This document shows, piece by piece, positions 1 through 64,000 of a stretch of 64,000 bases of DNA (the stretch's first letter is position 1; each line of letters starts with the position of its first letter). A model generated the notes under the pieces. That model saw only the letters and a program-made list of their open reading frames with translations. It was not told where the DNA came from and searched no databases. The stretch spans positions 1 to 64,000 of the forward strand of contig NZ_PYGE01000021.1 of assembly GCF_003014555.1 (NCBI RefSeq), read 5' to 3'. A program made the position numbers and the translations under genes. This DNA is from Haloactinopolyspora alba (GTDB lineage Bacteria > Actinomycetota > Actinomycetes > Jiangellales > Jiangellaceae).

Positions 1-258
1 GTGCTCGTGCACCACGTCGACCGGGCAGCTACAGCGCGCGTACTCCGGGCGCTCACACAACTCGGCCAGCGCATCCACCTGAACCGCCTCGACGTACGCC
101 TTGAGGCGTTCCTGCGCCTGCAGCACCACGACCAGCTCGTGCGCGGACAACGCCTGAACGTCGACCTCGGCCAGCAACACCGCCAACTCCGGCCCATGCG
201 CCCGCCCCAGCCCGGCGACCGCCCAGGCGCCCTCGGGTGTCGCGTCGTCGTCGCTCAC
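1..258 (-). CDS. DUF222 / HNH-endonuclease-type protein, N-terminal part (runs off the left edge)
   Basis: The minus strand reads open from a GTG at 258 through position 1 for 86 codons. It begins VSDDDATPEGAWAVAGLG and continues with the helical start typical of DUF222 proteins: ELAVLLAEVDVQALSAHELV, then a QAQERLKAYVEA segment. Members usually carry a C-terminal HNH nuclease motif, which would lie outside this window. The family (13E12-like in mycobacteria) is abundant and often multicopy in actinobacteria and is of uncertain role. The overlapping plus-strand reading is basic, proline-rich and has the look of an antisense shadow. Only the N-terminus can be judged, so nuclease function is inferred. 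Confidence 0.75.
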   Translation of the reverse strand, partial: MSDDDATPEGAWAVAGLGRAHGPELAVLLAEVDVQALSAHELVVVLQAQERLKAYVEAVQVDALAELCERPEYARCSCPVDVVHEH

Positions 259-357
259 ACAGTCACCCCTATTCGTCCGGCCGAAGGATCGCGCCTACAC
301 CCTCCATTCAACCGGACACGCGTTCGAATCCATAGAGATGACCACCATGATTCCTCA

Positions 358-409
358 GGGCAACCGGTTGCCCCGAACAGGGCAACCAAGCCATCACCTC
401 CGGGCAACC
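358..409. repeat. Cluster of four GGGCAACC units in a gene-free stretch
   Basis: Between the DUF222 start (258) and the end of the membrane-protein gene (557) lie about 300 bases without a gene. GGGCAACC occurs at 358-365, 380-387 and 402-409, and its inverse GGTTGCCC at 366-373. Units one and two form a perfect 16-bp palindrome. Units two and three form an 8-bp hairpin with a 6-base loop. It could terminate the upstream minus-strand gene or bind a regulator of the DUF222 gene. Nothing else recognisable is seen in 259-556. Confidence 0.5.
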
Positions 410-556
410 ACGCCCTGCTTGACCAACTCCGCCAAGACCAACCCCGCCAAGACCGGACAGACACACGCCGATCTGCCCGGCGGCGACGACGAGCGCAGAC
501 GTCAGCGGTCCACGACATCGCGGAGATGGGCCGGCGACCGCCGCCGGGCAAGTCGA

Positions 557-1894
557 CTAACCGTCACCGTCGACGGCGCGCAGGGTGTGCACCTTGATGT
601 CCGCGGCGACCAGCCGCGCCGCCGCGTGCTGCCAGTTGTACAGCGTGCGTTCCGGCACGTACCTGCGGAACCAGTCGAAGGCGCGCCGCGAGGTCTCGTC
701 CAGGCTGCTGAGGTCGGGCTGGCGACGGTAGGGACGGATGCCGGCGACGTACGGGAAGTACAACGCGTTGTAGTGGCGCCACTCGTCGCTGGTGCCGAAC
801 ACTTGCTCGCGCGGGCGCAGCCGCTCGATGCTCTCCAGCAGGATCGCCTTCAGCTCGACCGCACGGTCCAGCGACTGTTCGGGTCCGCCGCGCGCGGCGA
901 GCCGCTCGTCGACCGCGGGCAGCCGGGTCAGCGGGCTGGACACCAGCTTGCCGAGGTCGCCGTAGTGTCGCAGCGCATCGCGGACCAGCCGGGTGAAGGC
1001 GGTCTCGTCCATCGCCGCGAGCTCGTGGTGCTCGTCCCTGCGCGGAAGCGCGTCGGTGGCCGCACGCAGCTCGGACCGTTCGTCGCGCAGCCGCGGTGTG
1101 CCGGCGAACACGAACCGGTCGGCCATCGCCTGCAGCGGGCTGGCGAGCGTCACCAGCGCGACCGCTGTCGCCACGATGCCGAACACCAGCGGCCGGAGCG
1201 CCGCGTCGTCGTCGACACCGGCGAGGACCACGCCGACCTGGCCACCGAACACCACCGCCACGAAGCCGGCGCCCATGGCCGAGCGGCGCAGGTCGGCGGC
1301 GAGCGCCTCGCCGGACTCCAGCGCGTTCGTGACCGCGGCCACCACGCCCAGCACCACCAGGTCGAGGCCGATCCCGGCCAGTACGAGCCCGTCTGGCACC
1401 CAGTCGAGCGGCATCAGCAGCAGCGCCACACCGAGACCGAACAGCAGCGTGACCAGCACGACGATGCCATCGCGTCCGCTCGTCACACTACGCGCCCGCA
1501 CCAGCAGCACGAGTGCCGCCGCCAACGGGACCAGCACCAGCGCCGTCGCGGCGACCTCCCACGGGCCACCCAGCCACGAGGCCAGCACCAGTGCCACCGT
1601 CCCGGCGGGCAGGACGGTGCGCCGCCACGACAGCTCGGCGCCCTGGCGCAGCGGATGCTCGGCCGGAAGCAGCGCGACCAGCACGCCGGTCCAGATCAGC
1701 ACCGGCAGCCCGGCCAGCACGGCACCGGGATCGACGGTCCAGTCGGTGTCGAACGGTTCCAGCACGAGCGCGGCGGCGTAGGCCAGCAGCCCGGCACCTG
1801 AACGCGACATCACCGGGTCGGTGCGGTCGCGACCGAGCAGGTAGAGCCCGAGCCACCACGCGACCGTGAACGCCGCCACCGACAACCCGAGCAC
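557..1894 (-). CDS. Polytopic membrane protein with conserved-looking cytoplasmic C-terminal domain, function unknown
   Basis: This 445-residue protein has about nine hydrophobic segments in residues 1-265 (for example 2-20, 112-133, 142-163 and 169-192). A soluble region of about 180 residues follows. The layout resembles the N-terminal membrane sensor of some histidine kinases, but there is no H-box, ATP-binding or cyclase motif. The soluble part is Arg/Leu-rich and ends with FDWFRRYVPERTLYNWQH and AARLVAADI, which could form a helix-turn-helix-like unit; that is inference only. A GTG start at 1894 is used and no good ribosome-binding site is visible. It is divergent from the FGE gene with 95 bases between. 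I do not recognise the family. Confidence 0.7.
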   Translation of the reverse strand: MLGLSVAAFTVAWWLGLYLLGRDRTDPVMSRSGAGLLAYAAALVLEPFDTDWTVDPGAVLAGLPVLIWTGVLVALLPAEHPLRQGAELSWRRTVLPAGTVALVLASWLGGPWEVAATALVLVPLAAALVLLVRARSVTSGRDGIVVLVTLLFGLGVALLLMPLDWVPDGLVLAGIGLDLVVLGVVAAVTNALESGEALAADLRRSAMGAGFVAVVFGGQVGVVLAGVDDDAALRPLVFGIVATAVALVTLASPLQAMADRFVFAGTPRLRDERSELRAATDALPRRDEHHELAAMDETAFTRLVRDALRHYGDLGKLVSSPLTRLPAVDERLAARGGPEQSLDRAVELKAILLESIERLRPREQVFGTSDEWRHYNALYFPYVAGIRPYRRQPDLSSLDETSRRAFDWFRRYVPERTLYNWQHAAARLVAADIKVHTLRAVDGDG

Positions 1895-1989
1895 GACAAG
1901 GAGGCTAGCGGCCGCACCTGCCGGGGCTCAGGCCGGACTCGATACGGTAGGGACCAGCCAGACGAACCCGGCGGAGAGAGGCGGTCACC

Positions 1990-2964
1990 GTGTCAGCGTG
2001 TTGCGGACCATCGGCGGACCACGGCGGAGCGGCCGCCGACGTCGTCGAGCTTCCGTTCACCCCGCCGAAGCGCGAACATCGTGAGGTCGCACGTGGTATG
2101 GCGTCGATCCCCGGCGGCGAGTTCTCGATGGGTGGTGACGACCCGGACGCGTTCCCCGACGATGGCGAGGGCCCGGTGCGCACCGTCCGGCTGTCGCCGT
2201 ACCTCATCGACACGACGGCCGTGACCAACCGCCAGTTCAACGCGTTCGTCAAGGCCACCGGCTACGAGACCGACGCCGAGCGGTTCGGCTGGTCGTTCGT
2301 GTTCCACATGTTCATCGGCGCCGAGCAGCGTCCACATGTCATGGACGCGACCGTGCCGGGCGCGCAGTGGTGGCTCGCGGTCGAGGGCGCGACCTGGCGT
2401 GCCCCCGAAGGCCCCGGGTCCGACGTCGACACCCGCCCGCAGCACCCTGTCGTCCACGTGTCCTGGCGCGACGCCGCCGCCTATGCGGCCTGGGCGGGCA
2501 AGCGGCTGCCCACCGAGGCCGAGTGGGAGATGGCCGCCCGCGGCGGGCTGCATCAGGCGAAGTACGCCTGGGGCGACGAGCTGGTCCCGAAGAACCGCTG
2601 GCGGTGCAACATCTGGCAGGGCACGTTCCCGCGCACCAACACCGCCGACGACGGTCACGTCGGCCCGGCGCCGGTCAAGTCGTACGCCCCCAACGGACTC
2701 GGTCTCTACGAGGTCGCCGGGAACGTCTGGGAGTGGTGCGCCGACTGGTGGAGCACCACCTGGCACGCTGAGCAGCGCCCCGAGACGCGCACCGACCCCG
2801 CCGGCCCGCCCGAGGGCGAGTTCCGGGTGACCCGCGGCGGCAGTTACCTGTGCCACGAGTCCTACTGCAACCGCTACCGGGTCGCCGCCCGGACCCGGAA
2901 CACGCCGGACAGTTCCACCGGGAACACCGGATTCCGCTGCGCCGCCGACGTCGCGTCCGGCTGA
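1990..2964 (+). CDS. Formylglycine-generating enzyme (sulfatase-modifying factor family)
   Basis: The 324-residue protein has the full FGE-sulfatase fold signature: IPGGEFSMGG at the start, KRLPTEAEWEMAARGG in the middle, GNVWEWCADW, and a C-terminal RGGSYLCHESYCNRYR then NTGFRC. The pair Cys288/Cys293 (CHESYC) matches the copper-binding catalytic pair of bacterial FGE, so this is a true formylglycine generator and not an EgtB/PvdO relative. It converts the sulfatase CxPxR cysteine to Calpha-formylglycine using O2. The GTG start at 1990 has GGAGAG just upstream. No sulfatase gene lies in this window, so its substrate is elsewhere. Confidence 0.93.
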   Translation: MSACCGPSADHGGAAADVVELPFTPPKREHREVARGMASIPGGEFSMGGDDPDAFPDDGEGPVRTVRLSPYLIDTTAVTNRQFNAFVKATGYETDAERFGWSFVFHMFIGAEQRPHVMDATVPGAQWWLAVEGATWRAPEGPGSDVDTRPQHPVVHVSWRDAAAYAAWAGKRLPTEAEWEMAARGGLHQAKYAWGDELVPKNRWRCNIWQGTFPRTNTADDGHVGPAPVKSYAPNGLGLYEVAGNVWEWCADWWSTTWHAEQRPETRTDPAGPPEGEFRVTRGGSYLCHESYCNRYRVAARTRNTPDSSTGNTGFRCAADVASG

Positions 2965-2978
2965 GCCGAGGACGGGCC

Positions 2979-3440
2979 GTGGACGACGCCGGGCAGCCGT
3001 CGCGGCTGCCGCCCTACCTGGCGTTCTTCGGAACGCTGCTGCTCATCGGCCCGGTGCACCTGGTCACGCCGGGGCCGCAGCTGCTGACGTTCCCGGCCAC
3101 GCTGGCCGGCCTCGCGGTCATCGCGGCCGGGCTGGTCCTGGCCGGCGGGCAGCAGCGCGCGATCGGCCGGCACGGTCAGGGCGGGATGTACACCGACGTC
3201 CCGACGCGGCTGATCGACGACGGCGTGTTCCGGTTCTCCCGCAATCCGCTCTACCTGGCGATGGTCCTGCTGACGCTGGGGATCGCCGTGCTGCTGGGCA
3301 GTCTCGGCGCGCTGGTGCTCGTGGCACTGGAGTTCGTGGCGATGAACGTGTGGGGCATCCCGTACGAGGAGCGGGTGCTGGCGCGGGAGTTCGGCGACGA
3401 CTACGCCGCCTACCGCCGCCGGGTCCGCCGCTGGCTGTGA
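2979..3440 (+). CDS. Isoprenylcysteine carboxyl methyltransferase-like (ICMT/PEMT) membrane protein
   Basis: This 153-residue integral membrane protein has three to four transmembrane stretches. Its C-terminal signature RFSRNPLYLAMVLLTLG followed by GIPYEERVLAREFGDDYAAYRRR is typical of the ICMT/phospholipid-methyltransferase superfamily, where the Arg-Asn-Pro and Glu-Glu segments contribute to SAM binding. Bacterial substrates are largely unknown. The GTG at 2979 lies 14 bases after the FGE stop, so co-transcription with FGE is likely. A longer reading frame upstream overlaps FGE and is not credible. Confidence 0.75.
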   Translation: MDDAGQPSRLPPYLAFFGTLLLIGPVHLVTPGPQLLTFPATLAGLAVIAAGLVLAGGQQRAIGRHGQGGMYTDVPTRLIDDGVFRFSRNPLYLAMVLLTLGIAVLLGSLGALVLVALEFVAMNVWGIPYEERVLAREFGDDYAAYRRRVRRWL

Positions 3441-3499
3441 GCGTCATCGATCTCTGCCGCGGAACACCCGGCGTTTCTGGATGAAATACACAAATCAGT

Positions 3500-3537
3500 G
3501 TTAACCAGTACGTTAACCGCGAGTCGACTCCTAGTAT
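3500..3537 (+). promoter_or_regulatory. Pho-box-like direct repeat plus -10 box ahead of phoD
   Basis: GTTAACC occurs at 3500-3506 and again at 3512-3518, followed by TAGTAT at 3532-3537, a good -10. PhoP boxes in actinomycetes are direct repeats near GTTCACC with 11-base period. Here the period is 12 and the fourth base differs. Its place directly upstream of a secreted phosphatase supports phosphate control, by inference. Confidence 0.4.
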
Positions 3538-3585
3538 GCCGTGCGTGATGTGATCGCCGTCCGTTCCCCACGCCTGGAGGAGTAC

Positions 3586-5175
3586 GTGTCCGATCAACGA
3601 CGCACGACGCCACTCGACCGCCGCCGATTCCTCACACTCGCCGGGGGTGGCGGGCTCGTCGCCGCCACCTCGACGGTCACCGGATTCGCCACCATCCCGG
3701 CGAACGCCTCCGCCTTCCCCGACGATCCGTTCCGGCTCGGCGTGGCCTCGGGTGACCCGCGCCCGGACGGTGTCGTGCTCTGGACGCGGCTGGCACCGGA
3801 CCCGCTGGCACCCGACGGGCGCGCCGGCATGTCGCCTCGTACCGTCCCGGTCCAGTGGCAGATCGCCGAGGACCCACGGTTCCGCCACGTCGTCCGGGCC
3901 GGCACCGAACGCGCCAGTGCCGACCTGGCGCACTCGGTGCACGCGGAGGTCGACGGGCTGCAGCCGGGCCGGGACTACTGGTACCGCTTCCGCGCCGGCC
4001 GCGAGGTCAGCCCGGTGGGACACACCCGCACCGCACCGGCGGCCGGCGCGGCGCTGTCGTCGATGACGTTCGCCTTCGCCAGCTGCCAGAACTATCCCGC
4101 CGGCTACTTCAACGCCTACCGGCACATGGCGGACGAAGACCTCGACCTCGTGGTCCACCTCGGCGACTACATCTACGAAGGTACCGCTCAGGGCAGCCTC
4201 GGCCGCGGGCACCTTCCCACGGTCGAGTGCCGTTCGCTGGCGGACTACCGGATCCGTTACGGGCAGTACAAGAGCGACCCCGACCTGCAGGCCGCGCACG
4301 CCGCCTTCCCGTGGGTGGTCGTGCTGGACGACCACGAGGTCGACAACAACTGGGCCGACGAGGTCGACGGGCACGGTGCCGGCGGACCGGAGTTCCTCGC
4401 CCGGCGCGCCGCGGCGCTGCAGGCGTACTACGAGAACATGCCGCTGCGCCGCTCCTCGATGCCGAGCGGGTACGACATGCAGCTGTACCGGCGCCTCACC
4501 TACGGCAACCTCGCCCAGCTCAACGTCGTCGACTCCCGCCAGTACCGCGACGACCAGGCTTGCGGGGACGGCCGGAGGTTCGACTGCGAAGAGCGCCTCG
4601 ACCCGAGCCGCACGCTGCTCGGCACCGAGCAGGAGTCGTGGCTGCTGGACGGTCTCGGCGGCTCTCCCACCACGTGGAACGTGATGGCGAACCAGATCTT
4701 CATGATGCAGGCCGACTCGGCGTACGGTCCCGAGCAAGCGTTCGGCATGGACACGTGGGACGGTTACGCCGCGGCCCGGTCCCGGCTGTTCACCGGTATC
4801 CAGGAGCGCGGCGTGCAGAACTTCGTCGTGCTCACCGGGGACGCGCACCGCAGCGTGGCCTCGGATCTCACCGTCGACTTCGACGACCCCGAGTCGCGCG
4901 CCGTGGGCACGGAGTTCCTCGGCACCTCCATCAGCTCCGGCGGCGACGGGCAGGACACCGACGACTGGGGCCGGCGCTGGCTCGCGGAGAATCCGCACAT
5001 GAAGTTCCACAACGTCCAGCGCGGATACGCCAGGTGCGTGGTCACGCAGGACGAATGGCGCACCGACTACCGCGTCGTTCCGTACGTGACCGAGCGCGGC
5101 GCCCCGATCAGGACCCGCGCCAGCGTCTACGTCGAGGCCGGCCGAGCCGGCATCCAGGACGTGTCGGAGGGCTGA
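3586..5175 (+). CDS. phoD: PhoD-family alkaline phosphatase, Tat-exported
   Basis: The 529-residue product has a twin-arginine signal (LDRRRFLTLAGG) followed by a hydrophobic stretch ending near ANASA. A PhoD N-terminal domain (FRLGVASGDPRPDGVVLWTR) and the metallophosphatase core come next: FASCQNYPAGYFNAY, HLGDYIYEG, LDDHEVDNNW (about residue 247) and LTGDAHRS (about 418). PhoD enzymes hydrolyse phosphomono- and diesters outside the cell using Ca and Fe. The GTG at 3586 is chosen because GGAGGAG precedes it by about 5 bases; an in-frame GTG at 3541 would put extra residues before the Tat signal. The 3' end overlaps the convergent MOSC gene by 49 bases. Confidence 0.93.
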   Translation: MSDQRRTTPLDRRRFLTLAGGGGLVAATSTVTGFATIPANASAFPDDPFRLGVASGDPRPDGVVLWTRLAPDPLAPDGRAGMSPRTVPVQWQIAEDPRFRHVVRAGTERASADLAHSVHAEVDGLQPGRDYWYRFRAGREVSPVGHTRTAPAAGAALSSMTFAFASCQNYPAGYFNAYRHMADEDLDLVVHLGDYIYEGTAQGSLGRGHLPTVECRSLADYRIRYGQYKSDPDLQAAHAAFPWVVVLDDHEVDNNWADEVDGHGAGGPEFLARRAAALQAYYENMPLRRSSMPSGYDMQLYRRLTYGNLAQLNVVDSRQYRDDQACGDGRRFDCEERLDPSRTLLGTEQESWLLDGLGGSPTTWNVMANQIFMMQADSAYGPEQAFGMDTWDGYAAARSRLFTGIQERGVQNFVVLTGDAHRSVASDLTVDFDDPESRAVGTEFLGTSISSGGDGQDTDDWGRRWLAENPHMKFHNVQRGYARCVVTQDEWRTDYRVVPYVTERGAPIRTRASVYVEAGRAGIQDVSEG

Positions 5176-5924
5176 GCGAGCGCGACCTCGGCACCGACCG
5201 TGACCCGCCCGGCGTTCACCACGTCGCCCTGCACGCCGAAGGCGATCTCGCCGGCGCGGGTCCGGTCGGCGGCCAGCGCGGCCAGGACACGATGGTCGCG
5301 GCACCCCGCTCCGGGCTCGCGGTCGACGACGGCGCAGCGCGGCAGCGCGCCGCGGACGGTCACGACGGCCGGCCCGACCCGGAGCTGCACGCCGACCCAC
5401 GCGTCCTCGCAGAACGGCGGCCGGCCCGGCGTGTCCACGACCAGTGTCGGCCGGAACCGTGCCCCGTCCTCGTCCGGCGCTCCGGTACGCCGGGCGAGCT
5501 CGGCCAGCGACGACGTGGTCACCAGCGAGACCGGTCCGGCCCAGATCACGGCTCCCGGCTCCCGCCGGCGGCACAGCCGGACCTCGCGTCCGAGGTAGCG
5601 GCTCAGCAACGCCGACCACGGCCCGTCGACGACGTTCAGGCCGACGCGGCGCCCCCAGTAGTCGCCGGTGACGGGGCCGGCCTCGGCCACCCCGCCGGTG
5701 ACGGTGCCGATCGGGGTGTGCACGGTCAGTGACGGCGGGGCCCAGTCGGCGCGGCACGCCAGCAGTGCCGGGTTCTCGGCGGTGCGCGCCACCCGGCCGG
5801 TGGCGGTCTCGAACAGGCAGAACACCCGGTCGTCCGGCACCCCGTCGACCGTCAGCGCGACGTCGCGGCGCGGCACGTGTGCCATGCCTTTCACCGGCGT
5901 CGTCGCGATCCGCACCACGCGCAT
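5127..5924 (-). CDS. MOSC-domain protein
   Basis: The 265-residue protein begins with an MOSC N-terminal beta-barrel (VVRIATTPVKGMAHVPR, VPDDRVFCLFE). It continues with a MOSC domain containing the conserved cysteine in GALPRCAVVDRE and a C-terminal GVQGDVVNAGRVTVGAEV. MOSC proteins handle sulfur or reducible N-oxygen groups on a molybdenum cofactor (as in MOCS3-sulfurase C-termini and mARC/YcbX). The ATG at 5924 lies 35 bases downstream of the ecfT stop and has GGGGAGAA upstream, so it may be the last gene of the bioY operon. The link to biotin is inferred from position only. Confidence 0.85.
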   Translation of the reverse strand: MRVVRIATTPVKGMAHVPRRDVALTVDGVPDDRVFCLFETATGRVARTAENPALLACRADWAPPSLTVHTPIGTVTGGVAEAGPVTGDYWGRRVGLNVVDGPWSALLSRYLGREVRLCRRREPGAVIWAGPVSLVTTSSLAELARRTGAPDEDGARFRPTLVVDTPGRPPFCEDAWVGVQLRVGPAVVTVRGALPRCAVVDREPGAGCRDHRVLAALAADRTRAGEIAFGVQGDVVNAGRVTVGAEVALAQPSDTSWMPARPAST

Positions 5925-5959
5925 CCGTCGTTCTCCCCGTCCGTCGTCCCGTCCGTCGT

Positions 5960-6565
5960 TCAGTCGTCCAGCCCGCGCGCCTGCAGCGCCTCGCCGAGCG
6001 CGTCCGCCTGGCGCAACACACCGACGACCAGCGGGACGGCGAACGCGCGGATGCTGCGTTCGCGGCCACGGGCACGTTGTGCGTCGCGGACGCGGCCGGC
6101 GATACCGGCGACGACCGGCACGCTGCGGATCGCCAACGACAGCAGCAGTGACACCCGCCGCGGGTCCACGCCGACCCGGCGCAGCGGCGACATGCCACGT
6201 TCGAGGGCACCCATCAGCTCACTCATCCGCGTCGTCAGCGTCACCAGCCCGGCCAGCGCGACCGCCAGCACGATCCGCGCCGTCAGCGACACCGCGGACC
6301 CGGCGTCGGTGATCAGCAACTGGACCACCAGCAGCACCGGCACGAACCAGCGCAGCGGCCGCACCTGCGCCCACGCCGCGGCCGGCCGCACCCGGGCCAG
6401 CGCGTACATCGCGGCCACCCCGGCGGCGGCGACCCCGACGGACCACGGCTCCCGAGCCAGCAGCAGGGCGGTGCACGCGAGCGCCAGCCCGGCCAACTTG
6501 CCGCCGGCCGGGGCACGATGCAGCGGCGACGTCCCCGCGACGTACGCGCCGGTGATCATGCTCAC
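5960..6565 (-). CDS. ECF transporter transmembrane (T) component, EcfT/BioN type
   Basis: This protein of about 201 residues has four or five hydrophobic segments and a cytoplasmic coupling region with the two Ala-Arg-Gly-type signatures of T components: RARGRERS and LQARGLDD. T components couple an S component (here BioY, same operon) to EcfA ATPases for vitamin import. No EcfA/BioM ATPase is encoded nearby, so a shared ATPase or solitary BioY function is implied. The GTG at 6565 overlaps the upstream stop as GTGA; an ATG two codons later is an alternative. Confidence 0.82.
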   Translation of the reverse strand: MSMITGAYVAGTSPLHRAPAGGKLAGLALACTALLLAREPWSVGVAAAGVAAMYALARVRPAAAWAQVRPLRWFVPVLLVVQLLITDAGSAVSLTARIVLAVALAGLVTLTTRMSELMGALERGMSPLRRVGVDPRRVSLLLSLAIRSVPVVAGIAGRVRDAQRARGRERSIRAFAVPLVVGVLRQADALGEALQARGLDD

Positions 6566-7725
6566 CGGACCACCTCGAACACCGCGGCCACGCCCATGCC
6601 GCCGCCGACGGCGGCCGTCGCCAGGCCCAGCGTCCCGGCGGCCGCGCCGTCGCGCACCAGCCGGCTGAACAGCCGTACGACGACGACCGCGCCGGTGGCA
6701 CCCCACGGATGCCCCAGCGCCAGGGCGCCGCCGTCGGCGCACACCACACCCGCGTCGACCTCCAGCGGGTCGAGACCCAGCGCGTCCGTCACCGCCAGCA
6801 CCTGCCCGGCGAACGCCTCGACGATCTCGACCGCGGCCAGGTCGCACACGTCCGCGCCGGCCCGGTCCAGCACCCGGCGCACGGCATCGACGGGCCCCCA
6901 GCCGGGCAGCCGCGGGTCGCAGCCGGTGACACTGCCCGCGACCAGGCGCAGTCCGGGCCGTCCGGCGCGGGCCGACTCGGGCACCACGGCCACCGCGGCG
7001 GCCCCGTCACTGTTCGCGCACGAGTTCCCGGCCGTCACCGTGCCGTCCGGGACGAACGCGGCGGGCATCCGGGCCAGCACCGACATCGACAGCCGGCGCG
7101 GGCGGTCGTCGTGCTCGACCTCGCCGACGGGGACGGTCTCGGCGTCGAACCTCCCCTGCTCACGCGCCCGCAGCGCCTTCGCGTGGCTCGCCTGCGCATA
7201 GCGGTCCTGACGTTGTCGCCCGACCCCGCACGAGCCGGCCAGGCGGTCGGCCGCGGCGCCCATGTCCGGGTCGCCGAACTCCGGCGGCGCGAACGGCGCC
7301 CGCTCGTACGGCTCGTCGCCGGCGGCTGAGCGCCGGACCCGCAGCGGCGCGGTCGACGCGCTCTCCGCCCCGCCCGCCAGGACCAGCCCGGCGTCCCCGC
7401 CGCGCACGTGATCTGCGGCGTGCAGCACGGCGGCGAGGCCGCTGCCGCACTGGCGGTCCACCGTCACCCCCGGCACGCCCACCCCGAGGCCGGCCGACAG
7501 CGCCGCGACCCGGGCCACGTTTCCGCCCGGTCCGGTGCAGTTGCCCAGGACCACGTCGTCCACCGGCCCGAGCCCGTCCGCGTCGTCGGCCACCGCCGTC
7601 AGGGCCGTCGCCGCCAGCCGGTCGACGGCGACGGTGCCGAACGCCCGCCCGGTCGTCGCGATCGGCGTGCGCCGCGCGGCGACCACCACCGCGGCGTCCG
7701 GTCGCGCGGGGACGGCGGCGCTCAC
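6562..7725 (-). CDS. Thiolase-superfamily protein with altered catalytic residues
   Basis: The 387-residue product spans the whole thiolase fold. The nucleophile is kept (VDRQCGSGL, Cys93), as is the GHP histidine (GGALALGHPWGATG, His339). Two usual residues are missing. The conserved C-[IVL]-GGGMG near the C-terminus reads AVGGGMG with Ala372 in place of the acid/base cysteine, and the NEAFA motif reads VEAFAGQ. Ordinary reversible Claisen or thiolytic chemistry is therefore doubtful. Bacillus YhfS is a thiolase-family gene in a comparable bioY cluster. The start GTG at 7725 overlaps the ligase stop (GTGA), and ecfT overlaps the end the same way, indicating translational coupling. Confidence 0.85.
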   Translation of the reverse strand: MSAAVPARPDAAVVVAARRTPIATTGRAFGTVAVDRLAATALTAVADDADGLGPVDDVVLGNCTGPGGNVARVAALSAGLGVGVPGVTVDRQCGSGLAAVLHAADHVRGGDAGLVLAGGAESASTAPLRVRRSAAGDEPYERAPFAPPEFGDPDMGAAADRLAGSCGVGRQRQDRYAQASHAKALRAREQGRFDAETVPVGEVEHDDRPRRLSMSVLARMPAAFVPDGTVTAGNSCANSDGAAAVAVVPESARAGRPGLRLVAGSVTGCDPRLPGWGPVDAVRRVLDRAGADVCDLAAVEIVEAFAGQVLAVTDALGLDPLEVDAGVVCADGGALALGHPWGATGAVVVVRLFSRLVRDGAAAGTLGLATAAVGGGMGVAAVFEVVR

Positions 7726-9152
7726 GACCACGGCCGCACGTCGAGGGTGCCGGCCGCCAGCGCGTGCCCGATCGCGGTGCGCGCGGGCTTGCCCGACGGC
7801 GTCCGCGGCAGCGAGCCGACCGCCACCCAGCGCCGCGGGCGCTGCGCGGGCGCGAGCCCTCGCCGGGCCGCCGCTTCAAGCGCCGCACGCGGGGCGGCGG
7901 GCCCGTCGTCCCGCGTGCGGTGCTCGACCACCGCGGTCACCACCGCGCCCAGCCGCTCGTGCCGGGTGCCGACCACGACGACGTCACGCACGCCCGGGAC
8001 CTGCGACAGCACCGCTTCGACGTCCTCCGGGACGACGGTGGCCGCGCCCGTCAGCACGGCGCCGTCGGCACGCCCGCGTAGCCGCAGCGGCGGTCCCGGG
8101 TCGGCGAGGTCACCGACGCTCGCCCAGCCGTTCTCGTCCCACCGCAGCGGGCCAGGCGCACCCGCGAGGTAACCGTGCGCGAGCCACGGCGAGCGGACCC
8201 AGAGCTCGCCGGTGCCGTCGCCGTCGGCCCCGGAGCGCTGGCGCACGTCGATCCGCACACCGGGGAACGGCCGGAGCCCGGTGCCGTCGGTGTCCACGGC
8301 GACGAACGAGAGCTCGGCGGCGCCGTAGTACGCGAGCACGTCGACGCCCGCCGCGGCGGCGCGCTCGCGGAGCCCGTCCGGCAGCGCTGCGCCGCCCACG
8401 ACGGCGGTGCGCAGCCGGGTCTGGTCACCGGCGGCGATCCGGCCGACCACCGCGTCCAGCGCGTGCGGCACCAGGTGCGCCACGTCGACCCCGGGCAGGC
8501 ACGCGGCGACGGCGCTGTCCGACCAGTCCGGGGCGAGCTGCAGCGTCGCCCCGACGGCCAGGGTGTGCAGCGCGGCGAACGCGGTCAGGGACGTGGCCGG
8601 CGAGCCGGGCACGAGCACGGTGTCGGCGGGCGTGATGCCGGTCAGCGCCGAGACGGCGTCGTAGCTGTCCACCCAGGAGGCCGCCGAGCGCACGACCGCC
8701 CGCGGCCGCCCGCTGCTGCCGGAGGTGAACCCCGCCCACGCGGCCTCCGCTGACGCGGCGTCGCCGTGCGCGTCCCACGCATGCTCGCCGGCCGGTTCGA
8801 TCGACGTGGCGGCGCCACGGACCCGCGCCGCAGGGGCCAGCGCGTCGACGACCTCCTCGTGCGTTGCCGGTTCGCACACCAGCGGCACGACACCGACCAG
8901 GTCCGCGGCGACGACCGCCGTCAGCGCCTCGACCGGGTCCGCGGAACCGATCGCGACCACGTCGCCGGCCCTCCCGCCGGCGGGGGTGAGCCGGCGTCCG
9001 CGCACCGGCAGGCCGGCCGCGCGCCACGCCGCCGCGGCGTCGGTCACGTCCCCGGCCAGTTCGCCGTAGCTGCGGACGCTCCCGCCGCAGCGCACCGCGA
9101 TCCGCTCAGGTGTGCGTGCGGCGTGGTCGAGAAGCCTGCGAGCGATCGGCAT
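7722..9152 (-). CDS. AMP-dependent acyl-CoA synthetase/ligase
   Basis: The 476-residue ANL-superfamily enzyme has the expected core motifs in order: A3 GFTSGSSGRPRAV, A5 YYGAAELSFVA, A7 SVGDLAD, A8 LRGRADGAVLTGA, and A10 LPRTPSGKPAR with the catalytic lysine. It would activate a carboxylic acid as acyl-AMP and transfer it to CoA; the substrate is not readable. The protein is short for a fatty-acyl-CoA ligase. In Bacillus the acyl-CoA ligase YhfT sits between bioY-like yhfU and thiolase-like yhfS under BirA control, the same gene content as here. A biotin- or pimelate-related acyl substrate is an inference. It starts 10 bases after the bioY stop. Confidence 0.85.
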   Translation of the reverse strand: MPIARRLLDHAARTPERIAVRCGGSVRSYGELAGDVTDAAAAWRAAGLPVRGRRLTPAGGRAGDVVAIGSADPVEALTAVVAADLVGVVPLVCEPATHEEVVDALAPAARVRGAATSIEPAGEHAWDAHGDAASAEAAWAGFTSGSSGRPRAVVRSAASWVDSYDAVSALTGITPADTVLVPGSPATSLTAFAALHTLAVGATLQLAPDWSDSAVAACLPGVDVAHLVPHALDAVVGRIAAGDQTRLRTAVVGGAALPDGLRERAAAAGVDVLAYYGAAELSFVAVDTDGTGLRPFPGVRIDVRQRSGADGDGTGELWVRSPWLAHGYLAGAPGPLRWDENGWASVGDLADPGPPLRLRGRADGAVLTGAATVVPEDVEAVLSQVPGVRDVVVVGTRHERLGAVVTAVVEHRTRDDGPAAPRAALEAAARRGLAPAQRPRRWVAVGSLPRTPSGKPARTAIGHALAAGTLDVRPWS

Positions 9153-9161
9153 CGACGCGGC

Positions 9162-9791
9162 TCACCCCTCGCCCGGCGCGGGCGGCCCGTCCGCCGCCGC
9201 GACCCGGCGCGCTCCCGGAGCGGCGGCCGGGTACGCACGCTGGGTGCCGGTGGTCACGACCGCGGCGAACACCGCCTTGGCCGCGTCACCCGGCAGGAAC
9301 GCGGCCGAGATCAGCATCGTCTCGCCGAGCGGAACCCCCGTGACGAACGACTGGACCGGCACCCCGATGACCAGGACCACCGCGGAGCCGGTCAGACAGG
9401 CGCCCAGCACCCACGGCAGCGCGGGCCGCCGGCCGGCGCGCTCGACGAGCCAGCCCACGACCGCCGCCGCGGCCACCCAGCCGGCCAGGTAGCCCACCGA
9501 CGGGCCCGCGAAGACGCCGAGGCCGCCGCGGCCGCCTGCCAACAGCGGCAACCCGGTCGCGACCAGGGCCAGCAGGACCAGCACGGCCAGCGCGCCGCGC
9601 CGCGCCCCCAGGATGGCCCCGCACAGCAGAATGCCCATGGACTGCAGCGTCACCGGTACCGCGTTGCCGAACAGCGCGAACGACCCGGGCACGCCGAGCA
9701 CGGCGATCAGGCCGGCGAACACCGCGACCCGGGACATGTCCGCGGCCGACAGCCGGCTCCGGTCCGCGAGACGTCGGCCCGGTCGTGCCAT
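9162..9791 (-). CDS. bioY: BioY, biotin-specific S component of an ECF transporter
   Basis: The 209-residue membrane protein has the BioY signature: GNAVPVTLQSMGILLCGAI, GLGVFAGPSVGYLAGW and, toward the end, FLPGDAAKAVFAA. It has about six transmembrane segments. BioY binds biotin and imports it together with an EcfT and ATPases, or alone at high ligand. It is the promoter-proximal gene of a minus-strand operon with ligase, thiolase-like protein and ecfT. GGAGG lies about 7 bases before the ATG at 9791. No canonical BirA operator or TetR-type BioQ site is seen upstream; instead there is a 16-bp direct repeat. Confidence 0.92.
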   Translation of the reverse strand: MARPGRRLADRSRLSAADMSRVAVFAGLIAVLGVPGSFALFGNAVPVTLQSMGILLCGAILGARRGALAVLVLLALVATGLPLLAGGRGGLGVFAGPSVGYLAGWVAAAAVVGWLVERAGRRPALPWVLGACLTGSAVVLVIGVPVQSFVTGVPLGETMLISAAFLPGDAAKAVFAAVVTTGTQRAYPAAAPGARRVAAADGPPAPGEG

Positions 9792-9813
9792 CTGCTACCT
9801 CCGGAAGGGACAA

Positions 9814-9854
9814 GGCCGCCGGCGGCGGCTTACGGCATGGCCGCCGGCGGCGGC
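9814..9854 (-). promoter_or_regulatory. Two direct copies of a 16-bp GC palindrome-containing repeat upstream of bioY
   Basis: GGCCGCCGGCGGCGGC occurs identically at 9814-9829 and 9839-9854, 25 bases apart. Each contains the palindrome GCCGCCGGCGGC. The first copy ends about 20 bases from the bioY start, so in RNA it could fold next to the ribosome-binding site. In DNA it could be a tandem operator. Function is not known. Confidence 0.4.
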
Positions 9855-10004
9855 CATCGGCGTGCCTGTCCAACCATGACCCGCCGGAGGGGCTTCGGTA
9901 CACGACGGTTCGCATCACGGGCGCACGCGGGTCTTGGAGGACTCGCACAATTCCCTCCGCGGCGGCGCCGTCGGCTGTCGGTGTCGGCGGGCACCATGGT
10001 CTCC

Positions 10005-10541
10005 ATGACGACCAGCAACGACGTCGCGCTCGGCGGCCTGGACACACCGGTCGGGCACATCACGGTGGCGGTCACGTCCACCGGGCTGGCCCGGGTCTCC
10101 TGGGCGCGCCGCCACGTCGCCGGAGCCGCGCTGCCCGCAGCCGGCGACCAGGCACGGGTACGCGCGGTGACGACGCAACTCGCCGCGTACTTCCGCGGTG
10201 AGCTGCGCGCGTTCGACCTGCCCCTCGACTGGCGGTTCGTGTCCGGCACGGCGCGGGTCGTGCTGCAGACCCTCCACGCCACGGTCGGCTACGGCCGGTC
10301 GGTCACCTACGGCGAGCTGGCCGAGCGCAGCGGCACGAGCGTCCCGGCCAGGGGCATCGGCGCCGTCATGGGGTCCAATCCGCTGCCGGTGGTGGTGCCG
10401 TGCCACCGGGTGCTCGCGCACGACGGCCTCGGCGGGTACAGCGGCGGCGACGGTACCAACGGGCTCGAGGTCAAACGCTGGCTGCTCACCCTCGAGGGGG
10501 TGCTGCCGCCGACGTTCGACTGGAGCCCCGACCACCTGTGA
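10005..10541 (+). CDS. ogt: Methylated-DNA--protein-cysteine methyltransferase
   Basis: The 178-residue protein carries the alkyl-acceptor motif PVVVPCHRVLA and the preceding MGSNPL helix of O6-alkylguanine-DNA alkyltransferases. YGRSVTYGELAERSG supplies the recognition-helix region. It transfers alkyl groups from O6-alkylguanine to the PCHR cysteine in a single-turnover reaction. An in-frame ATG at 9996 is also possible; neither start has a clear ribosome-binding site. It is divergent from bioY and converges on the NagZ-like gene across a small hairpin. Confidence 0.92.
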   Translation: MTTSNDVALGGLDTPVGHITVAVTSTGLARVSWARRHVAGAALPAAGDQARVRAVTTQLAAYFRGELRAFDLPLDWRFVSGTARVVLQTLHATVGYGRSVTYGELAERSGTSVPARGIGAVMGSNPLPVVVPCHRVLAHDGLGGYSGGDGTNGLEVKRWLLTLEGVLPPTFDWSPDHL

Positions 10542-10549
10542 CACCTGCG

Positions 10550-10565
10550 GCCGGGCCCACCCGGC
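10550..10565. terminator. Short hairpin between convergent genes
   Basis: GCCGGG at 10550-10555 and CCCGGC at 10560-10565 form a 6-bp GC stem with a 4-base loop in the 25 bases between two convergent stops. No T-tract follows, as is common in actinobacteria. Confidence 0.4.
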
Positions 10566-10566
10566 G

Positions 10567-11826
10567 TCATCCCGAGCAGTTCAGCAGCCCCATCCGCGCC
10601 TTCGTTTCGAGCACCCGCAGCGCGTGCTCGTCGACGGTGCCGGCGAACGCGGGGTCCGAGCCGGCGCGGTCGATCACCGCCTGCGTCATCTCCGGCAGCA
10701 CCTCGGCCGTCGAGGCGATCACGATGTCACCGCCAGCCTCCAGGAAGTTCAGCGCGCGCTCCCCCGGCGGCACCGACTGCACCTCCGCGGCCGCGGCCAG
10801 GTCGTCGGAGACCACCACGCCGTCGAAACCCAGATCGTCGCGGATCATGCCGTCGATGATCGTGGGCGAGAACACCGCTCGCCGCTCCGGGTCGATGCGA
10901 TCGTAGGTCGCCAGCGACACCATCAGGAACTCCGCCCCCGCGTCGAGCCCGGCCCCGAACGGCGCCAGGTCGGGGTCGTCCCGCGAGGTCCGGGTGTCGA
11001 CCACGCCGCTGGAGAAGTCGGTGTTGCCCTCGACCTTGCCCAGTCCGGGGAAGTGCTTGACGGCGGTGGCCACCCCTGCCGCGTCCATGCCTTCGACGAA
11101 CGCCTCGACGTAGCTGGACACCTCCTGTGCGTCGGAGCCGTAGCCGCGCTCGATGGCGCCGACCGGCTCGTTCGCGGCGCCGATGTCCTCCGGCACCACG
11201 TCGGCCACCGGGGCCAGGTCGACGTCGATGCCGCCGGCGCGCAGCTCCTCGCCCCACGACGCGGCCGCGGCGCGCAGCTCGTCGGTGCTCATCTCCGCCT
11301 GCTCCTGTGCCGACGGCATCGTGGAGAACCCCGGGCCCTTCAGGTGCTGGACGAGCCCGCCCTCCTGGTCGACCGCCACGAACGGCCGGGCGCCGCCGGG
11401 CGAGCCGGCGACCGTGCGAGCGCGCTCCGCCGCACGCGCCGACGCGTCGGTCCCGCCGGTCAGCTGTCCGATGAACAGCACCGACCCGACGTGCGTGTCG
11501 GCCAGTTTCTGCGACACGAAGGCCGGCGACTCGCCGACCTGGACGCCGCCCATGAACAGCTGCCCGACCCGTTCGGCCAGGTTCAGCCGGTCCAGGGTCC
11601 GTTCCGGGCAGGACGCGGCGGGGTCCGGGTCGTCCGGACCGGTGGTTCCCGCCGGCCCGGTCGGGTGTTGCCCGGTCGGCGACGGCTCGCCCGGCGGTGA
11701 CGTCCGCTCCGGCGACGTGCCGTCCGGCGCCGCGGTGTCGTCCGACCCGCCGCACCCGGTCAGGCTCAACGCGAGTGCCGCCACACAGGCGACCCAACCG
11801 GCCGGCCACCCCGTCGTCATCCGCAT
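10567..11826 (-). CDS. GH3 beta-N-acetylglucosaminidase lipoprotein (NagZ/LpqI type)
   Basis: The 419-residue product starts with a lipoprotein signal and lipobox (ALSLTGCGGS), a Pro/Thr/Ser-rich linker of about 50 residues, then a GH3 catalytic domain. The motif KHFPGLGKVEGNTDFSS matches the NagZ Lys-His/Asp loop in its actinobacterial LpqI form, with Leu for the second His. VVVSDDL supplies the nucleophile aspartate, and FVAVDQEGG is also typical. It would release GlcNAc from cell-wall fragments outside the membrane and so serve peptidoglycan turnover. A second in-frame ATG at 11820 is possible. It is divergent from the RamB-type regulator. Confidence 0.88.
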   Translation of the reverse strand: MRMTTGWPAGWVACVAALALSLTGCGGSDDTAAPDGTSPERTSPPGEPSPTGQHPTGPAGTTGPDDPDPAASCPERTLDRLNLAERVGQLFMGGVQVGESPAFVSQKLADTHVGSVLFIGQLTGGTDASARAAERARTVAGSPGGARPFVAVDQEGGLVQHLKGPGFSTMPSAQEQAEMSTDELRAAAASWGEELRAGGIDVDLAPVADVVPEDIGAANEPVGAIERGYGSDAQEVSSYVEAFVEGMDAAGVATAVKHFPGLGKVEGNTDFSSGVVDTRTSRDDPDLAPFGAGLDAGAEFLMVSLATYDRIDPERRAVFSPTIIDGMIRDDLGFDGVVVSDDLAAAAEVQSVPPGERALNFLEAGGDIVIASTAEVLPEMTQAVIDRAGSDPAFAGTVDEHALRVLETKARMGLLNCSG

Positions 11827-11930
11827 CGGACCATCGTGACAGGTGCGCCGTGGCGTCTCCGGACCGACGCACTCGCTCGAACTTTCCGTTGCCGACACCG
11901 TGATGGCGCAGCTCGGGCACTGTCTCGGGT

Positions 11931-11960
11931 TACGATGAGTGAAATTCGGCCGATTTTCGC
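11931..11960 (+). promoter_or_regulatory. Candidate -10 box and overlapping inverted repeat before the RamB-type gene
   Basis: TACGAT at 11931-11936 fits a -10. It is followed at 11939-11960 by an interrupted palindrome centred on TCGGCCGA with GAAA/TTTC arms (9 of 11 pairs). A transcript from this -10 would start inside the palindrome, a suitable place for autorepression. Family members are known to autoregulate; this site itself is inferred. Confidence 0.4.
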
Positions 11961-11982
11961 TCATACGAGGACGGTGGACGGT

Positions 11983-13431
11983 ATGACGGCTGCGGACGAC
12001 GACACCGACCTCGTCACCCTCGGCCGCCGCATCCGGCACGCCCGCAAGGCGAAGAAGCTCACGCTGGGCGAGCTCGCGGACCAGGTGCAGCGCGCGCCGT
12101 CGCTGCTGTCGCAGATCGAGAACGGCAAGCGCGAGCCGCGGCTGGCGCTGCTGCAGTCGATCGCGCGCGAGCTCGGCGTCGGTGTCGCGGACCTGATGAA
12201 GAACGAGCCTCCGTCGGAGCGGGCGGCGCTGGAGATCGCGCTGCACCAGGCACAGGCCCGGCCGCTGTACACCTCGCTCGGCCTGCCCGAGATCCGCGGC
12301 ACCGCCACCCTGTCCACCGAGGTGCTGACCGCGCTCGTCGGCCTGCACCGCGAGCTCGACCGCCGCGCGACGGTGCGGTCGGCGACGCCGGAGGAGGCGC
12401 GGCGGGCCAACGTCGAGCTCCGGCACCACATGCGCGAGCGCGACAACTACTTCGCCGAGATCGAGCAGGTCGCCGCCGGGATCTCCACCGCCGTCGGGCA
12501 CGCCGGCGGCCCGCTGACCCAGCGCGGGCTGAACGAGCTCACCGCGCACCTGGGCTTCACCCTGCACCGCGTCCCCGACCTGCCGCGAGCGACCCGGTCC
12601 ATCACCGACCTGCGCAACCGTCGCATCTACCTGCCGCCGGCACCCCGCGGCGGACACGACCCGCGCTACATCGTGCTGCAGACGCTCGGGCACTTCGCAC
12701 TGCACCACGAGGACCCGACCGGGTACGCGGACTTCCTGCGCCAGCGGGTCGAGGCGAACTACTTCGCGGCCGCCATGCTCGTGCCCGAGAACGCCGCGGT
12801 CGACTTCCTGCAGCGCGCCAAAGCCAACAAGGAACTGGCCATCGACGACCTCCGTGACGTCTTCGCGGTCTCGTACGAAACCGCGGCGCACCGCTTCACC
12901 AACCTGGCGACGCGGCACCTCGGGCTACCGGTGCACTTCATGCGCGTGGGCGAGGACGGCGTGATCTACAAGGCGTACGAGAACGACGACGTCAACTTCC
13001 CGCAGGACGTGACCGGCGCGATCGAGGGCCAGCTCACCTGCCGGTACTGGGCCGCGCGCGCGGTGTTCGAGTCCGCCGACCGGTACTCGACGCACTACCA
13101 GTACACCGACATGGACCGCGGGACGTACTGGTGCACCACCCATGTCGAACGCACCGGTGAGGGCGACTTCGCCATCGACGTCGGCGTGCCGTACGCGCAC
13201 GTCAAGTGGTTCCAGGGACGCGACACCACCGTCCGCGCGCGTTCTACCTGCCCCGACCCGTCGTGTTGCCGCCGCCCGCCCGCCGAGCTGGCGATGCGCT
13301 GGGAGAAGTACGCCTGGCCCAGTGCCCGGGCCCATTCGCACCTGCTGGCGGCGCTGCCGCCGGGGACGTTTCCCGGAGTCGACGACACCGACGTCTACCG
13401 GTTCCTCGACCGGCACGGGCCGTCGCAGTGA
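11983..13431 (+). CDS. XRE-family regulator with IrrE/ImmA-like domain, RamB/ScfR type
   Basis: The 482-residue protein has an N-terminal HTH (LGRRIRHARKAKKLTLGELA, then APSLLSQIENGKREP). A central ImmA/IrrE-like region contains LGHFALHHEDPTGYADFLRQ. The cysteine-bearing C-terminal ScfR domain includes STCPDPSCCRRPP. RamB and related ScfRs control glyoxylate-cycle and propionate genes (aceA, prpDBC) in corynebacteria and mycobacteria, sensing acyl-CoA state. The ATG at 11983 is preceded by GAGGACGG; an upstream ATG at 11935 lies within the putative operator. No target gene is adjacent; NagZ is divergent. Confidence 0.88.
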   Translation: MTAADDDTDLVTLGRRIRHARKAKKLTLGELADQVQRAPSLLSQIENGKREPRLALLQSIARELGVGVADLMKNEPPSERAALEIALHQAQARPLYTSLGLPEIRGTATLSTEVLTALVGLHRELDRRATVRSATPEEARRANVELRHHMRERDNYFAEIEQVAAGISTAVGHAGGPLTQRGLNELTAHLGFTLHRVPDLPRATRSITDLRNRRIYLPPAPRGGHDPRYIVLQTLGHFALHHEDPTGYADFLRQRVEANYFAAAMLVPENAAVDFLQRAKANKELAIDDLRDVFAVSYETAAHRFTNLATRHLGLPVHFMRVGEDGVIYKAYENDDVNFPQDVTGAIEGQLTCRYWAARAVFESADRYSTHYQYTDMDRGTYWCTTHVERTGEGDFAIDVGVPYAHVKWFQGRDTTVRARSTCPDPSCCRRPPAELAMRWEKYAWPSARAHSHLLAALPPGTFPGVDDTDVYRFLDRHGPSQ

Positions 13432-13456
13432 CCCGTCCTCGGCTGCTGAACCGCGC

Positions 13457-14311
13457 TCAGCTGCTGACCGCGCGCAGCGCCCCGGGCCGACGGCCGGCGA
13501 GGCGATCGAGAGCGGCGCCGCTGACGTCGTCGGCGGGAAGATAGACGAGCAGCCGCTGGTCGGTCGCGCCGGCGAGATCGAGCGTCTCGCACTCCAGCGA
13601 CAACTCGCCCACGTCCGGGTGGACGAGTCGCTCGTGGCGTGGGTGGCCGGGCAGGTCGAGCGGGCTCTCGAGCCGCTCGCTGAACGCGGGCCCGGCCGCG
13701 AGGGCCAACTCCTCGGCGAACGCCGTCAGGTACGGGTCGACGCGGCCGGCGTCCATGCGCAGGCCGGCGACGTGCTCGTCGGCGACACGCTCCCAGTCCG
13801 GGTAGAACTCACGCGCCCGGGCGTCGGTGAACACGTACCGGACGAGGTTCGGCAGCGGCGCGTCCAGGATGCCGAGCGGACCCGCCAGGCGCTCGTAGCC
13901 GGACGTGCAGGCCAGGACGTCGGCCGTGCGATTGAGCAGCACCGCCGGGGCCGGCTCGAGACGTTCGAGCAGGCTCTGCGCGCTCGCCCGGACGGTGCTG
14001 GAGGGCGCCTCGACCTCGGGGCAGAGGAAGTCGTTCTCGGCGACCTTGGCGAGATTGCGCAGGTGCACCCGCTCGTCGGCGGTCAGCCGCAGCGCGTCGG
14101 CCAACGCCGTCAGCACCTGGGTGGACGGATGCTGGTCACGGCCCTGCTCGAGGCGGACCAGGTAGTCGACGCTGATGCCCGCGAGGGTGGCGAGCTCGGA
14201 CCGGCGCAGGCCCGGGGTGCGCCGGCGCCCACCCGGCGGCAGCCCCACGTCGCCAGGGGTGACGGCATCCCGGCGGGCGCGCAGGAAGGCACCCAGTTCG
14301 TTGTCGGCCAC
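13457..14311 (-). CDS. Helix-turn-helix regulator with MmyB-like ligand-binding domain (copy 1)
   Basis: The 284-residue protein has an XRE-type HTH at about residues 8-80 (LGAFLRARRDAVTP, PGLRRSELATLAGIS, VDYLVRLEQGRDQHPS). An MmyB-like ligand-binding domain with PAS-like fold fills the remainder (PAVLLNRTADVLACTSGY, LVRYVFTDARAREFYPDWE). Such regulators usually act on the divergent gene, here a PPOX-family flavoenzyme 102 bases away. The GTG start at 14311 lacks a Shine-Dalgarno and may be leaderless. Two paralogues lie at 27799-28644 and 32189-33037. Confidence 0.87.
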   Translation of the reverse strand: MADNELGAFLRARRDAVTPGDVGLPPGGRRRTPGLRRSELATLAGISVDYLVRLEQGRDQHPSTQVLTALADALRLTADERVHLRNLAKVAENDFLCPEVEAPSSTVRASAQSLLERLEPAPAVLLNRTADVLACTSGYERLAGPLGILDAPLPNLVRYVFTDARAREFYPDWERVADEHVAGLRMDAGRVDPYLTAFAEELALAAGPAFSERLESPLDLPGHPRHERLVHPDVGELSLECETLDLAGATDQRLLVYLPADDVSGAALDRLAGRRPGALRAVSS

Positions 14312-14413
14312 GTCACAAGGCTACCGGCACCGCCGCGCGGCCGAGGGTGGCTCCCGGAGGGCTAGGTCTCGCGCGGCCTTCCTCATCCGCCGCCGGTCCG
14401 GCACGGTCGGCAC

Positions 14414-14869
14414 ATGACGACACACGACGCGGTCTTCACCGACGTGGAGATCCAGTACCTGAAGAGCCAGTTCCTCGGCCGGTTCGCGACGGTCGACGCG
14501 CAGGGACGCCCGCACGTCATGCCCGTCGGCGTCTTCGTCGATCTGGAGGAGCAGGCGATCGTCGTCGCCGGGCACACCGGCACGAACATGGCGGCGAGCA
14601 AGAAGTTCACCGACGCCCGGCTCCGGCCGGACGTGGCGTTCGTGGTCGACGACCTCGCGTCCACGGATCCGTGGACGCCGCGCGGCGTCGAGATCCGCGG
14701 CCGGGCCGAGACCTTCACCGAAGGCGGTGAGCAGCTCGGCCGGCGCCTCGACGCGATGATGCCGTTCGACCCGGCGTGGATCCGGATCCGTCCGCGCCGG
14801 ATCCTGGCGTGGGGCCTCGACGCCGAGGTGTTCGAGCTGAACGCACGCGACGTCGCCGGGACCAGCTGA
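14414..14869 (+). CDS. PPOX-class (pyridoxamine 5'-phosphate oxidase-like, probably F420-dependent) protein
   Basis: The 151-residue split-barrel protein reads VEIQYLKSQFLGRFATVDAQ, then GRPHVMPVGVFVD and a central TNMAASKKFTDAR. This layout matches small PPOX class F420-dependent oxidoreductases of actinobacteria rather than PdxH. F420 use is inferred from the family. It is divergent from an MmyB-type regulator that probably controls it. Its stop codon lies in the loop of a 17-bp hairpin. Confidence 0.8.
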   Translation: MTTHDAVFTDVEIQYLKSQFLGRFATVDAQGRPHVMPVGVFVDLEEQAIVVAGHTGTNMAASKKFTDARLRPDVAFVVDDLASTDPWTPRGVEIRGRAETFTEGGEQLGRRLDAMMPFDPAWIRIRPRRILAWGLDAEVFELNARDVAGTS

Positions 14870-14887
14870 ACTGGTCCCGGCGACGTC
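14849..14887. terminator. Perfect 17-bp hairpin enclosing a stop codon between convergent genes
   Basis: GACGTCGCCGGGACCAG at 14849-14865 and its exact complement at 14871-14887 leave a 5-base loop (14866-14870) that holds the PPOX stop codon TGA. It lies two bases before the end of the opposing gene (14890). A bidirectional terminator is the likely role. The left arm is also coding sequence. Confidence 0.7.
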
Positions 14888-14889
14888 AC

Positions 14890-15300
14890 TCACGGGCTCG
14901 CGTGCCTGGACGAGGTGTTCGGGTCGGGCATCCAGGAGCCGCCGACCGTGCCGGAGGCGCCTGGCGTCCCGGACCGGTCGGGCGCCGCGGACTGCCCGAT
15001 CCAGTCGCGCGGCTCCTGGTCGTCGTCGCTGCCGGCCGCCCGCTCGTGCTGGGCGACCTTGCGCCGCAGGTACTCGATCTCGCGGCGCCGTTCCCGTGCC
15101 CGCCGGATCCCGGCGACGAGGGCGATCACGCCGGTCAGCGCGACCAGCCCGGTGCCGACGCCGCCGGCGAACACGCCCCACAGCGGTGTGTCGACACCCA
15201 CGGTGAACACGTCGAACGCCACCGATTCGCCGCCGTCCAGGACGACCCCGACGACGAGAGCGACGACGGCTGCGAGCAGAAGAAGCGCGAGCAGGATCAT
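14890..15300 (-). CDS. Small membrane protein with two transmembrane helices and a charged tail
   Basis: The 136-residue protein has a hydrophobic N-terminal helix (MILLALLLLAAVVALVVGVV) and a second at about residues 45-65 (GVGTGLVALTGVIALVAGI). An Arg/Glu-rich likely coiled-coil segment follows (RRARERRREIEYLRRKV), then a disordered Asp/Gly/Ser/Pro tail. The shape is LapA-like (DUF1049-like), but I would not assign it. GGAAGGA lies upstream of the ATG at 15300. It is oriented like the sugar cluster but separated from it by 85 bases. Confidence 0.65.
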   Translation of the reverse strand: MILLALLLLAAVVALVVGVVLDGGESVAFDVFTVGVDTPLWGVFAGGVGTGLVALTGVIALVAGIRRARERRREIEYLRRKVAQHERAAGSDDDQEPRDWIGQSAAPDRSGTPGASGTVGGSWMPDPNTSSRHASP

Positions 15301-15385
15301 GACCCCTGTCCTTCCCGCCTGGCGAGGTCCACAAACACTGCGCGGCGAGATCGTCCGCGGCCCGCCGGCGTGATCAGGCGTTCGG

Positions 15386-17998
15386 TCAGCCGGCCGGAAC
15401 CCGGATCGGCGCCAGTTCGAACCGGTCGAGCTTCGGCGCGTAGCCCGACCACAGCCCGGTGTCGTTGCTGAACGTGATCGTGTTCGCGCCCTCCTCGAGC
15501 GTCACCGGCACGCCGACAGCCCAGTAGTTGTCCCACGCCCAGGTGTTGCGGAAGTACTTCCGCTGCGGATCGGCGCCGTTCACGCTGATGTCCGCCGGCC
15601 GGGAGATCACGTCGGTGTTGTAGGCGTGGCCGGTGTCGCGCTCGTCGTTGGCATAGTGCACGACGAGCAGGTGCCGGCCCGCCTCGGCGGCCTCCACGTT
15701 CAGGGTGAAGGTGTTCTCCGCCCCCTGGCCGACGCCGCCGACGTGCGCGCCGCCCGAGGCGTGCTCGGCCTCCTCGACGACGGCAGAGCCGGACAGCTCG
15801 TTGCCCGCGTCCTCGGCCTCGACCGTCTGCACCGGGCCGTCCGCGGGCCGCACCGTCAGCGAGTCCACCAAGGCCGGACGGCCGGTCGTGGACGTCACGG
15901 TCACCCGGTTCATGCCCGCCGACAGGAACAGCCGCTCCCGATCACGTGTCCAGCCACGACGCGCCGACGTCGGCTTCGTCCGGGTGCCGTCGACGGCGGC
16001 ACCGTTGAGCGCCAGGCTCGACATGCCCCCGGCACGGCGCAGGTCGAGGTCGTGGTAGCCGTTCTCGGCCGCGTAGACGTCGAACGTCACGGTGTCCTGC
16101 CTGCCCGCGGCGACGTACCCGGCGCCGGACTGCTCGCGCTCGTCGTAGCGGTACCGCACGCCGTCGGCCGTACGCGCCCGCTCGGCCTCGTAGGTGATCG
16201 GCCGCGACGCGTCCGCGGGAACCCGCTCGAGGTCGATCCGGTCGAGGGTCGCCTCGCCGGTGGCGGCGCCCAGCACCGGGTCGGACGCGGCGAGCGTGAT
16301 CCGGTGCTCACCGGCGTCGAGCTCCAGCGCCACGTCCTTGCGGGCGCGGTAGGTCCACGTCATCGTCGCCGGATAGTCGACGAACCGCGGGTTCGCGCCG
16401 TCGACGCGCAGCACCTGCTGGGACACCGTCCCGGTCTGGTTGCCGTACAGGATGCCGAGCCGGTAGCGCCCGTCCTCGGGCACCTCGACGTCGAACGTCA
16501 CCGAGCTGGTGGGCTTGTTCAGCGAGCCGACGTCCTGGGTGCCCGACGCCGCGTGCTCGTTCCAGTCCTCCGCCGTGCCGTGCGTGTAGACGGTGCCGTC
16601 GACGATCTCGGCGTCCTCGGCCTCGTACGACGCGCTCCACGGCTGGTCGGTGTCCGGGTGGCTGCCGGCGCCGCCGGGCGAGAGGACGATCTCGTGCACG
16701 GACATCACGTCCCGGTCGCGCAGCGCAACGGTGATCGTCCCGTCGTCGGACACCTCGACGTCCCGGCTCGACGACGTGGCGGGCGGCGGCGCGTCGGCGT
16801 CCTGCCCGCTCCATGTCGTGGAGCGGACATCGACGCGCACCTGGTCACCGAACAGGGCGGGGTCGACTCCCTCGACGACCACGTCGGCGTCACCGCCACT
16901 GCCCCCGACCAGCACCCGTGCCTGCCGCTTCGCGTCGTCGACGGCGGCGATGCCCTGCAGCGTGTCCAGCTCACTCGGATGCGGCGGTGTCACCCGCACG
17001 GTCTCGCCGCTGAGGTCGGCGTACATCTTCAGGAACCACCACGAGCCGCTCGGCTTGTTCGTCTGCACGGCGTTGCCGGCCAGGTTGCCCGCGGCGGCCC
17101 AGTACGCCTGGCCGCCGGCGTCGACCTTGGTCTCCTCGAACGCCGACATCCACTGGATCATCTGCCCCGGCACGGTGAGGTCGCGGTTGCCGCCCCACTC
17201 GTTGATGTTGATGGGCAGCGGACCGATGCCGAGGTCCTTCTCCAGCTGCCGGTAGTGGGCGTAGTCGCCGCGGTAGGCCGGCAGCGAGTCGGACGGCAGC
17301 GTGTGCCAGGTCATGACGTCCGGGAGGACGTCGTGCTTCTTCGCGTAGGACAGGAAGTCCGGGAGGAACCTGCGGTCGTAGTACGCCTCGTTCGGTCCGG
17401 CGATGCGCGCCCCCGGGTCGAGTTCGCGGATCTTTTCGACGACGGTCTTCCAGTCGGCCAGGAAACGGTCCCGGTTGCGCTCGTACTCGGCCGGGTCGTC
17501 GGTGTTGAGCCCGTACCAGATCCAGTCCGGCTCGTTGAACGGCACGTAGACGTAGTTCTCACGGTGCGGGTCGGCGACCACGTCGGCGACGATCTGCTCG
17601 ACCTTGCCGAGGTAGTCCTGGAAGCCGAAATCGTCGTACGGCCAGGTCGGGTAGATGTCCTGCATGTAGATCATCATGTAGTCGCCGCCGTTGCGGAAGA
17701 ACGAGTCCGCCACGTCCAGCGCGTCGCCGTTCGGGTGCTGCTCCCCTTCCGGCGCCTTCTGCGAGGCCGTCCGGATGCCCAGCGGCTCGAGCAGGTTGTC
17801 GCTGGGCACGCCCTCGTCGCTGAGGCCGTACAGGGTGCCGTGCGCGCCGTGCTTGACCGGGCCGGTGCGTTCGGCGAGGTCGACGACGATTCGCTGCGGG
17901 TCGTCGTCGGCCACCGCCGACGGCGGCCCCGTCGCGGTCAGGCCGGCGGTGATCACCGCCGCACCCGCCGCGAGCGAGGCCAGAGCCGTGCGTTTCAT
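15386..17998 (-). CDS. Secreted clan GH-A glycosidase (GH39-like) with three CBM6/35-like modules
   Basis: The 870-residue product has a signal peptide (MKRTALASLAAGAAV to about residue 29). The TIM-barrel catalytic domain has NEP-type acid/base motif VPFNEPDWIWYG near residue 152 and INEWGG nucleophile motif near residue 265, the pattern of retaining clan-A enzymes. Three beta-sandwich carbohydrate-binding modules begin at about 460 (SYEAEDAEIVDGTVY), 610 (ITYEAERARTADG) and 740 (VEAEDAGNELSGSAVV). The substrate is unknown; neighbours suggest galactose-containing oligo- or polysaccharide. It is the last gene of the LacI cluster, 26 bases beyond the permease stop. Confidence 0.8.
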   Translation of the reverse strand: MKRTALASLAAGAAVITAGLTATGPPSAVADDDPQRIVVDLAERTGPVKHGAHGTLYGLSDEGVPSDNLLEPLGIRTASQKAPEGEQHPNGDALDVADSFFRNGGDYMMIYMQDIYPTWPYDDFGFQDYLGKVEQIVADVVADPHRENYVYVPFNEPDWIWYGLNTDDPAEYERNRDRFLADWKTVVEKIRELDPGARIAGPNEAYYDRRFLPDFLSYAKKHDVLPDVMTWHTLPSDSLPAYRGDYAHYRQLEKDLGIGPLPININEWGGNRDLTVPGQMIQWMSAFEETKVDAGGQAYWAAAGNLAGNAVQTNKPSGSWWFLKMYADLSGETVRVTPPHPSELDTLQGIAAVDDAKRQARVLVGGSGGDADVVVEGVDPALFGDQVRVDVRSTTWSGQDADAPPPATSSSRDVEVSDDGTITVALRDRDVMSVHEIVLSPGGAGSHPDTDQPWSASYEAEDAEIVDGTVYTHGTAEDWNEHAASGTQDVGSLNKPTSSVTFDVEVPEDGRYRLGILYGNQTGTVSQQVLRVDGANPRFVDYPATMTWTYRARKDVALELDAGEHRITLAASDPVLGAATGEATLDRIDLERVPADASRPITYEAERARTADGVRYRYDEREQSGAGYVAAGRQDTVTFDVYAAENGYHDLDLRRAGGMSSLALNGAAVDGTRTKPTSARRGWTRDRERLFLSAGMNRVTVTSTTGRPALVDSLTVRPADGPVQTVEAEDAGNELSGSAVVEEAEHASGGAHVGGVGQGAENTFTLNVEAAEAGRHLLVVHYANDERDTGHAYNTDVISRPADISVNGADPQRKYFRNTWAWDNYWAVGVPVTLEEGANTITFSNDTGLWSGYAPKLDRFELAPIRVPAG

Positions 17999-18023
17999 GG
18001 TGCCTCCTGCGGGTTGTTCGGTC

Positions 18024-18875
18024 TCACTTGACAGCGCCGCTGGTGATGCCCGAGATGATCTTGCGCTGGGCGACGACGAACACGATGAGCAGCGGCAGGC
18101 TCATCAGGACCACGTAGGTGAAGATCAGGTGCCAGTTGTTCAGGTAGAGCCCGGCGCTGGCCACCTGGAACAGGTTCAGCGGCAGCGTGTCCAGCCGCCC
18201 GCCCAGCACGAAGAACGCGTAGAACACGTCGTTCCAGACGTACAGGCAGATCAGGATCGTCGCGGTCGCCAGCACCGGCCGCAGCAGCGGCAGGATGACC
18301 CGCACGAACACGGTCAGCGGCCGGGCACCGTCGACGCGGGCGGCCTCCTCCAGCTCGAGCGGGATGGTGCGGATGAAGCCGGTGACGAAGAAGATCACCG
18401 TGGACATGTAGATGCCCATGTAGACGCCGATCATGCCGATGGCGGTGCCGGCCAGACCGAGCTGTCGCAGCAGCAGCACGACCGTCACGACCGCCGGCGG
18501 CAGCACGATGCCGCTGATCGCGGCCGCGTACAGCACCGCGTAGCGGCGCTTCGAGCGCCGGGCGAGGATCCACGCGCCCATCGAGCCGAGCAGCAGCACG
18601 CCGAGCACCGACGGCACCATGACCAGGACGCTGCCGAAGAACCCCGACGGGATCCGCCCGCGGGTCCAGACCTCGCGGACGTTGTCCAGCAGCTGCCACT
18701 GCGAGGGCAGGTCCAGGTTCGGCGTGAGCGCCTCGCCCTGCGGCTTGCCCGCCGTCACCACGACCAGCCACATCGGCAACCCGACGAGGACGGCCACGAG
18801 TACCAGCGCCACGACCGGCTGCGCCTTCGTCCGTGCGCTGCGCCGGGGACGCCGGCGTAGGACCTCGGTGCTCAC
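18024..18875 (-). CDS. Sugar ABC transporter permease (MalG-like, CUT1)
   Basis: The 283-residue inner-membrane protein has six predicted transmembrane helices and the cytoplasmic EAA loop (LELEEAARVDGARPLTVFVR) that docks to the ATPase. This gene position and orientation match the second permease of CUT1 importers. The GTG start at 18875 overlaps the upstream permease stop as GTGA, implying coupled translation; the longer frame upstream runs inside the other permease. No ATPase gene is present in the cluster. Confidence 0.92.
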   Translation of the reverse strand: MSTEVLRRRPRRSARTKAQPVVALVLVAVLVGLPMWLVVVTAGKPQGEALTPNLDLPSQWQLLDNVREVWTRGRIPSGFFGSVLVMVPSVLGVLLLGSMGAWILARRSKRRYAVLYAAAISGIVLPPAVVTVVLLLRQLGLAGTAIGMIGVYMGIYMSTVIFFVTGFIRTIPLELEEAARVDGARPLTVFVRVILPLLRPVLATATILICLYVWNDVFYAFFVLGGRLDTLPLNLFQVASAGLYLNNWHLIFTYVVLMSLPLLIVFVVAQRKIISGITSGAVK

Positions 18876-19852
18876 AGGATCTCCTCCCGCCTGCGCAGGA
18901 TCTTGATGACCGGGAAGGCGAACAGGGCGACCATCAGGAACAGCACCAGGCTCATCGTGGTGGCCTGCGCGAACAGTCCCTGCCCGAAGGTGCGGTAGAT
19001 GAAGATGTTGAGGATCTCCGTCGTCCGGGCCGGACCGCCCTCGGTGGTCGCCTGGACGACGTCGAACCCGTTCATCGAGCCGAGCAACGCCGTCGCGACA
19101 CTGAACGTGACGGCCGGCGCCAGCAGCGGGAACCGGATCGCCCAGAAGGCCTTCCACGGTGAGGCGCCGTCGATCCGCGCCGCCTCGAGGACGTCGCCGG
19201 GCATCGTCTTCAGCCCGGCCATGTAGATCAGCATCGACAGCCCCATCCACTTCCATGCGTGGATCAGCGCGACCACCACGATCGTCCAGGTCGTGCTGCC
19301 CAGCCAGGCCGTGGTGACCTCGTGGCCGACCAGCGCGCCGATGAGGGCGTTCAGCGCCCCCTCCGGCTTCAGGAACGCCTGGAAGATGTAACCGACCGCC
19401 AGCGCGGACATCAGCACCGGGATGAAGAACGCCGCTCGCGCGAACCTGTTCAGCCGGGTGTCACGCTCCAGCAGCACCGCGAGGATCAGCCCGAACACGT
19501 TCTGGAAGATCGCGACCAGCACCGCGTACACCACGGTGATCCGCAACGAGGCGAACAGCGTCCCGCTGTCGGCCAGCTCGACGAAGTTGTCGAACCCGAC
19601 CGGGTTGATCTCACTCTTGAAGCTGGACCAGTCGGTGAAGGCGTAGACGAAGTTGAAGACCGTCGGGACGAAGAAGAACACGACCATCACGACGAGCGCC
19701 GGAGCGAGGAACCAGCCCGGATGGGCCGCCCGCTCGCGCCGCTCGGCCGACGTCGTTCTCGACACCTTCCCGCCGGACCCGCCGGGCGGCAACCCGTCGG
19801 GCGCCGGCTGTCCCGGTGCCGCTCCGGCCACGGTCTCGTGCTCGGTCGCCAC
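18872..19852 (-). CDS. Sugar ABC transporter permease (MalF-like, CUT1)
   Basis: The 326-residue protein has a disordered Gly/Pro-rich N-terminus, a first helix at about residues 47-70 (PGWFLAPALVVMVVFFFVPT), five more helices and the EAA motif DVLEAARIDGASPWKAFWAI. It forms the channel with the downstream permease. It follows the binding-protein gene by 56 bases. ATP hydrolysis is probably supplied by a multitask ATPase encoded elsewhere, as for MsiK in streptomycetes (inference). Confidence 0.92.
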   Translation of the reverse strand: MATEHETVAGAAPGQPAPDGLPPGGSGGKVSRTTSAERRERAAHPGWFLAPALVVMVVFFFVPTVFNFVYAFTDWSSFKSEINPVGFDNFVELADSGTLFASLRITVVYAVLVAIFQNVFGLILAVLLERDTRLNRFARAAFFIPVLMSALAVGYIFQAFLKPEGALNALIGALVGHEVTTAWLGSTTWTIVVVALIHAWKWMGLSMLIYMAGLKTMPGDVLEAARIDGASPWKAFWAIRFPLLAPAVTFSVATALLGSMNGFDVVQATTEGGPARTTEILNIFIYRTFGQGLFAQATTMSLVLFLMVALFAFPVIKILRRREEIL

Positions 19853-19908
19853 CGTGCTCTCCTTCCTTCCGGCGGCGTCGGCCGGGGCGAACGCCCCGGC
19901 CGACCTGG

Positions 19909-21234
19909 TCAGAACCCTTCGACACCCGCCGCGGACGCGAGCTGCTCGAACTGGTCCTGGGTCGCCGCCGCGACCTCCTTGGGCGTCATCTCCCCGGCGA
20001 CCATGTCGGCGAGGTTGAGGTAGAGGTCGGGGTTGGCGGCCGCCAGTGCCTGCATCGACCCGACCGAGTCGCCCAGCGACGCGTGCGCGTCGAGAAGCGC
20101 CTGCGGGACGGAGTCCGGCGTCGGCACGTCCGGCTTCAGCGAGATCGTCCCCTGGCCGGCGACGAAGTCCTCGTATCCGGGCCCCATCCAGAACGCGAGC
20201 AGCTGACGAGCGGCGGCTTCCTTCTGCTCGTCCCCGCTGCGGAACGCGACCAGCGCGTTGCTCTGGTCCGGGATGTAGGTGCCGACGTTGCCCGACGGCG
20301 AGATCGGGAAGAACCCGATCTTCTCGTTCAGCGTCGCCGTGTCGGCCTTGGCCTGCAGCTGCCCGAAGAACGAGTTGACCTGCAGCGCCATCGCCGCTTC
20401 ACCAGCGAGCAGTGCGTCGCCCTGCTCCTCGAACGTCGCGGTGGCCAGGTCGTCGTTGAACAGGCCCTCCTCGACCAGATCGCGGTAGCGGGTGATCGCG
20501 TCGAGCACGACCGGGCTCTCGAAGCTCTTCTCGCCGGAGTTGACGTCGTCCCAGAAACCGTTGGCGGCGGCCCCGGCGAGCTGGACCTGGACCCACCACT
20601 GGGTGGCCCACCGGTCGCCGGCCATTCCGTAGAACGGCGTCACGCCGGCGCTGTCGAGCTTCCGCGCCAGGTCGACCATCTCGTCGAAGCTGCCCGGCGG
20701 CTCGGTGATGCCGTGCTGGGCGAAGACGTCCTTGTTGTAGTACACGCCCTCGACGGACGGGCTGGAGATGAGCGCCGCGTACCGGGTGTCGTCGAGCAGC
20801 CCGGTCATGTCCTGCAGCTCGGGTTGCAGCTCCTCGATCCACGGCGCGCCGTCAAGCGGCTGCAGGTTGGTGTCGGCGTTCAGGGCGGTCAGCATGGACG
20901 CCGTCGGCTGCCAGAACGCCAGGTCGGGCTTGTCGCCGGTCGCCACGCGGGTCTGCACGCTCTGCTCGTACGGGTCCGGGATGGTGACGATCTCGACCTT
21001 CGCGCCGGTCGCCTTCTCGAACGCGGCCGTCACCTGTTCGGGGATGGTGGTGCTGTTCTGTGCCGCCCAGAGTGTCAGCGTGACGCCGTCGAGGTCGGCC
21101 GTGGGCTCCGGCCACTCGACGGCACCCCCGCCGGCCGAACCACCGCCTTCGGCCTCCGCCGCCGGGTCGCTGCACGCCGTCGCCATGAGCGCGACGCTCG
21201 CGAGCGCCGCGATGCTCGTCAGGGATCTGTTCAT
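19909..21234 (-). CDS. Extracellular sugar-binding lipoprotein of an ABC importer
   Basis: The 441-residue family-1 solute-binding protein has a lipobox (ALMATACSDP) that would be cleaved and lipidated on Cys21. A Gly-rich linker follows, then a two-lobe fold: VTLTLWAAQNSTTIPEQV, TGAKVEIVTIPDPYEQ, SVEGVYYNKDVFAQHG and GEAAMALQVNSFFG. It would capture an oligosaccharide or glycoside. GGAGGAGA precedes the ATG at 21234. It sits between the alpha-galactosidase and the permeases, so an alpha-galactoside ligand is plausible but unproven. Confidence 0.92.
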   Translation of the reverse strand: MNRSLTSIAALASVALMATACSDPAAEAEGGGSAGGGAVEWPEPTADLDGVTLTLWAAQNSTTIPEQVTAAFEKATGAKVEIVTIPDPYEQSVQTRVATGDKPDLAFWQPTASMLTALNADTNLQPLDGAPWIEELQPELQDMTGLLDDTRYAALISSPSVEGVYYNKDVFAQHGITEPPGSFDEMVDLARKLDSAGVTPFYGMAGDRWATQWWVQVQLAGAAANGFWDDVNSGEKSFESPVVLDAITRYRDLVEEGLFNDDLATATFEEQGDALLAGEAAMALQVNSFFGQLQAKADTATLNEKIGFFPISPSGNVGTYIPDQSNALVAFRSGDEQKEAAARQLLAFWMGPGYEDFVAGQGTISLKPDVPTPDSVPQALLDAHASLGDSVGSMQALAAANPDLYLNLADMVAGEMTPKEVAAATQDQFEQLASAAGVEGF

Positions 21235-21284
21235 CGAGTCTCTCCTCCAGCCCTTCTCGTCTCCGTGTCGCCGGTTCGGGTCTG

Positions 21285-23423
21285 TCACGTTGTCGGTCGG
21301 ATCCGCACGATCCGGGCCGCGGGTGGATCCGCGGCACCGGTCAGGCGCAGCAGTGCGTCGTCGCGGTCCCAGGTGTGCTCCCACGCCGGCAACCGGTCCG
21401 GATAGATCACGTCGACGTCGACGTCGGTCCCGCGCAGATGAGCGATCGGCAGCTGCACCGTCGCCTCGGCATGCGGACGGCGCCACACGCCAAGGTAGGT
21501 GACGTCGCCGGAGCGCAGCCCTAGCGATATCCACCGGTCGTTCCACCCGGGCAGTTCGAGCGGCCAGAACGGGACCGCCCGCGCCAGATCGGCGCGGATC
21601 TCGCGGTGCACCTCGACGCCGCGCCGGACCAGCTCGAGCTGGCCGGTGTCCATCCGGTCCAGGTGACCGGACAGGTACAGCCGCCCGAGCATGCCGGTGC
21701 ACATCGTGAACGCGATCTCCTCGTCGCTCATCTCCGGTTGCGGGTAGGCCCAGCTCGCCGACTGCTCCGGGAGCACGGACATCGGCGCGGAAGCCGCGAT
21801 CGGCGGGTAGAGCAGCGGGTTCTGCTGGTCGCTGGTCGACTGCAGCTGCAACCGGGCGAGCATGGCGTAGTCCATGCGCATCGCCCCGGAGCCGCAGTTC
21901 TCCAGAACGAGGCCCGGGTGGCGGTCCAGGACGCCTTCGAGCCAGCGCAGGTGCGCACGGTTGTGCTCCATCAGCCCGGCGCCGGCCGAGCCGTCCTTCG
22001 CGTCCGTGCCCGCGCCCGGGTTGATGTTGTAGTCGAGCTTGAAGTACCGGATGCCGAACTCGCCGACGAGCCGGTCCACGGTGGCGTCGAGGTGCGCGAC
22101 GGCCGCCGGGTGGCGCAGATCCAGGTGGTAGCGGCCGTTCTCGATCTGGCGCCGGCCGTCGCGCTGGAAGAACGCGTCGTCGGGCAGCTCGTCGGCCAGC
22201 CGGCTGCGCACGCCCACCACCTCGGGCTCGAGCCACAGTCCGGGCGACATGCCGGCCGAACGGATCCGCTCGACGACCTCGCCCAGTCCCGCGCAGAAAC
22301 GCGTGGTCGACGGCTCCCACGCACCGACGCTGTCCCACCAGTCGCCGTCGTCGTCGTACCAGCCGGCGTCGATGCAGAAGTACTCGGCTCCGGCGCTCGC
22401 GGCCGCGTCGATCAGCGGCAGCAGCTTCTGCGTCGTCGGGTCACCCATCAGCGTGTTCATGTAGTCGTTGAAGACCACCGGCAGCGCGACGTGGTCGTCG
22501 TCCGGGCGCACGATGCACCGCCGGTACGCGGTGAGCGCCGCGAGGGCCGACTCGGCGCCGTCGTCACCGACGGCGATGCCGACCGGCACGCTCACGAACT
22601 CGTCGCCGGGATCCAGGGCGTGACGCCACTGATGGTCCGCGTCGCGGGGACCGGAGAGGGCGACGTAGACGCCGTCGAGGCCCTCGCCGACCTCCCAGCG
22701 CCACGCGCCGTTGTGCTCGATCTGCCACGCCCACGCCCGGCCGGCGGACCGGTCGTGCAGCACACCGGTCGGCAGGTACTCCCCGCTCGACCACGACCCG
22801 TGGCTGGTGACGACCATCGCCCCGCGCGGATTCTGCCGATGCGTGCCGAGGTCGATGTCGGGCACGCCCGCGTCCCGCAGCGCACGGCGCTGCCAGCGGC
22901 CCTCGGCCAGCCAGTCGCTCTCGGCCCAGGACACGTCGACGTCGTCGGCCGAGGCCCCGGCCGCGAACGCGCCGGTCACCAGCGAGCTCACGGCGTGCAG
23001 CACGACCGGCCCGGACCCGCCCGCGGACACGCGGGTCCACGCCTGCACGGCCGGCACACCGTCCACCGACCGGAACCACACCTCGACACCGATGCCGGTC
23101 TCCGGGTCGGTGAGCTCGACGACGAGACGGCGCCACCCGTCCGCCTCGTCCGCACGGGACCCGGAGAACCGCAGCCGGGCTCCCACGATCGTCTCGATCG
23201 AGCGCGCGCCGGACCATGCGTGCCCGTCCCCCGCCAGCAGGACCTCGGCGAGCGGCTGGGCGGTCTCCGCTTCCGCGCTCCCGCCGGCCGGGCCGTCGTG
23301 CTCCGTCACGTCGGCGGGGTCGAGCCGGACCAGACGGGCCGGACCGTCCGGCTCGGCGACCACCACGAGCGTCAACGCGGAATGTCCCCAGACGACTCGG
23401 TGCGGGTGCGGGCTCATCGGCAT
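21285..23423 (-). CDS. GH36 alpha-galactosidase, cytoplasmic
   Basis: The 712-residue protein has an N-terminal beta-sandwich and a TIM barrel with GH36 motifs: PVVFNDYMNTLMGDPTTQK, EYFCIDAGWY, GLWLEPEVVG, YFKLDYN (nucleophile Asp464), ENCGSGAMRMDYAM and QSTSDQQNP (acid/base Asp near 532). No signal peptide is present, so it cleaves terminal alpha-galactose from imported sugars. It is the first gene downstream of the LacI operator-promoter and lies upstream of the importer genes, 50 bases from the binding-protein gene. Confidence 0.93.
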   Translation of the reverse strand: MPMSPHPHRVVWGHSALTLVVVAEPDGPARLVRLDPADVTEHDGPAGGSAEAETAQPLAEVLLAGDGHAWSGARSIETIVGARLRFSGSRADEADGWRRLVVELTDPETGIGVEVWFRSVDGVPAVQAWTRVSAGGSGPVVLHAVSSLVTGAFAAGASADDVDVSWAESDWLAEGRWQRRALRDAGVPDIDLGTHRQNPRGAMVVTSHGSWSSGEYLPTGVLHDRSAGRAWAWQIEHNGAWRWEVGEGLDGVYVALSGPRDADHQWRHALDPGDEFVSVPVGIAVGDDGAESALAALTAYRRCIVRPDDDHVALPVVFNDYMNTLMGDPTTQKLLPLIDAAASAGAEYFCIDAGWYDDDGDWWDSVGAWEPSTTRFCAGLGEVVERIRSAGMSPGLWLEPEVVGVRSRLADELPDDAFFQRDGRRQIENGRYHLDLRHPAAVAHLDATVDRLVGEFGIRYFKLDYNINPGAGTDAKDGSAGAGLMEHNRAHLRWLEGVLDRHPGLVLENCGSGAMRMDYAMLARLQLQSTSDQQNPLLYPPIAASAPMSVLPEQSASWAYPQPEMSDEEIAFTMCTGMLGRLYLSGHLDRMDTGQLELVRRGVEVHREIRADLARAVPFWPLELPGWNDRWISLGLRSGDVTYLGVWRRPHAEATVQLPIAHLRGTDVDVDVIYPDRLPAWEHTWDRDDALLRLTGAADPPAARIVRIRPTT

Positions 23424-23439
23424 CGTGCCTCTCGCTCGT

Positions 23440-23499
23440 TGTTAACGCTCACAGTCGTTGATGTGACGACGATGATAACGTTTTCAGACGAGCCGTCAA
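23440..23499 (-). promoter_or_regulatory. Sigma-70-type promoter overlapped by LacI-type operators, driving the galactoside cluster
   Basis: On the minus strand TTGACG (23499-23494), a 16-base spacer and TATCAT (23477-23472) form a good promoter. TGATAACGTTTTCA at 23473-23486 is a 14-bp near-palindrome centred on AACGTT that covers the -10 and the end of the spacer. A second related half-conserved site, TGTTAACGCTCACA, lies at 23440-23453 downstream. Central CG palindromes are typical of LacI-family operators. Confidence 0.65.
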
Positions 23500-23545
23500 T
23501 GGGCCCCGACCACGAATCACGATGAACGGGCCCCGACGGGGCAGG

Positions 23546-24565
23546 TCAGCGGCTCGGAGACGAAGGCACCGGACCGGCGCTCTCGCGCAGCACCAACCGC
23601 GGCGTGACCGACGACGACCTCACACCGTCGCCGTCCAGGGCGCCGCCGAGCAGCTCGAAGGAGCGCCGGCCGAGATCGGCGAAGTCCTGCCGGACCGTCG
23701 TCAGCGGTGGTGTCCAGTACCGGCTCAGCGGATGGTCGTCGAACCCGACGACGCTGATCTCGTCGGGCACCCGCCGGCCGCACTCCTGCAGTGCCCGGAT
23801 GAACGCCATGGCCAGCTCGTCGTTACCGCACAGCGCCGCGGTGACGTCGGAGCGTTCGGCGACGCCGCGGCCGAACTCGTAGGCGCGCTGTGGATCCCAG
23901 CCGGCGTCGTAGATCGGCGGCGGCTCGACGCCGGCGTGCTCCAGCGCCTTACGCCAGCCCGCCGCCCGCCCGGCCCGCCGCCCGGACGTGGGGACGGCGA
24001 CATAGTGCACGGTGCTGTGTCCCAGGCCGAGCAGGTACTCGGTGGCGTGCTTCGCCGCCGCGGTGTCGTCGAGGACCGCGTGCGGCCGGGCGTCACTCTT
24101 GCCGCCGGCGACCGCGACGACCGGGAGATCCGTGGGCAGTGCGCGCAACGCGGCCGCGCCGGCCGGGTCGAACTTCAGCACGACCGCGCCGGACACCGGG
24201 TGGCTCAGGGCGAGGTCGACGGCCGCCGACACCGCCTCCGGCTCGTCCGACTCGATCACCGTGATCATCACGATGAACCCGGCCGCCCGCGCGGACTCCT
24301 CGATGCCCTGCAGCGTCGTCGCGTACCCGTACCGCGTCGTGTTGCTGGCGATCACCGCGATGGCCGACTGCCGACCCGTGACCAGCGCACGCGCCGCACC
24401 GTTCGGCCGGTATCCGAGCTCGCGGATGGCCGAGTGCACGCGTTCCTTGCGCTCGGCGCTGACCGGAACCGAGCCCGTGATGACGCGCGACACGGTGGGC
24501 ACGGACACGCCCGCGAGCCGGGCGACGTCCGTGATTGCCGGAGCGCGAGTCGATGACCTGGCCAT
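23546..24565 (-). CDS. LacI-family transcriptional repressor
   Basis: The 339-residue protein has the LacI HTH (ITDVARLAGVSVPTVSRVIT) with hinge helix (NGAARALVTGRQ) and a periplasmic-binding-like effector domain ending RLVLRES. It lies immediately upstream of the alpha-galactosidase gene on the same strand, with a CG-centred palindrome in the 122-bp gap. It most likely represses the cluster until a galactoside inducer binds. Only 32 bases separate it from the upstream phytanoyl dioxygenase stop, so it may be co-transcribed with that gene. Confidence 0.92.
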   Translation of the reverse strand: MARSSTRAPAITDVARLAGVSVPTVSRVITGSVPVSAERKERVHSAIRELGYRPNGAARALVTGRQSAIAVIASNTTRYGYATTLQGIEESARAAGFIVMITVIESDEPEAVSAAVDLALSHPVSGAVVLKFDPAGAAALRALPTDLPVVAVAGGKSDARPHAVLDDTAAAKHATEYLLGLGHSTVHYVAVPTSGRRAGRAAGWRKALEHAGVEPPPIYDAGWDPQRAYEFGRGVAERSDVTAALCGNDELAMAFIRALQECGRRVPDEISVVGFDDHPLSRYWTPPLTTVRQDFADLGRRSFELLGGALDGDGVRSSSVTPRLVLRESAGPVPSSPSR

Positions 24566-24597
24566 ATGCGGTCCAGGTTACCGTGCGCTGGTCGACA

Positions 24598-25533
24598 TCA
24601 GCAGATCAGGCCGCGCTTGCCACCGGGCCCGTGCCCGACCGGCGCCTCGCCGATCCAGCGTTCGTCCACCGGGGCCGCGGCTAGTTGATACCGCGAGTCC
24701 GACGACAGGCGGAACCGCGCCGAACGGTTGTCCAGGCTCGCGTGCACCAGGTAGATGCTGAAGGTGAGCAGGTCGCCGGCCTCGAACTCGGCCGTGAGCC
24801 AACGCCCGCCCAGCTGCTCGCGCAACCGCACCGGATCGTCGGAGAGGCTGCCGTTCCAGCGCCAGCCGTGCTCCAAGGCGTAGTCCTCGTCGCCGTCGAC
24901 GTTCGAACAGTAGGTGTCGACGTCCCGGCGGACGTAGTCGTCGCGGATCTGCGGCAGCCGGTGCGAGCCCTCCAGCACCATCAGCCCGCCGAGATCGAAT
25001 CCGGCGTCGCCGAGCGGCACCCAGGCGGTGTAGAGATCGTGCGTGCCGCGCCCCATGAAGACGGCGTCCCCGTGCGGCTTGGTGCCGTGCCCGGGGGCCA
25101 CCACCCGCATCCAGGTGTAGTCGAAGTGCCGGACCGGCCCGCCCAGCAACCGCTCGTAGAACTCCACCATCCGGCCCTCGTAGAGCAGGCCGTGCAGCAC
25201 CGGGTTGTCGTGGGCGACGTCCGGCTTGAGGGTGAGGTCGCAGCCGGGCGGCGCGACCGCGAGCTCCGCCGGGTACGACGGGTCGCTGAAGCCCTCGGCG
25301 GCCAGCCGGTCGGTGACGCTGGCCCGCGCCGCACGCACGGCCGGGCGATCCAGGAACCCGGGCAGGAACAGGTAGCCGTCCGCGGCCATGCGCCGGCGCA
25401 GCTCGCCGGTGTCGTCCAGGGCGTCGGTGGACCGGCGCAGCTCGCCGAGATGCGCGGGCGACCGGCTCAGTTGCATGCCCTGCGCGGTCAGCGGCGTCTC
25501 CGTGGACCGTGGTTGACTTTTCACGTCAGGCAT
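24598..25533 (-). CDS. Phytanoyl-CoA dioxygenase family protein (PhyH-like)
   Basis: The 311-residue 2-oxoglutarate/Fe(II) dioxygenase has the iron motif HGD (TKPHGDAVFMGRG) and distal His (SIYLVHASLDNRS), followed by RFRLSSDSRYQL, whose arginine would bind 2-oxoglutarate. Upstream LFLPGFLDRPAVRAAR is typical of PhyH. The substrate is unknown; actinobacterial members often sit in sugar-utilisation clusters. It is divergent from an AraC regulator that probably controls it and lies just before lacI. Confidence 0.85.
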   Translation of the reverse strand: MPDVKSQPRSTETPLTAQGMQLSRSPAHLGELRRSTDALDDTGELRRRMAADGYLFLPGFLDRPAVRAARASVTDRLAAEGFSDPSYPAELAVAPPGCDLTLKPDVAHDNPVLHGLLYEGRMVEFYERLLGGPVRHFDYTWMRVVAPGHGTKPHGDAVFMGRGTHDLYTAWVPLGDAGFDLGGLMVLEGSHRLPQIRDDYVRRDVDTYCSNVDGDEDYALEHGWRWNGSLSDDPVRLREQLGGRWLTAEFEAGDLLTFSIYLVHASLDNRSARFRLSSDSRYQLAAAPVDERWIGEAPVGHGPGGKRGLIC

Positions 25534-25542
25534 ATGGTCAGT

Positions 25543-25560
25543 ATGTCGCTACGGTGACAT
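25543..25560. promoter_or_regulatory. Inverted repeat in the PhyH/AraC divergent region
   Basis: ATGTC at 25543-25547 and GACAT at 25556-25560 form a 5-bp inverted repeat with 8-base spacing, close to the PhyH start (25533). It is the only symmetric element seen in this 87-bp divergent promoter region and is a weak candidate for AraC binding. Confidence 0.25.
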
Positions 25561-25620
25561 GCGGCGACAGGACGAACTCGTCTCGTTCTTGCACTTTTGC
25601 GACCCTGGAGCGTGGTTTCA

Positions 25621-26460
25621 GTGCCCACCGACGGCGACTCACCGCGGCCGTGGGCGCGCTACCTGACACCCACGGCGGTCCACCAGCGGCTTGGGCTGAC
25701 GTGTCTCTGCGCCGGTCGCCAGTCCGGACCGGCGCACTGCCCGCCACGCGTCCTGGACAGCCATGCCGCCGTGCTCGTCCTGTCCGGTCCGGGCCGGCTC
25801 GAGTGCGGCAGGCCGGGCACGACGTACGAGCTCACGCCGCCGACGCTGTTCTGGCTGTTCCCCGGTGAGCCACACACCTACGGGCCGAGCCGCGGTGGCT
25901 GGCACGAGGTGTGGACGTTGTTCGACGGTTCCGCCGTCGCCGCCTACGAGGAGCTGGGCTACCTGTCGCGGACCGAGCCCGTGCTCCGCCTCGACGACTC
26001 GACGGCCGTCCGGCACACCATGGACCGGCTGCTCGAGGCCTGCCACGGACACCGGCCAGGAGTCGAGGTGACGGCGGCACATCTCGTCCACGAGCTGATC
26101 CTCACCGCCCACCACTCGCGCCGTGACCCCGGCGGCGCGACCGACGACGCCGTCATGGCCACCCTGCGCGAGCACGCGTGCACGGCGGTGTCCGTCGGCG
26201 AGATCGCCGCGCGCCTCGGACTGTCGCTCAGCGCCCTGCGCAGGGTGGTGCACCGAGCCGGCGGCTGCAGCCCCAAGGGCTACATCGTGCAGGTCCGGCT
26301 CAACCACGCCAAGGCGCTGCTCGCCGGATCGGAGCTGACCGTCGCGGAGATCGCGCGCGAGGTCGGCCACCACGACCCCGCGTACTTCACCCGGACGTTC
26401 ACCCGGCACACCGGGATGCCTCCGGGCGAGTTCCGCAGGCAGCAGCGTCGGGTGCACTGA
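25621..26460 (+). CDS. AraC-family transcriptional regulator
   Basis: The 279-residue protein has an N-terminal cupin-like sensor (RLECGRPGTTYELTPPTLFWLFPGEPH segment) and a C-terminal double HTH from about residue 180. Its motifs are VGEIAARLGLSLSALRRVV, RLNHAKALLAGSELTVAEIA and the signature HHDPAYFTRTFTRHTGMPPG. Regulators with this architecture control sugar genes, and the divergent PhyH gene is the obvious target. A GTG at 25621 with GGAG about 11 bases upstream is used; a TTG at 25597 is a longer alternative. Confidence 0.9.
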   Translation: MPTDGDSPRPWARYLTPTAVHQRLGLTCLCAGRQSGPAHCPPRVLDSHAAVLVLSGPGRLECGRPGTTYELTPPTLFWLFPGEPHTYGPSRGGWHEVWTLFDGSAVAAYEELGYLSRTEPVLRLDDSTAVRHTMDRLLEACHGHRPGVEVTAAHLVHELILTAHHSRRDPGGATDDAVMATLREHACTAVSVGEIAARLGLSLSALRRVVHRAGGCSPKGYIVQVRLNHAKALLAGSELTVAEIAREVGHHDPAYFTRTFTRHTGMPPGEFRRQQRRVH

Positions 26461-26494
26461 GCTGATCGTCCTCGGCCCCGGCCGCCGGCACCTT

Positions 26495-26555
26495 GTTGCC
26501 TGTGCGTCGCGGATGGACCGCGTCGAGAGCCCCGCATCCGGAACGCACAGGCAAC
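26495..26555. terminator. Long two-part hairpin between convergent genes
   Basis: GTTGCCTGTGCGT at 26495-26507 pairs perfectly with 26543-26555. Inside, CGGATG (26510-26515) pairs with CATCCG (26535-26540) after a 2-by-2 internal loop, leaving a 19-base apical loop. The right arm ends exactly at the TetR stop codon. It probably terminates both convergent transcripts. Confidence 0.6.
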
Positions 26556-27241
26556 TAGCGTCTGACGTCGTCCACCTCATCTGCCGGTGTCCAGCGTTCC
26601 GTGAGAAGTTCACGACCCGGCGGATGTCCGGGTAGCGGCTGCGAAGCGGTGGCGCGGAGCCCGTCCAGCGCGATGGCGGTGATCCGCGTCCGGGCGTTCC
26701 ACGCGACGTCGAGCAGGTCGGTCCTCCCCTGCTTCCTGAGCTGATCCAGCAACGGTGACGTGGCGAGCTGCTCGATCAGCAGGTCCAGGTCGACCTGGGT
26801 GACGTCGGCCCGCAGAGCACCCGCCGCTCGGGCGCGCTCGACCAGCGTCGCGACGGCGTCGTCCGCACGCTCGTTCTTGTCGGCCATCTCGTCGGTGACG
26901 GTGATCGTCCCGGCGATCGGGCCCAGTGAGCCGGCGCCGAGCCCGATCGCGGCCGTGACGTAGTGCACGAGACCTTCCCACGGGTCGTCGATGGCGAGCC
27001 CTTCCGTGGCGGCACGGTGGTAGCCGTCCAGCGCGATGACGCTCAGGCGCTGGAAGAGCTCCTCCTTGGTCCGGTAGCGGCGGTACAGGCTGCCGATGCC
27101 GACCCCCGCACGCTTGGCGATCGCGGCGACCGACGCGTGTTCGCCATCGGCCCCGATCACCTCGCGTGCGGCCTCGAGCAGCGCACGGTCGTTGCGTTCG
27201 GCCTCGGCCTGCCGGGGAGCGCGCCGCGTGTCCTTCGCCAT
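26555..27241 (-). CDS. TetR-family repressor
   Basis: The 228-residue protein has an N-terminal TetR HTH (LEAAREVIGADGEHASVAAIA, then AGVGIGSLYRRYRTKEELF) and an all-helical ligand-binding domain. Two identical palindromic operators occupy the divergent region before the SnoaL-like gene at 27335, so it probably represses both itself and that gene. The inducer is unknown. Confidence 0.92.
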   Translation of the reverse strand: MAKDTRRAPRQAEAERNDRALLEAAREVIGADGEHASVAAIAKRAGVGIGSLYRRYRTKEELFQRLSVIALDGYHRAATEGLAIDDPWEGLVHYVTAAIGLGAGSLGPIAGTITVTDEMADKNERADDAVATLVERARAAGALRADVTQVDLDLLIEQLATSPLLDQLRKQGRTDLLDVAWNARTRITAIALDGLRATASQPLPGHPPGRELLTERWTPADEVDDVRR

Positions 27242-27261
27242 TCCGGCCAGCCTACCCCTTG

Positions 27262-27313
27262 CGGAGCGAATCGCTCCGGACCTATCGTGATGCTAACGGA
27301 GCGATTCGCTCCG
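27262..27313. promoter_or_regulatory. Two palindromic TetR operators in the divergent promoter
   Basis: CGGAGCGAATCGCTCCG at 27262-27278 and CGGAGCGATTCGCTCCG at 27297-27313 are exact reverse complements of each other. Each is a perfect palindrome around one central base. Centre spacing is 35 bases. The second ends 22 bases before the SnoaL-like start. Such paired sites are typical for TetR autoregulation. Confidence 0.75.
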
Positions 27314-27334
27314 CTTCAAGACGAAGGAGAGATC

Positions 27335-27778
27335 ATGGGCGCGAACCACGCCACCACGCGCGACGACGACCGGGCCGCGATCCGGCAGGTCGTCGCGGAG
27401 GCGGAGAAACACCAGAACGACCTCGAGGCGTTCCTCGCCCTGCACACCGCCGACGCGATGATCGTCAACATCGCGGGGCGCCGGGTGCTCGGCCGGGACG
27501 ACATCCGCGTGGCGATGGCGGCAGCGCTCGACTCGCCGCTGGCCAGCGTGTTCACCACCACCGAGATCGTGGACATCCGGTTCGCGAGCGCCGACGTCGC
27601 CATCGTCAGCGCCATCAAGCACGTGTCGGACGAGCGCGGCGGCTCATCGAAAGCCGGATCCGGCGAGGGACTTCCCGCCACGGGCAGTCTCACCTACGTC
27701 CTGGCGAGAGAGCACGACGCGTGGCGGATCGCTTCCGCCCAAACCACACCCATCGTCCAGGCAGACGCCGACCACTGA
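27335..27778 (+). CDS. SnoaL-like / SgcJ-EcaC family protein
   Basis: The 147-residue protein shows the NTF2-like cone fold of the SgcJ/EcaC group: DRAAIRQVVAEAEKHQNDLE, FLALHTADAMIVNIAGRRVL, GRDDIRVAMAAALDSPLA and a final DAWRIASAQTTPI. Family roles include small-molecule oxidoreductase or isomerase partners and DUF4440-type proteins, so function cannot be named. GAAGGAGAG precedes the ATG at 27335. It lies under the TetR operator pair. Confidence 0.8.
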   Translation: MGANHATTRDDDRAAIRQVVAEAEKHQNDLEAFLALHTADAMIVNIAGRRVLGRDDIRVAMAAALDSPLASVFTTTEIVDIRFASADVAIVSAIKHVSDERGGSSKAGSGEGLPATGSLTYVLAREHDAWRIASAQTTPIVQADADH

Positions 27779-27798
27779 TCCGTTGTCGCGGCTCCCCG

Positions 27799-28644
27799 CT
27801 AGCCCGCCGTCGTGGCGAGTGTCTGGGTGCCGAGAACCGTCAGCATGGCGAGGCGTTCGGCGTCCGCGGTGTCCGGCTCGGCCGTGTAGACCATGATGCG
27901 CAGGTCGCTGCCGGCCACCGTCAGAACGTCGCAGTCCAGGGTCAGCGGCCCCACCTGCGGATGCTCGACGGTCTTGCGCGCCGACTCGTGGTGGCCGACG
28001 GCGCCTGCGTCCCACAGTTCGGCGAACCGGGCACTGTTGGCGTACAACTCCGCGACAAGTGCCCGCAGCCGCGAGTCCGCCGGATAACGGGCGGCTGCAC
28101 TCCGCAGATCGCAGACCAGGGCAGCCTCGAACGCGCGCCGCGACTCCGGCGTGTGCCGGACCCGGCTGCCCCGGCCGAGCAGGTTGCGCCACACGGCGTT
28201 GCGGTCGTTGCCGCGCAGACCGGTGGGGTCACCCATCAACGCAGCGTACGGCTGGTTGGCGACAACCAGGGTCCAGGACGCGTCGTAGACCGCGACGGGC
28301 GTCCCGCTCAGCCGGTCCAGCAGCCGTTCGACGCTCGGGGTGACGTGGGTGGGCACCGTCTCGGCTCCCGGCGCCGCCAGCCCGGCCAGCTCGAACAGGT
28401 GCGCACGTTCGGCCGGCGACACCCGCAGCGCCCGGGCCAGGGATTCGACGACCTGTGCGGACGGGTGCGCGGCGCGGCCCTGCTCGAGACGGGTGACGTA
28501 GTCGACGGAGACCCCGGCCAGCATGGCCAGCTCCTCGCGGCGCAACCCGGCTGCTCGCCGCCGGCCGCCTTCGAGCAGCCCCGCGGCATCCGGCGCGATC
28601 CGGTCACGCCAGCGCCGCACCGCCCGCCCGAACTCCGTCGCCAT
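27799..28644 (-). CDS. Helix-turn-helix regulator with MmyB-like ligand-binding domain (copy 2)
   Basis: The 281-residue protein has an XRE HTH (GRAVRRWRDRIAP, AAGLRREELAMLAGVS, VDYVTRLEQGRAAHPS) and an MmyB-like C-terminal domain (TPVAVYDASWTLVVANQPY, RTVEHPQVGPLTLDCDVL-like end). The ATG at 28644 is chosen since longer readings run antisense to the divergent short-chain dehydrogenase. That SDR gene starts 102 bases away and is the likely target. It is a paralogue of the regulators at 13457-14311 and 32189-33037. Confidence 0.87.
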   Translation of the reverse strand: MATEFGRAVRRWRDRIAPDAAGLLEGGRRRAAGLRREELAMLAGVSVDYVTRLEQGRAAHPSAQVVESLARALRVSPAERAHLFELAGLAAPGAETVPTHVTPSVERLLDRLSGTPVAVYDASWTLVVANQPYAALMGDPTGLRGNDRNAVWRNLLGRGSRVRHTPESRRAFEAALVCDLRSAAARYPADSRLRALVAELYANSARFAELWDAGAVGHHESARKTVEHPQVGPLTLDCDVLTVAGSDLRIMVYTAEPDTADAERLAMLTVLGTQTLATTAG

Positions 28645-28689
28645 ACCTCCAGTGTGCACGCCGACCTGCGGGCTCAGCCTGGTACCGGC

Positions 28690-28709
28690 GGTCCCAGGAA
28701 GACGGGACC
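28690..28709. promoter_or_regulatory. Inverted repeat in the MmyB-regulator/SDR divergent region
   Basis: GGTCCC at 28690-28695 and GGGACC at 28704-28709 are perfect 6-bp arms around 8 bases, located 37 bases upstream of the SDR start. This is the most symmetric element in the 102-bp region and a candidate operator for the divergent regulator. Confidence 0.35.
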
Positions 28710-28746
28710 ACTGGCCGGCCACGCCGCCCGGGCGGACCGTGGAGGC

Positions 28747-29454
28747 ATGACAACGACACTGATCACCGGAGCGAACAAGGGGCTGGGCTTCGAGACCGCC
28801 CGCCGGCTCGTCGCCGCGGGCCACACCGTCTACGTCGGCAGCCGGGACGATGCTCGCGGACGCCGGGCCGCTCAGCAGCTGGGCGCGAGGCACGTCCGCA
28901 TCGACGTGACCGACGACGCCAGCGTCGCCGCGGCAGCGACGGCGGTGGAGGCCGACGGCGGGCTGGACGTGCTGGTCAACAACGCCGGCGTCGAAGGCAG
29001 GGATGCCGGCAACAACGTCGTCGGCCCCGCGGACGTGACCGCCGAGCAGATGCGGGCGCTGTTCGAAACGAACGTGTTCGGCGTCGTGCGCGTCACCGGC
29101 ACGTTCCTGCCGCTGCTGCAGCGTTCCGCCAACCCGGTCGTGGTCAACCTCAGCAGCGGACTGGCCTCCCTGACCCGCCTCACCACCACGGGCACCCCGG
29201 CGTACGGCTACACCGGCGTCGCCTACCCGGCGTCGAAGGCCGCGGTCAACACGATCACCGTGCAGTACGCCAAGGCCTTCCCGGACATGCGGATCAACGC
29301 GGTCGAGCCCGGGTTCACCAAGACCGACCTGAACGGGAACACCGGCATCCAGACCGTCGAAGAGGGCGCCGAGATCATCGTCCGGATGGCTCAGGTGGGC
29401 TCCGACGGCCCGACCGGAGCCTACGTCGACGCTTCGGGTCCTCTCCCCTGGTGA
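28747..29454 (+). CDS. Short-chain dehydrogenase/reductase
   Basis: The 235-residue SDR has the nucleotide-binding TGANKGLG motif, DVTDDAS adenine-ring region, NNAG motif, active-site serine (VNLSSGLAS) and YPASK catalytic Tyr/Lys. The C-terminal FTKTDLNGN and PTGAYVDASG are common in NADP-dependent carbonyl reductases acting on small aldehydes or quinones. It is divergent from an MmyB-type regulator that probably senses a substrate. Confidence 0.92.
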   Translation: MTTTLITGANKGLGFETARRLVAAGHTVYVGSRDDARGRRAAQQLGARHVRIDVTDDASVAAAATAVEADGGLDVLVNNAGVEGRDAGNNVVGPADVTAEQMRALFETNVFGVVRVTGTFLPLLQRSANPVVVNLSSGLASLTRLTTTGTPAYGYTGVAYPASKAAVNTITVQYAKAFPDMRINAVEPGFTKTDLNGNTGIQTVEEGAEIIVRMAQVGSDGPTGAYVDASGPLPW

Positions 29455-29476
29455 GCGCGGCACGCCCGGCGTCGGA

Positions 29477-30052
29477 TCACGCCTGCGCCGAGGTCCGCCA
29501 CGCTGGGTCACGGCCGATGAAGCCCATCAACCTGTCCTGCGCGGAGGCTTCGTCGGCGACGGGCACGGCGGGACCGAACTGCCCGCTGTCACGCAGCATC
29601 TGCTCCATCGGTTTCATGGCCGCCAGCGCGGACCTGCAGCGCTCCTCGCCCAGGTCGGGCTCGCGGCCGAGCGCCTCGGCGAGGTCCCAGGAGTGCATCC
29701 AGACGTCGTCGGTGTAGAACGCGTCGATCGCCACGTCCACCGGCTTGTCGCCGGTGTGCGGGTTGCTGAGCACCCGCCCGGCGGGATCGTCGAGGACGGC
29801 CTGGATGTCGGCGACGTGCTGCTTCCAGGCGGCGACCGGGTCGGCCCCGACGTCCAGCGCCGGAAGCTCGATCCCGGCGCCGGTCAGGAAGCCGCGGGAC
29901 CACTCGACAAGATGCTTCACGACGTCGAGCGCCGTCCACCCCTCGACCGGGCTGGGTCGCGCCCAGTCGCCGGCCGAGGCCGACTCGACGAGCCCGGTGA
30001 ACCGGGCGGCGTCGTACGCGTGCCGCCCGGCCGGGCTCTGGGGTGCCGCCAT
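29477..30052 (-). CDS. TIGR03086-family / mycothiol-dependent maleylpyruvate isomerase-like (DinB fold) protein
   Basis: The 191-residue protein contains the DinB-like helical pattern of TIGR03086: WARPSPVEGWTALDVVKHLV, DKPVDVAIDAFYTDDVWMHS and WDLAEALGREPDL. Conserved His residues (VKHLVEW, WMHSWD) would bind a divalent metal. Related enzymes use mycothiol. It forms the end of an ArsR-SRPBCC-TIGR03086 operon; its ATG overlaps the SRPBCC stop by one base. The function in vivo is not known. Confidence 0.82.
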   Translation of the reverse strand: MAAPQSPAGRHAYDAARFTGLVESASAGDWARPSPVEGWTALDVVKHLVEWSRGFLTGAGIELPALDVGADPVAAWKQHVADIQAVLDDPAGRVLSNPHTGDKPVDVAIDAFYTDDVWMHSWDLAEALGREPDLGEERCRSALAAMKPMEQMLRDSGQFGPAVPVADEASAQDRLMGFIGRDPAWRTSAQA

Positions 30053-30537
30053 CAGCGCGGGTCCTTCGCGAGCAGTTCGTCGAGCTTCTCGTAGCCCTCG
30101 TTGACCCCGGTGTCCATGCCGCTGGACAGGATGCCGTCGCGGGTCTGGAAGTCCTCGACCACGCTCAGCACCCGAAGCCGCGTGCCTCCGCCGTCGAGCT
30201 GCTCGAACGTCAACGTCTCCAGCGAGACTCCGTCGGGCACGCCTTCGTAGGTGAACGTCCACACGATCCGTTCGTTCGCGCGCACCTCGTGGAAACTGCC
30301 GTAGAAGGAGGCGATCTGTTCGCCGTCACGGTCGTTGGCGAAGGCCCACTCGCCACCCGTGCGGGCGTCCCACCTGGTGATCCTCGTGGTCATCGAATGC
30401 GGACCGACCCAACGCGCGTAGAGCTCGGGGTCGACGTGGGCGCGGAACACCTGCTCGGGCGCCGCGTCGAACTCGCGGATGATCTCGATGGTCGGGACCT
30501 TCTCGTCGGCCACGATCCGGGTCTCGTGCTTGGCCAT
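30052..30537 (-). CDS. SRPBCC / AHSA1-like START-domain protein
   Basis: The 161-residue protein has the Aha1/CalC-type START fold: IEIIREFDAAPEQVFRAHVD, ELYARWVGPHSM, GSFHEVRANERIVWTFTYEG and SSGMDTGVNEGYEKLDELL. These small hydrophobic-cavity proteins are frequently partners of an adjacent ArsR regulator. The ATG at 30537, with GAGGGAGGA upstream, is used. The arsR stop lies 26 bases upstream. Confidence 0.87.
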   Translation of the reverse strand: MAKHETRIVADEKVPTIEIIREFDAAPEQVFRAHVDPELYARWVGPHSMTTRITRWDARTGGEWAFANDRDGEQIASFYGSFHEVRANERIVWTFTYEGVPDGVSLETLTFEQLDGGGTRLRVLSVVEDFQTRDGILSSGMDTGVNEGYEKLDELLAKDPR

Positions 30538-30563
30538 GGTGCGTCCTCCCTCTGGGTGTCGTC

Positions 30564-30929
30564 TCAAGAAGTCTGGTCTTCGGACGTGTCACCTTCGGAC
30601 ACGGCCATCCGATCCAGAACGGCGTCGAGGCGTTGGTAGCGCTGCTCAGCCTCGCGGCGGTAGCGCTCGATCCATTTCGTCATCAGGTCGAACACCTCCG
30701 CATCGAGGTGGACCGGCCGGCGCTGAGCCTCCTTGCTGCGGACCACCAGCCCGGCCTCCTCGAGCACTTTCACGTGCTTGGAGACGGCCTGGAGGCTCAT
30801 GCCGTACGGCTGTGCCAACTCGCCCACGGTCGCGTCCGCGCCCGCCAGCCGGGCCACCAGATCGCGCCGGGTCGGATCGGCCAGTGCCGCGAACGCCCGG
30901 TTGAGCTGCTCCGTTACCTCGTCCACCAT
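30564..30929 (-). CDS. ArsR-family transcriptional repressor
   Basis: The 121-residue winged-helix protein reads LNRAFAALADPTRRDLVARL, TVGELAQPYGMSLQAVSKHV and KVLEEAGLVVRSKEAQRRP. No CxC metal-binding site of the ArsR/SmtB metal sensors is seen, so it belongs to the non-metal group usually paired with SRPBCC and DinB-like genes. Two 6-4-6 palindromes upstream are likely autoregulatory operators. Confidence 0.92.
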   Translation of the reverse strand: MVDEVTEQLNRAFAALADPTRRDLVARLAGADATVGELAQPYGMSLQAVSKHVKVLEEAGLVVRSKEAQRRPVHLDAEVFDLMTKWIERYRREAEQRYQRLDAVLDRMAVSEGDTSEDQTS

Positions 30930-30935
30930 CGTTCC

Positions 30936-30998
30936 TCAACTTGTTGGTTGAATACGACCTTAGAGCGAGTCCCCAGTCATTGTCAACCGTCTGGTTGA
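30936..30998 (-). promoter_or_regulatory. Two TCAACC-N4-GGTTGA operators upstream of arsR
   Basis: TCAACC-gtct-GGTTGA at 30983-30998 is a perfect palindrome. A second copy at 30936-30951 (TCAACT-tgtt-GGTTGA) has one mismatch and lies just before the arsR start at 30929. Equal spacing in both supports one protein binding both sites. Confidence 0.65.
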
Positions 30999-31061
30999 TA
31001 ACGCTGCGGAGGCATCGGCCGGGCCGCTGCGCCCGGCACGAGCGGTGCAGGTGGATCGCGG

Positions 31062-31295
31062 TCAGCGCTGGGCGTCTCCTGGCGGCTGGCCGTCTGCCTG
31101 CAGCATGGCGAGGGTGAGGACGTTGTCGCCGATCCCCCAGCCTCCGTCGGCGACCTCTTCGACGAGGACCATCGTGGTCGGCCGGGCTCGTTCTCCGTAG
31201 ATCTCGGCGTAGAGGTCGGTCGTGCGGTGGACGATCCGTGCTTTCTGTTCGGCGGTCAGGGAACCGGCCGGGACTTTGAAGTTGGCGAAGGGCAT
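31062..31295 (-). CDS. Tautomerase-family (4-oxalocrotonate tautomerase-like) protein
   Basis: The 77-residue protein begins MPFANFKVPAGSLTAEQKAR, giving the N-terminal proline that acts as catalytic base in 4-OT enzymes. The length and central TTDLYAEIYGERARPTTMVL with an arginine fit the family. The final VLTLAMLQADGQ is typical of actinobacterial paralogues. The substrate is unknown. It follows the SDR at 31328-32065 by 32 bases, forming a two-gene operon. Confidence 0.85.
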   Translation of the reverse strand: MPFANFKVPAGSLTAEQKARIVHRTTDLYAEIYGERARPTTMVLVEEVADGGWGIGDNVLTLAMLQADGQPPGDAQR

Positions 31296-31327
31296 GATGA
31301 GGACTCCTTTGCGGTCGACGGTTGCCG

Positions 31328-32065
31328 TCAGACGATGCCGCCGTTGGCGCGGACGACCTGCCCGTTGACCCAGTGGCCCTGCTCACTGGCGAGAAAGGCC
31401 GCCACGCCCGCGATGTCGGCGGGCGTGCCCAGACGTTCGAGCGAGGGCTGGGCGGCGAGGCGGGCGACGGTCTCCTCGTCCTTGCCGTCGAGGAAGAGGT
31501 CCGTGGCGGTCGGGCCGGGCGCGATGGCGTTGACGGTGACGTCCCTGCCGCGCAACTCGCGGGCGAGGATCATGGTCAGCGCCTCGACCGCCCCCTTGCT
31601 CGCGCTGTACGCCCCGTAGCTGGGCAGGGCGAGGCCCACGACGGACGTGGAGAACGTGATCAGCGTGCCGCCGGAGCGCAGCCTGCGCGCGGCCTGCTGT
31701 GCGACGACGAACGTGCCGCGGATGTTGGTCCGGTGCAGGTCGTCGAGGTCGGCGAGGTCGAGGTCGGCCACGGTGGACAGCACCATCCTGCCCGCGGCAT
31801 GGGCGACCACGTCGACACCCCCGAAGGCCGTCTCGGCGGCGTCGAACAGCGCGGCGACGTCGTGCTCGTCCGCCACGTCAGCCCGGACGGCGACGGCGCG
31901 CCCGCCCGCCGCTTCCACGGTCCGGACGACGTCCTCGGCGAGGTCCTTGCGTCCGGCGTAGCCGACGGCGACGGCGTGCCCCTCGGCGGCGAGCCTGATC
32001 GCCACTTCCCGCCCGATGCCGCGCGATGCGCCGGTCACGATGGCGGCCCTGGTGTGCTCGGTCAT
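31328..32065 (-). CDS. Short-chain dehydrogenase/reductase
   Basis: The 245-residue classical SDR contains VTGASRGIG, HAAG in place of NNAG, STSVVG with catalytic serine, YSASK and NAIAPGPTATDLF. The end EQGHWVNGQVVRANGG matches FabG-like enzymes. It is divergent from the third MmyB-type regulator, with an 11-bp perfect palindrome between, and is followed by a tautomerase gene. The ATG at 32065 is used because longer frames overlap the regulator. Confidence 0.92.
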   Translation of the reverse strand: MTEHTRAAIVTGASRGIGREVAIRLAAEGHAVAVGYAGRKDLAEDVVRTVEAAGGRAVAVRADVADEHDVAALFDAAETAFGGVDVVAHAAGRMVLSTVADLDLADLDDLHRTNIRGTFVVAQQAARRLRSGGTLITFSTSVVGLALPSYGAYSASKGAVEALTMILARELRGRDVTVNAIAPGPTATDLFLDGKDEETVARLAAQPSLERLGTPADIAGVAAFLASEQGHWVNGQVVRANGGIV

Positions 32066-32131
32066 GTCTGCTCCGTTCACTCGGTGACGGCTCCACCATG
32101 AACCGGTTCGGTCAGGGCAACCAGGCGCCGT

Positions 32132-32160
32132 TGACCCAGGGGTTGTCATCCCCTGGGTCA
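32132..32160. promoter_or_regulatory. Perfect 11-bp inverted repeat between SDR and MmyB-type regulator
   Basis: TGACCCAGGGG at 32132-32142 is the exact complement of 32150-32160, with loop TTGTCAT. It lies 28 bases before the regulator GTG. A TTGACC overlapping its left arm and CATACT at 32177-32182 could belong to the plus-strand promoter. A copy of GGGCAACC is at 32115-32122. Probable operator of the divergent pair. Confidence 0.6.
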
Positions 32161-32188
32161 CGCCCGGCTGCCGGCGCATACTGGTCCG

Positions 32189-33037
32189 GTGGACCTGGCA
32201 GAGTTCGGGGCGTTCCTGAAGTCGCGACGCGATCGCATCCGCCCGTCGGATGTCGGCCTGTCTCCGGGACCGCGCCGCCGTGTGCCGGGGCTGCGCCGCG
32301 ACGAGGTCGCGCAGCTGGCCGGCGCCTCCGTCGACTACTACGTCGAGCTCGAACGCGGCGGCGGGGCTCAGCCGTCCGAGCAGATGGTCGCGGCGCTGGC
32401 CCGCGCCCTGCGGCTGGGCCTCGACGAGCGAGACCACCTGTACCACCTCGCCGGGCGCCCGGTTCCCCCGTCGGGCAGCGCCGCGGCGCACGTGCACCCC
32501 GGCATGCTCGACCTGCTCGACCGGCTGTCCGGAACGCCGGCCCAGGTGATCACCGACCTGCACGTGACGCTCGTGCAGAACCCGCTCGCGGTCGCCCTGC
32601 TCGGCCCGGCTCCCTCCGCGAAGGGCGTACGGGCCAGCTTCGTGTACCGCTGGTTCACCGACCCGGCCTCCAGGGCGATCTACCCCGCGGACGATCACGA
32701 ACGCCAGTCCGGCACGTTCGTGGCGGACCTGCGTGCCGCGGTGGCCCGACGCGGTCGCGACGCGGAGGCCGGGGACCTGGTCGCCGACCTGCAAGCGCGC
32801 AGTGCCGAGTTCGCGGAACTGTGGCAACGGCACGAGGTCGCCGTACGGCGGGGAGACCGCAAGCGCATCCAGCACCCGTCGCTGGGCATCCTCGACGTGA
32901 ACTGCCTGAACCTGATCAGTGAGGACGGCCGCCAGCGGCTGCTGTGGTTCACGCCCGTGCCCGGCACCGATTCGGCGGCGCAGCTGGAACTGCTCTCCGT
33001 CCTGGGCACCCAGGACGTCACCCGCGAGGTCCGCTGA
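32189..33037 (+). CDS. Helix-turn-helix regulator with MmyB-like ligand-binding domain (copy 3)
   Basis: The 282-residue protein has an XRE HTH (FGAFLKSRRDRIRPSDVGL, PGLRRDEVAQLAGASVDYY) and an MmyB-like domain (TPAQVITDLHVTLVQNPLA, RIQHPSLGILDVNCLNL, ending LSVLGTQDVT). The GTG at 32189 has no Shine-Dalgarno; a CATACT box 7 bases upstream suggests a leaderless message. It is divergent from an SDR-tautomerase operon. Confidence 0.87.
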   Translation: MDLAEFGAFLKSRRDRIRPSDVGLSPGPRRRVPGLRRDEVAQLAGASVDYYVELERGGGAQPSEQMVAALARALRLGLDERDHLYHLAGRPVPPSGSAAAHVHPGMLDLLDRLSGTPAQVITDLHVTLVQNPLAVALLGPAPSAKGVRASFVYRWFTDPASRAIYPADDHERQSGTFVADLRAAVARRGRDAEAGDLVADLQARSAEFAELWQRHEVAVRRGDRKRIQHPSLGILDVNCLNLISEDGRQRLLWFTPVPGTDSAAQLELLSVLGTQDVTREVR

Positions 33038-33052
33038 ACCGCTCCCGGAGGG

Positions 33053-33094
33053 CGCAAAGCACTCGCTACTCGCTTCTCCGGGTCTACCTTTGCG
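33053..33094. other. Inverted repeat in front of the LuxR-family gene
   Basis: CGCAAAG at 33053-33059 and CTTTGCG at 33088-33094 are perfect 7-bp arms 28 bases apart, the second ending 3 bases before the LuxR-family start codon. It could be two half-sites or a leader stem. Function not established. Confidence 0.25.
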
Positions 33095-33097
33095 TCA

Positions 33098-34729
33098 ATG
33101 GATCCAGAGACGACGCGGCTGCTCGAGGCGACCGAGGCGGCCCGTGAGCGCGGCGACTGGCACACGGTGTACCGGCTGCTTCGCGACGCTCACGAGGGCG
33201 GGACACGACTCCCGGCCGCGGCCCTCGCCCGGTTCGGCCAGGCTGCCTGGTGGCTGGGCAAGGTCAGCGAGAGCCTCGAGACCGGCGAGGAGTGCCACCG
33301 ACGGTTCCTGGCCGAGGGCGACGAGGAAGCGGCTGCCGCCAACGCCGTGGACATGGCGGTCATCTGGATCCTGCGCGGCGACGTCACGATCGGGTCCGGC
33401 TGGCTGGGTCGTGCCCGGCGACTGCAGGAAGGACGTCCGCCCGGGCTCGCCCATGGGCTGCTGCGTTACGTCGAGTGCCTGGGCCTGCTGGGCGAGGCCG
33501 ACATGGGGCGGGCGGCCGAAGGTGGACGGGAACTGCAGCGGCTCGGCGCCGAGCTCGCAGAGAGCACGCTGAGCGCGCTGGGGCTCGCGGTCGAGGGGGT
33601 CGCCAGGGTCCGCCTCGGAGACGTCGCCGACGGACTCGCGCTGCTCGACGAAGCCATGCTTCCGGTGCTCGCCGGAGACGTGAAGCCGGAGTACGCCGGT
33701 GGGATCTACTGCGACATGATCGCGGTCTGCCACGACCTGGCGGACGCGCAACGTGCCCGGCGATGGACCGAGACCACCGAGCGCTGGTGTGCGCAGTTCT
33801 CCAGCGCGGCCATGTACCTGGGCATCTGCCGCGTCCGCCGGGTCCAGCTGCTCAACCAGGCAGGCGCGTGGAGCGAGGCCGAGCGCGAGGCGATGCAGGT
33901 CTGCCGGGACGTCGAGGGGATCAACGCGTCGGTGGTTGCGGAGGCACACTGCCAGCTCGCCGAGATCCACCGGCTCCGCGGCGAGCTGGACCAGGCTGCG
34001 CGCGCACTCGAGCAGGCGCGGGCACACGGCGGCGACACCCAACCCGAAGAGGCCCGGTTGGCTCTGGCCCGCGGCGCGGGCGGTGAGGCGATCGACGGGC
34101 TGCGCCTGGCCCTTGCCCGTCACGAGAGTGACCCCCTGCATCGCGCGCCGCTCCTGCTGGCACAGGCGGAGGTGGCCCATCAGACACGTGCTCCCGCGGT
34201 CGCGGAGGCCGCGCGCCTCGAGCTCGCGCAGATCAGCGTGAGGTTTCCCAGCCCCGGGATGAGAACCTGGGCCGCGCACGCGCACGGTTTGACGGCGCTG
34301 GCGGCCGGGAAGCACGAAGCGGCGCTGGCCCCGCTGCGCAAGGCGATCGGTGGCTACGAGGCGATGACCGCACCGTACGCCGCCGCCCAGGCGCGGCTGC
34401 TGCTCGCCGGTTGCCTGCGCGAACTCGGGCACGACGGCCAGGCCGAGACCGAGGACCTGGTCGCTCGCCGCTCGCTGGCCGACCTCGGCGTACGAACGTT
34501 CCCGCGGCACGAACCACCCGGAGGGCTGACCTGGCGCGAGGCCGAGGTGCTGGGCCGGGTCGCCCTGGGTGAGACCAACCGCCAGGTCGCCGCCGCGTTG
34601 CACATCACCGAGAAGACCGTCGGGCGCCATCTCTCGAACGTCTACGTCAAGCTCGGCGTCACCTCCCGGACCGCCGCGGCCGCCTGGGCCCACGACCACG
34701 GGGTTCGAGCTCACCGAGCCGGATCCTGA
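33098..34729 (+). CDS. LuxR-family regulator with TPR-like helical sensor region
   Basis: The 543-residue protein is helical repeat-rich over about residues 1-460 (for example RFGQAAWWLGKVSESLETGE, VVAEAHCQLAEIHRLRGEL). It ends with a LuxR-type HTH: LTWREAEVLGRVALGETNRQ, VAAALHITEKTVGRHLSNVY, VKLGVTSRTAAAAWA. It has no Walker A, unlike full LAL/MalT regulators. It precedes and probably controls the downstream methyltransferase and hydrolase. A 6-bp hairpin follows the stop immediately. Confidence 0.88.
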   Translation: MDPETTRLLEATEAARERGDWHTVYRLLRDAHEGGTRLPAAALARFGQAAWWLGKVSESLETGEECHRRFLAEGDEEAAAANAVDMAVIWILRGDVTIGSGWLGRARRLQEGRPPGLAHGLLRYVECLGLLGEADMGRAAEGGRELQRLGAELAESTLSALGLAVEGVARVRLGDVADGLALLDEAMLPVLAGDVKPEYAGGIYCDMIAVCHDLADAQRARRWTETTERWCAQFSSAAMYLGICRVRRVQLLNQAGAWSEAEREAMQVCRDVEGINASVVAEAHCQLAEIHRLRGELDQAARALEQARAHGGDTQPEEARLALARGAGGEAIDGLRLALARHESDPLHRAPLLLAQAEVAHQTRAPAVAEAARLELAQISVRFPSPGMRTWAAHAHGLTALAAGKHEAALAPLRKAIGGYEAMTAPYAAAQARLLLAGCLRELGHDGQAETEDLVARRSLADLGVRTFPRHEPPGGLTWREAEVLGRVALGETNRQVAAALHITEKTVGRHLSNVYVKLGVTSRTAAAAWAHDHGVRAHRAGS

Positions 34730-34730
34730 C

Positions 34731-34768
34731 TACGGCATTCGCCGTACGCCGGTCCCCAGGTCGTGGGG
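34731..34768 (+). promoter_or_regulatory. Hairpin after luxR-type gene and CCCC-N7-GGGG element
   Basis: TACGGC (34731-34736) and GCCGTA (34741-34746) form a 6-bp stem right after the LuxR stop. CCCC-aggtcgt-GGGG at 34754-34768 is a further symmetric element, about 35 bases before a TAGCGT -10-like box (34802-34807). It may combine weak termination with a promoter for the methyltransferase gene. Confidence 0.3.
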
Positions 34769-34838
34769 ATTCTCCCGATGCCCCGAGGTGCCCGGACTTC
34801 CTAGCGTGAGGAGTCCACAGCATCGAGAGGAGCTCGTC

Positions 34839-35930
34839 ATGGCCACCACCGAGATCGCCCCGCAGCCGTCGATCGACCCCGTCGCGGCAGAGGAGTTCGC
34901 CGGCCGGGTGCTCTCCATCTTCGATGACGCCGCAGCGGCACTGATGATCAGCATCGGACACCAGACCGGGCTGTTCGACACGCTCGCCGGGCTGCGTCCC
35001 TCCACCAGCAGCGACGTCGCCGCCGCAGCCGGCCTGAACGAGCGCTACGTGCGCGAATGGCTCAAGGCGATGACCATGGCGCGGATCGTGGACTACGACC
35101 CCGTGGCGCACACTTACCACCTGCCGGTGGAGCACGCCAATTCGCTGATCCGCGCCTCCGGGCCGGGAAACCTCGCTGTGCTCACCACCTTCATCTCCAT
35201 GCTCGGCGAGGCCGAACCCGGGATCGTCGAATGCTTCCGCACCGGCGGCGGTCTCCCGTACTCCGCCTACGAGCGCTTCCACGAGACCATGGCCGGGGTC
35301 AGCGGCGCGGCCGTCGACGGCGCTCTGCTCGAGGTGCTCCTGCCGCTCGCTCCGGGACTCGTCGAGCGGCTCGAGGCCGGCATCGACGTGCTGGACATCG
35401 GATGTGGCCGCGGGCACGCGGTGAACGTGCTGGCCGGCGCGTTCCCAGACAGCACGTTCACCGGCTACGACTTCTCAGCCGACGCCATCGGCTGGGCTCG
35501 CGACGAGGCCGCCGAACTGGGCCTGGCGAACACCACGTTCGAGGTCGTCGACGTGGCCAGGATGCGGGACTCCGAGCGCCACGATCTGGTCACCGCCTTC
35601 GACGCCATCCACGACCAGGCCGACCCGGCCGGCGTGCTGGCCGCGGCGTGCCGCGCGCTGCGACCGGGTGGCACCTTCTTCGCCGGCGACATCAAGGCTT
35701 CGAGCAACGTCGAGGACAACTTCGCGATCCCGTGGGGAACCTTCATCTACACCGTCTCGACGCTGCACTGCATGAGCGTCTCCCTCGGCCTGGGCGGGGC
35801 CGGTCTCGGCACCGGCTGGGGCCGTCAACTGGCGACGTCGATGATCGCTGACGCCGGATTCGTCGACGTGGAAGTCAACGAGGTGGAGACCGAGCCCTTC
35901 AACCTCTACTACGTCGCGCAGAAACCGTGA
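34839..35930 (+). CDS. Class I SAM-dependent methyltransferase with winged-helix N-terminus
   Basis: The 363-residue protein has an N-terminal dimerisation/winged-helix region (ALMISIGHQTGLFDTLAGLR, DVAAAAGLNERYVREWLKAM). The Rossmann methyltransferase domain carries motif I DVLDIGCGRGHAV, ADAIGWARDEA and AACRALRPGGTF. The architecture resembles small-molecule O- or C-methyltransferases; no substrate is evident. GAGAGGAG precedes the ATG at 34839. The alpha/beta hydrolase follows by 49 bases. Confidence 0.85.
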   Translation: MATTEIAPQPSIDPVAAEEFAGRVLSIFDDAAAALMISIGHQTGLFDTLAGLRPSTSSDVAAAAGLNERYVREWLKAMTMARIVDYDPVAHTYHLPVEHANSLIRASGPGNLAVLTTFISMLGEAEPGIVECFRTGGGLPYSAYERFHETMAGVSGAAVDGALLEVLLPLAPGLVERLEAGIDVLDIGCGRGHAVNVLAGAFPDSTFTGYDFSADAIGWARDEAAELGLANTTFEVVDVARMRDSERHDLVTAFDAIHDQADPAGVLAAACRALRPGGTFFAGDIKASSNVEDNFAIPWGTFIYTVSTLHCMSVSLGLGGAGLGTGWGRQLATSMIADAGFVDVEVNEVETEPFNLYYVAQKP

Positions 35931-35979
35931 GTTCGGCGGCCACCGCCGACCCTCCACCCACCAGCGCAAGGAGAATCCA

Positions 35980-36831
35980 ATGACCTCGACCCAGTCCACC
36001 ACCACCCAGACCGTCGACGTGAGCACGGGGGTGCGCCTCGAATATAGCGACGTCGGCGTCGGGGAACCGGTGCTGCTCATCATGGGCGCCGCGGGCTCGC
36101 TCGGCGTATGGGGACCGCTCGAGCCGGCCGTGTCCGCACACCGGCGGGCCCTCTCCTACGACCACCGCGGCATCGGCGCATCCTCCCGCGGCGGGGGTGA
36201 GATCACCACGGCCAGCCTCGCCGACGACGCAGCGGCGCTGCTCGACGCTCGGGGGATCGCGACGGCCCACGTACTGGGCTGGTCGCTCGGCAGCGCTGTC
36301 GCCCAGGAGCTCGCGCTCCGACACCCGGACCGGGTCGTCAGCCTCGGGCTCTACGGCACCTGGGCCCGCCTCGACGGGTTCCAGACAGCCGTTCTGGGTG
36401 CGATGCGGCATGCCTGGGACACCGGCGACCTCGAGTCGGCCCTCGGTGCGCTGGGGCTGTGCTTCTCCGCCCGGATGCTCAACGCCCCCGACTTCCAGCA
36501 GCAGCTCGAGTCGTTCCTCCCCCTGTTCCCACAGACAACCGACCAGGCCCGCGTGGTGGCGGAACAGTGGGAGGCGGTCTTCGCCCACGACACCACGGAC
36601 CGGCTGGCCTCGGTGGCGGCCCCCACGCTGGTGATCTCCGGGGAGGAAGACCTGGTGACCCCGCGCTCCCGGTGCGAGGCGGTCGCCCGGGCGATCCCCG
36701 GGGCAGAGATCGTGCATCTCGACGGACCCGGCTCCGCCCATGCGCTCCACCTCGAGCGCACCGACGAGGTGGCGGCCGCCGTGACCTCCTTCTGGGACCG
36801 GCATCCGCTGACCGACGGGAGTCTCCGATGA
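35980..36831 (+). CDS. Alpha/beta-fold hydrolase
   Basis: The 283-residue protein shows oxyanion loop LLIMGAAGSLGVWG, SYDHRGIGAS, nucleophile elbow HVLGWSLGSAV (Ser in GWSLG), acid ISGEEDLVTP and catalytic His in SAHALHLE. The family includes esterases, C-C hydrolases and cofactor-free haloperoxidases; the substrate is unclear. It is the second gene after the LuxR regulator. A further start codon overlaps its stop (ATGA), but that downstream frame is broken after 18 codons. Confidence 0.88.
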   Translation: MTSTQSTTTQTVDVSTGVRLEYSDVGVGEPVLLIMGAAGSLGVWGPLEPAVSAHRRALSYDHRGIGASSRGGGEITTASLADDAAALLDARGIATAHVLGWSLGSAVAQELALRHPDRVVSLGLYGTWARLDGFQTAVLGAMRHAWDTGDLESALGALGLCFSARMLNAPDFQQQLESFLPLFPQTTDQARVVAEQWEAVFAHDTTDRLASVAAPTLVISGEEDLVTPRSRCEAVARAIPGAEIVHLDGPGSAHALHLERTDEVAAAVTSFWDRHPLTDGSLR

Positions 36832-36950
36832 GCAGCCGGCGAATGGCCGCGCCCCGGCTGGGAGCCATCTCAGCGCGTTCCTGATGACACTCGCGATCAT
36901 CACCGCGGCACCCGCCGCGTCCTGCCTGTCAGGCCGCCGCGGACCCGGCG
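36828..36950 (+). pseudogene. Broken third gene of the methyltransferase-hydrolase operon
   Basis: An ATG at 36828 overlaps the hydrolase stop as ATGA, the usual sign of a coupled gene, yet it reads only 18 codons (MSSRRMAAPRLGAISARS) before a stop. One frame over, a hydrophobic run AFLMTLAIITAAPAAS continues, as in the first helix of a transporter. A single-base frameshift followed by loss of the rest would explain this. The family cannot be named. Confidence 0.4.
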
Positions 36951-36999
36951 ACGGCGCGGAGCGTGCGAGACATGGCGAGACCTCTCAGGGTGGGTTTAC

Positions 37000-37018
37000 T
37001 GAGGCTTGGCTAACCAAA
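37000..37018 (-). promoter_or_regulatory. Iron-box-like palindrome (IdeR/DmdR1 type)
   Basis: The 19 bases at 37000-37018 match the actinobacterial iron-box consensus at about 14 of 19 positions on either strand, including an intact GGCTAACC half. On the minus strand it stands before GAGAGG and an ATG at 36973 whose frame ends after 14 codons (MSRTLRAVAGSAAA), like the start of a signal peptide. It looks like the regulatory relic of a lost iron-uptake gene. Confidence 0.45.
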
Positions 37019-37074
37019 TTACACCACGAGTGATCTGTCCGGCTTCACGACGTCCGGCACGTGGGTCGATCGGC

Positions 37075-37160
37075 CACTGCGGCGCGTTCACGGCGATCAC
37101 GGGCCCGTCGGGCTCGGGCAAGAGCACGCTGCTGCCCGCGTGGCGGGCGAGTAGCCGCGG
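37075..37160 (+). pseudogene. Fragment of an ABC transporter ATPase (Walker A only)
   Basis: About 25 codons read [18 protein letters not shown], which is the beta-strand plus Walker A of a MacB/LolD-type ABC ATPase. Sequence before and after does not fit the family; the frame runs on only into the tmRNA terminator, with no Q-loop, signature or Walker B. It is a remnant, lying beside an iron-box-like site and a truncated signal-peptide-like start on the other strand. The rest of 36951-37172 holds no gene I can support. Confidence 0.55.
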
Positions 37161-37172
37161 CCCGGCGCAACG

Positions 37173-37213
37173 ACGAAGCGGCCGGCCAGAGAGTCTCTGG
37201 CCGGCCGCTTCGT
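37173..37213 (-). terminator. Terminator hairpin downstream of ssrA
   Basis: ACGAAGCGGCCGGCCAGAGA at 37173-37192 is followed after one base by its exact complement at 37194-37213. It starts 8 bases past the tmRNA 3' end. No U-run follows on the minus strand. A 20-bp perfect stem is very strong and should end ssrA transcription. Confidence 0.8.
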
Positions 37214-37220
37214 AAACAGG

Positions 37221-37591
37221 GGTGGAGGTGCCGGGAATCGAACCCGGGTCCTTCGACGCTCCCTCAGGGCTTCTCCGGGCGCAGCCTGCTGTGTCTCTAC
37301 TCGGCTCCGGTGATCACGCAGGCGAGTCCACCGTGACGAGCCCAGTCGCGTGAGTGTCCCTGCCGGTCCCGCGACCGTACCGGCAGGTGAGCCTCCTCAA
37401 TGATGCCGAACACCGGGTCGGAAGCGAACCCGGGTCGACAGACTTCTAGCTCCCTGCCTCAGGCGGCGAGGGCGAAGTCAGTGCGCTTTTCGTTGGCACT
37501 TGTAACGTTGCCGCGAGCGTTAACGAGATAACGCGGCCTCCTCGGCCCGCTTCCCCTGGTTCGACGTGCGAAGTCGAAACCGCTCACCCCC
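37221..37591 (-). ncRNA. ssrA: Transfer-messenger RNA (tmRNA)
   Basis: On the minus strand the 5' end GGGGGUGAGCGGUUUCGACU pairs with the 3' CACCUCC to give a 7-bp tRNA-like acceptor stem whose third pair is the G-U that specifies alanine. A T-arm GGGUUCGAUUCCC lies near the 3' end. The resume codon GCC at 37497 opens the tag ANEKRTDFALAA with stop UGA (37461-37459). With SmpB (39759-40229) it rescues stalled ribosomes and marks peptides for ClpXP-type proteolysis. The encoded 3' end is ACC followed by C, so the terminal A of CCA must be added after processing. Length is about 371 bases, normal for actinobacteria. Confidence 0.95.
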
Positions 37592-37777
37592 TCTTGAATT
37601 TTCAAACCCCCGCACGAGCGACCCGCGCTGGGACTCGTCTGAGGATACTGCCTACAACGACGAACGGGCGAATCAGATTCCCGGCTCGCCCACCACCTGC
37701 TCCGGGCCCGACACGTTCTGGCCGAATCGCTACTTGCGAGTAACATGGTGGTGACGCCGACGAGCGGAGGCGGCACC

Positions 37778-39745
37778 ATGACGGACGCGACGGGTCACTC
37801 GGACACCACGGCCGGCGGGGTGCCGGTCGACGAACGCGAGGCGCGACGGGTCGCCGAGGCCGCGCGCGAGACCCGCTGGGACCGGCCGTCGTTCGCCAAG
37901 GAGCTCTACCTGGGCCGGTTCCGGCTCGACCTGATCCATCCGCATCCGCGGACCCCCGCGGACGACGCCGCGCGCGCCGACGCCTTCCACGACCGGCTGC
38001 GCACCCTGTGCGAGACCGAGCTGGACGGCACCGTCATCGAGCGCGAGTCGCGCATCCCGGACGAGTACATGAAGGCGATGGCCAGGCTCGGCGTCTTCGG
38101 CATGAAGATCCCCGAGGCGTACGGCGGGCTCGGGCTGACCCAGGTGGGCTACAACCGGGCGCTGATGCTGCTCGGCGACGTCCACCCCAGCATCGGTGCC
38201 CTCGTCTCGGCGCACCAGTCCATCGGCGTCCCCGAACCGGTCAAGCAGTACGGCACCGAGGCGCAGAAACGCGCCTACCTTCCGCGCTGTGCCCAGGGCG
38301 GCGTCAGCGCGTTCCTGCTCACCGAGCCGGACGTCGGCTCCGACCCGGCCCGGCTGGCCGCCACGGCCACGCCCGTCGACGGCGGCGACGCGTACGACAT
38401 CGACGGCGTGAAGCTCTGGACGACGAACGGTGTCGTCGCGGAGCTGCTCGTCGTGATGGCGCGGGTGCCCGAGCACGACGACGGACCCGGCGGCGTCACC
38501 GCGTTCGTCGTCGAGGCCGACTCCCCCGGCATCACCGTCGAACGCCGTAACGCGTTCATGGGACTGCGCGGGATCGAGAACGGCGTGACCCGGTTCGACC
38601 GCGTCCGGGTACCTGCCGCCAACCGGCTCGGCCGTGAGGGTGACGGCCTGCGGATCGCGCTGAGCACACTGAACACCGGTCGGCTGTCCATCCCGGCCCT
38701 GTGCACGGCGGCGTCGAAGTGGTGCCTGAAGATCGCCCGCGAATGGTCCGCCGAGCGCGTCCAATGGGGCAAGCCGGTGGGGCGTCATGCCGCGGTCGCG
38801 CACAAGATCTCCTACATCGCCGCCACCGCTTACGCGCAGGAGGCGGTGCTCGACCTGTCCGCGCACCTGGCCGACGAGGGACGCCGCGACATCCGCATCG
38901 AGGCGGCCCTGGCCAAGCTGTGGACCAGCGAGACCGCATGGAAGATCGCCGACGAGCTGGTGCAGATCCGCGGTGGCCGCGGCTACGAGACGGCCGAGTC
39001 GCTGCGCGCCCGCGGCGAACGGGCGGTACCGGCCGAGCAGATCCTGCGCGACCTGCGCATCAACCGCATCTTCGAGGGCTCCAGCGAGATCATGCACCTG
39101 CTGATCGCGCGCGAGGCGGTCGACGCGCACCTGCAGGCCGCCGGCGACGTCATCGACCCGGACGTGGCCCTGGCCGGCAAGGCACGCGCCGCGGCCAAGG
39201 CCACCGGCTTCTACGCCCGCTGGCTGCCGCAGCTGGTCACCGGCAGCGGCCAGCTGCCCGCGTCGTACGGCGAGTTCGGAGAACTCGCCGGGCACCTGCG
39301 CTACGTCGAGCGCGCCAGCAGGCGCCTGGCCCGGCACACCTTCTACGGCATGGCCCGGTGGCAGGGCGGGCTCGAGCGCAAGCAGGGGTTCCTCGCCCGT
39401 GTCGTCGACATCGGCGCCGAGTTGTTCGCCATCGCCGCGAGCTGCACCCGGGCCCGCATGCTCGCCGACGACGGCGCCGACGAGGCCCACGACGCGGCGC
39501 AACTGGCCGACGTGTTCGCGCGGCAGGCGCGGCTGCGCGTCGAGCGGCTGTTCGAGGCGCTCTGGCACAACACCGACGCCGCCGACGAGGCGCTGGCCAA
39601 GGCCGTCCTCCGGGGCGAGCACACCTGGTTCGAGGCCGACGTGCTCGACGTCAGCGAGGGCACCGGACCGTGGGTGGCCGACCCGGAGTCGTCGGCCGGC
39701 GCCGAGAACGTCGCCCGGCGGACGATGCCGTCGACCCGCGAGTAG
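37778..39745 (+). CDS. Acyl-CoA dehydrogenase (FadE-type, long form)
   Basis: The 655-residue flavoprotein has the acyl-CoA dehydrogenase core in residues about 70-450: AMARLGVFGMKIPEAYGG, SAFLLTEPDVGSDPA, DGVKLWTTNG, VQIRGGRGYE and RDLRINRIFEGSSEIMHL with the catalytic-type Glu. A C-terminal helical extension of about 180 residues is like VLCAD/mycobacterial FadE5 enzymes. It introduces the alpha-beta double bond in acyl-CoAs. The ATG at 37778 has GGAGG 7 bases upstream; the ATG at 37745 overlaps a TAACAT -10-like box. It is inserted on the opposite strand between smpB and ssrA. Confidence 0.9.
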   Translation: MTDATGHSDTTAGGVPVDEREARRVAEAARETRWDRPSFAKELYLGRFRLDLIHPHPRTPADDAARADAFHDRLRTLCETELDGTVIERESRIPDEYMKAMARLGVFGMKIPEAYGGLGLTQVGYNRALMLLGDVHPSIGALVSAHQSIGVPEPVKQYGTEAQKRAYLPRCAQGGVSAFLLTEPDVGSDPARLAATATPVDGGDAYDIDGVKLWTTNGVVAELLVVMARVPEHDDGPGGVTAFVVEADSPGITVERRNAFMGLRGIENGVTRFDRVRVPAANRLGREGDGLRIALSTLNTGRLSIPALCTAASKWCLKIAREWSAERVQWGKPVGRHAAVAHKISYIAATAYAQEAVLDLSAHLADEGRRDIRIEAALAKLWTSETAWKIADELVQIRGGRGYETAESLRARGERAVPAEQILRDLRINRIFEGSSEIMHLLIAREAVDAHLQAAGDVIDPDVALAGKARAAAKATGFYARWLPQLVTGSGQLPASYGEFGELAGHLRYVERASRRLARHTFYGMARWQGGLERKQGFLARVVDIGAELFAIAASCTRARMLADDGADEAHDAAQLADVFARQARLRVERLFEALWHNTDAADEALAKAVLRGEHTWFEADVLDVSEGTGPWVADPESSAGAENVARRTMPSTRE

Positions 39746-39758
39746 AGCCCCGCCGTTC

Positions 39759-40229
39759 TCAGCGCTTGCGGGCCCAGGCCATGGCCCGCTCGGCCTCGCG
39801 CTTGGCTTCCTTCTCCGCGATCGCGCGGCGCTTGTCGTGTGCCTTCTTGCCGCGGGCGAGCGCGATCTCGACCTTGGCGTAGCCGTCCTTGAAGTACAAC
39901 GACAACGGCACCAGCGTGAACCCGGCCTCACGGGTCTTGCCGATCAGGCGGCTGATCTCGTCGCGGCGCAGCAGCAGCTTGCGCGAGCGCCTCGGCTCGT
40001 GGTTGGTCCACGTGCCCAGGTCGTACTGCGGGATGTGGACGTTGCGCAACCACACCTCACCGTCACGGACGTCGGCGAAACCGTCGCCCAGGGACGCCTT
40101 TCCTGCGCGCAGCGACTTGACCTCGGTACCGGTCAGCACGATCCCGGCCTCGTACGTGTCGTCGATGTGGTAGTCGTAGCGCGCCTTGCGATTCTGTGCG
40201 ATCAGCGACCGTCCGCGTTCCCGTGCCAT
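39759..40229 (-). CDS. smpB: SsrA-binding protein SmpB
   Basis: The 156-residue protein matches SmpB throughout: [88 protein letters not shown] and RGKKAHDKR. The basic C-terminal tail ([15 protein letters not shown]) is the segment that inserts in the mRNA channel. It binds the tRNA-like domain of tmRNA encoded 2.2 kb away. It lies downstream of the M23 peptidase gene by 58 bases on the same strand. Confidence 0.97.
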
Positions 40230-40287
40230 GCGTCCCAGGATGTCACCTCGACCACCCCGGCGACGACTCCGTTTCGCGCCGGGCCCG

Positions 40288-41769
40288 CTACAGGTAGCCC
40301 ATCGGGTCGGTCAGCGAGCCGTCAACATACAGCATGAAGTGCAGATGGCACGCGGTCGAACTACCCGTGGTACCGGAGTATCCGATCACCTCACCCTGCA
40401 CGACCCACTCACCGGGACTGGCGGCGAACCGGGACAGGTGACTGTACGTCGTCACCATCCCGCCGTGGCTCACCGCGACCTGGTTGCCGTAACCGCTGCG
40501 GTAGTTCGCCCACTCCACCGATCCGGACCCCGCGGAGCGGATCGGGGTGCCGCAGTACGCCCGGAAGTCGGTGCCGTCGTGCAGCTTGTACACGCCGGTG
40601 ATCGGATGGACGCGCATGCCGTACGACGAGGTGATGTACGGGTTCGACACCGGGTACTGCAGGCCGGACCCGGAGTCGTCGTCGGAGTCGTCGGACTCCT
40701 CGTCCGAGTCGCTCTCGCCGGAGTCGTCCGAGCCGTCGTCCTCGGACCCGTCGTCCGAGTCGTCGTCCGAGTTCTCCTGCTCACGCTCCCGTTCGCGTTC
40801 GCGTTCGCGCTCCCGTTCGCGTTCCCGCTCCCGTTGGCGTTCGCGCTCGCGCTCGCGCTGTCTGATCGCAGCGATCTCCTGCTGGATCTTCTCCCGCTCG
40901 GCCGCGAGCGCGGCGGTCTGGGTCGCGTCCTTCTCCTTCGCCTTCTGCGCCGCGGCAACGGCGTCGTCGCGGGCGGCGACCAGGCGGTCGACGTCGGCCT
41001 TGGCCGCGGCGGCGGACTCACGAGCCGACACGGCCGCGGCTTGCGCCGCCTCGGCCTGCTCCTCGCGCCGCTTGGTCTCGTCGAGACGCGCGGCCGCCTC
41101 CTGCCGCAGCGACTCGGCCTCGGCGCGCAGGTCCTCGAGCACGACGCGTTCGTTGGCCAGTTCGGCGCGGTTCTGCTTGAGGCTCGTGAGCACCCTGTCC
41201 TCGGCGTTGACCACCGACTGGGTGGCCTCGATGCCCGAGGCGAGGTCCTGCAGGCTCTCCGCCTGCATGACCGCGGCGATGCTCGCCAGGTCACCGCCGG
41301 CGCCACGCTGGTAGGCCTGCACGGCCACCTGGCTGATCGAGGCACGCTTGCCGTCGATACGCCCGGAGACCTCGTCGATCCTGGCTTTCTGCTTCTCGAC
41401 CTCGGCCTCCGCCTCGGCCAGGCGCTCGGCCGCGGCCTTGTCCGCCGCCCGGGCGGCGGCCACCTCGCCCCGCGCGACCTCCAGCTTGTTCTGCGCGGCC
41501 TCGACCTGTTGCCGGGCGCTCGCGAGGTTCGCCTCCGCGGCCGGCAGCTTGGCCACCGCGTTCTGGTACGCCCGCGTGGCGTCGGCCAGTGCCTGGGTGG
41601 AGTGGGCGAGCTCGTTCCTCGCCTCGCCGAGATTGTTCTCGACGTCCTTCAGCCGGTCCTCCGGGTCCTCGGCCCACGCCTGCGCCAGGCCGGACCCGAG
41701 AACGCCGACGGTTGCGACGAGCACCGTCAGCCGGCGCGTCCACGAAAACCCATCAGTCACAGCTTTCAC
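40288..41769 (-). CDS. Exported coiled-coil M23 peptidase, likely FtsEX-linked cell-wall hydrolase
   Basis: The product of about 493 residues has a signal peptide ([18 protein letters not shown], ending AQAWA) and a long EnvC/PcsB-like coiled coil at about 30-300. An almost pure Arg-Glu run follows at about 304-329, then a Ser/Asp/Glu-rich acidic segment at about 331-365, and an M23 LytM domain ([28 protein letters not shown]) with H-x3-D and HxH zinc ligands intact. Coiled-coil hydrolases beside ftsX are activated by FtsEX in other bacteria, so a division-septum endopeptidase role is inferred. The GTG at 41769 with AAGGGGGC upstream is preferred; an ATG at 41808 is possible. Confidence 0.87.
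40783..40859 (-). repeat. Hexameric low-complexity repeat encoding an Arg-Glu run
   Basis: The plus strand shows tandem imperfect CGTTCG/CGCTCC/CGCTCG hexamers; on the minus strand these encode alternating Arg-Glu (with rare Gln). The array lies in frame inside the M23 peptidase gene. Such an array could vary in length by slippage. The next 100 bases (about 40674-40776) encode the acidic Ser/Asp/Glu run, also in short repeats. Confidence 0.75.
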
Positions 41770-41929
41770 AGCTGCCCCCTTCGCACCACTCGTGCTCGAC
41801 CGTAACATCGTTCACTCTGGACGCGAAGTGGTCACGAACAGATTCGTCACAGCGCACACGACGTGCGACGGCGCCGCGCCGGGTGCCACACGCGGGGCAC
41901 GACACCCCGGCACAGCCGCCGTTTCCGCC

Positions 41930-41956
41930 GACACCAGCCAAAAAACACCGGTGTCA
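41930..41956 (-). other. A-rich hairpin between ftsX and the M23 gene
   Basis: GACACC (41930-41935) and GGTGTC (41951-41956) form a 6-bp stem around a 15-base loop containing six A on the plus strand (U on the transcript). It lies just after the ftsX stop (41965). It might attenuate read-through into the M23 gene. The rest of 41770-41964 shows no other feature. Confidence 0.25.
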
Positions 41957-41964
41957 TTCACGGC

Positions 41965-42867
41965 TCAGACTCGTAGATAACGCCGCAGGGTGATGAAGGA
42001 AGCCATCGCGGAAATCAGCACACCGGTCAACAGCAGCCACGGCACCGTGGCCCACACGTCCCCGCTGTCGACCCATGCGGTGAACGTCAGGTTCGGCGCG
42101 ATGAGTCTGCTGATGATCAGCTGCTCCATCCCGAACAACGCCAGGCAGCCCACGATCGACCCGACGAGACCCGCGATGACCGCTTCGAGGATGAACGGCA
42201 GCTGGATGTAGAAGTTCGACGCGCCGACCAGGCGCATGATGCCGGTCTCACGCCGTCTGCTGTACGCGGCCAGACGTATGGTGTTCGCGATCAGCAACAC
42301 CGCCGCCACGACCTGCAACGCCGCGACCCCGATGGCACCGATCTGGAACCCGCTCAACGCCCGGAAGAGTGGCCCCAGGAGTTCGCGCTGGTCCGAGACG
42401 TCCTGCACGCCCGCGAGGCCGGAGACCGCCGAGACGACGCCTTCGTACTCCTCCGGGTTCTTGAGCGCGACCCGGAACGACTGCTGCAGCTGATCGGGGG
42501 TGATGCTCTCGGCGATGGACTCGTCGAACTGCTCCTGGAACCGCTTGTAGGCCTGCTCCTGGTTCTCGTAGAAGACCTCGTCGACCTCGGGGTGCTCCTC
42601 GAGCGTCTGCCGGATCGTCTCGCGCTGGGCGTCGGTCACCTGACCGTCCGCGCAGCCGGCGCCGGTGGCGTACTCGTTGCACATGAACACCGAGATCTCG
42701 ACCTTGTCGTACCAGAAGCCCTTGGTCGTCTCGGCCTGTGCACGCACCAGCAGGCCGGTGCCGAACAGGGCGATCGAGATCGCCACCGTGATGACGACCG
42801 CGACGGTCATCGTCAGATTGCGCCGGAGACCCGTGGTGATCTCCGATAACACGTACTGGAAGCGCAT
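41965..42867 (-). CDS. ftsX: Cell-division protein FtsX
   Basis: The 300-residue protein has a short cytoplasmic start (RFQYVLSEITTGLRRNLTMT), a first transmembrane helix, a large extracellular loop at about residues 45-165 (FMCNEYATGAGCADGQ through VQDVSDQRELL), then three helices. The MacB/FtsX core includes RRRETGIMRLVGASNFYIQL. The two loop cysteines (MCNE, AGCAD) could pair. FtsX forms the membrane part of FtsEX and transmits ATP-driven change to an extracellular hydrolase; an M23 coiled-coil hydrolase is encoded next. Confidence 0.95.
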   Translation of the reverse strand: MRFQYVLSEITTGLRRNLTMTVAVVITVAISIALFGTGLLVRAQAETTKGFWYDKVEISVFMCNEYATGAGCADGQVTDAQRETIRQTLEEHPEVDEVFYENQEQAYKRFQEQFDESIAESITPDQLQQSFRVALKNPEEYEGVVSAVSGLAGVQDVSDQRELLGPLFRALSGFQIGAIGVAALQVVAAVLLIANTIRLAAYSRRRETGIMRLVGASNFYIQLPFILEAVIAGLVGSIVGCLALFGMEQLIISRLIAPNLTFTAWVDSGDVWATVPWLLLTGVLISAMASFITLRRYLRV

Positions 42868-42930
42868 CGCTCTCTTCCGGGTTGCCTTCGGTGGCCTGGA
42901 CGGCCGCGGTCGTGAGGTCGTCGGTCGCCG

Positions 42931-43620
42931 CTACCGGGAGTAGCCGTACACGCCTCGGGTCTGGTCGCGGACGAGTTTGCCCTGCTCGAGCTCGATCACG
43001 CGTTTACGCATCTGGTCCACGATCGACTGGTCGTGGGTGGCCATACAGACCGTCGTCCCGGTCCGGTTGATCCGGTCGAGCAGCTTCATGATGCCGACGC
43101 TCGTGGCCGGGTCGAGGTTTCCGGTGGGCTCGTCGGCGAGCAGGATGAGCGGCCGGTTCACGAAGGCGCGCGCGACCGCGACCCGCTGCTGCTCACCACC
43201 GGAGAGCTGGTCGGGCATGCGGTCTTCCTTGCCTTCCAGCCCGACGAGCTCGAGCACCGCCGGGACGTCCCGGCCGATCTGCCGCCGCGGCTTGCCGATG
43301 ACCTGCAGCGCGAACGCCACGTTCTCGAAGACCGTCTTGTTCGGCAGCAGCCGGAAATCCTGGAAGACGGTGCCGATACGCCGGCGCAGGTGCGGAACCT
43401 TCCAGTTCGACAGCCGGTGCAGATCCTTACCTGCCACCCGGATACGTCCCGAAGTGGGACGGTCCTCCTTGAGCACCAGCCGCAGGAAGGTCGACTTCCC
43501 GGACCCGGACGGGCCCACCATGAAGACGAACTCCCCCTTCTCGACCTCCATGGTGAGGCTGTCGAGCGCAGCCTGGGTCTGGGTGGGATAGAGCTTGCTG
43601 ACGTTGTCGAATCGGATCAC
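42931..43620 (-). CDS. ftsE: Cell-division ATP-binding protein FtsE
   Basis: The 229-residue ABC ATPase has Walker [15 protein letters not shown]-loop [18 protein letters not shown], signature [14 protein letters not shown], Walker [14 protein letters not shown] and H-loop MATHDQ. The FtsE-specific N-terminus [20 protein letters not shown] fits. It couples ATP binding to FtsX and hence to peptidoglycan hydrolysis at the septum. The ftsX gene begins 63 bases downstream; prfB ends 100 bases upstream. Confidence 0.97.
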
Positions 43621-43720
43621 GATGCCTCGCCGGTGTTGATCTCAGACGCACCCGTGGCCCCCGTTGCCGGGACCGAGCACGAATGTGAGTGTACGTCGGC
43701 GCGCCCATGAACGCTCAGCG

Positions 43721-44839
43721 TCACGCCTGCGCCTTGGCCTGCTCGTGCTTGCGCCACCGGATGCCGGACTCGAGGAACCCGTCGATGTCGCCGTCCAGCA
43801 CGGCCTGGGGGTTGCCGACCTCGTGCTCGGTCCGCAGGTCCTTGACCATCTGGTACGGATGCAGGACGTACGAGCGCATCTGGTCGCCCCAGGACGCCTT
43901 GACGTCCCCGGCCATCTCCTTCTTCTGCGCCTGTTCCTGCTCGCGCTGCAGGAGCAGCAGCTTCGACTGCAGCACCCGCATCGCCGCGGCCCGGTTCTGG
44001 ATCTGCGACTTCTCGTTCTGCATCGAGACCACGATGCCGGTCGGCTGGTGGGTGATGCGCACCGCCGAGTCGGTCGTGTTGACGCTCTGTCCGCCGGGAC
44101 CGGACGAGCGGAAGACGTCGACGCGGATGTCGTTCTCGGGCACCTCGACGTGGTCGGTCTGCTCGATCAGCGGAATGACCTCGACCGCGGCGAACGACGT
44201 CTGGCGACGGCCCTGGTTGTCGAACGGAGAGATGCGCACCAGCCGGTGGGTGCCCGCCTCGACCGAGAGCGTCCCGAACGCGAACGGCGCCTTGACCTCG
44301 AACGTCGCCGACTTCAGGCCGGCTTCCTCGGCGTAGGAGGTGTCCAGGACCTCGGTCTTGTAGCCGTGCCGTTCGGCCCAGCGCAGATACATCCGCAGCA
44401 GCATGTCGGCGAAGTCCGCCGCGTCCACCCCGCCGGCGCCGGCGCGGATCGTCACCACGGCCTCGCGCTCGTCGTACTCGCCGGACAGCAGCGTGCGGAT
44501 CTCGAGGTCGGCCACCGTCTTGCGCAGGTCGTCGATCTCGCGCTCGACCTCGGCCATCGCGTCCGGGTCGCCTTCGTCACGCCCGAGCTCCACCATCACC
44601 GGCAGGTCGTCGACCCGCTGGCGCAGCTCGGTGACCTTGCGCAGCTCGGCCTGGCGGTACGAGAGCTGACTCGTCACCTGCTGCGCCTTCTCGACGTCGT
44701 CCCACAGGTCGGGAGACGCTGCCTGCTCTTCGAGGTCGGTGACGCGCTCGGCGAGCTTGTCCGGTTCGAGGACCTGCTCGATACCGGCCAGCGTCTCGGA
44801 GAGTTCGGCGATCTCGGCGTCCAAATCACGTGCTGCCAC
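43721..44839 (-). CDS. prfB: Peptide chain release factor 2
   Basis: The product of about 372 residues has the class-I release-factor features: catalytic [20 protein letters not shown] (GGQ) and the RF2 tripeptide in [14 protein letters not shown] (SPF), which reads UGA and UAA. The frame is continuous, with no in-frame UGA or frameshift site of the E. coli type. The start is uncertain. A GTG at 44839 gives [13 protein letters not shown], and a TTG at 44848 adds three codons; neither has a Shine-Dalgarno, suggesting a leaderless message. It heads the prfB-ftsE-ftsX-M23-smpB strand. Confidence 0.95.
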
Positions 44840-45024
44840 GTCGGACAAGCGTACGCGCTATCACGGCCGCTCCGATGACAGTGGCGAGGACGCGCGTCGG
44901 CCGACCACCCGGGGTCGCTGGGCGTGGCTTCTCGCCACGGTCGGTCGACGGACTCGCCGACTGCTCGCCGTACGTGTGATGGGGGTGCGACTGGTGGGGT
45001 CAGAGCACCAGTAACCGCGCCCCA

Positions 45025-45816
45025 TCACGCGGAGTTCGCGGCGTTCGCCGGCGGCGGCAGGCCGGCGGCGTCGGCGACCACGCGCATGTTGGTCTCGAAG
45101 ATCCCCTCTCGGGCATCGGCCGGCAGCCAGTCGAGGTGCCCGTAGGCCTCGAGGCTGGTGAAGCCGTGCAGGGCCGTCCAGCAGTGCAGCATCGCCTGAA
45201 AGGTCTCCGCCGACAGCGCCGGAGCGTCATCGGGCTGCATAGGGTCGTCGCGGCCCGCCGTGAACCGGCACACGGGATCGGGCGCGTCGCGGAACCGGGG
45301 CTCGCGCAGCACCCCGAGCTCGATCGCGTCGAAGAACAGCGACTTGAGCTCGATCATCGCACCACGCGCCGCCTCGGTGACCGACCCCTCGTCCGGAGCC
45401 GCGTACCCGGGCACCGGCATGCCGAGGATGAGCGCGAACCGCTGCGACTCACCCAGCGCCCATCGCCGGTAGGCCTGGGCGACGGCGAAGAACCGCCCGC
45501 CCGGGTCGTCCTTCGGCAGCCGGTCGCGCTCTTCGGCGACGGCCGCGCCGAGATCGGCGAAGGCGTCGACGATCAGCTGGGTCAGCAGCTCGTCCCGGTC
45601 GGCGAAGTAGCGGTACAGAGCCGGAGCCGTCATGCCCATGTGCCGGGCGATGTCGGAGAACCGGAAGTCCGTCGTCCCCTGCTCGCGCATCAGCTGCAGC
45701 GCCGTGTTCTTGATCTCGTCGACGGTGGCCGCCCGCGCACGTTCGCGACGCGACATCGCGGGCTGCTCGGCGGGGCGGTCGTCAGCGACTGTCGCATCGA
45801 TCGGTTCGTCGGCCAC
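45025..45816 (-). CDS. TetR-family transcriptional regulator
   Basis: The 263-residue protein has an N-terminal TetR HTH (VDEIKNTALQLMREQGTTDF, RFSDIARHMGMTAPALYRYF) and a C-terminal domain like TetR_C_13 (WTALHGFTSLEAYGHLDWL). It is divergent from an MMPL transporter, the usual arrangement for a repressor of a lipid or drug exporter. The GTG at 45816 has GGGAGAA upstream. A TTGACA at 45875-45880 lies in the 149-bp gap, but no well-spaced -10 partner is seen. Confidence 0.92.
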   Translation of the reverse strand: MADEPIDATVADDRPAEQPAMSRRERARAATVDEIKNTALQLMREQGTTDFRFSDIARHMGMTAPALYRYFADRDELLTQLIVDAFADLGAAVAEERDRLPKDDPGGRFFAVAQAYRRWALGESQRFALILGMPVPGYAAPDEGSVTEAARGAMIELKSLFFDAIELGVLREPRFRDAPDPVCRFTAGRDDPMQPDDAPALSAETFQAMLHCWTALHGFTSLEAYGHLDWLPADAREGIFETNMRVVADAAGLPPPANAANSA

Positions 45817-45965
45817 TTCTCCCGCGCCTCCTCAGGTGAGCTTCCGTTAAGCATCGTCACAGACGTGAAGCCTCTTGACAAGCAAGACTCCGATCGTGTT
45901 TCGTTACGTCCCATAACACTAATGAACCATTGTAACTTCAACGGAGTTTCACGAGGAGGCCCCCG

Positions 45966-48224
45966 ATGACCACCGCAGACACATCCGCGCCGTCGCCACC
46001 GCGCGCCGGTGTCCTGGGCCGGCTCGCCGGCGCCGCGTTCCGCATGCGCGGACGCGTCGTCATCGCCTGGGTCTTGGCGATCGCCGGCGCCGTCGGCCTG
46101 TCGTCGGCGTTCGCCGGCGAGTTCACCGCCGACTACTCCGCACCCGGCTCCGACTCCGCGCAGGCGCAGGACCTGCTGGCCGACCGGTTCCCCGCGCAGG
46201 CCGGCGACGTCGTCGACGTCGTGTTCCGGTCGGACGAACCGGCCACCGACCCGGCCGTTCGCGGCGACGTCACCGCCGTGCTGGACGAACTGGGCGGCAT
46301 GGACCACGTCGCCGCCGTCGACGACCCGTACACCGCACCGGGCTCGATCTCCGATGACGGCCGGACCGTGCACGCACAGCTGCACCTCGACGTCACCACC
46401 CCGGCCGACATGCCCGTCGAGGTCACCGAGGCGATGCTGGACACCGCCGCCGACGCCGAGAACGCCGGGCTGGACGTCGCCCTCGGCGGGCAGACGATCC
46501 AGGCGGCCGAACAGGAGGAGATCGGCTCCGAGATGATCGGCATGGCCGCCGCGGCCGTCATCCTGCTGGTGACGTTCGGTTCCGTCGTCGCGGCCGGGCT
46601 CCCGCTGGTCGTGGCCGTCGCCGGTCTCGGCGTCAGCGCGACGCTCACCGGCATCATCGCCGCGGCGACCGAGGTTCCGGACTGGTCCACCGCGCTCGCC
46701 ACGATGATGGGCATCGCCCTCGGCATCGACTACGTGCTGCTCATGGTCACCCGGTTCCGCGAATGGCGTGCCGCCGGCCTCGATCCGGAACGTGCCACCG
46801 TCGCCACCCTCGACACCGCCGGCCGGTCGGTCATCGTGGCCGGCAGCACCGTCGTGGTGAGCATGCTCGGGCTGTTCGCGATGGGCCTGTCGTTCATGCG
46901 CGGCGCGGCGATCGTGACGATCGTGGCCGTGCTGGTGGTGATGGCCGCGGCCGTCACCCTGTTCCCGGCGTTGCTCGGCTATCTCGGCCGGTGGGTCGAC
47001 CGGCTCCGGCTGCCGCTGGGACGGCGGCGCGACGTCCGGGTCGCCACCGGCGGACACGTCGAGCCCGGCCGTGCCTGGACGCGGTGGGGCCGGCTGATCG
47101 ACCGGCACAGCGTCGTCGCGACGGTGCTGGGTGTCGGGCTGCTGCTGGCGCTGGCCGCGCCGTTCCTCGGGGTCCGCTTCGGGTTCCCGGACGCGGGGAA
47201 CAACCCCGAGGAGCGCTCGGCTCGCCAGGCCTACGACATGCTGTCCGACGGGTTCGGCGACGGGGCGAACGGGCCGCTGCTGGTGGTCGCCGACCTCCCG
47301 TCGTCCGAGGCCGCGGACGCGCTGCCGGCGCTCGCCGAGGAGCTCGGCGCGACACCCGGTGTCGCCGCCGTCTCGCCCCCGCAGCTCAACCCGGCCGGCG
47401 ACGCCGCGGTGCTCACGGTGGTACCGACCACCGGCCCGCAGGACGGCGCGACCGAGGACCTGGTGCGTGCGCTGCGCGACGACGTGATCCCGGCGGCCAC
47501 CGACGGCAGCGGCGCGCAGGTCCACGTGGGCGGCGTGACCGCCGCCTCGATCGACTCCACGTCGAACACCGCCAGCAGGATTCCCCTGCTCATCGGCGGT
47601 GTGGTCGCGCTGTCGATGCTGCTCCTGCTCGTCTCGTTCCGTAGCCTCGTCATCCCGGTGACCGCCGCCGTGATGAACCTGCTGTCCGTCGCCGCCGCCT
47701 ACGGTGTCGTGGCGCTCGTCCTGGAGGGCGGATGGGCCGGACAGCTCGTCGGCATCGACACCGAGACGCCGATGCCGGCGTTCATCCCGGTACTCGTGTT
47801 CGCCGTGCTGTTCGGTCTGTCCATGGACTACGAGGTGTTCCTGATCAGCCGCATGCGCGAGACGTGGATGCGCACCCGGGACAACGGCCGCGCGATCGTC
47901 GAGGGACTCGCCGGTACCGGACGGGTGATCACCGCCGCCGCGGCGATCATGGTGTCGGTCTTCGCGGCGTTCGTCCCCAGCCCCGAGGTGTTCCTGAAGG
48001 TCATCGGCGTGGGCATGGCCGCGGCGATCCTGGTGGACGCGACCATCGTGCGGATGCTGCTGGTGCCCGCGGTGATGAACCTGCTGGGACGGGCGAACTG
48101 GTGGCTGCCGTCGTGGCTGGACCGGCGTCTTCCGCAGCTGCACGTCGAGGGGCGGCCGGAACTGTACCTCGACGACACCGCCGGCCATGCCGACAAGGAC
48201 CTGGAGCCGGCCGGAGCCAGGTGA
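45966..48224 (+). CDS. MMPL-family RND transporter
   Basis: The 752-residue protein has the MMPL duplicated architecture: one helix, a periplasmic loop, five helices, then repeated (helix near residue 385, second loop, terminal helices near 535-700). Typical segments are TMMGIALGIDYVLLMVTRFREW, PVLVFAVLFGLSMDYEVFLI and VGMAAAILVDATIVRMLLVP, which include the Asp-Tyr pairs used for proton relay. Actinobacterial members export lipids, glycolipids or drugs. GAGGAGG precedes the ATG. It is probably repressed by the divergent TetR gene. Confidence 0.93.
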   Translation: MTTADTSAPSPPRAGVLGRLAGAAFRMRGRVVIAWVLAIAGAVGLSSAFAGEFTADYSAPGSDSAQAQDLLADRFPAQAGDVVDVVFRSDEPATDPAVRGDVTAVLDELGGMDHVAAVDDPYTAPGSISDDGRTVHAQLHLDVTTPADMPVEVTEAMLDTAADAENAGLDVALGGQTIQAAEQEEIGSEMIGMAAAAVILLVTFGSVVAAGLPLVVAVAGLGVSATLTGIIAAATEVPDWSTALATMMGIALGIDYVLLMVTRFREWRAAGLDPERATVATLDTAGRSVIVAGSTVVVSMLGLFAMGLSFMRGAAIVTIVAVLVVMAAAVTLFPALLGYLGRWVDRLRLPLGRRRDVRVATGGHVEPGRAWTRWGRLIDRHSVVATVLGVGLLLALAAPFLGVRFGFPDAGNNPEERSARQAYDMLSDGFGDGANGPLLVVADLPSSEAADALPALAEELGATPGVAAVSPPQLNPAGDAAVLTVVPTTGPQDGATEDLVRALRDDVIPAATDGSGAQVHVGGVTAASIDSTSNTASRIPLLIGGVVALSMLLLLVSFRSLVIPVTAAVMNLLSVAAAYGVVALVLEGGWAGQLVGIDTETPMPAFIPVLVFAVLFGLSMDYEVFLISRMRETWMRTRDNGRAIVEGLAGTGRVITAAAAIMVSVFAAFVPSPEVFLKVIGVGMAAAILVDATIVRMLLVPAVMNLLGRANWWLPSWLDRRLPQLHVEGRPELYLDDTAGHADKDLEPAGAR

Positions 48225-48236
48225 GCATCACCCGGA

Positions 48237-48294
48237 GAAACGATCAGGTGACAGCGGGAGCCTGCGTGCACCCGCCGTGTCACCTGATCGTTTC
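48237..48294. terminator. Long hairpin between MMPL and glutamate dehydrogenase genes
   Basis: GAAACGATCAGGTGACA at 48237-48253 pairs perfectly with 48278-48294 (17 bp). GCGGG (48254-48258) continues the stem with CCCGC (48271-48275) after a 2-base bulge; the loop is 12 bases. It sits in the 76 bases between convergent stops and should terminate both directions. Confidence 0.75.
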
Positions 48295-48300
48295 CCGTCG

Positions 48301-51300
48301 TCAGGTCGAGTCGGTGCGCAGCAGGCCGCGGACGGCGCGCAGGCCCACCGACAGCCGGGCCAGGTCGAAGCTGTCCCCCTCGACGATCTCGTGCAGGGTC
48401 TGCTGCGCCCGGCCGACGACCACCTCGTCCTGCGCCGCCCACGCCTCGACCCGGGCCCGCGGCTCGGCCGACTCGTCGGTGTGCCGGATGACCTGCGCGG
48501 CCAGCGACGCCTGCAGGGCGTGCAGGTCGTCGCGCAACGCCGCACGCGCCATGGTGTGCCACCGGTCGTGCCGCGGCAGCGAGACGATCCGCTCGAGCAG
48601 CCGGCCCAGCTCGAGGAACGCGCCCAGCGTGAAGTGCACGTGCGCCACCTCGAGCAGATCGGTCCCGGTGGTCAGCGAGGTGTCCACCATGCCGAGCCCG
48701 GCGTACGCCGGTGGCAGCACCGCGACCCTGGTGGCCAGCTCGTCCGGGACCCCCGCCGTGGTCAGCGTGTCGAGGCGCTGGGCGAACAGGTCCTGCTCGC
48801 GGCCCACCAGCACGTCCGGCAGCGCCGTCAGCAGCCTGGAGATCGGTTCCTCGAAGAACCCGATCTGCCAGGCGATGTCCATGGGCGGGCGCCGGTTGAC
48901 GGTCAGCCAGCGCGTCGCCCGTTCGGTGATGGTGCGCCCGGCGAGGCGCATCTCGGTCTGCACCTCGAACGGCACGACGGTGTCGAGATCGTTGACGGCC
49001 GCGTGCAGCTCGGGCATGCGGAACACGACCCCGGCGACCGTGTGCGCGCGCGCCAGGTCCTCCAGCGAACCGCCGGTCTCCATGGCCAGGCGGTACGCGA
49101 ACGTCGTCCCTGCCTCGTTCACCAGCTGGTTGACGACGACGTTGGTGATGATCTCGCGCCGCAGCGGATGCTCGTCGATCCACTCCGGGTAGCGCTCTCG
49201 CAGCGCACTCGGGAAATAGGCGTGCAGCGCCCAGCCCAGGTACGGGTCGTCGGGCACCCGGCCGGCCAGCAGCTCCTCGTACATGATGTTCTTCGTGTAG
49301 GCGAGGACGACGGACATCTCCGGACCGGTCAGCCCACGGCCGGAGCTCACCCGCTCGGCCATCTGCCGGTCGGTCGGCAGCGCCTCGAGCGTGCGGTCCA
49401 GCAGGCCGTTGTTCTCGAGTTTGCTGAGATAGGACCGGTGCACGTGGGCGAGGTTGCCGGCCTGGTGCACACCACCGGCCAGCGCGACGTTCTGGTTGTA
49501 GTTGTTCGCCAGCACCAGATCGGAGATCTCGTCGGTCATCTCCGCCAGCAGCTCGTTGCGCTGCTTCTCGGTCAGGTCACCCGCCCGCACCACTGCGTCC
49601 AGCAGGATCTTGATGTTGACCTCGTGGTCGGACGTGTCGACGCCGGCGGAGTTGTCGATGGCGTCGGTGTTCACGTGGTGGCCGTGGTGCCCGCGATCGC
49701 TGTCACTATCGGCGCTGAGCACGTACTCGATACGGCCGCGCTGGGTGAGACCGAGGTTGCCGCCTTCGCCGACGATCAGGCAGCGCAGCTGCTCGCCGTT
49801 GACCCGGATGGCGTCGTTGGCCTTGTCACCGACGTCGGCGTTGGTCTCGGTCCGCGCCTTGACGTAGGTGCCGATGCCCCCGTTCCACAGCAGGTCGACC
49901 GGCGCGGTGAGGATCGCGCGCATCAGCTCCGCCGGGGTCATCGACTCCACGGACCCGTCGATGCCCAGTGCCTCGCGGACCTGCGGCGTCAGCGCGACGG
50001 ACTTCGCCGACCGCGGGTGCACGCCGCCGCCGTCGCTGATCAGGTCGGTGTCGTAGTCGTTCCAGGTCGACCGTGGCAGCTCGAACAGCCGCCGGCGCTC
50101 GGCGTACGAGCTCGCCGCGTCCGGGTTCGGGTCGAGGAAGATGTGCCGGTGGTCGAACGCCGCGACCAGCCGGATGTGCTCGGACAGCAACATGCCGTTG
50201 CCGAAGACGTCACCGGACATGTCGCCGACGCCGACGACGGTGAACTCCTCGCGCTGGCAGTCCCGGCCGAGCTGGCGGAAGTGCCGCTTGACGGACTCCC
50301 AGGCCCCGCGGGCGGTGATCCCCATGGCCTTGTGGTCGTAGCCGGCCGACCCGCCGGAGGCGAAGGCGTCACCGAGCCAGAACCCGTAGTCCTTCGACAC
50401 CTGGTTCGCGATGTCGGAAAAGGTCGCGGTGCCCTTGTCGGCCGCGACCACCATGTACGGGTCGTCGCCGTCGTGTCGCACGACCCGCTGCGGAGGCACG
50501 ACGGTGCGGTCGGGGGCACGGTTGTCGGTGACGTCGAGCATCGCCCGGATGAACGTCTTGTAGCACTCCACGCCCTCGGCCAGCCATGCCTCGCGTCCGG
50601 CCGACGGGTCCGGCAGCCGCTTGCCGACGAAGCCGCCCTTGGCCCCCACCGGGACGATGACCGAGTTCTTCACCGCCTGCGCCTTGACCAGGCCGAGGAT
50701 CTCGGTGCGGAAGTCCTCGCGACGGTCCGACCACCGCAGCCCGCCGCGGGCGACCGCGCCGTAGCGCAGGTGCACGCCTTCGACACGCGGCGAGTACACC
50801 CAGATCTCGTACGCCGGGCGCGGCTCCGGCAGCTCCGGCAGCGAGCGCGAGTCGAGCTTGAAGCTCATGGCGTCCGGCCCGCCGTCGTCGGTCAGCCGGT
50901 AGTAGCTGGTGCGCAGCGTGGCGTTGATCAACCGCAGGAAGGAACGCAGGATACGGTCCTGGTCCAGGCTGGCGACGTCGTCGAGCGCCTCCTCGATACG
51001 GGTCGTGACCTCGGCCGCCGCGGTCTCGCGTGCGCTCCGGCCGGTCTCGTCGTCGGCGTGGCGCTCGGGGTCGAAGCGGATCTCGAACAGCTCGACGAGC
51101 CGGCGCGCCACGTCGACGTGGCCGGACAGCGCCTCCTCGAGATAGTTCTGGCTGAACGTGGAACCGGCCTGACGCAGGTACTTCGCGTAGGCGCGCAGGA
51201 TCGACGCCTGCCGCCAGGACAGTCCGGCCTGCGGCACCAGGGCGTTGAACCCGTCGCTCTCGGCCACTCCGCGCCACACGGCGGCGAAGGCGTCCTGGAA

Positions 51301-53226
51301 CAGCACCTTGAGCCGTTCCGCCTCGCCGGGCCGCAGCCCCACGTATCGCAGACCGAAGTCGTAGATGTAGGCCGTGACGTCACCGTCGGCGGTGTGCCGG
51401 ACGACCTCGTACGGGCGCTCGTCGACGACCTCGACGCCCATGCGCGACAGGATCGGCAGCACCTGGGTCAGTGAGATCGCGGCGCCGGTGCGGTAGATCT
51501 TGAACCGGCGGTCGTCCACCGGCCCGCCCACGGGCTGGTAGAGGTTCATGCCGAGCCCGTCGCTCTCGGGCAGCTCCTCGAGGCGGCGCAGGTCGGCGAC
51601 CGCGGTGCGGGCGGAGAAGTCCTCCTTGTAGCCCTCCGGGAACCCGTCGCGGTAGCGCCGCAGCAGCGTGGCCGCGCTCTCCTCGCCCACCTGCTCGGCG
51701 AGCGCGTCGGACAGCTCGTCGCTCCACGAGCGGGTCGCGGCGACCAGCTGGCGCTCCAGTGCGGTCACGTCGATGTCCGGCAGCTGCTGCTCGCGGCCCA
51801 TGCGGATGACGAAATGCAGCCTGGCCAGGACCGACTCGCCGATGCGCGCGGTGAAGTCGATGGACTCGCCGCCGGTGGCGGCCAGCAGGATCCGCTGAAT
51901 GCTCTCGCGGACGCCGGTGTTGTAGCGGTCCCGCGGCAGGTAGACGAGGATCGACAGGTACCGCCCGTAGTCGTCGCGACGGACGAACATCCGCAGCGCG
52001 CGCCGCTCCTGCAGGTGGACCACGGCGAGAGCGGTGGGCAGCAGGTCGTCCACCGGTGTCTGGAACAGCTCGTCGCGCGGATAGGTCTCGAGCACCTGCA
52101 GCAGGTCCTTGCCCGAGTGGCTGGTCGGCGCGAACCCGGCGCGGTCGATGACCTCCTGCACCTTGCGCCGTAGCACCGGGATGCGCAGCACGCTCTCGGT
52201 GTAGGCCGGGGAGGTGAACAGTCCGAGGAACCGGCGTTCGCCGACGACCTCGCCGGAGGCGTCGAACATCTTCACGCCGATGTAGTCGAGGTACGCGGGC
52301 CGGTGCACCGTCGACTTCGAGTTCGCCTTGGTGAGAACGAGCAGCCGCTTCTCGCGGGCCTTCGCCCGCACCTCCGGCGGCAGCTTGCCGAACGAGCCGG
52401 ACAGGTCCTGGTCGGCGCGGAGGATGCCCAGCCCGGTACCGGTGACCGCGCGCAGCACGTCCTCGCCCTCGACCTGGTCGAGCATGTACTCGCGGTAGCC
52501 GAGGAACGTGAAGTGGTCGTCGGCCAGCCAGCGCAGCAGCTCGCGAGCCTCGTCGATCTCGACGTCCGGCACCGAGAGCACGACGTCATCCGGCGGCGCG
52601 TCGAGCTCGTCGGCCAGGTCCTCGGCCCGCTTACGCATCCGCTGCCAGTCCTCGACGGCCTCTCGCACGTCGCGCAGCACACCGCGCAGCCGCTCGGTGA
52701 TGCGGTTCTGCTCCTCCGGGTCGTCGGTGCGGTCGATCTCAACGTGCATCCACGACTCGACGACCGCGTCGGCGGTCTCGGCCAGCCGCGGGTCGTTGTC
52801 GCCGAAGTCGCAGATCTCGAGCAGCTCGCCGGTGATGTCACGGCGCACGACCATCTGCGGGTGCACCACGAGACGGATGGGGTGGTCGTGCTCGCTGAGC
52901 GCCATGGTGACGGAGTCGACCAGGAACGGCATGTCGTCGATGACGACCTCGACGGCGGTGTGCCCCGACGCCCAGCCGTGCTCGTCGATGGTCGGCGTGT
53001 AGACGTTGACGACGGCGGTGCCCTGTGGCCGGCTCTGCGCGGCACGCCGGTGCGACGCGGCGACACCGTAGACGTCGACGACGTCACGGTCGACGAGGTC
53101 CTCGGCGGCGACGTGGCGATAGTAGCGGCGCAGGAAGGACTCGTCGTCCTCGCGGCGGCTACGGTCGCCGACCGTCGCGGCCTTGGCGAGCAGTTCGGCC
53201 TTGGCTTCGTCCAGCCGGTTTCGCAT
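48301..53226 (-). CDS. gdhB: NAD-specific glutamate dehydrogenase, large (L-180) class
   Basis: The 1641-residue enzyme has the length and order of the L-180 class known from Streptomyces and Mycobacterium: a long N-terminal region with ACT-like segments ([20 protein letters not shown]), then the dehydrogenase core at about residues 830-1240. Core motifs include [40 protein letters not shown] and [16 protein letters not shown]. It converts glutamate and NAD to 2-oxoglutarate, ammonia and NADH, and in mycobacteria is tuned by GarA-type regulation. It lies 2 kb from delta1-pyrroline-5-carboxylate dehydrogenase, which supplies glutamate. Confidence 0.95.
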   Translation of the reverse strand: [1641 protein letters not shown]

Positions 53227-53337
53227 GGTCCACCACCCACGGATCCGTCACCCCGCACGCCGTCGTACGGGACCCCTCAGACCCTAGCCGTTGTGGGCCG
53301 TCCCGTGCGCGCCGGCCGGGGCCCTTCCGACGGCGGC

Positions 53338-54162
53338 TCACAGCCAGGAGCGCAGCTCCCACAACAGCGGGTAGTACCGCAGGTCCAGCCTGCTGCGCAG
53401 GTAGCCGGCGCCCGACGACCCCCCGGTGCCGGACTTGGTGCCGATCATGCGTTCGACCATCGTGACGTGCCGTGCCCGCCAGTCCGCGGCCATCTCGTCG
53501 TGCGTGAGCAGCCCTTCGGCCAGCTCCCAGACGTCGCCGTAACCGCCGCGGTCGTGCGCCGCGGTCCGCAGCGACCCGCGCACCTGCTCGTCGCCGTCCG
53601 CGCGGAGCCCGTACGAGCGCAACACCGCCAGGAAGGCGTCCCACAACGTCGGCTCGTCCAGGCGGCGCCGCAGCCGCGCGGACTCGTCGGCGGTCAGGCC
53701 GCGGAACCGGGCCAGGAACGCCTCGTCCTTCGCGCCGGACACGAACTCCAGCTCACGGAACTGCACCGACTGGAACCCGCTGGCCGGGGCCAGCCGGGCG
53801 CGGAACTCGAGGAAATCCTGCGGGGTCATCGTCTCGAGGACGCCGACCTGTTCGATCAGGATCCGCTCGATCTCGTGCACCCGCGCGAGCAGATGCCGGG
53901 CCCACCACAGCCGGCCGTCGAACATCGCCTCTCGCGCCGCCTGCACCTCGTGCAGCAGCTGCTTGAACCACAGCTCGTAGACCTGGTGGATCGTGATGAA
54001 CAGCAGCTCGTCATGGGCGTCGGTCTGCAGCTGTTGCTGGCCGAGCAGCCCGTCGAGCCGTAGGTACGTGCCGTAGGTCAGCCGTGCGCCGTCCTCGCCG
54101 AAGTGCGCCGACGGCGCCTCGGACCGTTCCTGCCGGGAGGTTTCGTCACCATCGTGTGTCAC
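53338..54162 (-). CDS. kynA: Tryptophan 2,3-dioxygenase
   Basis: The 274-residue haem dioxygenase shows the family core: LTYGTYLRLDGLLGQQQ, HDELLFITIHQVYELWFKQL with the active-site histidine near residue 50, FQSVQFRELEFVSG, and WRARHVTMVERMIGTKSGTG with the haem-ligand histidine near residue 230. It opens the indole ring of tryptophan to N-formylkynurenine, the first step of the kynurenine path; no kynB or kynU is adjacent. The GTG at 54162 is used; longer frames run into the divergent gene only 30 bases away, suggesting a leaderless transcript. Confidence 0.95.
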   Translation of the reverse strand: MTHDGDETSRQERSEAPSAHFGEDGARLTYGTYLRLDGLLGQQQLQTDAHDELLFITIHQVYELWFKQLLHEVQAAREAMFDGRLWWARHLLARVHEIERILIEQVGVLETMTPQDFLEFRARLAPASGFQSVQFRELEFVSGAKDEAFLARFRGLTADESARLRRRLDEPTLWDAFLAVLRSYGLRADGDEQVRGSLRTAAHDRGGYGDVWELAEGLLTHDEMAADWRARHVTMVERMIGTKSGTGGSSGAGYLRSRLDLRYYPLLWELRSWL

Positions 54163-54192
54163 CGGACCAGGGTATGGGCGAGGATGATGGTC

Positions 54193-54687
54193 ATGGACCT
54201 GCACAGCGAGCTGCGTTACGACGCCGACCCGGCCACCGTGTTCGAGATGCTCACCGACGAGACGTTCATCGCCCGCAAGACCACCGCGGCCAAGGCTCTG
54301 CGCCACGACGTCACCATCACCCGGCAGGGCGAGCGCGTCACGATCGAGCTCACACGTGTCATGCCACCGGACGTGCCGGATTTCGTGCGCCGGTTCGTCG
54401 GCGACACCATCGAGATCCAGCAGACCGACGTCTGGGAGGCCGCCCGCCCCGACGGCACGCGGTCGGGCACGATCACGCTGGACATGGTCGGAACACCGGT
54501 GTCGTGCTCAGGCACCATGAGCTTGCAGCGCAGCGACGGCGGCACCGTCATGACCATCGACGGCACCGTCAAGGCCTCGGTGCCGCTGGTGGCCGGCAAG
54601 GTCGAGCGAGCCGTGCACGAAGGGCTCGCCGAAGCCGCCCGGATCGAGGAGAGCGTCGGCCGCGCCTGGCTGGCCGAGCAGCGCTGA
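54193..54687 (+). CDS. DUF2505 protein (SRPBCC-like)
   Basis: The 164-residue protein matches the DUF2505 group: LHSELRYDADPATVFEMLTD, ETFIARKTTAAKALRH, TRVMPPDVPDFVRRFVGD, VEITQ-like IEIQQTDVWEA, and a C-terminal GTVKASVPLVAGKVERAVHE. The fold is START/SRPBCC-like and the function is not known. The ATG at 54193 follows GAGG by 9 bases; ATGs at 54184 and 54187 are alternatives. It is divergent from tryptophan dioxygenase with overlapping promoters. Confidence 0.82.
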   Translation: MDLHSELRYDADPATVFEMLTDETFIARKTTAAKALRHDVTITRQGERVTIELTRVMPPDVPDFVRRFVGDTIEIQQTDVWEAARPDGTRSGTITLDMVGTPVSCSGTMSLQRSDGGTVMTIDGTVKASVPLVAGKVERAVHEGLAEAARIEESVGRAWLAEQR

Positions 54688-54703
54688 CGCGCAGCCCCGA
54701 CTG

Positions 54704-55291
54704 TCAGCGCCCGGGCGCACCCCCGTCGAGCGCGCGCAGCGAAACGTTGCGCTCGGCCGCGCCGGCCCGCCGGCCGCCCTGCCGCGAGGCCGGGGCCTCG
54801 GCCGCCGGGTTCGTCGACGGCGCGGCTGGCTGTTCGCCGCCGTTCTCGCGCAGCGCCTCGGCGAGCTCCGCCGGGCCGGTGACGGCCATCGCGAGCGCAC
54901 GGCCGAGGTCGTCGCGGTCGAGCGGTTCCTCGGCGGTGCGCCGCAGCCGGTCGGACAGGTCGATGACCTTGTCCGCCGACCCCAGCGTCGTCCGTGCGGA
55001 CGTGAGGTGCCCACGCTGCAACGGGCGACCGGCGATCATCAGCGCCAGCGCCTCCGCGGTGTCGCTCCAGTCCGACGCCGGCGCCTGCTCGCCGATCAGT
55101 CCGGCGACGCCGGTCATGACCCGGTCCGAGGCCGCCACGAGGCGCTCGGCGGTCTCGCCGTCGCTGTCCAGAGCGGCCAGCCGTAGCGCTACCGCGGTGA
55201 CCAGGGCACCGTCGGCCGGGCTACGACGTGGCTGGGAGAGCAGCCGCACCGCTCGAGCAACATACGGCCTGGTCGACAGCCGATCATCCAT
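54704..55291 (-). CDS. Hypothetical helical protein with disordered C-terminus
   Basis: This protein of about 195 residues is mostly alpha-helical in its first 145 residues (DGALVTAVALRLAALDSDGE, DTAEALALMIAGRPLQ, DLSDRLRRTAEEPLD, RALAMAVTGPAELAEALREN) and then Ala/Pro/Gly-rich and probably unstructured. I do not recognise a family. GTG codons at 55303 and 55294 are alternative starts. It is the nearest gene downstream of pruA on the same strand, 73 bases beyond its stop. Confidence 0.55.
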   Translation of the reverse strand: MDDRLSTRPYVARAVRLLSQPRRSPADGALVTAVALRLAALDSDGETAERLVAASDRVMTGVAGLIGEQAPASDWSDTAEALALMIAGRPLQRGHLTSARTTLGSADKVIDLSDRLRRTAEEPLDRDDLGRALAMAVTGPAELAEALRENGGEQPAAPSTNPAAEAPASRQGGRRAGAAERNVSLRALDGGAPGR

Positions 55292-55364
55292 CACGCGTGA
55301 CACCTCGTGTTCATTTCGTGCCTCCGGGCATGTCGGTCGTGCTGGTCATGCGGCGTCGTCCGGG

Positions 55365-57047
<1,683 letters not shown>

Positions 57048-57109
57048 GGTACGACAGCTCCGATCGTCGTCGTCGAGTATCGGTCAGCGGCGTGAAGCAC
57101 CTCGGTACC

Positions 57110-58117
57110 TCACGGCCCAGTATCCACCGTCCCGGCCGGTTCGTGTCCGCCAGGGAGCGGTGTACGCCGCAACCGGGACAGCGTGTCGGCCGACGTGCGT
57201 ATCGAGGTCTCGAGGACCTCGAGCCGCCGGCCGGCGTCCATCACGTTGGCGCCGATGACCTCGAGATCCTCCGGACCGGGACCGAGCACGACGACGTGTG
57301 TCCCCTCGGCGCGGAGCTTGCGCGCCTCGTGCACGCACCGCCGCGTGCACCGCGCCCGCCAACGGCGCTCCAGCCGGGACAGCAGCGCGCTCGGATGGTC
57401 GAGTTCGAACGACACCATCGGCGCGACCACGTACACCTCGTCCAGGCCCAGGCCCGTGAGCAGGTCGGCCGACGTCACCGAGCAGGCGCCGCCGTCGACG
57501 TAGCGGTGCCCGCCGATGGTGACCGGCGCGAACCAGCCGGGGATGGCGCACGAGGCCATGACCGCGTCCGCCAGTGACGCCGGCGCCGCGTCGGAGCGTC
57601 CGAACGCGACCCGCCGCCCGGTCTCGTAGTCCAACGCGACCGTCCACACGCCGGGGTGCGGACACGATCGCCCGTCCGGCACGACGGCGTCCACCAGCTC
57701 GCCGATCCCGCTCAGCGAGCCCCGGCCCTCGGGAACCAGCGCGGACAGCACCGCCAGCGGCGGCATCCGCCGCAGCCGGCGCGCGTTGCGCGTGACCATC
57801 CGCGGCGAGCCCACGCCCCACCGCGGGCGCAGTGGGTGCGAGCCTCCGGTCGCGGTGTCGTAGTCCCACGGGTGGTCCGCGAGCGGGCCGGTGACGACAC
57901 GCCCGAGCTGGTGGTCGCGCAGCTGCCCGGCGTCGACACCGGCGCCCAGCAGAGCGGCGATGACGGAACCGGCGGAGGTGCCGACGATGTGGTCGAACGT
58001 CCGCACGTCGACGCCGGTCGCGTCCTCGATCGCCTGCAGAGCGCCGACCATCCACGCCGCGCCCAGCACTCCCCCGCCGCCCAGCACCAGTCCCCGTCGA
58101 GGATCGGTGTGACGCAT
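57110..58117 (-). CDS. Patatin-like phospholipase
   Basis: The 335-residue protein has the patatin Ser-Asp dyad fold: oxyanion glycine loop GLVLGGGGVLGAAWMVGAL, nucleophile elbow VGTSAGSVIAALLG (Ser near residue 47), and DGGACS motif near residue 205 supplying the catalytic Asp. No signal peptide is seen. It would hydrolyse acyl esters of phospholipids or other lipids. The ATG at 58117 has GGAG 5 bases upstream; an ATG at 58126 is also in frame. Confidence 0.9.
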   Translation of the reverse strand: MRHTDPRRGLVLGGGGVLGAAWMVGALQAIEDATGVDVRTFDHIVGTSAGSVIAALLGAGVDAGQLRDHQLGRVVTGPLADHPWDYDTATGGSHPLRPRWGVGSPRMVTRNARRLRRMPPLAVLSALVPEGRGSLSGIGELVDAVVPDGRSCPHPGVWTVALDYETGRRVAFGRSDAAPASLADAVMASCAIPGWFAPVTIGGHRYVDGGACSVTSADLLTGLGLDEVYVVAPMVSFELDHPSALLSRLERRWRARCTRRCVHEARKLRAEGTHVVVLGPGPEDLEVIGANVMDAGRRLEVLETSIRTSADTLSRLRRTPLPGGHEPAGTVDTGP

Positions 58118-58211
58118 CGGCTCCATGCGCCAATTCTGCTGTAACAGCGGGCTGCGCGCACGCGTCGCACGGCCAGGCGGGTCCGGACGAACCGGACCGA
58201 GCCACACGCCT

Positions 58212-58244
58212 GCCCGGTTGCCCCGCCGACCGGGGCAACCGGGC
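58212..58244. repeat. Perfect 13-bp hairpin in the patatin/Rv3235-like divergent region
   Basis: GCCCGGTTGCCCC at 58212-58224 is the exact complement of 58232-58244, with a 7-base loop. It lies about 95 bases upstream of the patatin start and 84 bases before the plus-strand start, so it is not in a terminator position. It contains the same GGTTGCCC/GGGCAACC core as the cluster at 358-409. A TTGACG at 58260-58265 may be a plus-strand -35. Confidence 0.5.
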
Positions 58245-58327
58245 GGGGCGAGCACGCTGTTGACGTGCCTTGATGCTCCGGCTTCGATCGTTCTCACCAG
58301 CACGGAGCACGGACGAGGAAGGTACCG

Positions 58328-58921
58328 ATGGCCGACAGCACGTCCCCGCGCCGCCCGGGTGGTATTGGCACGACGCCGGCGGTCGTCCGGCGGCTACCGC
58401 TGCCCGCGACCCAGCCGCCGTACGACGACGAGCCCGCCGGCGCGGCACGGCAACCGGACGGCACGGGCACGACGGCAGGCACCGGCGATCCGCCGCGGCG
58501 CTCATCCACCCGCGCCGCGCCGCCGGCGACCGACGGGGCACTGGCCCTGTCGCCGGCCGTCAGCAGAGGCACCGGCGAGTTGCCGGACCCGCGCCGCTGG
58601 GTCGCGAAGCTCACACAGGCGGCGCTCGAAGGCATCCACGGCCATCGTTCGCTGCAGCAGCTCGTCCGCTGGACCGACGAACCGGTGCACCAGGCCCTGA
58701 CCCGCCGGGCCCAGGCGGTACGGGTGCGCTCGGTCGTGCGCCCCCGGATCCGCGCCGTACGGCTGTGCCGCGTCGAGGCGGCGATCGCCGAGTCGGCGGC
58801 CGTCGTCCAGCTCGGGACCCGGACGCTGGCGGTCGCCGTCCGGCTCGAAGCCGTGCACGGCCGGTGGCTGTGCACGGCGTTCGAGCCGGTCGAGACCGGG
58901 CCGGCACGGCTCAGCCGCTGA
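58328..58921 (+). CDS. Rv3235-like (DUF6459) protein
   Basis: The 197-residue protein has a disordered Pro/Thr/Ala-rich first half and a conserved C-terminal domain of about 110 residues (PRRWVAKLTQAALEGIHGHR, LQQLVRWTDEPVHQALTRRA, LEAVHGRWLCTAFEPV). This fold, with a terminal strand resembling small alpha+beta domains, is found in Rv3235 and relatives located near secA in actinobacteria. Its job is not known. GAGGAAGG precedes the ATG. The last 11 bases overlap the convergent esterase gene. Confidence 0.8.
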   Translation: MADSTSPRRPGGIGTTPAVVRRLPLPATQPPYDDEPAGAARQPDGTGTTAGTGDPPRRSSTRAAPPATDGALALSPAVSRGTGELPDPRRWVAKLTQAALEGIHGHRSLQQLVRWTDEPVHQALTRRAQAVRVRSVVRPRIRAVRLCRVEAAIAESAAVVQLGTRTLAVAVRLEAVHGRWLCTAFEPVETGPARLSR

Positions 58922-59945
58922 ACCAGGCCCGCTCGAACGCGGTGGCGTAGCCGGCCTGTCCGGCGCGGTTCGGGTGGAACGAGTCACTGACGAAGCCCGC
59001 CAGGACGTCCCACCGGGCCTCGGCCGACTCCGGCTGCGGCGCCGGCGACCGCCGATCGAGCCCGGGCGCCTGCGCGCCGTACGGCCACGACAGCTTCAGC
59101 CCGTAGAGCCAGTCACCGGACTCGTTGTCGCACGCCTCGTGGCCGTCGAAGACCTGCTCCAGCTCGGTCGCGGCCGAACCGACCCCGGCCTCGGCAGCGG
59201 CCGCGTCGACCGCGTCGTTCAGCTCCACACCGAGCCGGCGGATCATCCGGCGCTCGGGCGCCGACAACAGCCCCGTCAACGCCGAGCAGTCGCTGCGCAC
59301 CGACGGGTCCGGAACCAGCATCGGATATCCGCCGACGATGACCTCGTCGCCCGGTGCCGCCGCCTGGACGTCGTCGTACAGCTCGACCAGCGGGTCGTGC
59401 AACGCGTCGATGCGCCCGGCGATCACCGGCTCGCGGTCGAGGCACGAGACGAACGGCGTCAGGCAGTTGACCAGCTCGTCGGCGAAGCCGATGTCGTTGC
59501 CGCCGACCGTGACGGTCACCAGCCGGTCACCGGCGTCGCCGGCCATCGCGGCGAGGCGGTCGACCTGCCGGCGCACCTGCGGGATCTCCGCGCCGGAGCA
59601 CGCGAGCAGCGTGCGCTCGGTGACGGCGTCACCGAACACCTGCATCGCCCACGCCCGCGGCGTGCGGTCGCAGTCGTCCTCGTAGCCGCCCGCGCCGAGG
59701 CCGGAGGAGTACGAGTCGCCCAGCGCCACGACCGCTCCGGGCAGGCCCGGCGGGGACTGGACCGTCGCCGCCGGTGCACCGGAACGGACCGACGCCGTGG
59801 CCGGTGCGGCGAGCAGGGCCGCGGCCGTGACGGCCGCGCAGGAAGACACGAGGGCCGCCACGGCGAGCGTGGCGGCCCTGGTGCGGAGCGTATGGAGGGA
59901 CTGTCGACGTCGGGGGCGACTGCGTGGGCTGGACCTGTGAACCAT
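58911..59945 (-). CDS. Secreted SGNH/GDSL-family esterase or lipase
   Basis: The 344-residue protein has a basic N-terminus and hydrophobic signal (LAVAALVSSCAAVTAAALL, ending near ATASV). The SGNH blocks are ALGDSYSSGLGAGGYEDDCD (Ser), SGAEIPQVRRQ, TVGGNDIGFADELVNC (Asn) and SDSFHPNRAGQAGYA (Asp/His). Paired cysteines in the mature part fit an exported enzyme like the Streptomyces SGNH lipases. Substrate class is esters; the exact target is unclear. The ATG at 59945 follows a 130-bp leader with nested hairpins. Confidence 0.9.
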   Translation of the reverse strand: MVHRSSPRSRPRRRQSLHTLRTRAATLAVAALVSSCAAVTAAALLAAPATASVRSGAPAATVQSPPGLPGAVVALGDSYSSGLGAGGYEDDCDRTPRAWAMQVFGDAVTERTLLACSGAEIPQVRRQVDRLAAMAGDAGDRLVTVTVGGNDIGFADELVNCLTPFVSCLDREPVIAGRIDALHDPLVELYDDVQAAAPGDEVIVGGYPMLVPDPSVRSDCSALTGLLSAPERRMIRRLGVELNDAVDAAAAEAGVGSAATELEQVFDGHEACDNESGDWLYGLKLSWPYGAQAPGLDRRSPAPQPESAEARWDVLAGFVSDSFHPNRAGQAGYATAFERAWFSG

Positions 59946-59994
59946 GGGCGCTGCGCGGCTGGTGCCGCTTCCTCCGTCCACCGTCGGCGGCTTT

Positions 59995-60048
59995 CGCGGG
60001 CCCCACACCGTGGGAAAGACCCGCGGTCACGACTGTGACGATAGTGAC
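59995..60048 (-). promoter_or_regulatory. Structured leader upstream of the SGNH esterase
   Basis: CGCGGG (59995-60000) pairs with CCCGCG (60020-60025) and encloses CCCAC/GTGGG (60002-60006 with 60010-60014). Next to it GTCAC (60026-60030) can pair with GTGAC (60035-60039), and a further GTGAC lies at 60044-60048. On the minus strand TTGACC and CACTAT stand just upstream as a likely promoter, so these stems would be in the 5' leader. It may be a cis-regulatory RNA or protein sites. Confidence 0.35.
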
Positions 60049-60075
60049 GGGAAACGACCCATGGGTCAAGATCGC

Positions 60076-62946
<2,871 letters not shown>

Positions 62947-63086
62947 GCGGGGTCAACTCCTAGAATGCGGGCGGTCGCGCTCGGTGGGCCTCGTGTGGAC
63001 GAAGCTCCGAGCACCCATGGTACGTCGGGTCACGAGATTCAAAACGACTCGACCACGGACCGCGTCCGACGGCAGGATACACACCG

Positions 63087-64000
63087 ATGCAACCGTTCGA
63101 ACTGCGCACCGACGGCGTCCTGCTCGCCGTCCCGACGCCGGCCGACATCGACCGGCTCACCCACATCTGCCAGGACCCGGAGGTGCTGCGGTGGACGTCC
63201 ATCCCGACGCCGTACACCCGCCAGGAGGCCGAGACCTTCGTCGAGCAGGTGGTGCCGAAGGGATGGTCGGAGGAACGCGACCTCACCTGGGCCGTCCGCG
63301 ACCCGGACGACCGCCGTGTGCTGGGCACCATCAGCCTTCGCCTGCCTGGGCACGGCCGCGGCGAGGTCGGGTTCATGCTCGCCGAGGACGCGCGCGGCCG
63401 CGGCCTCATGTCGCGGGCGCTGCGGCTGGTCGCGGAGTACGCGTTCGACGCCGAGGGCGCCGGGCTGACCCACCTCGGCTGGCAGGCGCGCGTCGGCAAC
63501 TGGGCGTCGCGGCGCGTCGCCTGGGCCACCGGCTTCCGGATGGAGGGACGGATCCGCGGCGGGCTCGTCCAGCGCGGCGAGACCTGTGACGTGTGGGTCG
63601 CGACGCTCGCTGCCGGCGAACAGATGCGCCCGGTGGCTCCCTGGCTGGAGACGCCGACCCTGCACGGTGAGAGGGTCACGTTGCGCCGGTTCATCCAGTC
63701 CGACGCCGACGCCGTCGTCGAGGCGTGCAACGACCCGGTGAGCCAGCACTGGCTGGCCGGGCTCCCGTCGCCGTACACCCGCGACATCGCGCTGACCTAC
63801 ATCCACGACCGCGAGGAGGACGCCGCGGCAGCGCGCGGCGTGCACTGGGCCGCGGCGCTGCCCGAGGGCGGCCCGGCGGTCGGGTCGTTCTCACTGATGG
63901 CGTTCCAGGCGCGCGACGGCGGCGCCGAGCTCGGGTACTGGATGCATCCGGCCGCCCGGGGCAAGCAGCTGGCGACCGAGGCCGTCGGCCTGCTGGCCGC
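63087..64000 (+). CDS. Tandem GNAT-family N-acetyltransferase (runs off the right edge)
   Basis: The frame is open from ATG 63087 to the end of the window (304 codons). Two GNAT domains follow one another. The first (residues about 5-180) has acetyl-CoA loop FMLAEDARGRGLMSRALRLV and WASRRVAWATGFRMEG as in RimJ/RimL types. The second starts near 190 (LHGERVTLRRFIQSDADAV) with YWMHPAARGKQLATEAVGLL. Substrates may be protein N-termini or small amines; not assignable. The 140 bases between it and secA hold both promoters and nothing else recognisable. Confidence 0.88.
   Translation, partial: MQPFELRTDGVLLAVPTPADIDRLTHICQDPEVLRWTSIPTPYTRQEAETFVEQVVPKGWSEERDLTWAVRDPDDRRVLGTISLRLPGHGRGEVGFMLAEDARGRGLMSRALRLVAEYAFDAEGAGLTHLGWQARVGNWASRRVAWATGFRMEGRIRGGLVQRGETCDVWVATLAAGEQMRPVAPWLETPTLHGERVTLRRFIQSDADAVVEACNDPVSQHWLAGLPSPYTRDIALTYIHDREEDAAAARGVHWAAALPEGGPAVGSFSLMAFQARDGGAELGYWMHPAARGKQLATEAVGLLA

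Follow-up and report, generated by a model that had tools for sequence, protein, structure and literature searches.

The window, a 64,000-nucleotide stretch of Haloactinopolyspora alba DNA, contains a minus-strand operon whose five genes encode, in order, BioY, an AMP-forming ligase, a thiolase-fold protein, EcfT, and a MOSC protein:

9162..9791, minus strand: BioY, the substrate-binding S component of an ECF-type importer for biotin (PF02632, E 3.5e-33)
7722..9152, minus strand: AMP-forming acyl-CoA ligase, YhfT-like (PF00501 and PF13193)
6562..7731, minus strand: thiolase-fold protein, YhfS-like, with a likely start at GTG 7725 (PF00108 and PF02803)
6610..6612, minus strand: Ala codon at the position of the second catalytic Cys (Cys378 of the Z. 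ramigera thiolase), located by alignment
5960..6565, minus strand: EcfT (T component), overlapping the thiolase stop (PF02361, E 2.8e-18)
5127..5924, minus strand: MOSC-domain protein, the last gene of the operon (PF03473/PF03476)

The initial annotation described tightly packed genes with GTGA overlaps. The genes are indeed closely packed, with overlaps at two of their four junctions: at the ligase/thiolase boundary the thiolase GTG at 7725 lies on the ligase stop, and a second GTGA joins thiolase and EcfT. Short gaps separate BioY from the ligase (9 bp) and EcfT from the MOSC gene (35 bp). The MOSC gene occupies the same place in Phytoactinopolyspora (L011) and at L159, L160, and L153, and adjoins EcfT in several relatives from the same family. 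Its 3' end overlaps tail-to-tail by 49 bp (window 5127-5175) with a plus-strand ORF (3541-5175) whose product resembles a PhoD-type phosphatase.

A BioY gene, an AMP-forming ligase gene, and a thiolase-like gene stand together here, as in a yhfUTS-type operon. The best NCBIfam models for the ligase and thiolase were PRK07638 (169.6 bits; cut-off 518) and PRK06690 (304 bits; cut-off 498), which we take to be YhfT and YhfS, respectively. These best matches bear out the relationship to Bacillus subtilis yhfU-yhfT-yhfS proposed from the sequence at the outset; since neither score reaches its equivalog cut-off, the operon is classified as a yhfUTS relative and not as an equivalog. A Paenibacillus thiolase from an operon with a BirA box also falls below the PRK06690 cut-off (457 bits). 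The ligase retains the adenylation motifs and SGK lysine, as do 92 of 93 homologues. Like the window operon, B. subtilis yhfU-yhfT-yhfS and Staphylococcus aureus yhfS-yhfT combine BioY with an acyl-CoA ligase and a thiolase family member; besides its lower scores, the window operon differs in its thiolase, where Ala takes the place of Gly and Val that of Asn, and in including EcfT and MOSC genes. The family as a whole corresponds to yhfT-yhfS, the BirA targets of these two species. A search of an open-access collection, which takes in few subscription journals, found no function for yhfT or yhfS, and it appears that none has been assigned to the ligase and thiolase before. Seven Nocardia/Rhodococcus operons (L020, L021, L022, L023, L026, L028, and L039) have a second AMP-forming ligase after EcfT (e.g., L021:7325-8779), and their first ligase ORF is unusually short (~373 aa).

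The only PDB match of the window BioY was L. lactis BioY (4dve, E 4.8e-20), with which it shares a PGDxxKA motif. The S and T components of an ECF biotin transporter are encoded together, as BioY and EcfT are in BioMNY (EcfA-EcfT-BioY), but in this organism EcfA lies outside the operon on another contig. The expectation that import would depend on an unlinked ATPase agreed with a genome search, which returned one clear EcfA ortholog (G000:C7:116322-116987). It shares 62% identity with the EcfA encoded in the Nonomuraea operon and matches at E 9.5e-84, versus 1.4e-28 for the next ATPase. This ortholog (L157:6317-7063) is far from any EcfT gene; by eye, its neighbors are priA-like and ABC-F ATPase-like. 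EcfT is present and EcfA absent in the Phytoactinopolyspora operon as well, and several same-family relatives have this EcfA-less order, some with the MOSC gene last; in most other actinobacterial operons, EcfA sits between the thiolase and EcfT. The genome has two EcfT-type genes, one being that of the operon. The other (G000:C12:128101-130196; L133) lies next to a long ORF that encodes two ATPase domains, and the pair is probably another ECF transporter module.

Catalysis by the Z. ramigera thiolase uses Cys89 as nucleophile, an oxyanion hole made of Asn316 and His348, and Cys378 as the base to which the substrate loses its proton (PMC3406046). Translation and alignment confirmed the catalytic changes first noticed in the window protein: Cys93 and His339 are kept, Val302 gives VEAFA in place of NEAFA, and Ala372 (AVGGG) replaces the C-terminal catalytic Cys (residues 95, 341, 304, and 374, respectively, when numbering starts at the GTG further upstream, 7731). 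The protein has the Cys and His expected of a thiolase (acetyl-CoA acyltransferase) and lacks the second catalytic Cys, which lies in the C-terminal CxG motif and which two other thiolases from the same genome retain. Relatives were sampled by similarity to the window thiolase, with 80 loci fetched from bacterial genomes. In an alignment of all the material, 132 sequences, a few of which represent one genome fetched twice and from which B. subtilis YhfS itself was left out, the nucleophilic Cys and the GHP His are invariant (132/132). The second Cys is replaced by Ala, Gly, or Ser in ~113 ligase-linked sequences from several phyla and kept in 19 unlinked relatives. Gly is found in Bacillota, Alphaproteobacteria, and Streptomyces, and Ala or Ser in most Actinomycetota. 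Every bioY-linked copy examined carries one of these replacements. Within the family of the window organism, 19 of 22 genomes carry the thiolase, with Ala in those aligned, so the alanine is not unique to this sequence; a sequencing error or gene decay was ruled out by conservation of the change among relatives. In a quick unrooted tree, the sequences that keep the Cys form a single clade with full support. This topology would allow the second Cys to have been lost only once, although a tree of this kind is not proof.

The NEAF Asn is also replaced (by Val or Thr) in most Actinomycetota, including the window protein. The linked set has conserved residues of its own, namely GPGG (67-70), Asp92, Gln94, Arg144, Arg353, and an aromatic residue after GHP; the invariant Arg144 and Arg353 could accommodate an acidic substrate end. 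The AlphaFold2 model of the thiolase (pLDDT 95.3) most closely resembles ordinary thiolases (TM 0.86-0.90), which accounted for all of the best 50 folds listed. Pfam thiolase domains dominate, and ketoacyl-synt matches only at E 1.8e-5, so the protein does not belong to the ketoacyl synthase (KAS) subfamily. Compared with Z. ramigera PhaA, FadA, and PcaF, it shares the fold, nucleophilic Cys, and GHP His but lacks the base Cys and the NEAF Asn, and it has the aromatic residue after GHP and the GPGG and VDRQC motifs.

By analogy with the characterized enzyme, loss of the base should leave acylation of the nucleophilic Cys intact but make a protein poorly suited to acetyl-CoA condensation or thiolysis. 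Because the Cys is lost across the whole bioY-linked set, these ordinary reactions are unlikely, in line with the nonstandard chemistry that the initial annotation had anticipated. Ketoacyl synthases need no such base, as decarboxylation of a malonyl thioester drives their reaction. From the missing base and this precedent we infer a KAS-like step for the thiolase-fold protein, less securely in most Actinomycetota, the window organism included, where the Asn is also replaced.

BioY is encoded in the same stretch at 67 of the 80 loci, mostly in the order BioY-ligase-thiolase, and the linkage spans Actinomycetota, Bacillota, and Alphaproteobacteria; at some Arthrobacter-type loci, BioY-EcfA-EcfT lies on the opposite strand. 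In most actinobacterial operons, BioY, ligase, thiolase, and Ecf genes make up the full set, with no reductase or dehydratase, and the operon is rare in the Actinomycetota sample (~6/396 genomes). Many Bacillota operons add two dehydratase-type proteins (FAS1_DH_region and MaoC) and a short-chain reductase (SDR) whose best models are FabG, and Paenibacillus operons add a protein whose best model is FabK (enoyl-ACP reductase), all scoring below equivalog cut-offs. Four Paenibacillus loci (L071, L121, L122, and L126) carry, in one run, BioY, ligase, thiolase, both dehydratases, the FabG-like SDR, EcfA, EcfA', EcfT, and the FabK-like protein; other Paenibacillus operons lack BioY at the locus and keep the ligase, thiolase, dehydratases, reductase, and FabK-like protein. 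It is fairly well supported that the Bacillota genes together make up a single cycle of reductive two-carbon elongation. The L128 and L129 loci have ligase, thiolase, and SDR genes without a clear BirA box, with a ~575-aa amidohydrolase-like protein (e.g., L129:2670-4397) encoded between EcfT and the ligase.

Operators were searched for in the Bacillota operons, with up to 3 mismatches allowed in 16 positions. BirA-type operators were found upstream of 26 of 34 operons, versus 0.78 expected from resampled sequence, and most Bacillota operons without BioY carry one too; none was found in Paenibacillus L120, L122, and L123 or in L128-L130. In an actinobacterium such as the window organism, a BirA box would not be expected. 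For B. subtilis BirA, binding to the yhfU operator requires both biotin and ATP (PMC4016012), and S. aureus BirA with biotin represses yhfS-yhfT (PMC6391492), so the genes are switched on when biotin is scarce. The predicted Bacillota elongation cycle would accordingly lie under biotin control.

Biotin synthesis genes were scored in 50 carrier genomes, mostly unannotated assemblies of unstated completeness. bioB exceeded its curated cut-off in 24 and bioA in 15, all of the latter within the bioB carriers, leaving 26 genomes without bioB and 35 without bioA above cut-off. Neither gene exceeded its cut-off in the window genome (100% complete), and its family lacks bioB throughout (0/22 genomes). 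Presence and absence across all Actinomycetota is uninformative given the rarity of the operon, and the comparison was made instead in 148 Paenibacillaceae genomes, where 2 of the 15 operon carriers had bioB, compared with 74 of the 133 other genomes (Fisher p 0.0021, uncorrected for shared ancestry). The two carriers with bioB are those containing L128 and L129 (G534 and G509). bioF was dropped as a marker because related oxoamine synthases score too near it. Nine carriers (G022, G027, G028, G033, G040, G043, G045, G046, and G048) have bioB but no bioA above cut-off, as if dethiobiotin could be used but not made; a bioA variant scoring below the cut-off is also possible. By known chemistry, genomes without bioB could convert to biotin only compounds that already bear the thiophane ring.

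Five features can be read from the sequences themselves: the operon, the residue pattern, the reductive-cycle genes, the BirA boxes, and the missing bioB. An elongation cycle that is encoded beside a biotin importer, is switched on at biotin shortage, and often occurs where bioB is missing finds its simplest explanation in the rebuilding of biotin whose side chain has been shortened. We tentatively propose, at somewhat less than even confidence, that the operon serves to import such shortened biotin, activate it with CoA, and elongate it in a KAS-like manner. BioY-EcfT, with EcfA encoded elsewhere, would import a biotin-like carboxylic acid, which the ligase would convert to its CoA thioester. 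The thiolase-fold protein would take the acyl group onto Cys93 and, without a base, condense it with a malonyl thioester in a decarboxylation-driven, KAS-like reaction. Ketoreductase, dehydratase, and enoyl reductase would complete the cycle and lengthen the side chain by two carbons; these reductive steps would be performed by enzymes of the same operon in Bacillota and would be drawn from general fatty acid synthesis in the window organism. The likeliest substrate would be bisnorbiotin, perhaps tetranorbiotin, and the product biotin. The malonyl extender, the direction, and the substrate are the parts of this proposal that we infer. Bisnorbiotin is a common natural catabolite, present in human serum at 21-591 pmol/l versus 140-356 pmol/l for biotin (PMC9106636), and the same open-access collection yielded no description of its microbial salvage. 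BioZ, a condensing enzyme, performs a single two-carbon elongation of a biotin precursor (PMC8024396). The proposed reaction would resemble it as one decarboxylative two-carbon elongation feeding biotin metabolism, but BioZ is a KASIII-type enzyme with a Cys-His-Asn triad, acts on glutaryl-CoA, and needs bioB downstream (PMC8024396).

Several observations count against salvage. bioB is present in 24 of the 50 carriers, and BioY is missing from some Paenibacillus operons; in most Actinomycetota, including the window organism, the NEAF Asn is lost and the operon has no reductase or dehydratase. The invariant Arg144 and Arg353, if they do accommodate an acidic substrate end, also weigh against it, and would favor a route to pimelate in which the ligase activates a short diacid (e.g., glutarate) and the thiolase-like protein joins it with a malonyl unit to give a pimeloyl thioester. 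BioZ provides a precedent for such a step (PMC8024396), and 15 of the 50 carriers have both bioA and bioB. Pimelate supply, one of the two roles initially suggested, cannot be general when bioB is missing from 26 of the 50 carriers and all 22 genomes of the family and bioA exceeds its cut-off in so few; it also leaves the link to BioY unexplained, and we regard it as improbable.

The main rival is a bypass for biotin starvation, in which acetyl-CoA-based, malonyl-independent elongation of ordinary acyl chains, together with fatty acid scavenging, would sustain lipid synthesis when the biotin-dependent acetyl-CoA carboxylase fails, with BioY merely co-regulated. It would be consistent with BirA control of the operons, the thiolase fold, the complete reductive cycle, and the frequent occurrence in genomes without bioB. 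We nevertheless consider it unlikely, if the strongest contender, since the Cys required for acetyl-CoA condensation is missing in every linked copy and BioY, ligase, and thiolase are also tightly linked in Actinomycetota and Alphaproteobacteria, where BirA is not known to act as regulator. Acyl transfer without lengthening is a rather unlikely alternative: the ligase would form biotinyl-CoA (or another vitamer-CoA), and the thiolase-like Cys would pass the acyl group to an acceptor, trapping or unmasking biotin. A Cys-His pair without a base should suffice for this, judging from the thiolase mechanism (PMC3406046), and most actinobacterial operons are correspondingly short, but the dehydratases, ketoreductase, and FabK-like reductase of Bacillota would be left unexplained. 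Catabolism of biotin through side-chain β-oxidation is very improbable. The ligase, MaoC-type dehydratase, SDR, and thiolase fold are β-oxidation types too, yet biotin represses the genes, which would be on when it is scarce; Paenibacillus carries an enoyl reductase-like gene, and the Cys needed for thiolysis is missing.

Salvage of shortened biotin would have consequences beyond the window organism. Many bacteria, often ones without the capacity to make biotin, may possess a dedicated pathway by which the shortened vitamin is imported and rebuilt through a thiolase turned KAS-like, and this may be the role of yhfT-yhfS in B. subtilis and S. aureus, a wider claim that we advance with still more reserve. 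These genes have long stood in lists of biotin regulon members with no function attached. A testable hypothesis now emerges from three observations: the thiolase base is consistently lost, the reductive-cycle genes share the operon, and bioB is missing from about half of the carriers sampled. If true, it would add a route of vitamin salvage and a natural use of the thiolase fold, both of them new, and would change how genomes are read for biotin auxotrophy and which biotin metabolites in soil and host fluids count as usable vitamin.
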